Below are positions 1 through 64,000 of a stretch of DNA of 64,000 nucleotides, piece by piece. The stretch lies in assembly GCA_030247885.1 (NCBI GenBank), contig JAPDRO010000003.1, forward strand, positions 186,001-250,000. Reading direction: 5' to 3'. The position numbers and the translations under genes were made by a program. A model generated the notes under the pieces. It worked only from the letters and a program-made list of their open reading frames with translations, had not been told where the DNA came from and ran no database searches. The stretch is from Taxawa tesnikishii (nom. ined.) (Eukaryota > Ascomycota > Dothideomycetes > Dothideales). Every line of letters begins with the position of its first letter. Position 1 is the stretch's first letter.

Positions 1-178
1 TCAGCAGGCCGTTAATGCCACACATCGACTGCTGCCGCAACGCTCAGCTGCAATAACGTTTCAGGCATGTTGCAAGTATTAGTGCCTGAAAGCGTGCTCT
101 TGCGGACCGCCTCTCTAGAGATTCTTCTCCTCGCGTAGATTTCTCTCCTCGCGGAGCTCTGCATTGTGATCATACCTT

Positions 179-777
179 ATGCTGACTCCTGTCAGGTACT
201 GCAGATTCTTCGATGAATTCGTGCCATCCCTGTGCGCCAACAAAGCCGACTTACAGACACAATCGGTACCACAGGACCTTCGAGATACCTTCCTACACCA
301 AGCACTGGATCACTTCGATAAGCGCAAAGTCTACGAGACACGCATCGAGCCCTGGCGCACCAAATGGCAACGAGAAGCCTTCGGGACCGCTTTCTCCCAG
401 CTCATCCCTCCCGGAACGAAGGGTGATCTAAAGAAGGCGATGAACGCGCTTAAAAGATGGATCATCTACGAAAAGGATACCTCTGCGCTGCAAGTCACGA
501 CCGTTGAGCAGGAGATTGGGGAGCTGTTTGAGTGGGCGATGCAAGCCATGAAGTTCGACTACATGACGAAGCAGCCAGGCAAGGGAGGCATGTCTGAGCG
601 AGAGATCGCAAGATGGGTGCGAGATCATGCAGAAGAGGCGTATAAGCTGGAGGGGCGCGCGATAGGAAGAGATTCCTGGAGGAGAAGGAAAAGCAGAAGG
701 CCAGGAAAGCTAAGAAGGCAACGGAGGTCGCGGCGGAGGTCCGTATGAAGGACAATTCGGTGAAGGATGAGGGTTAG
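179..777 (+). CDS. hypothetical protein with lysine-rich coiled tail
   Basis: I do not recognise the family. An ATG at 179 opens a frame of about 160 codons rich in W, R and E, with a central helical region. The frame then turns into an unlikely all-Arg/Ser tail. Shifting by one base at the G run 652-655 instead gives a typical basic coiled tail (ARDRKRFLEEKEKQKARKAK) ending at a stop at 775-777. I therefore take 179-777 as one gene with one base missing. The extreme N-terminus may start further upstream, outside what can be judged here. A nuclear or nucleolar role is possible from the basic tail but is inference only. Confidence 0.45.
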
Positions 778-1018
778 GTAGTAGAAGTGCAGGATCTCTT
801 GGCATTCACAGTCGTCTAGATTCGGGGATGTTTGGCAAATCAGATATCTTATCTGCTTTCTCTGTAGTTCTGATTACGGCTTTGCACGTGGCGCGTGACG
901 TATTAGGTAAAGTCAGGTGAATTGCGAGCTTGCACTGAACAATTTCACATCTCACGCCTTCTCTCAACCTTCCACTTTCTGGCTAACAAGTCCACCGACA
1001 CTTGTCCGTCTTGCAGGA

Positions 1019-2034
1019 ATGGCTCCACCAGGACGAAAGAGACCGGCTCAAAAGGTGAGTACGAGATTATGGTAGTATGTAGGAGCAACCATTGATTCGT
1101 CCTAGAGCAAAGTGAAGCCCACCACGGCTACAAAGGAACAACCACCAGAGAAGAAGCTTCAAACAAAACCAGCGGCAAAGAAACCAAAGACAAGCGGTCA
1201 TTTCAAATGTGTTATCTTCACTTCACGTGGCTGTTGGCAAGCTATCTATTCACACCTTGCAGGCTCGAAGCTGTTGCCGCGCCTGTGCAGTTCCGCCGGT
1301 CTTTCCTAGACCTCCCACCAGAGATACGCAACAAAATCTACCTTCTCACGGTCCGTCAATCTCGCAGACAGGTCAATGGAGTGGGAGTTACCGATCGGGT
1401 CATCATTGGATACGGGACGCAGGTTAGGCCGTATAAACCGGCCATTCTTCAGACTTGCAGACAAATCCGCGCGGAAGCGATCAGGATGTTCTACCAGATC
1501 AACCGTTTCATGTACATCGTCTGGGCGGAATGGCACATCATTTACCGTTCTGGTCATCTTACGATGACTCGATGGCTCACTAGCCTGCCAGAGGATATCG
1601 CTGCCGAGATCCCGTATCTCGACATCCACTTCGGCTATTACGATCGCCTCCCCTCTCTACTGGGGAGCCAGGCCATCTCGCTAGTCAAGGCTATGCGGGA
1701 CATGCAGCTCGCACCCGAAAAGCTTCGCATCTCTTCTTCGGGGTTGATCTACGATTATAGTGGCAATCGCCACTTCAGGACTTTAGGCAAGCTGCTTGAG
1801 CCATACCTAGACCTGGGCATCGAGGCTCGAGCAAAGAAGCTGTCTGACACTATGATCGAACGCAGAACGGAGGAGTTGCTCAGGAATGACTTCCGCCACC
1901 GTTATTGGCAATTCGAAAGGTTTTCTTCGACGCATCTTCAGGAGCATCTTTGGAGGAAGGGAATCGTGCAAGGAAAATACGACTCGGAGGAATACCTTGA
2001 TCGCATCGAACGCGAGCGTACAACCCATATCTAA
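1019..2034 (+). CDS. F-box-like / DUF7730-type protein
   Basis: The gene starts at ATG 1019 with a 12-residue basic exon (MAPPGRKRPAQK). A clear intron follows at 1055-1105 (GTGAGT...CCTAG), then a Lys/Thr/Pro-rich linker. A second intron begins near 1209-1211 and ends near 1270 or 1290; the exact sites are uncertain. The downstream frame carries the signature FLDLPPEIRNKIYLLTV, the start of the F-box-like domain that is greatly expanded in dothideomycetes and other Pezizomycotina. An ILQTCRQIRAEAI motif follows, also typical of the family. Such proteins are presumed SCF-type or scaffold proteins, but targets are unknown. The family call is fairly sure; the function is not. Confidence 0.65.
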
Positions 2035-4480
2035 AATTGTCTCATCACCCTGCAGCCGAGCGCATATTCTTGGTGAAGCGAGTCGGTGGCATGGCCTAAG
2101 TACCAGCGATATCAGGATTTGCATCGAACGGAGAATCCCGAGGCTTGCAGAAGGAATGATTCGAAGCATATATTCAGGACTGCATTTGCTCATTCATATG
2201 TCCTTCGTAGGACATTGGAAGATGTGTAGGCTATGGCGTGGCGGGAGAGACGTGCTCTGTAATTAACAACAATCCATTTGGAACATGGCTGCCCTCAGTT
2301 TTCAGCTGCTGATGTGTACACACCTCCATTGTACACACACCGTCCTGCTGACATTCCACTTCCGCCGTCCATCACGCTCATCGTCCCTGCAGTATCCAAC
2401 AAGGGATGCTCGGACACAGAACCAAACCATGACTACGACATGACTACAATATGTGGATGTTACGGCCGATGCCCTACGCCAAAAATTTTGGAAGGACAAG
2501 TAAGAGCTTGGCTACCTTGCTTCACCTAACTCTCATTTGAGCCTCACCTCGGTGTCGTATCGGGTTCACTTGGAATCTAGTTGGTGCATTGAGCTATGTC
2601 AAACATGTGTTAGTTCTTAAGGGGAAGCCTGTCTATATCTCTACCTGCGAGATTATCTGTGACCAAAGAACCTCTTAACTCTTTTTGTCCACGACAAACA
2701 TGAGATTTGACCTGTCAACGTAGTGTTGGAAACGAAGACGTCATTGAATGCCTACGACGCGGACAAGTCTTGTATAAGAGATATTCAGTTTCGGCGACGC
2801 GGTTTGTAAACGCGATTATGTGGGTTTCTTCAACGCAGCCGATTGGAAATTGCAGCCAACTCATTTTCACCGTGTCTTGGTTACAATCATAATGTCAAGC
2901 GGTCTATGATGCTCTCTGGAGAGATGTTGATAGACGATTGAGATGAGCTAGAGTTCAAAGAAGGTGAAGTGAGGTCAACTCCGCTCCGCTTGCCTCTTGG
3001 CAATCCCCATGCAAATCTCTTTGGCGTGCCTCGGCCTTCAATCAATTACTCTAGAAGCTATCCATCACGACCGGCATCTTGCCTCTAGTCGCCCTCCCTT
3101 ACTGATACACGCGTTGGTATCAAGCACCAAACTAGCGACCTTGGATTTGTTCGCCGAACAGCCGCCCTACCAAACTCCTCACTTACGGCCGTGCTCGCGA
3201 TGAGGCTGCATGCACTCGCTACAATATGGCGTTGAAAGTCTCTAAGAGAATGTACTGATCGCCAACGGGAAGAACGAAAGCGATGACATTAACGGCTTGA
3301 TGATGAAGGAAGAGAAAGGTCACGCAATATGAAACAACAATCTGTTCTGCTACCAGTAATGCACTGTATACCTCGCTTGGTGTTCTAGAGCGAATCTGGA
3401 AGCACCTCCTACGCCCAAAACCCCGAGCCATAGACAGCGCTACCCATAGCACTAACCCTGACCGCTTTGACCAGTGTGGTTTGCTGGAAATATAAGCAAT
3501 CTCTCCTTCTTTGGCCTCTGCAACAACCGACAGCCTTAAAGGGCTGTAAGACCACAGCAAGGATCGTTCTCCGGATACGGTTCCATCAGTTGCATTAACC
3601 ATATGTTGATCCCTGAAGGACGGTTAGCCAAGTGGATTACATCTGTAGGTGGATCTCCTGTCCTCTGCGCGAGGATCTGTTGCTGTATTTCACGCACCAT
3701 GCGAAGAAGTAATATTTGCAGTGGGACTGATGAAACCGATGGTCGACCAGTGATCATATCAGTCAATTGGGTTGACTGACTGTCTACTATCGCAATTCAG
3801 TGGGATCTCTACGTGAGGGCGAGGAAAGCTAGCAAAGCTTCGACAAGAGCCACATGGGATTCGAATTCAGCATTAAGCGTCCCAGATCGTAACACGCTGC
3901 ATGTATCCAGGAGAGGAGGCATAGCTGATGTCTTGTGATGGCAGCCAATCAGTCAGTTGGAGTGTGTTGGGGACACCACGGTAGACCAGGGAGTACATCT
4001 TCAGTATCTGATTTCTTCCGCTTACATTCTCCTCGTTCTATTTTACTTTTATAAGTAAGGATATACCGAAGTCCACTGCATTAGAAGACATGCTAGTCAT
4101 CGTCAGCAGGCGGTGCTCCTCCAAAGCTCCCTCCTAAGACCAACTCATGGTTGATAAAAGTGATGGGACACCGCAAGTTTTCTGGGTATATGCTCAAACA
4201 GGTGCGCTCGCAGTGGGGTCGGAGTTTTTGGAGTGCGAGGAAGGATAAATGAGGTCGGTGTATATCTCCTCTCAAGCCGAGCTAATGAGGGCGGTGAAAC
4301 TACTAGTTCAAAGCTCGGGTAGTCTGCAGCAGACAATGACATGCCAAGACTCCCATCCCCTCATATGTTTGCTATTGTTTCGGAAACCACTTAACAACTC
4401 GCTTTCTCTTCTTTCTTCGCTCCCTGATTTCCTCTGCCGCTCTTTGACTATCAAGACTACGGATGTGAAGTGTTGTGAAC
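2035..4480. other. gene-poor interval, no supported gene
   Basis: About 2.4 kb between two F-box-like genes. Only short overlapping open frames without family resemblance or coherent splicing are present. An AT-richer stretch with pyrimidine runs just before 4480 probably belongs to the promoter and 5' leader of the next gene. I see no repeats or RNA genes. Confidence 0.5.
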
Positions 4481-6347
4481 ATGGCAGCACCATCGCGATC
4501 CACCCGTAACGAAGTTAGCTCCCAACCTGGTCCTCTTGACGGAGGCGACCAGACGATGACTGACGCTAGCGATGGCGGACATCCAGAGCGGCTTACCACG
4601 GACGTACAGGAAGCCGCTGCTGCGCTTCTGGCACTTGCAAGCGGTCCTCCGAGACCAAGCATCGTCCCTCCAAAGCCAGGCACCGGTCTTGCAAAGCCTG
4701 GTATTACGCCTCCTGTCCTCTTCACACACAAGACGGGTTCCCTCCACAAGCGCCGCGCGAGCGTTCCACCGAACAAAGTGAGACAGAAACGTCTTGGCAC
4801 CAGCCTGTTCGATTTGTCCCCAGTGCGCCTTGCCAACCGAACTAAGCGTGCTCGTATCGAAGACGAAGAGGATGTTCCGGCCGAGACGACCGCAGCACGA
4901 GTGCTTTACAACAAAAACAACAACAAGCGCGTCAAGCCCACGTTACAACAGCCTACGAAAGCCACCAGGAAGGCACCATCTGCCCGGCCAGGCATAAAGT
5001 CGTTCAACATCTTCGAAGCCTTCCTCTCGCACACCGACCTCCTCATCCTGGTCGTTGGCCACCTTGCCTCGCCCGACCTTCTCAATCTGTACGCCATGTC
5101 CGCTCCTTTCCACTACGCCATGAACAGCAATTGGATGACCTTCATCCTGGCTAGTACTAAGCGCCACGCTCCAAATGCTGACAAGATCTTCCCGTGGTAT
5201 TGTTTCCGGCGGCTCAACATGTCCGATCCCGCGGCGCGAATCTCGCGTGTGCTGGACAGGAGCAACCGAACCAGCCTCTTACCGCAGGACCAAAAAGCTG
5301 GAGGGGTGAAGATCAAGCAGGAGGAAGAGCTAGAGAGAGCAGCGGAGGAGTTGAACGTCAGGAAAGCCGTTGCCGAGGTCCCGGGTTTCCGCTGGTTGAA
5401 AATGGTGACGTACCGTGAGGCCGTCGTGCGCGAGATCGTAGGTTATATGGCGTACTACGGACACAAGTTACCAGTGCTCGAATCCATCGAAGCGATCAAG
5501 GCAAGCATCTTGCTTTTCCCTTCCAAAACTCCCCTACCCATTTTCTCCGCTCCCAACCTCACTCCCCTATCCTCACACCCGCTGACCACGTCCGCAGAAA
5601 ATCTGGTTCGTCCTCGACATCCCCGTCACGGCCGTCCGCATCGCCCTCTTCCACCACCCCACATACATGACCAACCGCGACCTGCACGTCCTAACCATGT
5701 TCTTCCTCAAACTCGACATGCTCTTCACCTCTCCCTTCCACGGCACGGGCGGGGAATACCTGCTGCGCGAATTCCTGCTCGCAGAACGCAGCCTCACGCC
5801 GCTCTGGAACTGGCTCCGCCGCGCCGACGGCACCTGCAGGCTCGACGCGCTACGGCTTTGGGTCCGGCACTCGTACGTTCGCCCCGCGCTGCCCGCCAAT
5901 GCGGACGAGGAGCAAAGGAAGGAGTGGGAGGCGATGCGCAAGATGCCGATCATGGGCGTGCCGCCGCACTTGGTCGGCAGATGGGGCTACGAGTGCTACG
6001 GGCTGGGGAGTAAGAGGCTCATGCGCCCGGATCAGCTGACGATGCGGGAGGCGGTGAGGCGGAATCTGAGGCTGGAGGGCCAGTGGATCAGGATGATGGT
6101 TTGGGGGTTTTTGGACGGGCGACTGAGGGATATGCCGGTTGTTGAGAAGGAGAATGTAGTTTTGAGCCTGATCCGTAGGAGGAAGAGGAAGGAAAGGGAG
6201 GAGAGGGAACAGCGGGAGAGGGAGGAGATGGAGCGGCAGATGCTGATGGAAAGTGATGAGGAGGCGGAGGAGGAGGAAGAGCAGGAAAGGGATGATGGCG
6301 AAGATCGGCTGGCGGATATGGCGATGCTCCTCGGAGATGATGTATAG
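4481..6347 (+). CDS. F-box-like nuclear hypothetical protein, 589 aa, with GC-AG intron
   Basis: Exon 1 runs 4481-5500 and exon 2 5598-6347, joined in phase 0 by a 97-nt intron with a GC donor (AAG|GCAAGC) and a TCCGCAG acceptor. Reading through the intron gives a nonsense Pro/Arg/His tail, whereas splicing gives a coherent protein. Residues 1-165 are a disordered, basic, Pro-rich N-terminus. Around 170-240 lies an F-box-like helical segment (FNIFEAFLSHTDLLILVVGHL) followed by a region with conserved W/F residues. The C-terminus is a charged coiled coil of R/E repeats ending in an acidic tract. An F-box or nuclear scaffold role is inferred; no enzyme motif is visible. The ATG at 4481 is preferred because the upstream in-frame codon is GTG. 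Confidence 0.7.
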
Positions 6348-6928
6348 GTCCGGCGTCCCCGCCAAGATTCAGACATGCTTGATGCAGTCAGTGGTGCCCA
6401 CAAGGGAACAGCACACGCAAGTGACCGCTTCAGGCCGCTGTTGATTCTTTGTCAGGAAGAGGGAAGAAGCACTGGAAAGGATACTGCTTACCGGAGAGCT
6501 ACGCTAGTGAGAGCGGTGAGGGTGGCGTGATCATATGTTCTCTATTGTGCCGACGTCTCTCAACCTGCTCCTCAAGTTCAGGGGATCTCATCGTTCATCT
6601 GAATTGAATGACTGACTGACTACCATCACGATGCGCCGCCGGCCGGCGCCTTCTTGCACTCGTCCGTCCCTCGCAGCGGACGGGCCTCAAGATCTTTGGC
6701 GAAGTCTTGTTCTGCTTCGTGCGCTATAGAATCACTTCAAGATGCTCAGTGAGTCCGGTCGAGGCGTCTGCCACGAACCGATCGCTGTCCGCGACCGTTG
6801 AGTTAATCGAGAGAAGCTGGCTATATCAGAGGGGGATGATGGGACTGTTGTCGGTCCAGAAGGATCCTGAGTATATCCCAAATGGTCGGGGAGTCGAACA
6901 TGTACGTGTATTCCGGTGCCCGCCACCT

Positions 6929-7561
6929 TCAAAGTTCCGTATCCGACTGTTCCGATGCACACTCATCCTTACTCTCAGCGTCATCGTCGTCCGGCACAAA
7001 CCAGCTCTAATCTTGGACATGAGCCTCGACCGCACGCTCCATCTGCTGCGTGTGAAAGGCCTGCATCTGCTCTTGAGTGAACTGCAGCAGAGACGGAATC
7101 AATTGAGGAGGCGAGAGAGGCGGTGGGCCCGGTTGGATCTGCGGGACCGTCTGTGTTCCCGCCGGCGGCAAGAACGATACCACACCACCCGGGAGTGCTG
7201 GAAATCCTGTGGACTCCTGCGCATCTGTCGTCGAATCTCTGCGGCCTGTCCGCAGGCAGCATGCCGAGCCAGGACGGTCGGGGTCTGGGATAGGAGCGAG
7301 TGGTGGCGTGGCTGTTGGTGGGATGGTGGAGGCCGGCGGCACGGTGGGGGCAGCATCTTCGTCATCATCAACTGCGCTGTCATCGGATACGGTGGTGTCC
7401 TCCCCAGTGTGATATTCACTGTCGTACGCCGATCCGAGCGGGAGTACCTGAGCGGTCCCGGACCCATGGTCAGTGGAGTTGGTGGCCCGAGATGAAGAGG
7501 CGTCCGCAGGACTACCGCTTCTTAAGTGCTTTGGGCCGCGGTGCTGATCGCTTGGAGGCAT
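6929..7561 (-). CDS. acidic low-complexity hypothetical protein
   Basis: From ATG 7561 a 184-codon frame reads as a Ser/Thr/Pro/Asp-rich disordered protein with an acidic patch (VDDDEDA) and a C-terminal QMQAFHTQQMERAVEAH helix. It meets TAG at 7007-7009. The same frame then continues for 25 more codons as a strongly acidic tail (DDDDAESKDECASEQSDTEL) to TGA at 6929-6931. A 45-nt GT...AG segment (GTCCAAG...GCTGAG) would skip the TAG in frame, so a very short intron is one explanation. The family is not recognised. It could be a small nuclear protein. Confidence 0.45.
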
Positions 7562-7823
7562 TGTTGAATTTGGATAGTGCTAGATTATAGGTAGGGTGTG
7601 CTGATCGAGAACGCTGTGTGGCTTCGAAGTTACTGAGCAGTTAGTGGAGGAGTACAGTGAAGTAGGAGGTTATGCGGGCATTTCGTGTTTTGTAGCAGCC
7701 TGTGCCGTGACGCCGGGCATTGACGCAACCATGTTCAACGGAAAAGACTATTGAAGAGACCAATGAAAAGATCGTGGAGGTCACGGCCAGCGATGGTACC
7801 GCAAACAATAACATTTATCAATC

Positions 7824-9307
7824 TTAAACGGCGTCCATACTTGCTCTGGTGCTTAGCACCTCATTGCGATTTCCCAACTTGCTGATCTGCAAGAACGCAT
7901 CGACGCCGAATCCCTCTAGACTATGCAGTTCGAGGCTGCCAGCCCAGTATTCGGCGTAGATCCTGCTCATCGGCAGACCGATACCCAACCTCAAGTCCGG
8001 CGGCCTGCTTGTCAGAGAGCTCAAGGAGCCATCATACCGAGAGCTGTGGGCGCTCTTTCCGTCGCCGCTTTTTGAGTTGTCGGCTTCATCGGCAGAGGGT
8101 AGTTGCAGTTCTTGCAATGTGCCTGCCAGTTTCGGTACTCTTTGCAGGTTCTGCAGACGCTTGTAGCGTCGTGGTCCTTTACTGAACGACCACAGGTATG
8201 GGAGAACATCTCGGTCAACACCACCTCCTTGGTCAGAGACTCGGATGATGACGTGCTGCGCTGCTTCACAGATCAGGACTTCGATTGGTGATGGTGAGGG
8301 TGAGCGGGTCTGCTCAACAACTGCCTGGATGGAGTTACGTAAGAGCTCGCCGATGATGTATTCGAGATGAGACGGGATGTATGGGAACGTGGTACCCAGG
8401 TGGCCTTGAATCGTTACCTCCGGTATGACGACACTGCTGCCGTATGCCTTCTGGGCGAGTTCACGCGTTGTGCGAGCACAGTTCTCGACGACCTCTTTTG
8501 CGTTGCACTTCAGGAGGACCTCGCCAACGGTTTCGTCCTCCTGGTGCACTTGATGGTTCGCGTCCGGAAAGTGCCACGGAGAATGAAATGTTTCTGTCAG
8601 TGCAAGATGCTGCTCGGCGATGACTCTCCGACTGATCCTCTTTGATTCTGTCAGTGAGTCCATCCTGACTTGTGAGATGACAGCCGCTTACGGATCTCAA
8701 CAGCGCAGTCATGAGCTTATCGCATTCTTCGCTTGGAACAGACTCTTGGATCTCAAGCACGCCCATGGCGAGGCGAGGTATCACACTGAGGTGTTCTCTC
8801 AAGCATTCTTTGACGACCGCACAGAGTTTGTCGTTGTCGTCAAGTGTGCGAACTTCTGGTATTTTACGCAGCTTTTCGAATGCCGAGTAGTAAAGCTCGT
8901 ATACGTGGCTGATGTGAGGGTTCTTCAACGCAGAATACGGCAACGTCTGCATGTTCCGGAGTCGATGTGCTATCCTGGGTTACGCTGAGTTGAGAAGCTC
9001 GCTTGGATGGTTGCTGATGCTTACCTCGTAGGCAATTCCATCCGTACGTAGTTTGCGGAGCTCAGCAGGCGATTTTCTGTCAACGTTCGTCCGAAGAAGG
9101 TAAGCTGCCTCAAGCTGATTGGTCTTGCTTCCCTTTCAACCCACCTTTACGGATGTAAGTATTGCATTCCGTCGGCATCTGTTCGGAGACATACTCATCT
9201 AGGAATTTGGAGTGCCGCCATGGTGGCGGCATGGTTGTCGGAGCGCTTGTGTATGACCTCTTCGCACATTGCCTGAACCGGCAACCGGCGATCCTCCGCA
9301 GAGACAT
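7824..9307 (-). CDS. mitochondrial pyruvate/branched-chain dehydrogenase kinase (Pkp2/PDK family)
   Basis: Four exons (9195-9307, 9025-9114, 8692-8974, 7824-8639) give 433 aa. The introns at 9115-9194, 8975-9024 and 8640-8691 all have GT...AG ends. The N-terminus is Arg-rich, hydrophobic and Ser-rich, like a mitochondrial presequence. The family's N-terminal four-helix domain follows (LRQLTFFGRTL, ANYVRMELPTRIAHR, NPHISHVYELYYSAFEKL, RISRRVIAEQH). The GHKL ATPase domain has an N-box ELLRNSIQAVVE, a G1 box DQGGGV and a G2 region GIGLPMSRIYAEYWAGSL. These kinases phosphorylate the E1-alpha serine of pyruvate (or branched-chain 2-oxoacid) dehydrogenase in the matrix and turn it off. Which E1 is the substrate cannot be decided here. 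Confidence 0.93.
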
Positions 9308-10499
9308 TGTGGGACTACGACAGGACGTGGTGAAGTACAGAGTGAGACTCCTTTGAGGGCCTGCGACAGCGTTGTGTCCCCGATGAAGATTTTGCTCCTG
9401 TCCTTATCGGTACGCAAGAACTGCAGGCGGGTGATGTTTTGATTGGAGCAATGACTTGTCCGATGGACAGAATGCGGCTTACAACGGTTTCGATTGGGGC
9501 ATGTCTATATGTGTCTATCTGTATGAAAAACAGGACATGACTGTGGTCAGACATGAGATACGCACGTTCCCCAGCCCATACTTGAGAAGCCATGACGTAG
9601 CTCGACTCTCAGAAGCACTGAGATAGACATCTAAAGGCATGTTTATCAGATGGTGGTAAGCCACTCGGAAGGAACGCGCTGAAGCGAAGTTGACTACTTC
9701 GTCAAATACTCATCCACCTGGGCGAGGATGCCGGAGCGCACACAAGGACTTCGGTCAACGTTCGGGCTTGTCGGCAGCAAGGAGAGGAAGCGCACGGATG
9801 GAGGGGTATGCCAAGACCGACCTATTCTGGGAGCAATGCAAGCAAAATGCAAGCAATCGTACTCGAACATGTCCGTACCACTTGAACGCACGAAACATGC
9901 TGAAGGGTTGTTCTGGTCGAGGCCTGCAACTCGCGAGTGGAGGAGTACGTGCTAGGAGAGCTCACATGGTCAAGTATTTCCGGGCAGGTTATGCGAATAA
10001 TGATGTCTACCAATCGACCTACCTATGACATAGCGCGGTACGCGCATCCGTGCCGCTGTGTTATCTTGCGGATTCCGTGGCCACATGTCAAGCAGTGCGG
10101 AGAGGAGAGAATTTCGTGTGGTGAAGCAGTGACAGTGACAGCGACAGCGACAGCAAGTCGCATGACCACAACTGCTGCTGTCTGTATCGTATCAAATATA
10201 TCATTGCGTGGTAGCGTGCCGTTGGTTGCCAACCGTGCCATCCGCTGCTGGCATTCGAGTTTGTCGTCATTTTAGCGAGGTCCATACTTCCTGGCCAGTC
10301 CCCGAACTTGCTGCAGGCCTTCCACCACCTACAGCATTCCGTGTGCATCTTATACAACAGCATATAGCGCAGGCGCAGCTAAGCCGCTACATATTCACGC
10401 ACCTTCGTTTCCAGTGTTTGACAAAGGCACTGCTCCCTGCCGTTGCCGCCTACCTCATCCCATCACCTGTGCCATCGCACCTGCACTTCGTCACTTGCT
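9308..10499. other. intergenic region, no supported gene
   Basis: About 1.2 kb between the kinase (minus strand) and UBP15 (plus strand), so it holds two divergent promoters. It contains a short GTGACA/GCGACA simple repeat at about 10130-10155. Pyrimidine-rich sequence close to 10500 looks like a fungal 5' leader. The open frames are short and show no family features. Confidence 0.5.
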
Positions 10500-10709
10500 A
10501 TGGACCAGGTTCGTAAACATCCACCACCCACTCATTTTCTCTGTACCCAACCACGACCTCTCCTTCTCCATGCTCTTCCGCACAAACATGCATTCCATGC
10601 TCCCGCTAAGACAGCCAAAGCTCGGCAGTGAAATGTTGGTCGATTCCGACTCCTACTCCTACTCAGACGAGAAGCAGCAAGATGTCGCCATTATCTCCCC
10701 GACGACTCG

Positions 10710-14389
<3,680 letters not shown>

Positions 14390-14963
14390 AGCGGTTGTGC
14401 GACTGGAGGAAACGACGAATTGAGCAATGAGGATTCGGTTACTATGACGTCTTGTACCATCATACCAGCAGTGTTATATTGAGTACTCATTCCAGCCCCT
14501 GATGGAGGGGAAGAGAGAGGAAAGGGCACACCAATGAGATCATTTCTGGCGTGGTTGGTGTAGCGGTGCAGCGTTCCAAGCATAGTTCAGGTAGACGGAG
14601 TTTTGTTCCCCCCACCCCCTTTTGGGCATATGCTTGTCGGGGAAACATGGGAGGTGAAATTGACAAATGGAAATGCGAACATGGTTTTATGTCTTATGAC
14701 CCACAGCTGTCTCCCACCGTCCCCTGTACGAAGTGCCCCCTTTGCGGGCCGGCTCAGCTCTGGTGACGTACAATGGGAATCGTGAAAGCGAGATGGAATG
14801 GGGTACTCGGGGAACCCGCCTCAGGCGGCTGTTGGTTGTTAAGGATGAAAAAGAAAAAAAAAGGGAGGAAGTAACACGCCAGATGGATTGCTTACGTCTC
14901 CAGCCAAATCGCACTGGTGAGGGCGGTGAGGGGGTTAGCGTGACTCAATCTTCGAAGAATGTG
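14390..14963. other. UBP15 3' flank and promoter of the next gene
   Basis: About 570 bases without a convincing coding exon. It includes an A-rich run and a short GGTGAGGGCGGTGAGGGGG stretch near 14920. I see no terminator-like or RNA structure that can be defended. Confidence 0.4.
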
Positions 14964-15805
14964 ATGATCATGACACCGCCTCCGGTACTGTATACGCTCG
15001 TTGTGCCCAGCTACTAAACGTCCCACTACCGTCACGGTCTTCAATCCCGTTGCCCAGGCCTGGTGGCGAGACATGGAGGAGACCGTCGTGTACATGGATG
15101 GTAGCTCACGTCTTTTCAGGCAATACTGCACGCACGAAAAGGAAGAGGAAGAGGCCGTAGCGGACGAGGAGGGGCTTGTTGGGGGTGCGTACACATCTCC
15201 AGAAAGAACGACACGCCGATGGAAGGCGGTAAGCGAGTGGCTTGCTCGATCAGGAAAACGCCGATCCGTTCACCCACAACATGCCGACAGGGGCCAGCGG
15301 ACGCGATGCGTATCTGCCCACAAACAACGTTTCGCCGAGCCACTTACTGGAACCACATGGGGCAGAAATTCATCACTCGAAAAAGTTCTTTTGGAAGAAG
15401 GACTTTGCTCGTTACAATTTTGTTTGCATTCGTAACGACCCTCAGGAGACCAGCAATCTCGCCGCCCCTAGCTTTACATTTCCTTTCCCTCTCTCTGCGG
15501 TACTCGGCGTTCTTTTTTTACTGCTTGGTATGACCATGAGTGGCCTCCTTGCCCAATCCCTGCTCGTCCTCCCTCGAGCTGTGCGTCTTCCTCGTCACGT
15601 ACTCCATCCCCTGTCCGCTGTGCGTGTTGCTTCCGCTGTTCGAATGCTCTTTGCGGGCTTCGTAGTCTTCTTGTCTCTGCTGCTGCTTTGCGGTTTGGGG
15701 TTCGTGGTGAGTTGGGCCGGCTGTATCGTTGTTCGTGTTAGCGTCGACCCGTCAAGCGGTGGAGGGCCTGTAGAGAGCAGGCTGGAGACGTACAAGGCAT
15801 TGTGA
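14964..15805 (+). CDS. two-TM hypothetical membrane protein
   Basis: Three exons (14964-14984, 15058-15184, 15291-15805) give 220 aa. The first intron (14985-15057) contains a good branch-point CTACTAAAC before its CCCAG end. The second (15185-15290) has GTGCGT...CGACAG ends; a different acceptor at 15253 is possible. The N-terminal half is soluble and charged, with an EKEEEEAVADEE acidic tract and a conserved-looking HHSKKFFWKKDFARYNFVC segment. Two long hydrophobic segments follow (about residues 113-137 and 167-195), separated by an Arg-containing loop, with a short polar tail. The family is not recognised. An endomembrane location is inferred from the TM segments. Confidence 0.55.
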
Positions 15806-15987
15806 TCTCAAGCTGTGGATATGGGCTTTTGCGATGGTTTAGTGTTGGTCAGGGGAGATGGGATTGATATGAGGAATAGGAGGAGTGAAGTCTTGGATGA
15901 TATATTGCGAGCCCGAGGGTTGCTACATGTCTGCGTCATTAATACGTGAACACAAGTGCGGGGCTGCGATCATGGACGTTCTGAGGG

Positions 15988-16446
15988 ATGAATTGGTGTA
16001 AGTGTACTTTCATTCAGTTTCTCAAGTTTCAGTACACTATCGAAAACTGGTGCATCGTGGTTGTGCGAGCTACGCTGAGAGTTTTGATAGCATGTAGTGG
16101 AGGAAGGAAGCCAGGGGCCAATCAGAAAAGCAGAATCGGGTTCAACGCCCAGCGCCGGGAGATGGGATACACAGGCAAGCAGTTCTGGACTACGAGCAGG
16201 AGAAAGAGTCGGGGACCTACTCCCATCCCCTTCAAGCCGTCCTTCGAGATCGAGTCACAAGCTGAGGGACATTGCGGTAACATTCTGGATGCATCTGCCA
16301 AATGGATGGAGGAAGCAACCACCAGACCGCTGGAGTATGCGGTTTTGGAAGACCTGGATGCAGACAAAGTCAATCAGCTGTTGGACGATCAAAGAGGCAG
16401 GAAGACTGTAAAGAAATTGGCTTACATCCGCAACGATATGGTTTGA
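15988..16446 (+). CDS. possible hypothetical protein, 152 aa
   Basis: The last 110 codons have plausible protein character: a basic GRKPGANQKSRIGF stretch, a KQFWTTSRRKSRGPTPIPF motif, then an acidic/helical end (VLEDLDADKVNQLLDDQRGR). The first 35 codons look like non-coding sequence, so the real start may lie in a missed exon or the gene may be a remnant. No family is recognised. Confidence 0.25.
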   Translation: MNWCKCTFIQFLKFQYTIENWCIVVVRATLRVLIACSGGRKPGANQKSRIGFNAQRREMGYTGKQFWTTSRRKSRGPTPIPFKPSFEIESQAEGHCGNILDASAKWMEEATTRPLEYAVLEDLDADKVNQLLDDQRGRKTVKKLAYIRNDMV

Positions 16447-16806
16447 CCGGCAGAAAAGGTATCTTGATCAGTATCGTTCGTTTGAGGGTATGGTGACTCG
16501 TAGAATAGTCGCTGCAGCGGGCCCCACGGGCTGGCAAGCGAACGTGATCCCCCAGAAGCGCAGTCTGTCGAACGGCTGTTTGCGAGATGCATGTCAAACT
16601 GCTGAGAAGACATATTCCGACTGGTAATCATATGTTAAGCCGACGGCTTGTTGAAAACAATGAACGGCAGCTAAATTGTACGACTCTTCTATCATGACCT
16701 CATCTCAAGCCTTGTTGGTAGGCCAGGAGAGAGCCCTTGAGAAGCGTTGCAACCACGATCGCCATCTTCGCGCCGTTAACCGTAGGGTGTTGTGTGTTTT
16801 TGCCGA

Positions 16807-18039
16807 CTATCTGATGCATTGCGCTGCCAGCGGGGTGCCATCTTCCAGCACATTGAGGATTTGCAGAGCGTCCTCGCCAATCGCGCCGATCGCGGCCAAG
16901 GCGTCATACATGATAACTCTGCAGTATGGCAGAATCTCCTCGCCGACCGGCCGTTTCTCATCGTCTGTGCGCGGCGTGTCGTACCAAGTGCTTCTGTTGC
17001 GCAAGAACCATTCCTGGTCCAGTTGAGGCATCTGACGCTTGTTTGGATCCGGTTGACAGGCAGTAGTGTAGAAGTTGAGATCCTGCTTGACTTGGACCAT
17101 CTTGAGATACTCACCCACTGGATGCTTTGTGTCGGCCAGATCGATGAACAGGTCAGTGCCATGGCCGCTGGCATACGCCGCCCATTTAGTGAAGACGAGC
17201 GTCGGGATTTGCGCATTGTACAGAAACTTGTGGAACTTTTCTGCTTCCGGCAGATCAAACTTGTTGTTCGCCGCGGCCGGGTCTGCGTGGAGCATGCCGT
17301 CTTTCTCGAAGTAGCCGCCTTGTAAGACCACTCTGTCAATAGCTTGTTTGAAGATGTCGGGATAGTCTTCGGCGAATTGCGAGGCGTCGGAGAGCGAAGA
17401 AATGCAGAGGAGAGTGATGCGCTCGTTATCCTGAATCGCTTGCTTGCACGCCCGGAGGAGGATCAGCTCGCCTTTCTCGAAGGAAGTGCCCTTAGGCGCC
17501 ATAAACGGAGTGTCGAACTCATATGGTGCTGCTCTGTGTTGTTTGGTCGCAGCGGACAGTCCGCATCCGACCGGAATCTGCTGCAATCCCAAAGAATCGA
17601 GCGCTCCGCGAGCGAAGCGTGCGCGCTCTCTTGCTGGCATAAGATTCGCCACATAGCCGGTCAAACGGATCAATCCCAGGCGATTCGCCTCCTTCAAAAC
17701 AACCAAAGCTCCAATGTCATCGTAGTCTTTCGCGAGATCCGAGATAACGGCGATCAGTGGTGGCTTTCTTCCTTCTTGACGGCGTTGCGGTAGAAGGCGC
17801 AACAGCGCTGCGTAAACCTCCCGCTCGTGCGGCTGCAGCCCGGCTGGGATAGGGTTTTCCATGTCGCGTGGCGTCAGACCGGTGGTGGAAGAAGAAGTGT
17901 TGTGGTGTTTGATGAGTTTGGAAAGACCAAGGGCCGCGACGATACCCAGGGTAACGACGCGCAAGTTGTTGCGCAACATCTTGTACAGGAAAGCAACCAG
18001 AAGCGGCAGTGGACGCTTGACAAAGAACTCGGCTTGCAT
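16807..18039 (-). CDS. inosine-uridine preferring nucleoside hydrolase-like protein
   Basis: A single 410-codon frame starts at ATG 18039; an in-frame ATG at 17979 would give 390 aa. A hydrophobic segment near residues 25-42 (VVTLGIVAALGLSKLI) suggests membrane anchoring or a signal anchor. The motif ISDLAKDYDDIGALVVL matches the position of the nucleoside-hydrolase Asp cluster that binds calcium and ribose. The motif HADPAAANNKFDLPEAEKF matches the family's later Asn/Asp substrate loop, and VVLQGGYF fits the central strand. The family hydrolyses ribonucleosides to base and ribose. The first Asp pair is spaced differently from the canonical DTDPGxDD, so activity is uncertain. It is transcribed away from the EthD gene. 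Confidence 0.7.
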   Translation of the reverse strand: MQAEFFVKRPLPLLVAFLYKMLRNNLRVVTLGIVAALGLSKLIKHHNTSSSTTGLTPRDMENPIPAGLQPHEREVYAALLRLLPQRRQEGRKPPLIAVISDLAKDYDDIGALVVLKEANRLGLIRLTGYVANLMPARERARFARGALDSLGLQQIPVGCGLSAATKQHRAAPYEFDTPFMAPKGTSFEKGELILLRACKQAIQDNERITLLCISSLSDASQFAEDYPDIFKQAIDRVVLQGGYFEKDGMLHADPAAANNKFDLPEAEKFHKFLYNAQIPTLVFTKWAAYASGHGTDLFIDLADTKHPVGEYLKMVQVKQDLNFYTTACQPDPNKRQMPQLDQEWFLRNRSTWYDTPRTDDEKRPVGEEILPYCRVIMYDALAAIGAIGEDALQILNVLEDGTPLAAQCIR

Positions 18040-18657
18040 GTGGAATTCACAACGAGGGCATGCGCTATCATAAGCACACGCGACTGTGTCTTCGTCTGCT
18101 GGCCCGATGACTACGATGACTTCGACGAGACAAGCGGTGTGAGAAACGATACGGTCTTGTGCCTCAGGCGGGCAGCAGTGTAGGTTGTACAGATGAGCCT
18201 CACAAGTGCTCAGCCCCGTTTGCGGCTCAAATAGTGGGACGTTGACTGATAATGTTGAACTTAATTTGGGGTCTACGCGATGGTTCAGGAAAGTTGTGTA
18301 TTGATTGACTGTATTTGCTAGAGTACAGGCCAGCTTGTTGACGAAGCTGGATCAATAGCGACAATGATTGATACTGTAGGTTGGTTGACGCGGCGGAAAG
18401 GGAAAGAGATCAAAGTGGTTGCATTGCTGGGAAACGCGCTAACGGAGATTTCCGTGCCCCAGCCATGTGGGCTTGGTGAGGCGAGGGGCCGATGTGAAGC
18501 CTCTCGCGTGGGCCGTCGTGGGTGTGAGCCTCAACCCTCGTCTTCATCCTTTTGGTTTATAACAGTGCCTTTCCCGCTCACTGCGCCCACTGTCCGCCTC
18601 TCTTCGCATTCGCGCTCGTTTCGCCCTTCTGACCGAGGCCAGAAACTTATCTCAGCC
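18040..18657. promoter_or_regulatory. shared divergent promoter region
   Basis: About 620 bases separate the starts of the nucleoside-hydrolase-like gene (minus) and the EthD gene (plus). A TTTATAACAGT TATA-like stretch lies at about 18555 and a CT-rich leader runs up to 18657. No specific transcription-factor site can be named. Confidence 0.4.
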
Positions 18658-19208
18658 ATGGTACTCGAAGCCGGCTACCCGAATACGACAGGCTTCCGCA
18701 AGGTTGTAAAAGCGACCATTCTGATCAAGAAGAAGGCCGGGTTGTCGGACGCGGACTTTATAGAACACTACAACCACAAGCACGCACAGATGGCCGCGCC
18801 GGTACTCGAGAAGCACAACTGCTTGACGTACAGCCTGGTAGATCTCCCTCCTCCCCGCAAGGGCAACAATCAAACACAGTCCGTAAAACAGAAGCATACT
18901 ACTTGTAGTCTGCGAAGAGTGAAGAACCCCGCCAACATGTCCCTCTTCCACTTGGATGATAGACCTACCACCTCCAGCGCGACCGCACCATAATTCAAGA
19001 CATGCTCCACGGCAAAGCCGCACTGCTGCCCTACGACGCCATCTGCACATTCGTGTTCCGCGATTACAAGGACTTCGCGAAGTTCATGTACGACCCGGCG
19101 AGCAAGGCCTTGACCGGCGACCACGACAACTTCATGGTCGAGAGTGAGATGAAGATGATGGTCGGCGATGAATACATGGTTATTGATGATGGGAAGAGGG
19201 TCGGTTGA
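18658..19208 (+). CDS. EthD-domain protein
   Basis: Two exons (18658-18837, 18963-19208) around a 125-nt GT...AG intron give 141 aa. The protein is one compact alpha/beta domain. The N-terminal strand VVKATILIKKKAGLSDADFIEHYNHKHAQ is the EthD (PF07110-type) signature, with its FxxHxxxxH element. The second half (CTFVFRDYKDFAKFMYDPAS, FMVESEMKMMVGDEYMVI) matches the second half of the ferredoxin-like fold. EthD-like dimeric barrels occur in ether degradation and in polyketide cyclisation or decarboxylation in fungi. No polyketide synthase is present nearby, so a biosynthetic role is not supported. Confidence 0.85.
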
Positions 19209-19647
19209 ACGCTGTGTGAGGAGTAAGGACGCGTTTACACTGTTGATACCTCGAGCTCTCAAGTGGTGGCTCCATCCTATCCGAGCAGTCACCATTGCAA
19301 GGCAACAACAATCCCACAACAATCTTAAATGTGTCGTTAGTCTCAACATGGATTTTTTTGTTGCCCTCGAGGATGGAAGGTGCTTCTAAGCTCCAAGAAG
19401 ATCGAACATTTAAGCCTACCTATAACTCAGAAACGACTTCAGCCTGCAACAGTAACTTACCGATACAGGAGATGAAACTTGAGGCCGAGGGCGCAGGGAG
19501 GATAGGACTCTTGGACTGGCAAGGGAGCCATTGCAGCTCGACGGATACGTTAAATGGTAACATGAGCATAAAGGTGTTTTCAGATAGGATATCCATGACC
19601 TCCAAACTCCCTCTTGCGCCATCGTGCTTGAATATCGTACGAAGCCG

Positions 19648-20458
19648 TTACACGTAGCCTGCCAGTTGTCAGTGCCAACCCATTGTGAATCGGTACTGGA
19701 AGGTAACTTACCCTTGCGCCCGCCCGTGAAGAACTGCCTAACCACGAAAACCTGCAGCATCGCCATGCCAACCATCATGACGCTCTCAATCAGACTGAAG
19801 TTCCATATCCTTTGCTCCGTGCTCCTGACCGTACTGAAGTTACGGTTCTCCCTGGTACGGAAGTACTTCTGTTGTCTTGTGATTGTGCTCAACTGTCCTC
19901 CCAGCTTGAGGACACTGTCTTCCAACACGCTCGTCTGTTCAGGTCCGGCGCCTTGCTTCGAAGGGAGGGAGGCTGCGCGCGGCTCGTTTTCGACAGCGAT
20001 CTCAAAGTCGATCATCTTGTCTGCGAAGGTCGAAATGCTGTTATCGAAGCAGAAGCGGTGCTCGCCTGCCTCGTTGGCTGTGAAAACATAGTCGCCCTGG
20101 CGTTCTTTCTGTCCATCGAGGATGATCTTCTCTTTGCCGGGTTCAGGGTGCGGGCCGTAGACGATGTAGTCAACTAGCAAGGTGTTAGCGGTTCGTGACG
20201 CAGCGATGAAGGAGCTTGAGTGAGCATACCATCGAACGAACCACCGGACTGGACCTGTACGTTCATCAGTGAGGCTATACTGAGACAATGAATTAATTCA
20301 CATACAGCAAAGTAGAACGCGACCTTGGCACCCTTATTGTCGACGTGAGCGTAGAAGCATTCTTTCGCGTTCGGGGCCAGCTTATACGTAAGGGCAGTGG
20401 CCGACACATATGAGCTAAGGAAGAAGCCCAAGAGGCTGAGAAGTGTTATGAGAGCCAT
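19648..20458 (-). CDS. p24/emp24 family ER-Golgi cargo receptor (Erp-type)
   Basis: Four exons (20306-20458, 20230-20254, 19712-20173, 19648-19658) give 216 aa. The introns at 20255-20305, 20174-20229 and 19659-19711 are all GT...AG. A signal peptide (residues 1-20) is followed by the GOLD domain (ALTYKLAPNAKECFY, KVAFYFAVQSGGSFDVDY, GEHRFCFDN with its paired Cys). A coiled-coil linker carries QKYFRTRENRNFSTVRSTEQRIWNFSLIE. One TM segment precedes the short cytoplasmic tail ending RKGYV. p24 proteins ride COPII/COPI vesicles and sort GPI-anchored and other cargo. The last exon is only 11 nt and supplies the final residues of the sorting tail; reading through the intron would lose it. Confidence 0.93.
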
Positions 20459-20758
20459 TGTACGTTTAGCGACGACTAAGGAGAGAGTTCAGTTGATTGA
20501 GTCTTGACAACTTTCCATGGAGGGCCGCATGGCAGGGTCCTGTTTGCTCAATTTGCTCATACCGCCAAGTCTTTTGGGGTGCTGCTACAATGCACGAACG
20601 TCTTCTATAGATACCGCAGGTGGGTCAATGATGTTTGGAAAATAATAGCATGTCTGGACCCTACCAAAGATGGATTTCACAAACTCTGCCTGCAACAAAG
20701 GGGACTGCTGTAACCGATCCAACTACTGCGCCTGCCTGCCCACTAACAGTACTATACT

Positions 20759-21331
20759 CTAGCCATGCTTCCCATGACGATAACGCCTCTTCACGTTGCT
20801 GGCGGTCCGGACGTTCAGTGGAACGTATGCTGTGGTCGCCGCCTTCGGTGCTTCCGTCAGCTGTCTCAAGAGAGTACAGTCATTGTACGCATCGATCGCC
20901 AGCCTAGCGACTGCCGTAAACCACAAGGCGTCCCGGACGGCGACATTGTGCTTGTTGGAGTTGTCATTAGCGTGCTGAATGTGCGGCGATGAGACCGCAA
21001 CTCGCATGGCCAGCTGCTGGATAAAGCGATCGGGTTGCCTGCGGAGATCGAGCAAATGATAGTCGGCTTCGTTGAGCATGCTCTCAACGAGTTCCAACAG
21101 ATGTCCCATCCAAAGCATGCTGGGCCGCTGGTATGGATACTCCAGAGCGGCTTCCTGTAGAGTAATGGCGGAGAACGGAAAGGAAAGCCACCATTTGCCG
21201 GTTTCGACGCCTTCACAACTGATCTGACCGGCTGCCCGCGTGTGGGGACGCTCCAGACGGCCTCACCTTGCTGCTCTCACGTATCCCAAAGAAAGACCAA
21301 AACGATTATCACAAGGCAACGACGCTACCAT
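20759..21331 (-). CDS. hypothetical protein, 174 aa
   Basis: ATG 21331 opens exon 1 (21267-21331). A 48-nt intron (21219-21266, GTGAGG...ATCAG) leads to exon 2 (20759-21218). Without the intron the frame meets TGA right after the donor. The protein is helical, with GKWWLSFPFSAITLQEAALEYPYQRPS and SMLWMGHLLELVESMLNEADYHLLDLRR, and ends in a basic tail. The residue pattern argues for a real or recently real gene, but I do not recognise the family. It lies tail-on next to the p24 gene. Confidence 0.45.
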
Positions 21332-21771
21332 GTAAGTGTCAAGGTACACACGAACGATGGTAATGTCCGATAAGCTACATATCCGCCCTCTTCTTGCTAC
21401 AATGACCGCTCGTTACCCTAGTCTGTTCTTATGATCCTGAATCATTATTCTTGCGGTGCAGCAGCAGGCTTGGAGATGACTACGGCATCTTCAACTTGAG
21501 CAACAAGCCAAGGGGACGGTCTGCGAACACTGATTCGATGGTTCAACCTACATGTATACCCTATTTCCTTCGAAACTTAGCTTGCAGTAACCTTTGATGC
21601 TTACCACAGATGGTTCCAGGCAGCAGTTTACAGGAGAAGCTTTTTCATCAAAGTTACAAGAACTTCCCGCACACAAGAACATATATACGGAGGCACATCT
21701 CCTCTGGCATTCTCTCAGCCAAATCACAAAATCCACCTCCAGACCTTACAGTTGCTTCTCTTTCTAAGACA

Positions 21772-22268
21772 ATGCGCTTCACAACCATTCTGGCGGCTTT
21801 AGCCTTGACAGTCCCAGCGCTTGCGGTGCCAACGAACATGACACTTGAGAGCATCGTGGCGCCAGAGGGACACAAACACGTTTGGGACCAAGAACCGCAA
21901 ACGATCGGCATCCACAACCTCCATCCATGTATTGTAAGCCTAGGCTAGGGCTCATTTCTCGTCCACGCATATAAATAATTTCATTGTAGCAACACTGCAT
22001 GAACACCCACACCGGCAAAATCAACATCCACACCATCACACGCAAGAAGTTCTGCTACGACAAGTTCGAACCTACGGTCCGAGACTGGATGGTCTTGAAA
22101 ATCGGCCCATGCACAAACAAAAACCGCCCAAAAACGATCCCGCACTCCGCCAGAAAGAAACCGAAGGTAAGCGATGCCACGCTTTGTGACTTCATATTCG
22201 CTTCCGTTGACCACATCTCAGTATTCGGCAAGTGGTTCACGGATCTGTGCGGCATAACGTTCGCTTAA
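21772..22268 (+). CDS. small secreted cysteine-containing protein (effector-like)
   Basis: Exon 1 (21772-21933) and exon 2 (21990-22268) flank a 56-nt intron (GTAAGC...TTGTAG) and give 146 aa. Residues 1-18 (MRFTTILAALALTVPALA) are a classic secretion signal. The mature part has six Cys (in PCI, HCM, FCY, PCT, LCD, LCG), an even number compatible with three disulfides, and a basic central loop (NKNRPKTIPHSARKKPK). A second GTAAGC...CTCAG segment (about 22167-22221) could be an alternative intron; it would change the C-terminus and leave five Cys. A secreted apoplastic or effector-like role is inference from size, signal peptide and Cys count. Confidence 0.6.
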
Positions 22269-22858
22269 GCATGGAACCAGAGTTTGCAGTAGCAAGGCAG
22301 AGGGAACACTGTTATCTCAATACTTGTGCTATCAATTAGACAAGGTCATGGACGATGTTGTGCTTGTCCTCTGTAACTGGCAGAACAATGGAAGGAGTCC
22401 TGGTCTGGCCGACTTACAACCAACCCAACGTCTCATAACTTGGAATCTTACAATCTCTGTAGTCCTCATTTAATGACTTTTTGGCAATGTGCCCTTTTTC
22501 TCGATTGTTGCCTCGGCCCGGCACCGAGAGCGCCGTCCAACATGACCACAGAAACACGATTGGGATCACCCATTGTGTGAGACCAGCATCAACGCGCTCC
22601 ATCCATACAACCTCATAACACAGCTCTCACGACGGTAACTAGTCTTAGGATACCAATCGCAGTCACGACACAGTGATCTGTTCTCATACAACATTCTCGT
22701 CGTACAACCGTCATGGCTCTCAAGATCTCTCACAACACCTCCATCCGTGTTTCACTCTTTGAGCCTCCCTTGTTTCGTAAGCCCATGTTGAACATCTAGC
22801 CGCTTTATCCTGATCTGCCCCTTCTAGTCATACCTTTTCAGTATTCGCGATAGCGAAA

Positions 22859-23481
22859 TCAGCGAGCAAGGGCTGACGACAAGGGTCGATCTGATTTCGG
22901 ATCCTGTTTCGGCGACGATGGCTCAGGCCTTTGCCGGTAGGTAGTTGCTGGGTACAACTTCGCATGGTCTTTGAAGCTTTGGACACCAGAGATCCAGCTG
23001 ACGTGAGACCGTATGAGTAAATGGTGTGGAGACGGTCCCTCATGCGAGAAGCACTGTTGATCCCTCTGAAAGCGCGCGAGCGTCAGAACATACTGTTCAT
23101 GAGAAGTGCCATCTGCTTCTCTAATCGGTCCCGCGTACGGGCGATCGTATGGAGGATGGGCATCTTCCCTCGTAGGTTGCATGTGTGGGCGGCTATCCGG
23201 TTTGTGGGGCGGTATGGTACTTGACAGAAAATTCCATAAGAATGCGAGGACTCCAACGGGGTGACGGGTACATACTTGTTGGCAACCGATACATGATTAG
23301 TTTCCAGCTCCGAATTAGCCTCAGTCCGCACTAAAGGTGTTCGGGGCCAGTGACGAGCTTTGGTACGCAGACGTATCCACGAGGCTTTGCGACGTGGATA
23401 CGTGAGACACGAGCTAGTCGTCGTGGCAGCCTCTTTTTCTGCTTCAAGCAGTGGGTTCGGAGCGATGTGCCCTGCCGTCAT
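22859..23481 (-). CDS. possible hypothetical protein, 188 aa, two exons
   Basis: ATG 23481 opens exon 1 (23276-23481). A 56-nt intron at 23220-23275 (GTATGT...GTCAAG) joins in phase to exon 2 (22859-23219). The product is polar, Pro/Arg/His-rich and without TM segments or a known domain (for example PTREDAHPPYDRPYAGPIREA). The matching intron phase and strong GTATGT donor favour a gene, while the lack of family resemblance and gene-poor surroundings argue for caution. Confidence 0.3.
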
Positions 23482-24039
23482 GATGTTGCTGGTGATAGGC
23501 AAACGACGTTACGTAGCGAGCATTGGAGCGCAGTTTCCATGGCTTCCAGCGTGAAGAATTATCAGCTGGCTCAACACTTAGCCGGACATGTGGATGTGAC
23601 GGCGCTCTGTGGGCTTAAAACTTGCTTGCAGCGTGAAACAGCGTCCCGCATCTGACCAGGGTCATTCTTGTCGTGGAGTAGATGTCTTCCGAGGGCGTTA
23701 GTCAAAAGGTCCTCGGTGAGATCAGCCGCTGCAGAGGGCCGTGTCTTCTCCGGACACGACAACCCAGCCGTGCGTCCGGCCTCAGACGCACAGTATCTGA
23801 AAGCATGAGGCTGTGATGTGAGTTGGGGAGCCAGAGCGCGAAACATCGAGACTGAGCTTCTGACACGAGAGGTGAGCAATGGATGCATAGGCTCGCTGAG
23901 CGGAGAATTCTTGATGAAAGTGTTGGCGTGCCCTGTGGCAGCAATATGGCGTCTGACGGTGAGGCAGCAGTCCTTGCTGCGGCGTGAGTGTTCAGAACGA
24001 CCGAAAGAAACATGGTATGCCGTCAACGTACGCGGAAGC

Positions 24040-24790
24040 GGGCGACACGTCTGCCGCTTGAGGTGACGAGAAAAGCGCGCGAGTGCACGCAAAGGATCGG
24101 TCTTCAACACCATGGCAGTCATCACATCTTCTCGAGGGGCAATGCATTGCTATGGCTTCCGCTGAGAGCTACTGACCCTTGCACTGGTTGCACCAAGCTC
24201 TGAGACAGTTCTCTGCGTGTGAGTGCGGCAGCGATCGAGCTCGTTCTCCGCCTGTTGAGAGGGTCGGGCGATTGGACTGGAGTGGAAGCAAAAGTAGAGA
24301 GTAAAGGTTGTGCAGAAGCTGACAACGGCTGCAAGTGGGGCATTGCAGAGCTGCAAAGAGCAGATGTGAAGAGCAGCTGGTCAAGATGCGCGACAGAATT
24401 TGGAACGTCGTTCGACGAAGGCATGTGGATGCACGCGAGAACTCGGCAGTGGACTCCATGGCAGTGATGGTATCTTCTCAAGGCGCAATCCGTGGCTTGG
24501 ACTTCTGCAGAGACCTCTTCACGCGTGCCTTGGTAATACAATGACCTTAGACGGTCCTCTACGAATGAGTGAGGCAGTTGTTGAACTCACTCTCCATCCC
24601 TTGAGAGTGGTGGGAAGTCCGGTTTAGAGTGGAACCAATCGTATGCTTTGGAGGCTGTTTGGAAGCTGACATGATTGCAAGAAGGGCTGTTGCGGGTCTG
24701 TTAAAGGTAGGGGTGACAAGCAGCTGGTCGAAGTGTGCCACATGATCCGGGACGTCGTTCAAAGACTATGACATGATCTGGGACGTATTT
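24040..24790. repeat. diverged tandem duplication, unit about 346 bp, two copies
   Basis: Three anchors recur at the same spacing: CCATGGCAGT..ATCTTCTC at about 24110 and 24456, GAGTG.GGCAG at 24221 and 24567, and AGCAGCTGGTC.AG at about 24373 and 24720. The spacing is 346-347 bp each time. The copies are strongly diverged but collinear. On the minus strand both copies keep an open frame with similar peptides (NDVPNSVAHLDQLL versus NDVPDHVAHFDQLL), so the unit may once have been coding. A shorter internal duplication (CATGATC.GGGACGT) follows near 24740-24790. Confidence 0.6.
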
Positions 24791-25104
24791 TGAGGAGTGC
24801 GTGCTGCTTGTCGAAGACGAACACTGCAAGAGGGGCTATTGCAGGTTCATGTCTCTGGGTTGTGAATGCGAGAGGGGCTATCGCATGTTATTGGTAGCTT
24901 GCTTGGCTTCAACCAGGACGTTGGTCGAGTGAATACGATCGACATTGACCGGTGTAATATTGTCCTGGGAATTGTTCCCTAACGCCACGAAGAGGCGCAA
25001 GCTGTGTTAGGGGTGAGTCAGGATGGAGACATGTCATGCAGGCAGTCCACAAGGGTACTGTCCCTTCCTGCAATGACTTCCTGACCCCGGAATGTCACCT
25101 TCAA

Positions 25105-25250
25105 TGTCCACCAGCCACGTTCAGTCCTATGGACAACGCTTCAATGTCAGTATCAGGACGTCGGCGAAACCCTCAACGTCCACCAGCCACGTTCAGTCCT
25201 ATGGACAGCGCTTCGGTTTCGGTATCAGGAAGCCAGCGAAACCCTGGGAA
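25105..25250. repeat. 72-bp tandem repeat, two copies
   Basis: CCAGCCACGTTCAGTCCTAT starts at 25111 and again at 25183, exactly 72 bp apart. Similarity continues through GGACA.CGCTTC and GGTATCAGGA / AGTATCAGGA to GCGAAACC. As 72 is a multiple of three, the plus-strand frame encodes a 24-residue repeat (PPATFSPMDNASMSVSG then PPATFSPMDSASVSVSG). It lies just beyond the 3' end of the DHHC gene. Whether it is transcribed is unknown. Confidence 0.7.
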
Positions 25251-25271
25251 GAGCCCAAAGAAGGAGGTCTC

Positions 25272-26472
25272 CTACTCCTGGTCATCGCTGGAGAAAGCGT
25301 GACGACGGCGAGGGTAGATGGCCTGGATCGAGGCATCTGTGTCTGCGGAGGACTGCGCGGAGATTGTCGAAGGCGCGAGGCCTCTGAGAGAGGAGCTGGG
25401 AGAGAAGTTTGGCGAGGTACGCGGCAGGTCGACCCAGACAAAAATGTCGACATCGACTGCAAGGATGTAGCGCTCTTCAAGCGCTTCGCTCGCCTGCCAA
25501 ACCCAATCCGCAACCGACTCTTTGTCGTCCTGCATCAGATGCTCGAAAACTGGTGGGTCCTTCCACAGCTTGAACCAGTCCCAAACGGAGCCCAGGTTCA
25601 TCCAGACATTCTTCTTGAAGCCGAGGTCCCAGACCGGCCGACCGGAGGCGTGTAGCTCTTCTGTGATGCCGTATGTGCTCGTAAGAAGGATTTTGACGGC
25701 CCTCTCCGGAGCTCTTGCATTCCGACACACGATAGACAGCCAGAGACCTGCTGCCATGCAGACAACGAAGACGGTGAGCACGCACCCGACTCCCATCAAC
25801 GCACCGAAAGCTATCTCCAGGGGGCCCCGGGTATGCGGATTGATCAGGAGGTAGAACCCCACAACAATCGTGAAGGCGAGATGAGCCGGGAGGAACAAAA
25901 GGCCCAACAGATATGCCTTTGTGTGTAGGCACACACCGGGACGGGCAAGTAACTACAGTAGTGACTGTGACGAGGGAGGCAGATGCCGAATTCCTCGCAG
26001 TGGTACCAGCGGTTCGGCATATCGATGTCGCAAACTTCGCAGTGTCGAAACCAGGCATTACCATGGTCGTCCTCGCGGACCGGAATTTGCATGATGGCGG
26101 ACGGGACAGCAGAAACCAGACGCGAACGCCGGGCTCGATAGCCTCCGCGGAGGAGAGCGTGACCCCACGGTAATGCCCATGACAATCCGAGGAGCAGGGG
26201 AGTAAGGTGCACAACCAGGCGGCCGGAGGGGATACGGGCGGGGCGGCGGACGGGAGAGGGACCCACGGACTGTGGGCCGTAAGCAGGACCAGAATTCCCC
26301 AGCGCCATGAGATGGCATACAGAGGCAAGAAAAGTTGGACCAGCAGGAACACTGGCAGCAGGACGCGCAAGAACACACGAGGGATGCGGGCGAGCGGGCC
26401 GAGGGTGGACAAGCCGACCGCAAGGCGGGTGATGGCATCGGCCATGGTGGAGGTTTTGTTGTTCGCTGGCAT
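25272..26472 (-). CDS. DHHC-type palmitoyltransferase-like membrane protein, frame-interrupted
   Basis: The coding signal runs from ATG 26472 to a stop at 25272 but occupies three frames in turn. The first has an N-terminal hydrophobic segment (VFLRVLLPVFLLVQLFLPLY). The second has a TM segment (LTPLLLGLSWALPW) and the Cys-rich core FRHCEVCDIDMPNRWYHC, EEFGICLPRHSHYC. The third has two TM segments (YLLGLLFLPAHLAFTIVVGFYLLI and GVGCVLTVFVVCMAAGLWLSIV) and a cytoplasmic tail. Both changes of frame (within about 26215-26290 and near 25938-25945) fit one missing base each. The catalytic tetrapeptide reads SHYC rather than DHHC; DHYC variants are known to work, but the Ser is unusual. The family S-acylates proteins at Golgi or plasma membrane. 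It is either a pseudogene or a sequence with undercalled bases. Confidence 0.65.
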
Positions 26473-26749
26473 CGTGATGTGTGTTTCTTAGGAAGGAAAG
26501 AGAAGTTTGAGGGCGTCGAAGTTTTTGTAAGATGCGGGCCCGAACGACTTACCGGCCTTTACGCGCCGTGATGGAAGGAACGTGGGTATCGACATACAGG
26601 GAAAGTGTTGTGCACTGCATTACTATAGCACATTATCACACCGGGTACATCATTTGGGAAGGATGGTAACGCAGCAAACGTACGGTCCTCTTCCCATTAC
26701 TGCCCTTCAATCAGATCTAGAAGGGTCTTTGCAAAACACAGTTGCGAGG

Positions 26750-27640
26750 CATGACTTACCACTATCACAATGCAAGCGTTTGTTGTGCTTGTCCATGTAT
26801 GCAAGCGCAGCCCGGATTTCCGTGTAGCCTGTAAGGCCGAGAACGCATGACGGTCAATCAAAGATTTTCCCATAAAGCCTCTCATATCCTCGAATTTCGT
26901 CCAATGCCGTTCTATAGCAATGCAGACACTTTCGATGGTACTCTTGTATATGCGCGGTTCGTAACTTCCTGTGGCGGATAGCGGTCGGAGAGCCATGACG
27001 GCCAACAACGATGTCTCTCACGAGGACTCTCAAAGCTCTTTTACTCTGGCTAATATGCTTCTATAACAATGCAGGCATTCTGCGATGGCGTCCCTATACC
27101 TGGGTGATTCGTATTTTCGGGTGGCGTATGAGGGCTCGGGAGCCATGACGGCTGATCAAAATCGTTTCCTCCATCATCTTAATTCTTCTCTCGTTCGGTC
27201 AATATGCTTCTGTAGTAATGCAAGCTCTTTTGGCATCGTTCCCACGTCTGCGTGGGTCATTATGCCAGCTGACGGTTATGAGGCCCAGAACGTGGCGGGC
27301 CAGTCAAAGTATTTCTCGTTCAACCTTCCCGAACTTTCTACTACTTGGTCAGTATGCTGCTATAACAACGCAAGCCCCTTTCCGGGTCGTCTCTATATCT
27401 CCTGCGGGCCAGATTGCAACGTAGCTTTTGAGGTCAAGACACGACAACGGCCAAGAAAATCCGTAATGCCCCGATGCTTTCTAAGAAAGACTATTTCTAG
27501 CTTGTTTGTTCTCACAGAAAGGCAAGCGCGTATCGTTGTCGTCGTCATATGAGGATGGGCAGGAATTGTCATGCTGCATCTGAGGTCAGGAAAGTGCAGC
27601 GGCCAGCCAAGACCAGTTTGTCTGATGGCGGAATTCCACT
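26750..27640. repeat. diverged tandem array, unit about 150 bp, five to six copies
   Basis: The motif TATGCTTCTATAACAATGCAAGC (with variants) recurs near 26757, 26903, 27054, 27203 and 27353, with a weaker sixth start near 27510. Period is 146-154 bp. Within each unit a second block resembling GAGCCATGACGGCCAATCAAA recurs at about 90 bp (clear in copies 2 and 3, weaker in the others), followed by a pyrimidine-rich stretch. Copies are roughly 55-70% alike by eye. The array fills the space between the DHHC gene and the 3' end of ERG7. It has no convincing coding frame, although a 155-codon plus-strand frame crosses three units. Confidence 0.7.
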
Positions 27641-27826
27641 GAGCGAAAACCTCGGTTCAAGGATACAAAGACGGCAAGCTGACGATGAGATCACCAAGGT
27701 CTATTTGAGATTGTTCAGCGGCGCTAACACAGGAAAGCTGATTACAAAGCTATCTTCATGAACCGAAGGATTCCAGGAAGGGTATGGTTGAGGGTGACAG
27801 GTCGGTTTGAGGTGCATTCTGATAGG

Positions 27827-30204
27827 CTACTGTAACTCTGCATCGCCAAACCTCTTGGCATACATGCCCAGTGCCTTGATGGGAAATATGAACTTGTAGT
27901 TCGGATAAGATATCATGCTGCAATTCAAGTTTAGCTCTTGCTATCCAGACGTTGGAGATCAGCGAAGCATGCACTTACCAGCTCTTGTTGAACACTCCCT
28001 CAATTCCTTCCTGGAGCCATTCGCCGTTGCTCTGTTGCCTGCTCATGATCATCTTGACGGCCTTCTCGATCGGTGCCTTTTCCGGATACTCTGCTTCCAA
28101 GAGAGCAATGATGACCCAAGCTGTCTGGACGACTTGGCTCTTCTCGTGTTGACAGTACCTGCCGGTCTCGCAGCTGCGGTAGGTCTCGCCCCAGCCTCCG
28201 TCCTCCATCTGCCGGTCGAGGAAGAATTTGCATGCTTTTCGTACTCGCTCAGAACCTCTGTATGTGTCACCCACTGAAGCCAAACTCTCAAGGGCAAACA
28301 TGCCGGCGTAGGTGAAGCAGATGCCCCAACTGCCGTACCAGGATCCATCGGGCCGCTGTGCGCGTCGGATGTATGTCAGTGCGCGAGCCTTGAACTCTCG
28401 GATCTCTTGTGCGCGATAGTTCGGATGAAGTTGAGTGAAGAGAGATAATGCCGTGACGACGGCAGTCGTGCACTCCGGATAGTCGTACTCAACCATGATG
28501 CGCCCAAAGACCTCAGCCGCATTGAGCACCTCCAAATTCTCTGAACCTCGCGTGGGCTCATAGGAAGAGCAACCGCCAGAAGCGTTCTGCATGGTGAGGA
28601 GCAGATCGATGGCTTCGTAAACACGCTCGTCCGTGACCAGCTCGGGGAACTGAGGGAGATATTGCAGCATCATGACAGCCTTGACAGCCTCAGCTGTGCA
28701 GTCTGACACGGTGTAGCCTTGCTCGCGCGTACTGAAGGCCCAGGCGCCTTTTCTTCGGTGACGGTAGCAAACTGTGGTCTCTGGACAGTCTTCCCGGATT
28801 TGTTGGTCCTCCAAAAATTCCAGAGCTTTGGTGAGCATGGGACGCCACTTAGGGTCGTCTACTAATCCAGCTTCGATCACGGCTTGAATGACGAATGACG
28901 TATCCCAACTCTGCACACCGTTCGTACCATTTGCAAGCATTCCCTCGTCTTTGACCCACAGAAACTCGGGCAGTCGTTCCCGGTGACGTCTAACCGAATA
29001 GCTGTCCGGTCCGTCGTGTATGTAGCAAACCAGCGTGTTCATAGGAGCATTGACAGGCGCAAGGTCAGCGTAATCAGAGTTCTCATCCTCTCGCCGAACA
29101 AGGTCCCACGTCCATGCTTCAGCACGTTTCACAATGCTTCGTGTGCGGAAGAGGGGTATCCAGATCCAGACCAGTATCCAGTTGATGAGGTTGAGGATCC
29201 ATGTTTTGGGATGGTAGTTGTCTAGGGGCGAAATGGAGTTTCGGTGAGACCCGAAGTCAATGCTGTCGTATGGGTCAATGTACAGCTCCTGTCGAAGCTG
29301 CCTTGTAAGGTCGTTCAAGGGGTAGGACCATTTCTTCGACCAGACGTAGGACATCGGCAGGAAGACCTGTCGCATATGGATCCACCACCTCCACGGCGCA
29401 ATGGGCACCCAATCCGGCAGTAACCTGGTATTCCGTCAGCTTGTCCGATTTGGCGTATGCAGATCTCTCAGTCGTACCATAGCTCTGGAGGAACAGGATT
29501 TACGATATCCCAGCTAGCAACTCCCAGCACACTCAACCAGAATTTTGCCCAATGTGGTCCGTTGACCGCGCCGCCCATCTTGTGTAACAAACCCCGTGCC
29601 TTGACCATTCTTGGGTCCTCTGCGCTGGCACCCAGAAGTCTGCAGGCCACATAATTCATGGCCGTGCCGAAAACCGTGCTCTCTCCCTCAATATGCAAGC
29701 CCCAACCGCCATCCTCCGGGTGCTGGCGTGCGAAAAGGTAATTCTTGATCTCGGTGCTGTATGCCTTAGGAATGGACGTTTCCGTCACATACCAGGTGAT
29801 GACGAAACCGGGAAGAAGAAACATTGGACCGCCATACTCGCAGGCCCAGTTTCCGGGCGGCAGCTGGAGTTTGGAAAAGAACTCGAGCGCGTTGCTGGCA
29901 GATTGGAGCGGTGACCGAGCGCGCGGGAGGTCGGGCAAACCCTGCGAGCCAGCATTAGCTACGCTGCGCACATCTGCTAGAGATGGAGCATTGATACGGT
30001 AGGAAGTCCCAAATGATGCTTGTCTGCAGTGCTTTGCGGCCACTCTTTGACTTCCTTCTCCGATTCGAGGTAGTGCCAAGTTTGCTTGCCCCGATCATTC
30101 TTTAACCTCCATCTGCTGTAGTCTGTCTTCTCGCTCTTCCGTGCTCCAGTCAAGGTTCCATTCGGCTGGTGCACACTGCCATTGGTCTGTTGCAAAGGCG
30201 CCAT
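27827..30204 (-). CDS. ERG7: lanosterol synthase (oxidosqualene cyclase)
   Basis: Four exons (29998-30204, 29478-29941, 27979-29424, 27827-27917) give 735 aa, the usual family length. Introns lie at 29942-29997, 29425-29477 and 27918-27978. The enzyme cyclises 2,3-oxidosqualene to lanosterol on the ER membrane or lipid droplet, the first ring-forming step of ergosterol synthesis. Visible hallmarks are the catalytic motif [10 protein letters not shown] (the Asp protonates the epoxide) and several QW repeats ([34 protein letters not shown]). Also present are [15 protein letters not shown] near the N-terminus and the conserved end [25 protein letters not shown]. The last exon was placed by this ending. 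The frame is intact throughout, unlike many neighbours. Confidence 0.98.
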
Positions 30205-31209
30205 CCTGTTCGGCTCCGGCTCAGATAGACGGTGTTATGCGGAGCCAGAATCCCACTGCGGTTGTGAAGACAGAATGCAACAGAAGGAACAGATGAGGAG
30301 GAGATGCAACGAGAGGAATAAAGGTCCCAACGGATATGCCTTTTGCGTATATGCAGAAGCTTGGAAAAGAGTCGAGCACGAGGGCACCACGAAGGTGCTG
30401 CTATGGGGTCGTTCACATGTCAGAGGGTCGAAGTGTAAAATCAGATTAATAGGAGAACGCGAAATCATACGATAAAACGCGTCATGCTGTCACCAACGCC
30501 ATGCGTGCTGAGAACTACCCGGTGGCAGGCGAAGGGGAATCATGTATGAGTTTCGACCACAAGCTTGTGTACAGACGATACTGATCCTGCAGGAAAGATG
30601 AACTTCAAACTCCCTTGGCCATGTTGCTCATTACAAGGCCGCTGATACGATTCAAATACAGACCAGGTGCCAGGACCTCGTAGAATGTCGGATTTCCTCA
30701 ATGCGGAATAGTGAAAGGGTCCTTGGGGTTTTTCCCTGACGGCAACGGTGCAGAACGGTCTACTGCCATCACTACCATGCCTCATGCTTAATACAACGAC
30801 ATGAGTCGAGTCCTTTCTTCCTCCACGCACTGTAGGTTCGTAGATGTTACATATCACATGTGGCAACCGTGTCAATTGCTGACCGCCACGGAATCAAGGC
30901 ACATCCCCTCTGCGGATTGCCAAGTATAATGGATCGCTGTTATCCGCCTTATCCTCGCACTAGCCCACGGTTATGGCGGTAGCGGCTCATAAGCAGGGTG
31001 GCATGACCAGGGGCCAGTCGAATTCGCTTGATATTCCCTCATTCACGTTTATGACAGTCCGCCATCGAGATCTGAAACCCGCATGACTGCTGAGCCCTGC
31101 CTGACGTCCAGAAAGCAAATTTCCCTCTCGTGTGCTCGGGGAACCATGTTCTCTACAAACACCATTCTACCCGCAACAGCAGCGCGACAGCCGCTCCACA
31201 TGCACTTCA
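30205..31209. other. ERG7 upstream region, no supported gene
   Basis: About 1 kb holding the ERG7 promoter and 5' leader and the upstream region of the next plus-strand gene. Short frames show no recognisable product. I did not find a convincing sterol-regulatory element by eye. Confidence 0.4.
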
Positions 31210-32083
31210 ATGAATGTGCAATGGGAATCGTCAATCGGGACGACAACCGCTGACTCGACAGCTGTCCTGGAGCGACCGGATTTGGTGTCGCAAGACAGCA
31301 GTGACAGCAGTTCGCGGACCATCACGCCGACATCACGTCTCGAAACCCCCTCACTCAGCGTCTCGCGTATACCAATCCTGTGGCGCGTGACCTCATCAAC
31401 GCTCAACTCAAACGCCCCGTCCGGCGACCTGAATCCACGCGACCCTTCCGCACCCGCGAGCTATGCGCAAGCAGTCCTGCACATCAACCCCGGAATCGGA
31501 CGCCGACGGGCTTCATCTCCTTCTACAGCACCTACCAGAGCGCGCTGAACAAGCACAAAAGGCTGTTGCGGCGTGGCCATCATGGAATCCAGCTGCTTGC
31601 TGTGCTAACCGAGGGCCTCGATGCCGTCTACGATGGGTATGCCGTCGCGAGTCGTGAGGGATATCACGATCGGCCAATGCAGGACTCGTGCATTGACAGT
31701 GTCAACCGCAGCAACGGTGGCAGTGGCGACCCTCGAGGGCTCGCCAGTCATATGGACGAGGTGCTGGCACATGGCAGCATCCCCGCCTCCCGTATCATTG
31801 CGGTATTCCCCGGTGACGGCGAAGGGAAATACGTATCTCTGTACACGCCTGTGGTGGCCGACAGATTACTGCACTTCCAATGCACTATCCCGGGGACTTT
31901 GCTGAATCAGCTTGGCCGACACCCATGATGAAGCTGAGAGAAGAAGTGCGCCAACGGACCGGATCGGATGATGAGAAGCCGTTCAAGCTCCTCATAAGGT
32001 CTATGGGTGACTGCTTTCTCACGCTTTATATGCTGGAACGCCTTGCGGATCGTATCCATTATAAATATGTCTGGCAGAGCTGA
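31210..32083 (+). CDS. hypothetical protein spread over three frames
   Basis: Starting at ATG 31210, a Ser/Thr-rich N-terminus (SSRTITPTSRLETPSLSVSR) leads into ASYAQAVLHINP. The coding signal then moves to the next frame at the C run 31488-31491 (TGFISFYSTYQSALNKHKRLL, HGIQLLAVLTEGLDAVYDGY). It moves again at the G run 31892-31895 (DFAESAWPTPMMKLREEVRQ, FLTLYMLERLADRIHYKY) to a stop at 32083. Both moves equal one missing base. The combined product would be about 290 aa, soluble, with a helical C-terminal domain. The family is not recognised. Confidence 0.45.
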
Positions 32084-32831
32084 GGTTTCGCGGTTCAACG
32101 AGCGATGCTGCACTGAAACTTCAAATGTCATGTTGCTCGCACGCGAAAGGAGAACAAGATCAGATCCGGAACTTGTGTATGCATCGGTTACCCCGAGGCC
32201 GCCATGTTGCCTTCCAAGGGAGCACCAGGGTTGACTCACTTGTACTTTCCCTGAGTCTCACCCGGGCTATTCGCCTCTGATTTGCAGTGAACAGGAGCAG
32301 TACTCCGCTACTCTAAATAGACTCACAATTTCCACCATCAGAGGAATCCGCTTCACCCTGATCAACATGGATACATGGTCTCTGGAGCCCGCGTGACAGT
32401 GATTGTTTGCTCATAGAATAGAGTCGTAGTGCATGTGGTGGTAGAGATCTCCATGACTGTAACAATTGCAGGCACAGGAAAGTCTGGATCGTAAGGCGTG
32501 ATAGCGATGTCGTTCAGAAGATATAGTTATAGTATAACTTGCGTGAAGACAATTAAGAGAAACACTCCCAAAACGCTCGCTCCTAACGTGGTATGTCCCG
32601 ATATGTCCATGGTCTGTGCAGAAGGACGAAGAGGAGGAGAACGGCACGGAGTCTTGCTCCTTCCGGATGCTCGGCTTCGTTTCGCCCGCAAAAGCTGGAA
32701 CGTCATCTCGTTGCCGGTTCGTGACAGGGACACCTTTCTTCTTTCTACGGAAATGTACGTACTCGATCAAGAGGCTCTGTCGGTGCTTTCCAGGCCGCTG
32801 CCAAAGAAGCACTGCTGTCGTGGCGTGAAGA
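32084..32831. other. intergenic, no supported gene
   Basis: About 750 bases. A minus-strand frame of 214 codons overlaps the next gene's 5' end but has shadow-like composition (Ser/Arg-rich, no motifs). Probably the promoter and leader of the gene at 32832. Confidence 0.4.
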
Positions 32832-34421
32832 ATGGAGGAGTGGTCGTCTCCGTGGGCGGAAGAGAGTGCTTTCGCGAACCGGAGCGCAAAAGATGAGGAA
32901 AGAGTTGATAGTGGTATTGATTGGGACTTTGATCCTTTGAAGAACCCGTTTGGATCAGGATCGGAATCTGTGCATGTTCCATACGGCGGCCGCGTTCTTG
33001 AGGATGACGATGATGCTCCACGTTGGGATGGTGATGAACAATCAGCGGACGACATCTGGACTACGGGAAATGCCTTTGCAGAACCTCAGGAAAGGTCAGA
33101 TGTAGACAACAACACCGGCACTCTAGAAGGAACGGACGACGGTCCCGGGACACGAGAAGACAGCCTTGTTGCCCACGACGAGCCCGTTACAGCGCCACAG
33201 ACGCCCGAAGCCCCGTCAATTGCACCGACGCAGCCAGATGTGGCCGAAGGTACTCAGACCGCAGCCGAAGAAGCTGTGCGAAGCCACGAACTCCCGTACC
33301 CAATCGACACGAACCTCCTGAACGAAATCTTCGGACCACCTCCAGCCGCAGCAATCACCGATGCACAGGCTGAAGATCTCATTTCATCAACATCTACCAG
33401 AAAAGCTCTGTATCGTCTCACACGGCCTGAATCGCTGAGAGAGCACAACAGTGGCGATACTCGAGGTTACGTCCGAGTAGCCTGGCATGGTTCACGCATC
33501 CGAGACGATGTTCTCAAAACCGTTGCACGGTGGAACTCCGAGGGCCGCGTCGGCCGAGTGGGCGCTGGACGCTCGGATGGGAGATCCATGTTTGGCTGGG
33601 ACGAGCCTGCCAGGCCTGTGAGCTGGGAAACTCCACCGCGTGCTTCAAAGGTTCCCGGGCGCTCCAGGGCATCAACGAGTAACGAAGGCCAGGTTCTTTC
33701 TCCTACTGGAATACGGAAGTCTCGAGAAGCGAATGCGCAAGACTCTCCGCACTTTGCATGGTCCAACGCCACGCAAGAAAACCAGAAGAACGGGCGCGAT
33801 CTGTACGACAGCGCAATCGACGTGCCTGCAAAAATGATTGACGAGAGCAATCCAGACCAGAACCACGCTGGGACGGGGTCCCTATCTGTGGCCTCTGTTC
33901 CCGTCCAGACTCGGGTTCTACCTTTGGCTCAAGACGAACAGAGTCAAAGCGACCACACGGAACTCGACTTCGAGCCCCTCGTGATAGAAAACAAGACGAC
34001 CGAAGAGGCCTCTAATGACAGCTCTTCCGCGGATCAAAGAACAGGTGAAGACGACGATTGGGGCGAAATGCAATCCTCCATACCGGCTCCATCTCCCGAC
34101 GCGGTCGACGAGTCAGCTATAACCAGCAGCTCCGCCCCATACCAATCGGGCGAAAGCCATGCTCAGTCGGCCATCGCAACTCCTGTCTCACCTCAAGCTG
34201 CGCAGGGTGGCTGGTCCAGTCGTAGGAGCCTCCCAGGTTTCGACGATGATACACCAGCTCTGGGCAGCGTATCCGCGTGCGAGCGTTCGAACCCGCCGGA
34301 CCCGGCAAGCGTTGAACCTCTGGCAACTTTCTCGATCGCCCCTGCCTCTGGTCACGTCGACGCCGCTGTGCAGAGGATCCTCGACCGTTTGCCGGACTTT
34401 TCGTACATGTCGAACCGATGA
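32832..34421 (+). CDS. conserved acidic fungal protein, 529 aa, possible clathrin-adaptor accessory
   Basis: A single uninterrupted frame from ATG 32832. The N-terminus carries MEEWSSPWAEE and repeated acidic W/F motifs (DSGIDWDFDPLKNPFG, DDDWGEM), the type that binds adaptor appendages. Around residues 150-240 lies a globular block with LYRLTRPESLREHNSGDT and YVRVAWHGSRIRDDVLKTVARW, which I remember as a conserved fungal domain without an assigned catalytic role. The rest is disordered, and the end is LDRLPDFSYMSNR. The arrangement recalls fungal AP-1 accessory proteins of the Laa2 type, but that link is weak inference. Confidence 0.6.
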   Translation: MEEWSSPWAEESAFANRSAKDEERVDSGIDWDFDPLKNPFGSGSESVHVPYGGRVLEDDDDAPRWDGDEQSADDIWTTGNAFAEPQERSDVDNNTGTLEGTDDGPGTREDSLVAHDEPVTAPQTPEAPSIAPTQPDVAEGTQTAAEEAVRSHELPYPIDTNLLNEIFGPPPAAAITDAQAEDLISSTSTRKALYRLTRPESLREHNSGDTRGYVRVAWHGSRIRDDVLKTVARWNSEGRVGRVGAGRSDGRSMFGWDEPARPVSWETPPRASKVPGRSRASTSNEGQVLSPTGIRKSREANAQDSPHFAWSNATQENQKNGRDLYDSAIDVPAKMIDESNPDQNHAGTGSLSVASVPVQTRVLPLAQDEQSQSDHTELDFEPLVIENKTTEEASNDSSSADQRTGEDDDWGEMQSSIPAPSPDAVDESAITSSSAPYQSGESHAQSAIATPVSPQAAQGGWSSRRSLPGFDDDTPALGSVSACERSNPPDPASVEPLATFSIAPASGHVDAAVQRILDRLPDFSYMSNR

Positions 34422-34838
34422 AAGTGGATGGCAGGCACACTAACCTTTGTTTACCGGGAATCGAGAGTGGACCGCTCAAGTGAAGCCCCATCGAAGCTAC
34501 AACGGCACTTGAAACGAAGCTAGAGCGGAGATGTGAAAGTGAAGCACAAACGAAGCACAAACGAGCATCCGGTGAAGAGGCGAACGAACTAAAAGTGAGG
34601 CTTCACCAGCATTCATGCTAAAAAGAAAAAGGCAAAAAGAAGATCTGCTCTCTCTCTATCTCGCACTCATCTCTCGATTCAGGGGTTTGCCATGTCTCGA
34701 AAAAAAAACCAAACGAAAAACAATCATAAAAACCTTCATCCGGCGCAAACGTCCCAGCAGCCCGCCGAGCCACATCAACCCCAACTCCACAAACCAAATC
34801 GGGCAAAAACGGACTCCCCTTTGTCCGCAACAAGCCTC

Positions 34839-37540
34839 TCACTCTCCGCTCCTATCCACCACGGGACCCCTGGGCCCCTCGCTCCTCTCGACCCCCGCCA
34901 GCAGACTGCCGGGCACGTACCGACTCTGCTCCTGCACGTCCAACATGGGCTTCCCGCTCCTCCCGGCCGCGTTCCCGCTCATGACCCCCTCCCCGTCGTC
35001 TGCCCGCCGAATCCCTGACCCGCGTGCGCCAGCAGTCCGCCGCCCGTGAACGCGGTCTCCTCGCCCCCTCTACCGGGCAACTGGTCCCGGTTCGCGGCGC
35101 CGTTGATCAGCGCCCCACCGGCCGCATGCGGCGACGGAGTCGCGTACGGCCGTGCGTGCTGCTGCTGCTGCTGCTGTGATCGGCCGGCGGCGGCGGCGCC
35201 GTGCGCCCTGCTCGCACCGACGTTGGCATGGTTGCGGCCGCGCCAGTCCTGCGCGGGCGGCGCGCCGATCAAGTCCTCCGGGCTCGTCGCGTTCTCCACC
35301 AGCCCGCCGGGGCCGACCTGGTCGGGCCTGAAGCCTTTACCCTTCTTCACGTGCTGCGGCGGCTCGCGGTACCGGGGCGTCAGGTCGACGAGGGGTTTGG
35401 GGGTTCGCGGCCCGCGCGGGTCGAGGCGGAGCGGGCCAGGTCCACGCTGCCGCGGTTGCGCGTCGAGGGCCCGCGGCGGAGGTCGCTGGCGTTGGCGCAG
35501 CCGGAGGAGGTGTCGGGACGGCGGGTCGAGGCGGTGCGGTGGGGTAGGTCGCCGCCGCCGCCGCCGCCGCCGCCGTTGAGGAGGTTGGGCCCGCTGGTGA
35601 AGGGGTTTGCGGCCGTTTCGCGCTCCTGTTTTTCGCGTTCTTGGGCTGCGCGCTGGCGTTGGGAGTAGGAGCGGCCGAGGAGGCCGGACGCGGCGAACGT
35701 GTCGCGGGAAGAAGGCGAGGGTTGGGTCTGCGTCACATCTAGCGATCCCCGGCGGTTGTTTGCGAGGTTTGCGAGAGGTTCGTCGTCCGCGAGTTGGAGG
35801 TGGCGTGGCAGTGACGATGGTGGGTGTTTCCGGTCGCGGGTCGAGACGCGACGGGTTGGGAGTTGGTTGTTGGTCGGTTCTGCTTGAGTCTGGGAATGCG
35901 AGGAGGCCGGGCGCGCGTCGAAGTCGGAAAGATCGACCAACGGCTTAAAAGAACCGAGTTGATAGCGTGACATCTCGGACGCGTCAGAGGCGTGATGTTG
36001 ATGGGATGCGGCGGGTTGCTGTGGTGGACTGCCGTAAGCGGTGGCTCCCGTGCGCCGCTCAGGAGATGCCAGCTCCGGCGCTGTCCTGGTCTGCTTCTTG
36101 CCTTCTCCCATGACGTTGACGAGATACCAGCTGCGCCAACTGTGGACGGCGTCGTAGAAATCGGTGCCGGAGGTTCGGTCGCTCGTGCAGAAAAAGTGAA
36201 CGTAGTTGTTTGTGGACATGAACATGCTCGTCTTCTGTTGGCTCTTGATCGCAAAGCACATCTTCTTCGGGGCCTGATCTTCTTCGACATCTGCTTCGCC
36301 GTCGGCATATAGATGTCGTAGTCTGAAAGATGGCAAATGTTTGTTGTATCCTTGTCCTTTGGTTTCTTCGTCATGACGACCTGCCCATCCTGACGGATCG
36401 TGATGAGGCGTTTGTCCCAAGAGCCGACCTTTTGCGAATAGTACATGACGAAGGACGTCTCCGCCGGCTTTCCCTGAGGAACGTGAGAAGCGGTGAGCGC
36501 GTTGATGTTGACGCCCGCGGCTGCTGAAGGAACCACGATCAGGGCGTTCTGTTTATCGTCGTCCCAAGAGTTCATGACGTCCCTGACGTGCTCGTATCTG
36601 CGGAGCGGGCGCTGCACGCCCGCTTTGCCGAAATCCTCCAGTAGGACGGATGCCTTGGGGTCGATCCTCTCGGACAGACAGTTTGCCGCGGAATTGATCA
36701 GATCGACTGATGTAGTGGTCGGCGTTACTGGCAGGAAAATCGAAGACTTGTTGCACTCGACCAGAACGCGCTGTAAAGCGGTTAGCGAAGAGAAGGAACA
36801 AAAGAGCGGTTCAGTAGTCTGCTCACCCTGTCGCCGGCATTGACGGCGGATACGGGCGCATCAGTCCCCGGTACCACGCCACCACCGCCCGGACGAATCG
36901 TAGCCGGCTCGTTCCCGTTCCTCCTGGGTGACGGGTGTCTCGCAGCCGGGATCTTCTCGTTGGCGAGCTCTTCCCCTCTCTTCCGCTTGAAGAGGCCAAA
37001 GCAGCCGGCACCACCCTCATCCTCTTCCACGGCCGGCGTAGCACGAATCTCCCTGGGCGCATCCGAGCGCACCGGTCGCGGAACCTCCCTCTCGGCTCTC
37101 GCGGACTTATGGCGGCGTTGCTGCGGATCCGCTTTGCTCAAGTCCTCGCCCTCGCCCGACGAGTAGGTCGGTCGCTCGGCGGCCGCGAGTCGCGCCTCCT
37201 TCCTTCGCTCGTACTTGTCGTGCAATTGCCTCCTCCTCCTCTCTGCCTGTTCTTCCTCTTCGGAACTAGTCGTCTGCGCAGGAGCTGTGTCGCGGTCATC
37301 CAATGCGCCTGGTCCGGCATGCTCAGGCGATTGAGAGGCTGGCGCATGCTGTTGTGCTTGCTCTCCATGCGCGGTGGTGGGACGGTGATAGCGCGACCTG
37401 CTCCGATTCACATTCGCACCTTCAGCCGGCGGCGGGGACGAAGCAGCAGGGGGTGGAGAGGCGCCCTGCCGCGCTCGACGGGTAGAGCGGTACCGCGAGA
37501 ACTTCTGCTCGGTGGGTGCCGGTTGCGCCGTGCTGTCCAT
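34839..37540 (-). CDS. Ras-association plus PH domain protein (frame-interrupted)
   Basis: ATG 37540 opens a disordered, Arg/Pro/Ser-rich N-terminus. An intron at 36771-36826 (GTGAGC...TTACAG) leads to a Ras-associating-like domain (RVLVECNKSSIFLPVTPTTT to NALIVVP). A PH domain follows (SFVMYYSQKVGSWDKRLITI, KKMCFAIKSQQKTSMFMSTN, FYDAVHSWRSWYLVN). A long disordered tail contains Gly, Gln and Arg/Ser runs and ends near GKPMLDVQEQSRYVPGSLLA. RA-PH tandems resemble the MRL/Grb7 arrangement that couples small GTPases to membranes and the cytoskeleton. The frame moves once at each of three runs (36269-36272 inside the PH domain, 35399-35403, 34985-34989), each fitting one missing base. Confidence 0.75.
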
Positions 37541-38816
37541 TTGCGATCCGGGCGTGCGCGCGTGCAGAGGGGAGAGAGAGAGACAAGCGGCTGGCTGGCT
37601 GGCTGGTGAGGTTGTGTTTGGGCTGAGGAGATCAGGCACGCATTACGCAGTCGTCAGCTTCACCACTTGATCGAATTTTTGTGCCAGAGGGGGCGGTGTT
37701 GACGTTTCGCAACTCTGCGAATTTCGTCGTGTCCCAGGTATCACAGACAGAGCCCAGCCCTTCAAGAAGTAGAGTAAAGGAGAAGAGAGAAAGAAAGACG
37801 GGAAACGCGGAGAATTGAAACAAGGAAAACGGTAGGGGGGCCGGCGGTTCTTGGAAATGTTTGTTGTTTTGGTATGGAGAAGGGGTGGGGGGGTGTTTGG
37901 TCATCTGTGTTGGTGTTTTTCTCCCAGTTGCGAGACGGAGACAGGGACTCCATCTCACGCTCTGCGCGTGACTACAAGCGCGACTTTTTTAATTAGCTGC
38001 AGGACACCGGTTTCTGCGCGTAAAAATGTCACCATGCAGCAGCAGCACCCAATCGAACGTCGTCTTGGCTAGACCCCCGAACACCAAACCAAGACATCGT
38101 ATTGCCCTTTTTATTTTTTATTTTTCTATTTACAAAACCTCCTTTCGCTCTGTTCAAACAAGATCGTGACCGTGATCGCGGAAATCAAAGCGGGAAGGGG
38201 TGCGGCCGTTTCGGCCATGTTTGGTGAAACAACATGTGCCGGGGCTCGGTAACGGCTCGATAGCTTCCCTATCCCGACCCATGTGCAAATCCTTTGGGGA
38301 AGCAAAGCGTGTAAAATCTACGATTGGTCGGTTGACATGGCATACCAACGCGTTCAGCAGCCAACAAGGCATATACTTCGCTACATGTCTGAAGGCGGGG
38401 CCAACCCTAGGTTGTTGCTCCACACGGGACCATCTGTCGTGCCGCACCGCCATGGGTAGTAAGGCAGCTAGCTGGATCAGAGGCAGACAGACGTATGCAT
38501 TACTTAGTCGAAAAGAGACGTGCGTGCGATCAGACAGAGGCACTGAAAAACCCCCTGCTGATCACCTCTGCAACGGTCGGCCCCGTGCATCACGCCATGA
38601 GTTGCACGAGATGTGACATCTGTGCATGTGCATTGGTGTGTGCTGCGAGTGCTGCAGCACCCTGTTCCGCAGAAATCCGAAAGTGAACGGCCCCAAGTGA
38701 GCTCGTGTGAAGTTCGATCGGAGCGAGAGTGAAGACGAAGTAAAAGCTCGAGTGAAGCGCAGGTGAGGTGACGTCGAGAGTCCCAATGAAAACCCAGGGA
38801 TCCAAAGCCGGTGCAT

Positions 38817-38847
<31 letters not shown>

Positions 38848-39083
38848 CATCAGGGGAGAAAGCGGACGCGAACTCGGTCAGAAAAGAATATAAAACAATT
38901 CATATAGAAAGAAAACGATTCGTGTGGTATACCCAAGACGCCGTGAAGACCCAATCGAACCTCTCCAAGCCACCCTTTCATCCAGCAAAAGAGGCCCACC
39001 TCACACCCCTCACTCCATTCCGTCCCACTCACTGCACCCCATTCCGTCTGGAGCAACACCGCCTCTCTCTTTCTCCCCTCCCA
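37541..39083. other. intergenic region with simple repeat
   Basis: About 1.5 kb between two minus-strand genes. It contains poly-T/A and G-rich stretches typical of untranslated leaders and a (ACGC)n run at about 38817-38848. Open frames here are short and without family resemblance. Confidence 0.5.
38817..38848. repeat. (ACGC)n microsatellite
   Basis: Around eight perfect ACGC units. It lies about 1.3 kb upstream of the RA-PH gene's start and just downstream of the serine/histidine-rich gene's end. Length polymorphism is likely. Confidence 0.9.
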
Positions 39084-40129
39084 TCAATCGCTCAGATCCG
39101 GATTGGCAACGAACAACCGCACCCCACTCATAGTCATGGTGCGATCGTCGACGCTCCCCTCCGCCTGAGCTCCTCACTCGTCTTCCTCTGCTCCTCCCTC
39201 TGCCTCTCCCGACTCCTCTGCGGCAACCCGCCGACGTCGCCGAACCTCTCCTCGGAGCTGCCACTGCCGCCACTGCTGCCCTGTCCGCCCGGTTGCTGGA
39301 AGTAATCCCCTCGGTTGTTGACGTACGACTCCGGCACCGGCGTCTCTTCCCCGGCCAAGTGCCCCATGCCGCCGGCCCCGGCTTGCGCGCCCCCTCCTCC
39401 TCCACGGGACTGTAGCTCTGCACGCTTGTCGGGGTGCTGCCGTTGCTGAAGCGGCCGTTTTGGTGGTGGTGGTGGTGGTGCTGCTGCTGCTGCTGCTGCG
39501 CGTTGTGGTGCGTCATGCCTGCCATGTTCGTGCTGCTGCCGTGCGCCGCCGTGAGCGAGCTCATCCGGTTCGTGCTGCCCCCGCCCAGGCTGCTGCGGCC
39601 GCTGTCGTTGCGCTGGTGGTACCGCTGTCCGTACCCGGCGTAGCGGTCTTCGTCGTCGCTGTCGCCCTCGTCCACCTCGCTCGCGCTCAGCCGCATGGGT
39701 ACGCCTGCTCCGCTCAGGTTCGCTGACGAGGTCGGGTTGTAGCTCTGTGCTTTCACCGCGCCGTGGTGCCGGATCTTGCTCCGCACCCCTCCGCCTGAGC
39801 TTGTGCTGATCCGTCCGCCGTTGGCGCCGCCCACCACCTCCATCTGTGCCCGCGCTTTTGCTGCCCGTTGCTGTGCGAGCATTCGTGGGTCTTCGTGTTG
39901 GGCCCGGTCACACCACACAGTAGCTTTTTGTTTCCGCATCAGCGCGACGTACGACGTGGGCGCTGTGGAGCGGGAAGAGGTAGAGCGTCGGATGCTGGAA
40001 GCATAGGTGGAAATCTGGCCTGTAGGTGCACGAGCTAGGGCGGGGTTCGGTGTGCCGGAATTTGCAGTTGACGAGGTGCTGGAGGTGGCGTTTGAGAGGG
40101 TGCGGCGGGTGGTAGGGTTGTATGCTTGC

Positions 40130-40160
<31 letters not shown>

Positions 40161-40359
40161 GAGACATTGGGGCACTGGGAGGCAGGGCGGCGGAGGAGGA
40201 GGTGCGCGTTCGTGAGTGTGCGGATTGTTGAGAGAAAAGCGCGTCGTTTGCTGCGAAGCTTTGTGGTACGTGAGGTGGTGGTGGTGCCACGTTTGGCAGC
40301 GGCTTGCGGTGCGGGATCCCGCCGCCATACTGGCCGTGGTAATCCAGCATGGCAGACAT
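39084..40359 (-). CDS. conserved Ser/Gln/His-rich ascomycete protein (frame-interrupted)
   Basis: ATG 40359 begins MSAMLDYHGQYGGG. Poly-His/Gln tracts surround conserved blocks: TSYVALMRKQKATVWCDRAQ, EDPRMLAQQRAAKARAQMEV, GGVRSKIRHHGAVKA and VPMRLSASEVDEGDSDDED. The tail blocks lie in the two other frames after single-base steps at the C runs 39390-39394 and 39156-39159 (plus-strand view): MGHLAGEETPVPESYVN and SVDDRTMTMSGVRLFVANPD. The tail matches the very conserved end I remember for this uncharacterised family of filamentous ascomycetes, which argues that the frame breaks are missing bases. The function is unknown; it is probably cytoplasmic and disordered. Confidence 0.65.
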
Positions 40360-43136
40360 GATGGGGTCCGATCAGGCGGATAACGCGTGGTTTGGTTTGG
40401 CGAGGTTCACGGGGGATATGAGGTTGGGAAGGAGTAGCAACAAGTGACGGGGTACTTTGTATCCAAGATCTCAGACCACCTCCTGCAGACCCTGGCTGGA
40501 CAGAGTGAGCGTGCTGCTAAAGTTCCGGAGAATGCGAAAGGATGATGAAAGAGCAAAGGCGGCAGGCCGTGCTCTAGAACGGCCAAGGATGGAAGCTTAT
40601 ATTGCAGGATGAGGGGTACGACCGACTGAGTTGGGGGAAGTACCGCCGATACGGGGATTCTCTGCAGGGTCAGATATGGGTTGGTACGGTATAGGGGATG
40701 TGGCGAGCTGAAGGCGTAAGTGTGGTGAGGTGCGGTGATTGTGGTGGTGGTGGAGGTAGAGGTAGACTCGCTGTATTGTAGGCCGGCAGCGGTATCCACT
40801 CGGTTGCGGCTGGTGCGGGTCAGTGGTATGGATTTCCCACTGGCGCCGGGCACTTCGACACACGCTGCGCAACGCCGCGACTAGGTCTGCGGTTGGAACG
40901 GGCTCAGCGCTGGCTAAGGTCAGTCTCGCACGAATCAACACTTTTCTGCCAGTGGGAAATCAAGGCAACTGCCGACGGGCTAGAGACTGTGTAGACAGTC
41001 GCCTTCTGCATGCGTAGCTTGGCCCGTCCCGACGCACAGGCTTCCAATCAGAGGCGCTAGACTCACCACAATGGCAATATGCGTCCTGCTCAGATGCCAG
41101 ATACGGGCCGCCGTCGCTATTCGACCAGCTGAGTGCAGTACGCAGGATGGGCCAGGGCTCTGTCGAATGCGGAATGGATGACGTGAGGGGAGGAGATGGG
41201 AGGAGAAGTATCTGTGTCAAGATGGCGTCGCAAGGGAGGAGAGAGGAGAGAGGAGGGAGGATAGAGCAGTGGAGGAGTGAGTAGTGAGCAGTGAGCAGTG
41301 AGCAGTGAGCAGTGAGCAGTGAGCAGTGAGCAGTGAGCAGTGAGGAGAGTCTCCGCAACAAGTCAGACCATGTTACTTCATACACTCACTACACGACGCT
41401 GCAACCAAGTCCGCCTCCCGATTGCGTGGATGGACGGCTAGCGAGAAGCAAAAACACGACGACTGTCTGATCCAACAAAGTCCCCAAAAGTCGCGCAGGC
41501 CCAACCCGAACCCGGCCGTTTTCCTCAAACCATCTGTCGCCGTGTTTCTCCCCCCAAAAGGCGGCTGAAACGTGGGAAAGGGAAGAGTCGTCATCTGTGG
41601 GACTTTGGTGTCCCCGCTGGAAACGTGCCAAATGTTCTCCAGTTTTGTGGCCTCTCGATCGGGCCTGTCGGTCGCATCGCCGATCGCCTGGGGAAGAGTT
41701 GAGAGGCGCTTCCCAGCTCAACCGCCGGGGTTCGCGTTCAGGCTGGCCCCCCACGGCTTGATTTTCGCTCTTGGTCGTCGTACACTGCAGCATTAATACT
41801 TGTGCTATACCCGTTAGCACATCCTCCCCAGCGTGCACACCGGCCTTGTTTGACTGTGTAGCAAGCGTGAAACAAGGTCAGCAGGTAAAGCCACAGCATC
41901 ATGCAAGATTGACGCGCCCGCCCAAAGGCTCGGCTGTATGACCCGCTAAAGAAGGGGATTCAAGCGAACAAGGAACAAGGAACGAACGCAAACCGAATCC
42001 ACCAAGGGGTAGCATCGTGATCCACCGTCCTTCCAGAATTATTGCGCCCATTCCAGGGGCACAGAATAGTGAGGAATTCGACAATCCTCTACCTTACGTG
42101 TCTGCAGAGAAGTCTTGATTCTTTCTGTGCACAGAAAGTTCCATATTTAGATACTGATCTGTCGCTGTCGTGCATGAAACCGAGGGCATAGTAAGAAAAG
42201 CCGTTGATCGACACGAGGCCGGGAGGGCCGAAGAACGACGGACACACATTACTATTTTCGTCGCATACCGCACTACTTATACGATGCAACCCCGTCCTTT
42301 CTCGAATATGCGAGCACGCATCGCATGCAAAGGGAGCCAGCCAGCCTTTTGTTCACTATTCTCAAATGCTATCCATTGGTTGTCCAAAAGCGGAGTTGCA
42401 TGCGTCAGCAATTCTGTAATTCAGTATCTGCACGGGTCAGGCTGTAGTAAACCTGCGAGTCGTTACGTTGGAGTTCTTCCTCGACTGTCACTGTCTTCTA
42501 ATCTTTTACCACTTGTTGTGCGCTTGTTCCTCAGCGGGAGTAGGAAACAGAAGAGGAAAGCGCACATGGCAAAACGTTCAGCATTTTGGACTCCCGCACA
42601 GCTACCTAAAGTAACAGCGACAATACGTTCAACTTTCTACATGTGGTAAAGCTGACGGGATGCCTAGTCTTCAGTTGCCCATGGCCGAACGTGGTAAGAG
42701 CGGCGCCCTCCCAAATTGGATCGCCCTTGAATTTCATACATCATAGTTCCACCGGATCTTTCTTGGATATGGTGTAATTGGAAGTGACAGCATGCAGCGA
42801 GTCTGTACTCAGCGCCCTACATGAACAGTCCGTCAAGAGGGAACGCTGTACCTGCGAAACGAGCCTGAATAGCTTGGGGGCATTGCATACCCACGCCCGG
42901 GAATCGAACGTGGATGAGAGTCCTTTCGTTTGACTCGGCTTCTGTTGTCCGTACCATGTGACCGGCAGAAGATGAGACAAATCATACAGGCCTGGAGTAC
43001 CGATGTATCAAGAAGTAGTTCTTGGTGTAATAGGTCAGGACGTTGCACATGAACGTCCTCCCCTTGCCGTCAAAGGAAAGGCGAAGTTGGCTGGGATGGT
43101 GCACACGCGCCATGTGCGTTTCGTCTGAATTTAGTG
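40360..43136. other. long intergenic interval with heptamer array
   Basis: About 2.8 kb without a supported gene. The part next to 40360 is probably the 5' leader of the Ser/His-rich gene. A heptamer array sits at 41284-41344. Open frames between 40400 and 42650 have shadow-like or repeat-driven composition. A stretch at 42880-42960 has tRNA-like words but does not fold as a tRNA. Confidence 0.5.
41284..41344. repeat. (GTGAGCA)n heptanucleotide array
   Basis: About eight near-perfect GTGAGCA units, preceded by GAGGAG/GGAGAG simple sequence from about 41236. On the minus strand it produces a spurious LLTAHCS peptide repeat. It is likely a variable-number tandem repeat. Confidence 0.9.
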
Positions 43137-44929
43137 TTAGCAAACCCTCAAGTCAGGTGACATGCGGGTCATGCCTTGGTTGAAGTGCGATTCGGTTCTT
43201 GCGGCGCGCGGTCGTGATACCACACCCGCTGCGACGTTGCTTTGAACGTGGAGCGACCGGGCTAAATCATAAGTCTCGTGATACCGTGCGTCCATCATCC
43301 ACTCGTCCCATGGCTGACGTTGCAGTCTTACTTTGACGTCCGACCAATTGCGCAACCCCAGCATCTCCGTCAAAACCACCAGACGAGTAACGTAGAACTC
43401 CCGCAGCTCCTCACTACCGCCCGCAGCCACAGCACCAGCGAAGCATGCCCAAAGTAGCGTCTCGAGCGCTTCGGCCTCCAGATCCACCATCTGGTTCATC
43501 AGCCGCTGCACAATGGCGCGCAGGCGTGAGAGCGGGGTCAGGATAACAGAGGAGTGGATGGACGTGAACATGACTGCCGAATGCGTTATGCAGAAAGTGC
43601 CGAAGTAATAGCAGCTCAGGAGGAGTTCATGGCTGTGATCGGACATTGTGCGAAGGAGGGTGTGTTCGATGTTCACAGCCAGACGTGTGAAATGGGCCAA
43701 GTCAGTGAATTGCGTCGCGGACGGCTGTGTGCTGCGAACTCGGGTGAAGGTCGCGAAACGCCGGAGGTCAGTCCATATGGTATGGAGGATGCGCGCCGTG
43801 TATGGTGCTGGATCCACAGGGGGTTGGGATCGGACGGAAGGGAGGAGGCTGCTTGGCGGTACTGTTCTGAAAGGGTGTGCAGGAGAGGTGGAGGAGGGAA
43901 CTCTGGGGCGGTGCCCGTGCAGACGGCTACTTTGTTTGCCAAGCTGCGATAAAGTCAGTCAAGTGATTGGGTGGAGTGTAGATTGATGAAGAAACTCACA
44001 GTGATACGTCGATTCGGACATCCATGGGAATGGAATCTACGCCATTGAACTTGTTGGCCCATTGCAAGAGACCACGAATGTGTACGGTCATGGCATCAAA
44101 GTCCTGGAACGCGGCCTGCGGCTGACAGTCAGCCAGTTTCTTGCTCAAGCATCTTCCAGCATAGCCTACTTCTGCAAAGATCAACAGATTCAACCCGTAA
44201 GCGATAGCGGCGAAATCTTGTTCGGAAACGGACTGATCAATGATCTTGTTGATGGATCTTATGGCTTGGCCCTTGTACGTCAGTAGATGAGGTGTTGTCG
44301 GTTCGAATGTCAGATTGTTCCCAAGTGCTTCCTGCCTCATAGCGGAACTGACTAGCTTCGCTGCGAAGAGGATGGCGTGCAGAGAGGGTTCGAAATCGAT
44401 GCATTGACGAAGCTGGAAGCCACGGATCCTTTTGTCAGGATGCTGGTGCGACCTTGTTGTTGGTGTATATACGACCCCTTCGTCGGTTAACGATATTGAC
44501 GTACGATAGACATCAGAACGTACAGAAATAGAGCAACTCCTGCATCTCCCGGTTCATGCTAACACTGAGCACATCGAAAGGGTCCGAGAAGCCCAAGCGT
44601 GACACGTTGTGAGGGACCTGGTTGCTGTCCGTGTAGACAGGTTCGACTTGGGTGCTGGGCTCAGTTGTTGGTGGGTCACCCTCTGGTTGTCTGTCTCTGC
44701 GCGTTGGATTGGCATGCGTCGTCCTCCCATGGTTCTGGTGAAGAGATGGGAGCGTTGAAAGCCGGGAGAAGTTACCCAGTCTTTGAACCGCTTCTCGTCG
44801 TCTGCGCTGTTGCGCGTTTCTCAGCAGCCTTGATCGAGTGGCCGTAAGCTGCGATGATGAACGCCTCGTCCCATTAGCGTTGTGGAATATGTCTTGCGCT
44901 ACAAACAGCAGGTCACTGGAAGTCATCAT
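43137..44929 (-). CDS. fungal transcription-factor-like protein without zinc cluster ('tachykinin-family' type)
   Basis: ATG 44929 begins MMTSSDLLFVAQDIFHN. A short basic region (RLLRNAQQRRRREAVQRLG) fills the place where related proteins carry RRxxRRRR before their middle homology region. A first intron starts near 44515 and ends near 44450; exact sites are uncertain. The second exon has FEPSLHAILFAAKLVSSAMR and LTYKGQAIRSINKIIDQ, a pattern shared with the fungal-specific transcription factor middle region. An intron at about 43946-44000 precedes VAVCTGTAPEFPPPPLLHTL. One single-base step at the run 43819-43823 leads to the C-terminal half (ILHTIWTDLRRFATFTR, LEAEALETLLWACFAG). A regulatory role is inferred from this architecture. 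Confidence 0.6.
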
Positions 44930-45259
44930 CGGAAGGTTGAGGCATGCAGGCGCATAAAGATGCGATGAAAGATAGGCATAGCGCCTGGCGGAGGCGCATG
45001 TTGTTATCTCATCCCGGGGTCAAGGAAGATGCCAAGCCTGCTATACTTGTATGTGAGTAAGCTGCTTGCGTCTTGTGGCGTCCAATCCATAATCCTGCAG
45101 GCAATATCTCCATGAAAGTTGATTGTGAACTAGAATGACGACAGCTAGTATAAGATTAGTAAACAGTAAAAAGAACTGCTGGCGCATAAGACGTTCGTGC
45201 CGACTGGGTCACTGGGTTGCAGATAGCGCAGTGTCCTTTGAAGCGCAAGGAATAAACGA

Positions 45260-46351
45260 CTAAATTTGCAGGCCATTCCATTCGTCGTCGCTGTCTCCAA
45301 TTATATCATCCATCTCAGGAACCCGAATAGATTCAACTAGAAAGATTACTTCGGCAATTGTCCAATCTTCAATATCGGGCTTGCTGCATTTTCCAAGAAG
45401 CCATTGTTGCATGGCGGCAACAAATCTGTTCGGGCATAGGATCTCATCAAATTCTCCGAAAGTAGGAATATCTATCGCACGTGAACTCATCTCTCAAACG
45501 GATTATGTTGAGCTTGGGCAGTTTCCTGCGATAGCCGTGAAGTAATTGCACCAGTCGCCTTCTGACAGATCAACAGCAGTAAGGGCCAGACGCTCAAGAG
45601 TGACTTGACGACGTGTGAGAGAATCGGTCAGATCGCCTTGCCTCGCCGAGAAACCATGTAGGCTTATAATTCGAAGGTGTTGCCAAGTGAAGCGCCGTAC
45701 AATCGAGCCAAGATCCAGCATCTGGACTTCTGACTTCCCATAGTCCTGATCGGTTTCGTTCGAGAGGTTCAGCTGCACCTTGCGCAAATTTGGCGCACTT
45801 TGTAGGAAATCGAACAAAGCGTCATCCCAACCCAGCGTGTTTTCCACCTCTTCGAAGCTAATCACACCAAGCTCGCCATCATCGTGGTGTGTTTTGTCTG
45901 GGTCAAACAGCGAGGGCGTAACTATATAGATATGAAGCGAGATAAGGGTCTTGAATGCTGTCCGAACTTTATTGTGCTGTCGTGGGGTTGCGAGAAGATC
46001 CATGTCCAACATGGCCAGTTTCGAGAATGCGTAGAGAGCGACTCCCATCGACCGGGGAGCCAAATCAGTGGTCAGTTGGCGGAATCTATACTCCCGGTCG
46101 CAGATACCAGAACGCATATGCCTGGATAAGAAATCCCCAGGTCGGAAGCATCGGATGAAGAACTTCTGCTGTCTGATGTAGCCACTGAGCGACAGAACGA
46201 CCTTTTCAACGTCAGGACACCGTTGGAACATGCAGACGAGTGCCTTGGAATCAAAGTCGTTCGCCATGATCTTCTGCTGATACCTGCGGGCTGTATTGTA
46301 AGCTATGTATCCGTCCGAATTTTCTCTGCATCCGACGGGTTGCGTCTCCAT
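45260..46351 (-). CDS. F-box/LRR-like hypothetical protein, C-terminal part
   Basis: From ATG 46351 the product has the leucine-rich, strand-helix pattern of dothideomycete F-box proteins (NDFDSKALVCMFQRCPDVEKVVLSL, LFDFLQSAPNLRKVQLNLSN, WQHLRIISLHGFSARQGDL, LERLALTAVDLSEGDW). The F-box itself should lie upstream in an exon I could not place. The frame stops near 45505 but continues in the next frame after the C run at 45516-45518 (PKLNIIRLRDEF). A separate 76-codon frame at 45260-45490 (TIAEVIFLVESIRVPEMDD) probably forms the acidic end after a further disturbance. Substrate recognition in an SCF complex is the usual guess for this family. Confidence 0.5.
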
Positions 46352-47461
46352 CTCTGTACTACTTCTTCTGCAAGCTCATGTAGCTTCTCTCCTCCGCGAG
46401 TTCACCGTTTGTCCCACCGTTTATAGAGCTGTTCATCCGATCGTTCGTTACAGTGTTCGTTCTTGTGAGATAACTCTTCCCCCAGACCCAGCGCATTGCA
46501 TCAGTCCAGATATGGCTTAAAGCTAGATCCGAAGGATTCTAGTCGGTGGTTCTCATAGGACAGTACCTTGACGCTCTTCCGGAGAGACTTGTGTATGCAA
46601 GTTTTGACTGGTCTTTCGAAACCGCCCCACGTATAAACAAGATTCTGTTCGTCCAAGGTGTACTCTGTGCCAATGGCATGAAAGAGTCTGCACATGAGTC
46701 ATGCAGAGACCTGGTATCCTTCGCATCCGAAGTTTGCAAGTTTGATGCAGTATTCGAGTGGCAATTAGTCCAAGGGCATGTTGTTGGCCATGGGCAAACC
46801 GGAGCCAATCTGCGGCACTGCAGCCTGAGTCGCGTACTTTTTGACGGAGGATGCTTGGTAGAAAGACCAAAAGGTCTTTGCTCTGTCAACAGGTTCGATG
46901 CAATCGGGTTCTCGATGTCACGAACATCACGGAAGACGGAAGATTACGTTTATAGGAAGTTACGCCAAGATACAATGGCTTGGTGACACGGGCAATGCCG
47001 TCAACGTGGCTTGAACGCGTGAGTGACGCGACTCATGCAGCCATACCAAAGATGTTTCCCCATGTTGACGACTCTGTATCGAACTCGTTCTTTCTGCCTT
47101 TGATCATGACAACTAGTCACTGTCTTGGTGGATAAGGGGTCCGCATCCTTCTCCAACCCTTCGTGTTTGTTGATCCTCCGTGCTCGTATTACACAAAATC
47201 CCCTGCGACCCAGGAACGCCACGCAAAGCCGCTTGAAACATTATAGAATATGTGGCTGTCGCAAAACCACTCAGAATTTGCGAGGTCCCATTCTCCATTA
47301 CTCTTTGTTCTGGGTCACTGGAGGACTCATCAAAGGGAGACATTGGTCGGGCTGTGCGTATACTGTGCAGTATCGACATTGAGCCCTTGGTTGGTGGCAT
47401 TCAGCTCGTTGATCTGCCGTTCTGGCTGTTGTTAGCAGACAAATTCTTCACATGTAGTTAC
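46352..47461. other. interval without a confidently placed gene
   Basis: It may contain the missing first exon of the F-box-like gene. A plus-strand frame of 146 codons at 46546-46986 and overlapping minus-strand frames of similar length compete; none shows a domain. No repeats were seen. Confidence 0.35.
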
Positions 47462-48382
47462 TCATAACCCACCAAGCTCCCGTATGCGCTGCTTCAGCAA
47501 TTGGTTTTCCCGAGTCAAGTTCTGTGTCTCCGCCTGGTAGAAAGCGCTTTCATCTCTTGTGCCGCCGAGCGACCACTCCTCGTTGAAGCTAGAGGACATG
47601 GGACGCAAGGCGGGAGAAGTACTGTTGCTCGGTCCTCCAAATGATACGCCTCTTGATGACTGCCTTGATAGGGCTGCTGGTCGTTGCGCTGGCGAGTGTG
47701 GATGTGCTTGATATAGGTGGCTTTGCGATACGCTGGCATTGGACGTCGAGCGAGAAATGGACTGGCGTGTCGGCGTAGCGGCGATGGCAGGTTGAGACGG
47801 TGTAGCGTGTGCTTCAGGAGAGGAAGGGGAAGTTGAGTTTTGTGTCTGCATGGCAGCAATTTGGTTCTGCTGATCTCGTATCATATGCAGTAGCCGGTTC
47901 TGTAAGACCCAATGTCAGCGCATCTCAGGTCGGACATGCAACAAGGCTGCACCTACCACTTGTGCTTCCTGCTCGTTCTCCAGATCTTGGTGCAGTTGTC
48001 CTAAACTCGGGGCTCGATGATGGTGTGAATCCATCGTACCAAATGGGCTTCGAGCTGTCATATCGCTGGGACCGGGGCTTCCATTTGAGTACTGCATCTC
48101 TCCAGGACCTGGCAATGCGGGGTTGTTCAGATTCAGGTTGTGCAAAAGGCTCGCTCTTCGGCGGTCGGTGACTGCATTTGGTGAAGTTGCACTTGGCGAA
48201 TGGCTCATTCCAGCATTAATGGCTGCAGCAGCTTGTAGCGAGTTAAAGGTGGGAGAGCGAGGCGAGGGAGGACTGTTGACGAAGGGTCCGTTCTGAGTGG
48301 AGATTGAGATGCGGCGCGGCCGCGCGTGGAACGGTGAGGTAGACATTGGTGAATGAGGCATGGAGTTCAGATCCAGGGGCAT
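47462..48382 (-). CDS. coiled-coil, Ser/Pro-rich hypothetical protein, 287 aa
   Basis: Two exons (47957-48382, 47462-47899) surround a 57-nt intron (GTAGGT...TTACAG). The N-terminal half has fungal regulatory-type repeats (MPHSPMSTSPFHARPRRIS, VTDRRRASLLHNLN) with many SP/TP phosphosite-like pairs. A short coiled coil spans the exon junction (ENEQEAQVNRLLHMIRDQQN). The C-terminus is disordered, then a second coiled coil ends the protein (YQAETQNLTRENQLLKQRIR). The features fit a scaffold or signalling protein; no family name is certain. Confidence 0.65.
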
Positions 48383-49901
48383 TCTGATTCAGTATATGTA
48401 GGTCGACCAGGCTTAGGGAATCTGCTCACGATGATGGTACAACGAACTTTGAGAGTTCCTCGTGACGGACGCTCGACCTGACAATCACCCCACATCGATA
48501 ACCCGAACGGCTGCTAGCACGAACCCTGCAGCGGATACTATACGTTGGCATGCACAATTGAGTTCTGCATCACATGTGCAGGAAACGCTGCAAACCACAG
48601 CCGTTAGTCCAACGGCACGCTGACCTCTTCTCTTTCCTTTGTGCGCTGTTTGTCCTCTTCCGAACGCGCCTTGACAGCGCGTGTGGGCCATCTTTCAGCC
48701 GCGACCGTCGTCGCCGAAGGAACGCAACGAAGAATCGGTGTCCACCAAGAGTTACAGCACATGCGCCTCTGCTCGTCTCGCTTTAGTTCTGTCGCACCAC
48801 CCGCGGGCTACGCTCGGCTTTAGCGTGACCTCCTGAACAGTGCGTCAGCCTCGGTCGCTTGCAATTGACACCTTTCGCAGCCATCAGAAGAGAAAGTCCG
48901 CAAAGAGTCTAAGAGTAGAACTTGCGTGGTCGGAGTAGGTGAACTCTTATGGAAGGATAAGATGCTAAAGTTCACAGTTCTTCCTGTTTTGAGTTCCATC
49001 TCTGACCGTTTCTCTGTAAAGGCCTTCGATCGCGTTGTCCCATTGGATCCGGTTATACTGTCAATCAACATGAGACTGCTGTTTCAGATCCACCCCTGTC
49101 CGCTTGGGGCGAGTGCTACTAACATCTTGGGTGCTGCTACAAACGTTTTTAGCACCCAACCGTTACTAACACGCTTGTTTCTCATATCCCATGCCTATAC
49201 CCGACTTGGACGGGGCATGTGCACGCGATACCCGGCAGGGACGTGCACTATACACGATTTGGTACGTGCGATCGGATATACATGCCAGGGCTACAGTGGG
49301 CTTTAGGTGTTACTAACAGACTTTCCGACCTTGGTGTTGGTTACTCGCAACTTACTAATGCCACTAACATCAACTCAAGGATCCCTAACACCCGCTCTAG
49401 TCCCACTTACGTCTCCGCCCAGGGCATACCCCTCGATCGCATTGCCAGCCATACGGAACGTGGTAGCGTGATGATGCTATCACGGTTAATATGCGTAGGC
49501 ACGCCGTGGCTGCCACCAGCGGTCTATCACACTGCGGAAGGCGGACCTGTTCGGGACCTCATCCGCTGATATCTGTTTGCGGCAAGGCATGCATTTCCGG
49601 CGCCGGGCTTCCTGATGATCGCCGTCCCTTTTTCTTTTCCTAATGGTGTACTTGAACTATTCTTCCATTCAAACCTACTTGTCCTTCTGTTTCTTTCGTC
49701 GAGTCACTATAGATGTAATTCTGGTACACTTGGTTTCAACTTTTCATACGTTCTTCGCTTACTGCCGAAAGCTGAAGCAAGCCATCAGCCGTCGTGGGAT
49801 TGTAATCACTGACAGAGAAATAGAGATAGGTACACCGCGTAGAAACCGCGACCACGCGCCAATTCCGTTGTCAGGTTCCCATTTAATCCTTCGACGACCC
49901 C
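48383..49901. other. intergenic, no supported gene
   Basis: About 1.5 kb between divergently oriented genes (coiled-coil protein on minus, PH protein on plus). Around 49110-49370 the word ACTAAC/ACTAAT recurs five times. No coding frame here shows family features. Confidence 0.45.
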
Positions 49902-52644
49902 ATGTCGATCGATCCCACCTCTTCAGTCTCTGATGTCGATCCGCCAAAGAGAACTCTCAAAGACCTACCACTCATCCGAACGTCTCTTGACAAACCGCTG
50001 CCGGAGATTCGGCCAAGCAAATCAAGGCCTAATGAAGTGATTCAGCAAAATGGAAAACCTCGGCCGCCATTAAGCATTCAACAAAAGCCTGCTGCTTCTC
50101 CTCCACCCAGAATGTCACTGTTCAACTTATTCAATCGACCCAAAGTCGAGAAAACACGCGGTTATGTGGAGCCCGGTCTCGCAGCTCCGCTCGCCCGGCG
50201 AGCAAGCAAAACCGCGTCCATAGCCCATGTAAGAGCCTCCGATGCCTCCCTCCACGATCGACAACTGCCCTCTCCTTCCGATCGCATCAGAGATTCAAGC
50301 CTCAGAAAAAGCTTCCAACACCTCCGCCCAAATCCGGCAACTGGGAAGCACCGCCACTATCTCAAGCCTACCCCCAAGCTATCAAGTTCGGTACTGCACA
50401 GACCTCGAGTGCGGATGGAGCTTCTGTGCTGCGTATACAGAGAACACGCAAGAACGGCAGCCTTCAAGTACCCACGCCAGAGTTTACACCTACGACAAGC
50501 GAAGAGCTCCGAGAAAGTGGTGAGCTGAAGAGAAACGCGAGGCTTCAGACGCACAATTTCACCAGTTCAAGCTCGAATCCGGAACTCCCAAGGAAGATCT
50601 TCGTACTCTGCACAACGGGCCACATACTGCAGTACTCCGCTCGGGGACCGAGTGACCGATACCCAGACAAAGTCCTATTGTTGAGCAAGGAGTCCGCCGC
50701 TTTCGCTTGTGATCTGGTGCTGGGGAAACCTTACGTGCTGCAGATTGCACAATCAGTCGACGGCCAGGGTGCACCGTTGGCGGCGTCACCCACTTCTCTC
50801 TTCGCGAGAATGGGTCTCAAGAGTGCATCCTCTCGGCGTGCGACCCCAAGCATGCTACTTGTGCTCGAGAGCGCGGCAGAGATGGATGCCTGGATGGTTG
50901 CCGTTCGCAAACAAATTGAGGTATGCGGTGGGAAGAGGGGCGTTCGGCCAGATGCAGCTGTTGGGCACAAGACGGAAGAAACCGTCGAAACCTTTAGCAA
51001 GCGGAGCGAAACACCTACACACCGATACCAAGTCCGCCGCGACCCCAAGCGGATCTCAGTCATTGCTAGTCCTATTGGTGACGCGGGCAAGGAGGAACAG
51101 GTCGTTCCGCTTGAGGTACCGGAAAAAATCATCGGAGAGAGAACTCAAGGAACTATTCCTGCCCAGCAATGACGAACACCAACTCCATGTCTGTCGCATC
51201 AAGGTATTCGAGGGCTCGAAATGGCTCGGAAGCCACATCTGTAGCTTCCACCATAATGACATCGCCGAGATCAGTGCGGGACAGCATGCAAACAACGCGA
51301 AGTTCCGTGGCAACCGCTCGTACTTCCATCTCGTCACGCCCCTCCTTGCCAGACTTGAAAGCAGATCAGAACGGTACGAGGGAGCTGAAGTCATCGTACA
51401 GATATCCTACGTCTACTTCCGGTAGCCGTAGAAGATCAACGCTTTCCCAAGCGACGACTCAAGAAGTGCCCTTGTCGCCAGCACTGGACGTGGAAGCCGA
51501 TGTCCCGCTAGCCATGTCATCCTCTCCGGAGGATAGCCTGGAACGATCCCCAGTGAAATCACCGATTAGATCACCAGTCGCTGCCACTGTCAACATTCGC
51601 CAGTCACGGGCGTTGCACAGCGATTCGCCACCGTCTAGCGGCCGTCTTCGCACGAGCAACAGTATGCCCTCGATAACCCTTACCGCAGTCTATGAGACCT
51701 CCCAGCCAGACTCCTTCATTGCGGATCTACCTCTACAATCGAATTACACCACCCGAGGTCCGGTCCGTAAACCTCCGCCTCTTCCTATCAAGGCTGTAAG
51801 ACCCGTACAGCGGGCCGCCTCTCAAACATCGCCACGCACTGCCGAGCCTCTGAATCCTCGACGGCACTCCTCCATGCCATTCAGTCTGCCCCTGAAGGTC
51901 AATCCCACTATCCTTACCCAGCAATCAAACCATCCCCTGGCACAACGATCGGCCTACACTCTCTTGCACGCCTCTGCAGTTCCTACATCCTCGCGATCGC
52001 CACTAGAGAGGCCAAAAACGTCCCACAATCCGTCGCCTGCCAGCTCCGTCGATGTCACTCCACCGAACGAACAGGCGATGACCGCTCTACCCACCCTGAC
52101 CCAATCCCACAACCGGCGAACTTCGGCTCAAAAACTCTCACTCTTCCCTACGTCTTTCCCTCCACCGTCCGCTTCAGTGCCCCAGACACCGAGCCCACAC
52201 TCCCAGACACAGGGCCTTTACGCCAACCGCGCTCTCCGACGTCCCGCAAGTCTTCAAGTCCGCTCCGACCCCGCACCCTTCCTTTCCGGCATCCGCGCTC
52301 GCAGCGCTAGCAATTTACGCGCTATGGAACATGCGACCATGGCAACCACTTCCGTCAACTCGTCTTCGCTTCAGACAACCAACCGCACCGACGCCTACCT
52401 CTCCGCCATCCTCACAGTGCCCTCGCCAGTAATACCGCCCGCTGATGCAGACGTCGCAAAGGATATCCTGAGTGCACTGCCCGCGCAGGCACCCAGAAAA
52501 TCGCTGATCTCGAGGACGAGTTTGCCGGTTTTCGATCTGGGGTTGCCGGTTGTGGGACTGGGACCCCCGGCGCCGCCGCCGAGTCTGCCGTTGCCGCAGG
52601 TGCCAAGTCGGCCTAGTACGCCTGCGTGTGAGGTTGGTGCATGA
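49902..52644 (+). CDS. PH-domain protein with long disordered tail
   Basis: Exon 1 (49902-50228) encodes a basic, Pro-rich start (MSLFNLFNRPKVEKTRGYVEP). A 62-nt intron (50229-50290, GTAAGA...GCATCAG) joins to LPTPPPKSGNWEAPPLSQAYP. A PH-like domain follows at about residues 195-330 of the spliced product (KIFVLCTTGHILQYSARGPS, DKVLLLSKESAAFACDLVLG, MLLVLESAAEMDAWMVAVRK). The frame steps by one base at the C run 51162-51164; after that a roughly 490-residue Ser/Pro/Thr-rich tail runs to 52644. Such proteins are usually membrane- or cortex-associated scaffolds in Pezizomycotina. The intron is well supported and the frame step is interpreted as a missing base. Confidence 0.7.
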
Positions 52645-53092
52645 GGGATAGAGGGGATTGGGTAGAGAGAAGTTGGAGCTTGTGGTCGTTTTCGTGTTGA
52701 TGAGAGTCTGGTGGCGGGCTGTACGTAAAGGATAGATGCATGGATGAGAAGATCGGGGAATCGGTGTTTTGGGATGAGGTGGAAACGTCAGGAAGCACAG
52801 GACCGGAAAAGGCTGGTTTTGTCCGGTAATACGTGATGGGTGTATGTTGTATAACAGAACTGACGGCCGCACGGCAAATGTGTATTGTATTTCTCAATTA
52901 CTGTACAGCCTGGGCAAAGCTGCAAATGTTGCAACTTTTCCACCATACGACCAAGTACTTCGTTGCAGGCCAAACCATTGCCCGAGTACGGCGGCGTAGG
53001 GTGTGTAGCCTGACCGTGACCGTCCAGAGGTAGTTGTAAACGGCTATCTTGATGGAAGACCCTCCGTTCTGAATGTCTGCTGAGTTCACAAA

Positions 53093-54130
53093 GTGTACAC
53101 CAGCGGCGAGGAGGTCCACTTGATGCAAAACGTCGAAGTATTCCGTTGTCAACAACCTTGCCCTTATCTTCACCACTCTATTGTCATGAGACTCCTTTTA
53201 TTGTGGCCTGTTGCAGCAAGATGTAGTGGGGTTCGTCCTGCATCGTCCTTTGCACGAGCTCTCGAAAGGGTTTGCCGCCATCTTCCATGAAGGACCTTAC
53301 GGGCCAGTAACGTGGTCCCGAAAGCAGCAGCTATGTGTAAAACTGTCGACTCGTGGTGAGGTAAGACTCTACCATTGAGTGTACCAAATCTTTCGTAACT
53401 CGCCAACCAAAACCCTTCGCACCTTCAACTTTCTGTCCAAGAACGGTTGTGAAAAGTCGAATGCATCCATCTCGAACTGGGAAAGACGCCTTGCGTGATA
53501 GGTCCAACGGGGAACAGCATACATTAGAAACGGTAAATTTGACAGATGCTCATCCACGAACGTGTCAAGGCGGTGAAGGTCCGAAGCTCTTCGCGATGAG
53601 AGGTCTCCGGAGTAGTTCATGTCAATGCTTCCATACGTTAACGCACCGCCCTGGAGATGCTCCAAACACCACTTGACACTGTCTTTGTGCGCCACACCCG
53701 TCTCTATACGGAGATACTCAAACTCGGGTGAAATGTCTGGGATCTCGCGTAAGAGGCAATTTTTGGCAGACTGGTGAACAAGGTTGACTCTCAATCTATA
53801 TTCTGTTTCTATTACGGTTAGAAATTGCCCGCGTTTGTTGATTTGCTCCAACAGCACCTCTTCGGGGTTCAGGTCAGGAGAATCATCGTCTCTGATGCCA
53901 ACGGCCGCGGCCAGCTTCTCCAGCCCCAAGGAAAACCGCTCCAGAGCCGCCATGGCCCCGTCGCGTGAGCGCTTCTGCAGCTCTTTCGCGACGATTTTGA
54001 TCCAGAGGAACGTTCCTTCGGCCTTCCTCAGGAAAGTTTCTCTCAAGTGGGAATGCAACTGGGCCGGTTAACGTCCACGGCGTGAAATTTAGTCCACCTT
54101 CTCTTCTCGTGTCATAGCGTTGCAATACCT
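53093..54130 (-). pseudogene. NLR/ankyrin-type receptor remnant
   Basis: The coding signal begins with HLRETFLRKAEGTFLWIKIVAKEL, the element that follows the NACHT ATPase core in fungal NLRs. A winged-helix-like block comes next (YRLRVNLVHQSAKNCLL, EFEYLRIETGVAHKDSVKWC, LDTFVDEHLSNLPFLMYAV). Ankyrin-type repeats come last (HHESTVLHIAAAFGTTLLAR, DDAGRTPLHLAATGHNK). No P-loop or Walker B is present upstream, because the opposite strand there holds the HeLo-type remnant. The reading frame is interrupted about twice. Intact relatives sense non-self or damage and switch on a partner effector. Head-to-head position beside the HeLo remnant suggests a former receptor-effector pair. Confidence 0.6.
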
Positions 54131-54411
54131 TTAGTAATCGGCGTGAATGTTGCGATACTTTAGGACCACATGTTTGTTGGCAGTATGTCGAAGATCAAAA
54201 CGGCGAGGCTGGACGCGGGGTGCATGGGGCGGTATAACCTGCAGGGTTCCATCTTCATGTAGGATTGTCGTGATTCCCCTGCGACCGAACGATGCAAGAT
54301 AACAACCGTGCCTTTAGACGAGCCAGACTTGGTTCTTTCTAAGCTTGTGCCAAGATTTATCCAGCAAAGATTGTTCGTTCGTCTTGTCTTCCCTTTCCAC
54401 CGCCTCGGGTC

Positions 54412-55257
54412 ATGGAAGCCGCTGTCATCCTCGCTGGTCTGTTCAACAACGCTGTCGATCGTTTCGAGTATATCCAGATGGGTCGAAACTTCGGTAAAGA
54501 CTAAAAGACAAGCATCCTGAAGCTCGATGCATCAAGACTCAGATTATCGCGATGTGGCTAGTCAATTGGGGCGGGTAGGATCCTGGATAAGGTGCAGTCA
54601 CTGGACCTTTGGACATATCTGCAAGAGGATATACGTGAAGCGGAAAGCATACTAGGTCGGATAGGGAACCTTTTTTTCTGTATATACAGAGGGAGTGTCG
54701 AAGCGGTTCAGATCTCGAGCCTCTCCGGCCGGATCCCGGCACTGTATGATTCTGCGATAGACCTTGATCGCGCGACTGCCGCGCTTCATCAGACAATACG
54801 CGACCCTGCAATCAGACGTCAAGGCCAATCTGGCCTGCGATACAAGCTGTGATGGGCGCTGTAAGAGTAAAGGCGCTTCTCTTAACTGGTAGAAGACGTC
54901 ACTGCTTTGGTAAACGACCTCGTCATCATGTTTCCAGCCGCGGAGGCTCCTCGGCGACAGCTCTGCGAAACAGAGTTAGAAGAGGTGAAATGGTCAGACA
55001 CTCTCCCGATATCGAGAGAGGCGGCTGTCAGCCAGGACGATTGCTTGGTAGCTGCCATCTCGAAAGCCATAGGGCAAGCCAAAGGCCACTCTTGCAACGT
55101 AACCTCTTCCGGAAACAACAACTCTGGTTTGCAGTTAGGCGTGAACCCAGGGACAATTGGTGACTGTATTTTGGAGGAACGAAGTAGCGGCGGATGGTTC
55201 GGTTTCTCCCAGGGAACCATGCTCGTCACGGGTTACGAGAGGGCAGAACGGAAGTGA
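54412..55257 (+). pseudogene. HeLo-domain cell-death effector fossil with PP-type amyloid motif
   Basis: From ATG 54412 the reading MEAAVILAGLFNNAVDRFEY, IQMGRNFGK, LKLDASRLRLSRCG matches the start of the HeLo (HET-S/prion-inhibition) domain. LWTYLQEDIREAESILGRIG and VNDLVIMFPAAEAPRRQLCE continue its helical part. Near the end (about 55111-55160) stands GNNNSGLQLGVNPGTIG, which fits the pseudo-palindromic N-x-G-x-Q-x-G-x-N core of PP amyloid signalling motifs. In intact relatives such a motif templates amyloid folding from an NLR partner, and the HeLo domain then acts at the plasma membrane in heterokaryon incompatibility or immunity. This copy looks broken, with a few interruptions, and appears moderately old. 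Treat it as a fossil. Confidence 0.6.
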
Positions 55258-56627
55258 AACTGTGCGGCGCGTGGGAAGATATGGTGAAACAACGCCTCAA
55301 GGTCGGCAGTTGCATAGAGTCTGATATAGCTTCGACGGTTGAAAGCAAAGTCATCTTCCGAGGGCGGGTTGAGACGTCGATCTACGAGGATCTTTCCTTT
55401 TTGTGTTGTTGACCTTCGCAAGGCCACCAGTTCGTCGGCTATCGTCGACAATCAACGTGGTCGCTCATTGATCAACAGTTTGCGTATCTTGTGATGCGTT
55501 AGGAAGTATTACCAGAACTGTTCCTCTGTCCGTGCGGTACTTGAGTGGTTTGAAATGATGATGACTGGCATGGGTGCGGTGAAGGCGTCTAAGTCGGATG
55601 TGCTATTCCCATTCCCGGTAGGGGAGTAAGGTACGGCAGGTACCGTGAGCACCCGGAGTACCGTGAGCTTGGCAGAGTCTATATGTAGTCTGAGCAAGTA
55701 ATAAAGTCGCGGCTGAACTTTCGACACGCCTGGTTGCTGTTTGACCGCGCCACTTTGTTCGTTATTCAAAGTCCACTGTGCCCCTGTATCCTCCTCTCAC
55801 TTCCCTTACCGTTGCATTTGTTGCACAAGGACTTCACATCATCATTCAAAGCAACAAAGCAACAAAGCAACATGCGATGGTCGTGGCTCGTGTATGCTTA
55901 ACTAACAAGTTTGGCGATCATTACTCGCGTAACATTTTCGGCGGTGCGCGGACGCGCGGATGCGCGGTATGGACAAGGCTGGCCCAATCTCAGGCCGTGC
56001 TATCGCGAATCGTTGATTACTGTCATGATCAGCAACGTCACATCAAAAGGGTGACGACTGCTGCTGCTGAACCCTCCGCAGGGTTTTGCATAGGGACCGT
56101 GTGCCTATAACGAACCCTTGCGAAACCCTCTACCAAGGCTGTACCAGTACCAAGTGGGAACCCACACCCTGCCGACGTTGAGCATTTTCTCCACCCATCG
56201 TTCAGCTGAAGGCGAGCTTGACTCTTGACCGTTTGAGTTCGCTCTCCTTTACCGTTATGCCGGAAGTTTATGTTCATCTTTTCCCTCTTTCTCTCTTTGG
56301 CCTGCTTGCCCCGTGATTCTTAGTGAGACATCTGCAGAAGCTGCTCCTATTCTAATTGCTGCTATTCACCTCATCTCCAGACAGCGGGTCAAGAACGTTA
56401 AAGAGGGTCTTTTCTCTCCTCCTGTCTGATCCCAGTTCTAAGTGTCATTTCCACACCTCTGCGGTCTAAGCGGCTCACTCTTGCCCCTCTTCCTCGCTAT
56501 CTCTTACATCCAGTATTCGTGAGACCTGAAAAGGCAAAGAACTAGCCATTCGTCTTTCCATCTACAATCTGCTCCCTGCTTAGTCCATCACGGTCTCTCG
56601 CGTGCTGTCGGGAGAGCAATTTCGAGT
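55258..56627. other. intergenic, no supported gene
   Basis: About 1.4 kb. It contains a short direct repeat (TACCGTGAGC at about 55645 and 55665) and a pyrimidine-rich stretch from about 56290 to 56600 that probably forms the promoter and leader of the rhodopsin-domain gene. Confidence 0.4.
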
Positions 56628-58090
56628 ATGGAGTCGCGCGGGATACCTTTCGAGGACACGGCACCAAAGCTTGCTGCCACTGTCGTAACATTAACGGTGC
56701 TGGCCCTTACTGTCTTGCCTTTGCGCTTTTATATCAGAATCAGGAACAAAACATGGGGCATGGATGACTGGACCATGGCCATTGCCACCGTGTGTCAAAC
56801 CTTCCTTTGCCAACAACATGCCTGGAGGTTAACGGCATCCAGGTTCCTTTCACCGCTCTCACAACCGCTTGCCTTGGCGGATCTTTCAGAGGTATTGGAG
56901 TCCACGAGGACAGACTTACCGAGTCCCAGAAGATGCAAGGCCTTCAGGTACCTCATTGTTTGCCTGGTGTTAGTACGTACAAAAGTGCATGCTTACGGTT
57001 GTAGTGGTTCTTCTTCTTCGAGGTGTTCTACTGCGCCGCTATTATCCCCATAAAGATGAGTATCGTCTTCATGTTGATGCGCATTGCATCGCCAAAGGAC
57101 AATTACGTCAAAAGTCTATACGGTGTCACATTTCTTTTCACAACCATGAATCTTGTTGCGTTGTTTTACATTATCTTCCAATGCACTCCTGTACAGTAAG
57201 TCTCTCCTTCTTCCTCACGCGCCGCGTGCATCGACTGATCCCTTCACCAGATACGCGTGGAACACAAACATTCCCGGCGGGCATTGCCAACCTGGCAAGA
57301 TCCTTGCAGACATCTACTACGCTGATACTGCGATCAACATCGTCACTGATTGGTTTTGCGCTTTTCTGTACGTTTCCGAGTACGGATGTTCTCCGTATTT
57401 GCTGACTTTTCCAGGCCCATACCCTTGCTGTGGAACATCCAGCTCAACCGCAACTCAAAACTGTCCGTCGCCTTCCTCTTAGGCCTCGGTGCACTGTAAG
57501 CGATATCCTTCTTCCCACTCGAAGACATCCTTGGATCTGACATCGATGGTAGGGCCAGCTTGTCAGCTTGCATTCGACTGAACTATACTATCAACCTGAC
57601 AGACGGCAATGACTACCTGTGTAAGTTCATGCTACGTCCTGATCATGGGCGACGCAACGGGATTGCTGACTCAAGGCGCATACAGACGGTGTTGGGGACA
57701 TTGTGATCTGGGGCTACGCGGAGAACGGTGTAGGATTGATAGTCGGCTGTATCAGTGTAAGCAAACCTTACATCTTCACCGTTTCATCGGAGGTACCTAA
57801 TTCCGTAACAGACCCTGCGCCCTCTTTTCCGCCGCATCTTCCACCTCGGCGACTCTCGCCAAGACCCCAGCATCAAACTCGACCCTGTTTGGCATGGAAG
57901 CGATCGCTGCACGTACAGAGAGTTCGACGGCGCGTACGGTGTGCACTTGGGCAAGGTGACAGGTATCACAACGATCAAAGGCGGTACGTCGCGAGGCAAC
58001 TCCAGCGATAGTGCATCGGAGAGCGAGGAACATATCTTGCCGATGGGTACGATGAAGGTTGAGAAGACCGTTGACCAGGATGTAAGCTAG
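56628..58090 (+). CDS. fungal rhodopsin-domain (seven-TM) integral membrane protein
   Basis: Eight exons (56628-56789, 56843-56947, 57005-57195, 57251-57367, 57415-57495, 57553-57620, 57686-57756, 57812-58090) give 357 aa with all junctions in phase. The N-terminus (LAATVVTLTVLALTVLPLRF) is TM1. MDDWTMAIATV is the conserved D-D-W element after it. FFEVFYCAAIIPIKMSIVFM, LYGVTFLFTTMNLVALFYII, YADTAINIVTDWFCAFL and LPIPLLWNIQLNRNSKLSVA follow the fungal rhodopsin-like (PF20684-type) order. The cytoplasmic tail is Ser/Glu-rich. These are plasma-membrane proteins of unknown ligand, often expanded in plant-associated fungi; some resemble Pth11-like receptors but lack a CFEM domain, as here. Confidence 0.9.
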
Positions 58091-58439
58091 GATTCACGAT
58101 TATCATAAATGCACAAAGGAAGCTTGCCATGGCTGTACCAAGTGGTTCCCGTCACAGGACCCTACCTGTGGAACAGGACCACAGTCACATGTCAACGTCA
58201 GACTGACAGCATTCCTCCATCAACTGGGCCAGTGGAGGTAAATTCATCTAGAGCTCTGATCCCGTTCACACGGTTGCAGCAAACGTCACGTTAAAGGACT
58301 TACCAGCGCACGGCGACGATGCGGTTCAAGTCGAATCCTTGTTCTGAATAATCCGGGCGCGAGCCTAATACACGCCATGGTTCTTCATAACCGTAGCACA
58401 CTCAGGCTTGAAGTCGACACAAAGGCGAAACGAACGTTG

Positions 58440-58705
58440 GTCGCTTCTCACCATTATACATCACATCTACTTGCCGAGGTTCATGGACACCAACGGCGAT
58501 GGATCCGGAGATCTCAGTGGCATAGCTATTCTCCAGCACAACTCACTCGTGTACCTGATGGCCTGCTATCTGAACATCGACTGACGGTTGCGTGCAGAAA
58601 TATGCAAACGACCAGTGCATTGATCCGGATAATGCGTATGTCTTCGCCTATGATCGGTCTTCGAAAGACACCCATCATCTTGTCGTATTGAACTGGCAGC
58701 TTAGA
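58440..58705 (+). pseudogene. GH13 alpha-glucosidase remnant (start and end only)
   Basis: At about 58453-58530 the reading IYLPRFMDTNGDGSGDLSGI matches the near-N-terminal GH13 alpha-glucosidase/maltase motif (usually YPASFxDSNGDGxGDxxGI). About 80 bases later, at 58598-58690, another frame reads NDQCIDPDNAYVFAYDRSSK and HHLVVLNW. That fits the C-terminal beta domain of the same enzymes. The roughly 400 residues of barrel in between, with the catalytic residues, are absent. I infer a gene removed by internal deletion, leaving its two ends. Confidence 0.5.
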
Positions 58706-59126
58706 GCGATCCTCTGGTCGTGCCTGGAGAACCCTGTCGGTTGTTGCGGCACTGCTGCAGGCTAACTATTCTCCATCTGCTACAACTAATGGATTTCCGA
58801 ACCACATCAGTGCCCTCCGTATGATGGGCATAGCGCGTTGGAGTAAGATGGCGCAAACGAAGCCCTGTCACAAGGCCCAAATCTCCTCTGTTCTTCTGTA
58901 GGATAGCAGTGTCAATGTGTCTTCCTCTAAACGAAACTACCTCATCTGTATCATCTCCGTTAACTCCGCGCGGAGGGGTTACCGAATCTGGAAAGTACCT
59001 CGGCAACTACCACTGCTTAACTCTACCTGAACTTAAAAACCCAGTACTCTTATACAATCTTGAGACTCGATTGCTTTCCAAGTTTACGACTCTAATTGTT
59101 GTATCGTCTTGTTGACTTGAGTGACC

Positions 59127-60118
59127 ATGACCTCTGCAGACGTACCTTTTCTCCGCACACCTGAGGAGTGTTTCGCAGACCTACCAGATTTTCCATACGT
59201 ACCACGTTATCTTTATCATGGAAACCTGCGCATGGCATACATCGATGAGAGTTCAGGTTCCGAACCAGCGGCTACAGAGACGTTCCTCTGCTTGCATGGA
59301 CAGCCGACATGGTCCTATCTCTACCGGAAAATGATCCCAGTATTCCTCAACTACACTGCCACACAAGGCAAAGCTACCCCTTCGCGCAGGGTAATAGCTC
59401 CTGATCTCTTCGGCTTCGGTCGTAGCGACAAACCTACTTCAGAGGGTCACTACACGTTCCATTTCCACCGTAACGCGCTTCTGCATCTTGTCCGGGAAAT
59501 GGATCTACAGAACATCACGCTCGTGGTTCAGGACTGGGGTGGAATATTAGGGCTTACTCTTCCCCTCGAGGAACCCTCCAGATTCAAGCGGTTGGTCGTC
59601 ATGAACACGACTATAGCCACGGGCTTGAAACCGTCGCAAGGTTTTCTGGACTGGCGCGACTACAGCAACCGCAGCCCGGACATGGCAATTGGACGCTTGA
59701 TCGGGAGAGGCGCGAAGCATCTAAGCGAAGCTGAGTTGCAGGCCTACGACATCCCGTTCCCGGGTGCAGAGTACAAAGCTGGCGTACGCCGGTTCCCCAA
59801 TCTGGTCATGATCGACGAGAGTATGGAGGGCGCGGATATCTCGCGCAAGGCGGCGGAGTTGTTCAAGACACAGGATCTGTTTGGCCCCAAGGACATCTTC
59901 ATGGCTTGCGGGATGAGAGACCCGGTACTGGGGCCGTCAGTCATGCGGAACTTGGCGAGGGTTTGGAAGAATGGGTGCTATTTTGCTGAGATTGAGGGGC
60001 TGGGCATTTTGTGCAGGAATGGGGTGAGCAAGTGGCGAGGCTAGCGATTGCTACTTTTGAGAAGAGCGAACCTGTTGAGGGTGTTGAGCAGATACAGCCG
60101 AACAGGGCGCGTCTGTGA
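59127..60118 (+). CDS. haloalkane dehalogenase-like alpha/beta hydrolase
   Basis: ATG 59127 (the upstream in-frame GTG is ignored). The order of motifs is that of haloalkane dehalogenases. FLCLHGQPTWSYLYRKMIPV carries the oxyanion HGQP/W. VVQDWGGILGLTLPL carries the nucleophile Asp. FMACGMRDPVLGPSVM carries the third-acid region. The frame then derails at the G run 59996-59999. Allowing one missing base gives GHFVQEWGEQVARLAIATF, which supplies the catalytic His and a natural end at 60118. Length would be about 330 aa. The family cleaves carbon-halogen bonds, though many fungal members act on other esters or epoxides. The substrate is unknown. Confidence 0.8.
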
Positions 60119-60711
60119 ATGAGGTTGTACGAGTGAAGCTACAATGCCACATACGACCACCATGGGTTGTACGGAATGCGGCCACCTCATGACTCGAAAG
60201 ACATCATAACCGGTCTATTTGGAGGCCAGAGTAAGTGCATGGCAAAAACAAGGAACTACACAGTTTGTGTTTGCTAGAACCAAAGTCATTTCCTCAACCC
60301 AACTAATCTTCCAAAGCATTGTGGAAGGCAGAGCGAGTGTGGGGCTCCTTGCTGGAGATGGAAATGGAAGTTTCGGCCCAGAGATCTGGTGTACCAAAAA
60401 CGATCAGCGCGTAACCGATATGGCGTAGCGCGTTAACGTCTTCAACCATCAATCACGCAAAAGACCACTCCAAGATGACGACCATGGAGAGGGCATCGAG
60501 CTCTCCGAAACTAGTCCGCCGCCATGCCCCAGATTCTAACATCAATGCTGTGGACTTCCACGAGAAGGACAACGGGGAAGACGGACGAGGAAAAGGAAAC
60601 GGAAAGCACCAGTGGAAACATGTGGCAGGGATTACAGGCACGGATTCTGAGTCATGGACTCCAAGTCATGGACTATAACGTTGTGCGATAACTGGAAAGC
60701 ATATCCCACGT
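60119..60711. other. short intergenic interval between convergent genes
   Basis: About 590 bases between the 3' ends of two convergent hydrolase genes. It contains a short direct repeat (GTCATGGACT, around 60650-60672). There is no coding signal. Confidence 0.4.
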
Positions 60712-61815
60712 TTACACAGTCTTCAACCAGTCAATCACCGCTCTTGTCATGTTGCCGTTCTCGATCCTCGCACCAGCATCGAGCACGCACTGGCAGTGCA
60801 TATCGCCCTTGCATATCGCCAACTGGATCTTCTTTCCTTCTCCCTCCTCCGCTCCCATCATCTCTGCCATACGCACCACATCATCCAGATAGCATTCATG
60901 ACCTCCGACAGCAAGCAGCACCTTTTCCGCATACTTGTTCGTCGCCTCGCCCCAGAAAGCCTTATCACCTCTAACAGGCGTGGACCAAACATGGGAATAA
61001 TCAGGCTGCCAATTCGACGTGAACATTTCCACTTGCTCAGGACCGATGAAATCATTCAGTGCATTGTACTCGAACGACGATGCAGAGCAGTCGTTCGAAC
61101 ACCGCGGACTGATACACAGCACAGCCCTCAACCTTCCTCCCTGCCGGAACGAGACAGGCGCAATGTCAGGATGTGGACGTTGCAGATGCGCCAGAAGGCC
61201 TAAATTTAGATTTCCACCTGCTGAGTCCCCGCCGATGATGATTCTCTCCGGTCCACGCGTCTTCAAAAGGTAGCGCAGAGCGGACGTTGCTTGAGCCAGT
61301 TGGCCTGGGTATTTGAGCTCAGGCGCCAGCGTGTATTCAAGCATGACGAGGTTGGCGTGTGCAGTATACGCGGCCCGTCGGGCAAAAATCATATGCCCGG
61401 CTGACTGAAGTGGAAAGACATAGCCGCCACCGTGGAAGTAGAGGAGAACGTCGCTTGACGCAACTCTCTCCGGATCGCAGTCGATGAAGTGCAGGATCGC
61501 TGGAGGAGAGTTTCCTATGGCTTCTTCGCTACCGTCCAATCGGACTGCGTTGTGTCGCAGATTGTTGGCAGAGCAGAATTGGGATATGGTGGCTCCGGTC
61601 GTCTTCGCGAGTGAGCGCATTTGTCTTACACTCAGTCTTTGGGCGTTGGAACCTATGCTTGCTGTGACATTTCGTTTCAGTGATTCTGAAGTGAAGTCTC
61701 TCGACCGCCAGATCCGTGATATGTAGGTCAGGATTGAATATATGAACATCGCACCAATGGCTGGGATGAGTTCGAGCTTCTCTCTCAACGTAAGGATTGG
61801 TGGTATGTGACTCAT
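60712..61815 (-). CDS. HSL-family esterase/lipase (alpha/beta hydrolase fold-3)
   Basis: A single exon of 367 aa from ATG 61815 (MSHIPPILTLREKLELIPAI). The frame is open further upstream but without family character. An N-terminal hydrophobic stretch (IPAIGAMFIYSILTYISRIW) may anchor it to a membrane. The hormone-sensitive-lipase signature HGGGYVFPLQSAG provides the oxyanion hole, and IIGGDSAGGNLNLGLLAH the catalytic Ser. GDMHCQCVLDA carries the likely catalytic His near the end, with the acidic residue probably in LLAVGGHECYLDD. Related fungal enzymes hydrolyse short-chain esters or acetylated metabolites. It is convergent with the dehalogenase-like gene. Confidence 0.85.
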   Translation of the reverse strand: MSHIPPILTLREKLELIPAIGAMFIYSILTYISRIWRSRDFTSESLKRNVTASIGSNAQRLSVRQMRSLAKTTGATISQFCSANNLRHNAVRLDGSEEAIGNSPPAILHFIDCDPERVASSDVLLYFHGGGYVFPLQSAGHMIFARRAAYTAHANLVMLEYTLAPELKYPGQLAQATSALRYLLKTRGPERIIIGGDSAGGNLNLGLLAHLQRPHPDIAPVSFRQGGRLRAVLCISPRCSNDCSASSFEYNALNDFIGPEQVEMFTSNWQPDYSHVWSTPVRGDKAFWGEATNKYAEKVLLAVGGHECYLDDVVRMAEMMGAEEGEGKKIQLAICKGDMHCQCVLDAGARIENGNMTRAVIDWLKTV

Positions 61816-62180
61816 GATTGGAGGAACAGTGAAGTGCTGGTGATGTTTGAAGAAGCCAACGTTGTTGTAGTTACATACATGACCAAGATGTAACATAGGA
61901 AGACAAGCAAGAGGACTTACTATGGTATATGCATGTACCTTCACATGTATCAGAGGTTGTATAGCGGAATTAAGTTTTACTAAGTCCGTGGTTCGGAGTT
62001 TTGCCGATCCGATCCGATCTCTTCCCCAGATTTCCGCGGCGGCGTCGATGATCGCATCTTGTTCCTTGCACTCCAACTCAGCCCTCTTTCCGCTAGGCGG
62101 CGGTATTGTTCATTGCTTCCCATACCATCTTCTATTCTCTTCCCGCTCAAGCTCTCCGGTCGACAAACAGCGCTGCGACA
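61816..62180. promoter_or_regulatory. divergent promoter between esterase and thioesterase genes
   Basis: About 365 bases separate two starts on opposite strands. A CT-rich leader precedes the plus-strand ATG at 62181. No specific site can be named. Confidence 0.4.
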
Positions 62181-63173
62181 ATGCGCTTTCTCTCCCTCCT
62201 CCCCGCCGTCCTCCCTCTAGCGCACTGCCTCCCTGCCTCACCTACCACCTCCCCTCTACCACTCGTCATCTGGCACGGCCTCGGCGATCGCTACGACGCA
62301 GACGGTCTTAATGAAGTCTCCAAACTCGCCCAGCGCGTACACCCCGGCACCCATACCTACATAGTCCGCCTCGACGACGACGGACAAGCGGACCAAAAAG
62401 CGACCTTCTTCGGCAACCTGACCGAGCAGATCGCCTCAGTATGCGATACCCTCTCCGCGGACCCGAAACTCAGTGCAAACAACACGCGCATCGATGCGCT
62501 TGGGTTCTCGCAGGGCGGGCAGTTCTTGCGTGGTCTGATCGAGCGTTGTCCCGGGATCAGTGTAAGGAGCCTGGTGACGTTCGGAAGCCAGCACAACGGC
62601 ATTGCCAAGTTCCAAGCTTGCGGGACGTGGGACTTCCTGTGCAAGGGCGCGGTGGGGCTCATACGCGGAAACGCGTGGAGCGAGTGGGTGCAGGGCAATA
62701 TCGTGCCAGCGCAGTACTACCGCGAATTGAACGAGACGTCCGGACTGGGCAGCAAGCCGTACCTGGAGGCGTCGAACTTCATCGCCGACGTCAACAACGA
62801 GCGCGCCAATAAGTCTTCCGTCTACAAGAAACGACTGAGCATGTTGGAGAAGTTCGTCATGTATGTGTTCGACGAGGACAAGACGGTGATCCCGAAAGAG
62901 AGCGGCTGGTTTGCGGAGGTTAATGGAACAAGCGAAGAGGTTATCCCGTTGAGGAATAGGACGATTTATCATGAGGATTGGATTGGGTTGAAGGAGTTGG
63001 ATAGGAAGGGTGCGCTGGTATTCAAGACGGCGCCGGGTGAGCATATGAGGTTGAGTGACAAGTTGCTCAAGGAGACTTTTAAGGAGTTCTATGGGCCCGA
63101 GACGAAGGCGAATGAGTGGAGGATTGTTGATGAAGGTGAAGAGCAGGAGGTCTTCAATCTGCACGAGCTGTGA
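62181..63173 (+). CDS. palmitoyl-protein thioesterase, PPT1 type
   Basis: A single exon of 330 aa. ATG 62181 is chosen because it starts a signal peptide (MRFLSLLPAVLPLAHCLPA). The mature enzyme has the PPT1 sequence order. LVIWHGLGDRYDADGL forms the oxyanion loop. DALGFSQGGQFLRGLIERCP carries the catalytic Ser. LVTFGSQHNGIAKF follows it. FDEDKTVIPKESGWFAEV carries the catalytic Asp, and TAPGEHMRLSDKLLKE the catalytic His. Several N-x-S/T sites fit a secretory or vacuolar glycoprotein. The enzyme removes S-acyl groups from proteins during lysosomal or vacuolar degradation, the opposite chemistry to the DHHC protein at 25-26 kb. Confidence 0.95.
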   Translation: MRFLSLLPAVLPLAHCLPASPTTSPLPLVIWHGLGDRYDADGLNEVSKLAQRVHPGTHTYIVRLDDDGQADQKATFFGNLTEQIASVCDTLSADPKLSANNTRIDALGFSQGGQFLRGLIERCPGISVRSLVTFGSQHNGIAKFQACGTWDFLCKGAVGLIRGNAWSEWVQGNIVPAQYYRELNETSGLGSKPYLEASNFIADVNNERANKSSVYKKRLSMLEKFVMYVFDEDKTVIPKESGWFAEVNGTSEEVIPLRNRTIYHEDWIGLKELDRKGALVFKTAPGEHMRLSDKLLKETFKEFYGPETKANEWRIVDEGEEQEVFNLHEL

Positions 63174-63362
63174 GGAATGATGAGGCCAGATTGCGGGTTA
63201 GCAGGGCGTTAGGGGTGGGCAAAGCTGCTGTGCAGCGTGTAATTGTTCCTGTACAAATGCTGTGAACATATCGTGCGAAAATTGTAATCATTACACGCCC
63301 TCTCCCCTCAACGCCGTTTACCACCAACGCCACGCAATGCAGGAACTCAAGTCGCAAGCAGC

Positions 63363-64000
63363 TCAAGCCGAAGCCGCAACAGCCTTCCTAGCCTCCTCCT
63401 TCTGGCGCTTGAGCACGTCCTTCCTCTTCGCCTTGTCGTTCACTTGGCCATCCATACCGTCACTCTTCCTCTTCTTCTTCGGCTTCTCGGCCTCCGCCGC
63501 ATCCAAGCTCTTCCTCTTCTTCTCCGGCGCTGCTGCCTCAACCTCATCCTTCTCCACCTTACTCTCCGTCAACGCACTCCGCTTCCTCTTCTTCTCCTTC
63601 TTGCCGACCTGCAGCTCCGGCGCCTTGTCTAGCACGTCCGCCTCGTCCTCCCACAGCTCGTCAGCCAGCCAGATCGGCAAGCTCGTGGTGTTGGGTCCCT
63701 TGACGTGCACGCTCTTGACATTTCTCCACCCCTTGGTTACGTACTTGTCGGTCAGTCCCTTGACCACAGTCTCCACGTTCTCAGCAGTGTGCTCCGCCGG
63801 CCAACTCGCCTTGCCCACCTTGACGGCTACGTTCGTACCAGGCGAGAGGTGCACCAACGCCGCGCCGATGGCGCGCTCAATCTCTTTTGCGATGCTCTCT
63901 GGCTTGGCCTCTGCTCTTGGCTTCTTAGATCCGCCCTCCGAGATCTTCAACAGCTTAGCCCCGTTCTCGTCCTTGGTCTGCTTTTTGCCCTCCAGCGTAA
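63363..64000 (-). CDS. ribosomal L1-domain nucleolar protein (Utp30/RSL1D1 type), partial
   Basis: The gene enters from beyond the right edge; only the C-terminal 212 codons or so are in the window. VAVKVGKASWPAEHTAENVETVVKGL is the L1-fold strand-helix that is conserved from ribosomal L1 to Cic1/Utp30/RSL1D1. VKSVHVKGPNTTSLPIWLAD follows it. The rest is a nuclear/nucleolar tail with repeated KKRKS and EKKRKS clusters. Members take part in small- and large-subunit ribosome assembly. The first visible codons (TLEGKKQTKDENGAKLLK) are in frame with the rest, so the edge falls inside an exon. Confidence 0.85.
   Translation of the reverse strand, partial: TLEGKKQTKDENGAKLLKISEGGSKKPRAEAKPESIAKEIERAIGAALVHLSPGTNVAVKVGKASWPAEHTAENVETVVKGLTDKYVTKGWRNVKSVHVKGPNTTSLPIWLADELWEDEADVLDKAPELQVGKKEKKRKRSALTESKVEKDEVEAAAPEKKRKSLDAAEAEKPKKKRKSDGMDGQVNDKAKRKDVLKRQKEEARKAVAASA

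Follow-up and report, generated by a model that had tools for sequence, protein, structure and literature searches.

Adjacent NLR and effector genes are the typical layout of fungal amyloid-signalling pairs (PMC5485727), and the locus described here can be set beside several of them. In HET-S/NWD2 of Podospora anserina, a HeLo effector and an NLR are divergently transcribed, as they are here; that pair differs in its two-copy HET-s repeat motif, its WD repeats and its unbroken het-s gene, the present locus having a PP motif (PMC4344463). The same source describes the nwd2 of het-s strains as a pseudogene, which provides a precedent for a dead NLR next to a HeLo-family gene. HELLP/PNT1, from P. 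anserina with a counterpart in Chaetomium globosum, resembles our locus in that its cell-death protein bears PP and has an NLR next to it, but the HELLP domain is HeLo-like (HELL) (PMC7885112), whereas in Pfam rescans the translation of our gene (P0001) and eight relatives matched PF14479 and not PF17111. Arthroderma otae and A. gypseum have HET-S homologues that likewise combine a HeLo domain, a C-terminal PP motif and an NLR neighbour (PMC3321046). The Arthroderma NLRs are described there as NB-ARC/TPR proteins with a matching N-terminal motif, in contrast to the ankyrin NLR remnant found here, whose relatives carry PF24883 and which has no N-terminus; and, unlike the Arthroderma pairs, both genes here are dead.

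The locus lies in a 64,000-nucleotide stretch of DNA (the window), positions 186001-250000 of contig C23 in a host assembly of 29.4 Mb. The gene order is head-to-head, with an NLR at 54154-53176 on the minus strand and a HeLo-PP gene at 54400-55182 on the plus strand. The features are as follows.

54412..55257, plus strand: HeLo-PP effector pseudogene, with six in-frame stops, an altered start region and a frame that overruns the end of its relatives
54424..54990, plus strand: HeLo domain (PF14479), HET-S-type pore-forming, residues 5-193 of P0001
54928..55257, plus strand: candidate open frame of 109 codons beginning with an ATG, located past the final in-frame stop, with the PP motif and without most of the HeLo domain
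55090..55161, plus strand: predicted PP amyloid-signalling motif (PF17046, Pfam name Ses_B), a Pfam match above cut-off
55120..55146, plus strand: pseudo-palindromic core NSGLQLGVN, read in the sequence
54068..54154, minus strand: faint upstream NLR extension, detected by tblastn, with in-frame stops (two TAA in the match)
53369..54067, minus strand: NLR remnant, a 232-codon open frame covering the post-NACHT and internally deleted winged-helix region
53176..53439, minus strand: start of the ankyrin region, in another frame than the 232-codon piece (Pfam Ank and tblastn)

The gene at 54412-55257 was a HET-S-type HeLo gene and is now dead. The initial annotation had proposed a HeLo-type start here, and P0001, the 281-codon plus-strand translation with X at each stop, matches PF14479 with an E value of 7e-27 over profile positions 7-197 of 205, so that the absence of a HeLo match is excluded. 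The structural matches of P0001 are 2wvo, 2wvn and 2wvq, all entitled SMALL S PROTEIN, the best being chain 2wvo_A (E 1.7e-24), and 2WVO is listed for the HET-S HeLo domain in a review (PMC12881547). A HELLP-type (HeLo-like, PF17111) identity was rejected, as only PF14479 and PF17046 match P0001 at E up to 1. The PF14479 search of the host's own genome recovers 54421-54990 on the plus strand (E 6.3e-26) despite the six stops, and the same search matched none of 14 control genomes. Inside the HeLo match there are one TGA, one TAG and four TAA, all in one reading frame, with four of the six within 12 codons. Similarity to the relatives in tblastn runs from 54400 to 55182 in a single frame throughout, and introns or frameshifts therefore do not account for the stops. 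At the N-terminus about six residues are missing in the multiple alignment; in tblastn the alignment has no gap and begins at 54400, which lies four codons before the present ATG, in which case the ancestral start codon would be lost. With six stops and an altered start, the gene cannot be translated into a protein whose N-terminal helix is intact. At the other end the relatives stop shortly past the PP motif and the frame of the fossil continues beyond it.

The PP segment read as NSGLQLGVN was upheld by PF17046, which matches the open piece at E 3.2e-7 (30.5 bits) and P0001 at E 1.8e-6 (28.2 bits), in both cases over the cut-off of 23.2 bits; a 2025 paper equates PF17046 with the PP motif and regards its Pfam name, SesB, as a misnomer (PMC12261475). 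In a control search one of 14 control genomes matched PF17046, none over cut-off. A profile built from the motifs of six relatives gives 33.5 bits at the locus, against 9.4 bits for the next forward ORF and 8.9 bits for the best reversed ORF among 9,856 ORFs each way (52 overlapping loci totalling 266,834 bases plus the window, some ORFs being duplicated). Chance does not explain the match. Judged by eye against the published PP consensus FxGx(x)NxGLQLxGxNxGxL (PMC3321046), the fossil retains the core N-x-G-L-Q-L..G-x-N-x-G, and it keeps seven of eight family-invariant columns; the phenylalanine common to all seven HeLo-PP relatives is a serine. On the strength of these profile matches we regard 55090-55161 as a predicted PP amyloid-signalling motif. 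A text search of the literature for the motif strings found no paper, a weak result since such alignments sit in figures.

The initial annotation considered a HeLo domain followed by PP an uncommon pairing, a view that did not survive the database search. With P0001 as query, seven proteins were found at E up to 1e-3 (4,212 candidates), and six of them (P0002-P0006 and P0008) carry HeLo and PF17046 in open frames without stops, at 36-52% identity to the fossil; the seventh, P0007, has HeLo without a PP motif and was omitted from the motif profile and the decay comparison. P0015, a hypothetical protein of Lophium mytilinum found by another query, also has HeLo and PF17046 in an open frame, and L. 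mytilinum, a dothideomycete, is the closest named relative of the HeLo-PP gene. All seven HeLo-PP proteins are 259-264 residues long and have their full architecture in common with the fossil, from which they differ in lacking stops, and in their alignment FSG, G.Q and N.G.I occur in 7/7. Pfam rescans of these proteins gave the same domains. No relative was found in a search of a viral collection. The PP motif, named in 2012, was itself defined partly on the HeLo-domain HET-S homologues of the two Arthroderma species (PMC3321046), and another paper gives 98 PP hits in 579 HeLo-related proteins, a figure from which the share of HeLo proper is not separated (PMC4518210). HeLo plus PP is a natural protein family, and with seven open-frame members and the 2012 definition an uncommon pairing is not supported.

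By its matches, the minus-strand piece is the tail half of a NACHT/winged-helix/ankyrin NLR, and it is dead. A database search with the 232-codon frame (1,794 candidates) found five proteins with PF24883 (NACHT-like), PF22939 (winged helix) and ankyrin repeats: P0009 was best (E 2.9e-30), followed by three named Coniosporium proteins (1.8e-28 for Coniosporium apollinis, 6.3e-28 and 8.7e-26) and a fifth match at 2.4e-9, so that the closest named NLR relatives belong to Coniosporium, likewise dothideomycetes. Judging by these relatives of the two genes, the host is probably a dothideomycete as well. The five NLR queries pooled in tblastn gave similarity from 54154 to 53336 and then, in another frame, from 53439 to 53176. 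Pfam found no match in the 232-residue frame, and Ank in the 84-residue piece (22.7 bits, cut-off 21.1, E 1.1e-4). The head-to-head NLR/ankyrin remnant seen by the initial annotation is thus real, although its left end at 53093 was placed about 80 bases beyond detectable similarity, which ends at 53176. As lesions, the remnant shows stops in the part that precedes 54067, the lack of about 35 residues within the winged-helix region and the frame change; about 18 residues are extra compared with the relatives. Upstream of 54154 no NACHT similarity was detected by tblastn and the N-terminus is absent too, nor is there a PF24883 or PF05729 match in the window. A second copy of the remnant was not found in the genome (one candidate scored). 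The earlier impression that both parts are decayed was accurate, given the six HeLo stops on one side and, on the other, the NLR stops, winged-helix gap, frame change and missing NACHT.

Repeat-induced point mutation (RIP) was considered as the cause of this decay and largely set aside, the composite index being negative at both gene remnants (-0.32 and -0.40; mean over the whole window -0.54). With scoring windows of 1 kb, a positive composite index is reached only at 48501-49750. The usual single-index thresholds for RIP are 0.89 for the product and 1.03 for the substrate index. The 500-base scoring window that begins at 53001 (product 0.95, substrate 0.97) would pass them, and so would the one beginning at 55251 (product 0.92, substrate 0.93), in both cases with a composite just below zero. 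For the HeLo gene there is no support for RIP, which is only mildly possible at the ankyrin end.

The locus is probably the relic of a two-gene, PP-type NLR/HeLo amyloid-signalling cell-death module. The ancestral NLR, made up of NACHT, a winged helix and ankyrin repeats, would have oligomerised upon ligand sensing, and a short PP motif at its N-terminus would have seeded an amyloid fold; this fold would then have templated the C-terminal PP motif of the HeLo protein encoded by the divergent neighbour gene, and the HeLo domain of that protein would have permeabilised the membrane and caused cell death. Both genes are now dead. The PP motif of the NLR, the partnership of the two genes and the signalling steps are proposed by analogy with HET-S/NWD2 and HELLP/PNT1. 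The orientation of such clusters differs between species (PMC3321046), and the divergent order therefore supports a pair only weakly.

The rest of the genome bears on this reading. The initial annotation had expected any intact pair elsewhere in the genome or in other strains; in this genome no intact PP pair was found, since PF17046 at E up to 1 detected no second PP motif (one candidate scored) and the six-relative profile, run over 52 loci and the window, placed the fossil alone above chance, in four entries that are all copies of it. No PP-bearing NLR was found by either search, and both can miss divergent or intron-split motifs. Of the outcome that the initial annotation had set against itself, the absence of PP from homologous loci and from every NLR of the genome, the first part did not occur, PP being present in relatives, and the second did, PP being found in no NLR of the genome. 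PF14479 has four matches in the genome at three loci: the fossil, contig C33 and C23:1636836. The last is a 435-codon frame with no stop, in which neither the motif profile nor, among the matches listed, a de novo search found a terminal motif and near which there is no PF24883 match. PF17111 (HELL) has six matches, none at the window locus. The remaining HeLo locus is again a pair.

C33 pair (L013, G000:C33:1070001-1079500): HeLo gene at about 1336-2111 of the locus, minus strand, head-to-head with an NLR at about 2353-3816, plus strand

The C-terminus of the C33 HeLo protein and the N-terminus of its NLR have the motif NNxAxFGxNNxCxxFGQISG..FN in common, with a local score of 76 against a best of 48 in 5000 shuffles. 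Pfam gave no relevant match for either end, and by eye the motif is not PP, PUASM or GDQN in the forms printed in the literature consulted. The GGTFNIGT of the HeLo end is loosely like sigma submotif B, given as GGTQNINT (PMC3321046), and the C33 motif may be a distant sigma variant. Both C33 genes look damaged. The HeLo gene has one frame change, and its two matches overlap by 4 bases, which leaves no room for an intron; P0014, a 100% match from another source, begins after the frame change, and the lesion may thus not be an artefact of the present assembly. The NLR frame is interrupted by two stops in the stretch that runs from the motif through NACHT, one of them inside the NACHT match; the first could lie within an unrecognised intron. 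The de novo search covered 22 stretches around NLR and HeLo/HELL matches and yielded pairs in 10 of them, of which only the C33 pair resembled a signalling motif, in both respects among the matches listed. The pairs at L014, L037, L040, L042, L043, L047, L050, L051 and L052 were set aside by eye as low-complexity, tandem or short chance matches, and no shared pair was listed for the window stretch. At L035 (G000:C18:244468, 249816) a HELL-domain gene is located about 5 kb from an NLR whose NACHT match is free of stops; among the matches listed, the de novo search found no short motif common to the two.

A less likely reading is that the two dead genes have no connection, the NLR having belonged to another pathway than the HeLo-PP gene beside which it came to lie. 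It draws on the NLR relatives: four of five have an N-terminus (P0013 begins inside NACHT), none of the five lists PF17046, and in the three whose N-termini were compared with the motif region of the fossil no similarity stands above shuffles, the score being reached by 1152 (P0012), 1504 (P0009) and 403 (P0010) of 3000. P0011 was outside that comparison; its N-terminus is identical to that of P0012 for the first 51 residues. The NLR lineage of the remnant may accordingly use another motif. P0009, P0011 and P0012 have in common a short G/N/Q-containing N-terminus before NACHT, HNQYIGQRA..ATQI.GNVGT.YSS, perhaps a signalling motif unlike PP. The genome also holds other NLR/ankyrin stretches (13 PF24883 matches, two with an internal stop, and at least 50 matches to P0012, for which 43 of 59 candidates were scored). 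However, closely related fungal NLRs can differ in their N-terminal domain (PMC4986451), so relatives without PP do not decide the partnership. Adjacency of NLR and effector is, moreover, the typical layout noted above, and at C33, where the genome has its one further HeLo gene that ends in a motif, this gene faces an NLR bearing that same motif. The relic of a single module is the reading we prefer.

It is very improbable, though conceivable by analogy, that while the HeLo domain is dead the open frame downstream still makes a candidate HeLo-less PP peptide, an amyloid decoy or prion seed. In HET-s, the HeLo domain has lost its killing activity. All six stops lie upstream of a 123-codon PP-bearing frame, an arrangement with a chance of 0.03 if stops fell evenly over the 281 codons, and identity between fossil and family, taken relative to that within the family, amounts to 0.76 up to the last stop, rises to 0.93 beyond it and reaches 1.04 in the motif (one-sided column permutation p 0.006, on 152 + 91 of 250 columns, leaving out those that held a stop or were covered by fewer than four relatives). 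The split was, however, picked after the stops were seen, so that the lesser divergence of the tail is only a hint, and a region of lower conservation has less to lose. Family-invariant columns were kept in 36/48 and 20/22 cases respectively, with no significant difference (Fisher p 0.20), the motif has lost one of its eight invariant residues and the frame extends beyond the family's end. If true, the PP tail would act on PP-type cell-death pathways met via hyphal fusion, as a natural, independently evolved counterpart of HET-s. A reading in which both genes are intact, with introns or assembly errors giving rise to the stops, is scarcely credible even with a single assembly, since the alignable HeLo domain has six stops without a frame change, four of them within 12 codons, and the NACHT half of the NLR is gone, so that sporadic errors are not the cause.

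The locus in the window is an ordinary decay of a known kind of cell-death module and not a new system, and it records how a filamentous fungus lost an amyloid cell-death pathway. Both the window pair and the C33 pair, the one further PF14479/NLR pair found in the genome, look damaged, and such parallel damage would fit a relaxed need for, or selection against, this kind of allorecognition in the lineage. The C33 pair, for its part, offers a candidate amyloid-signalling motif, recognised from its sequence, for which Pfam has no relevant match.
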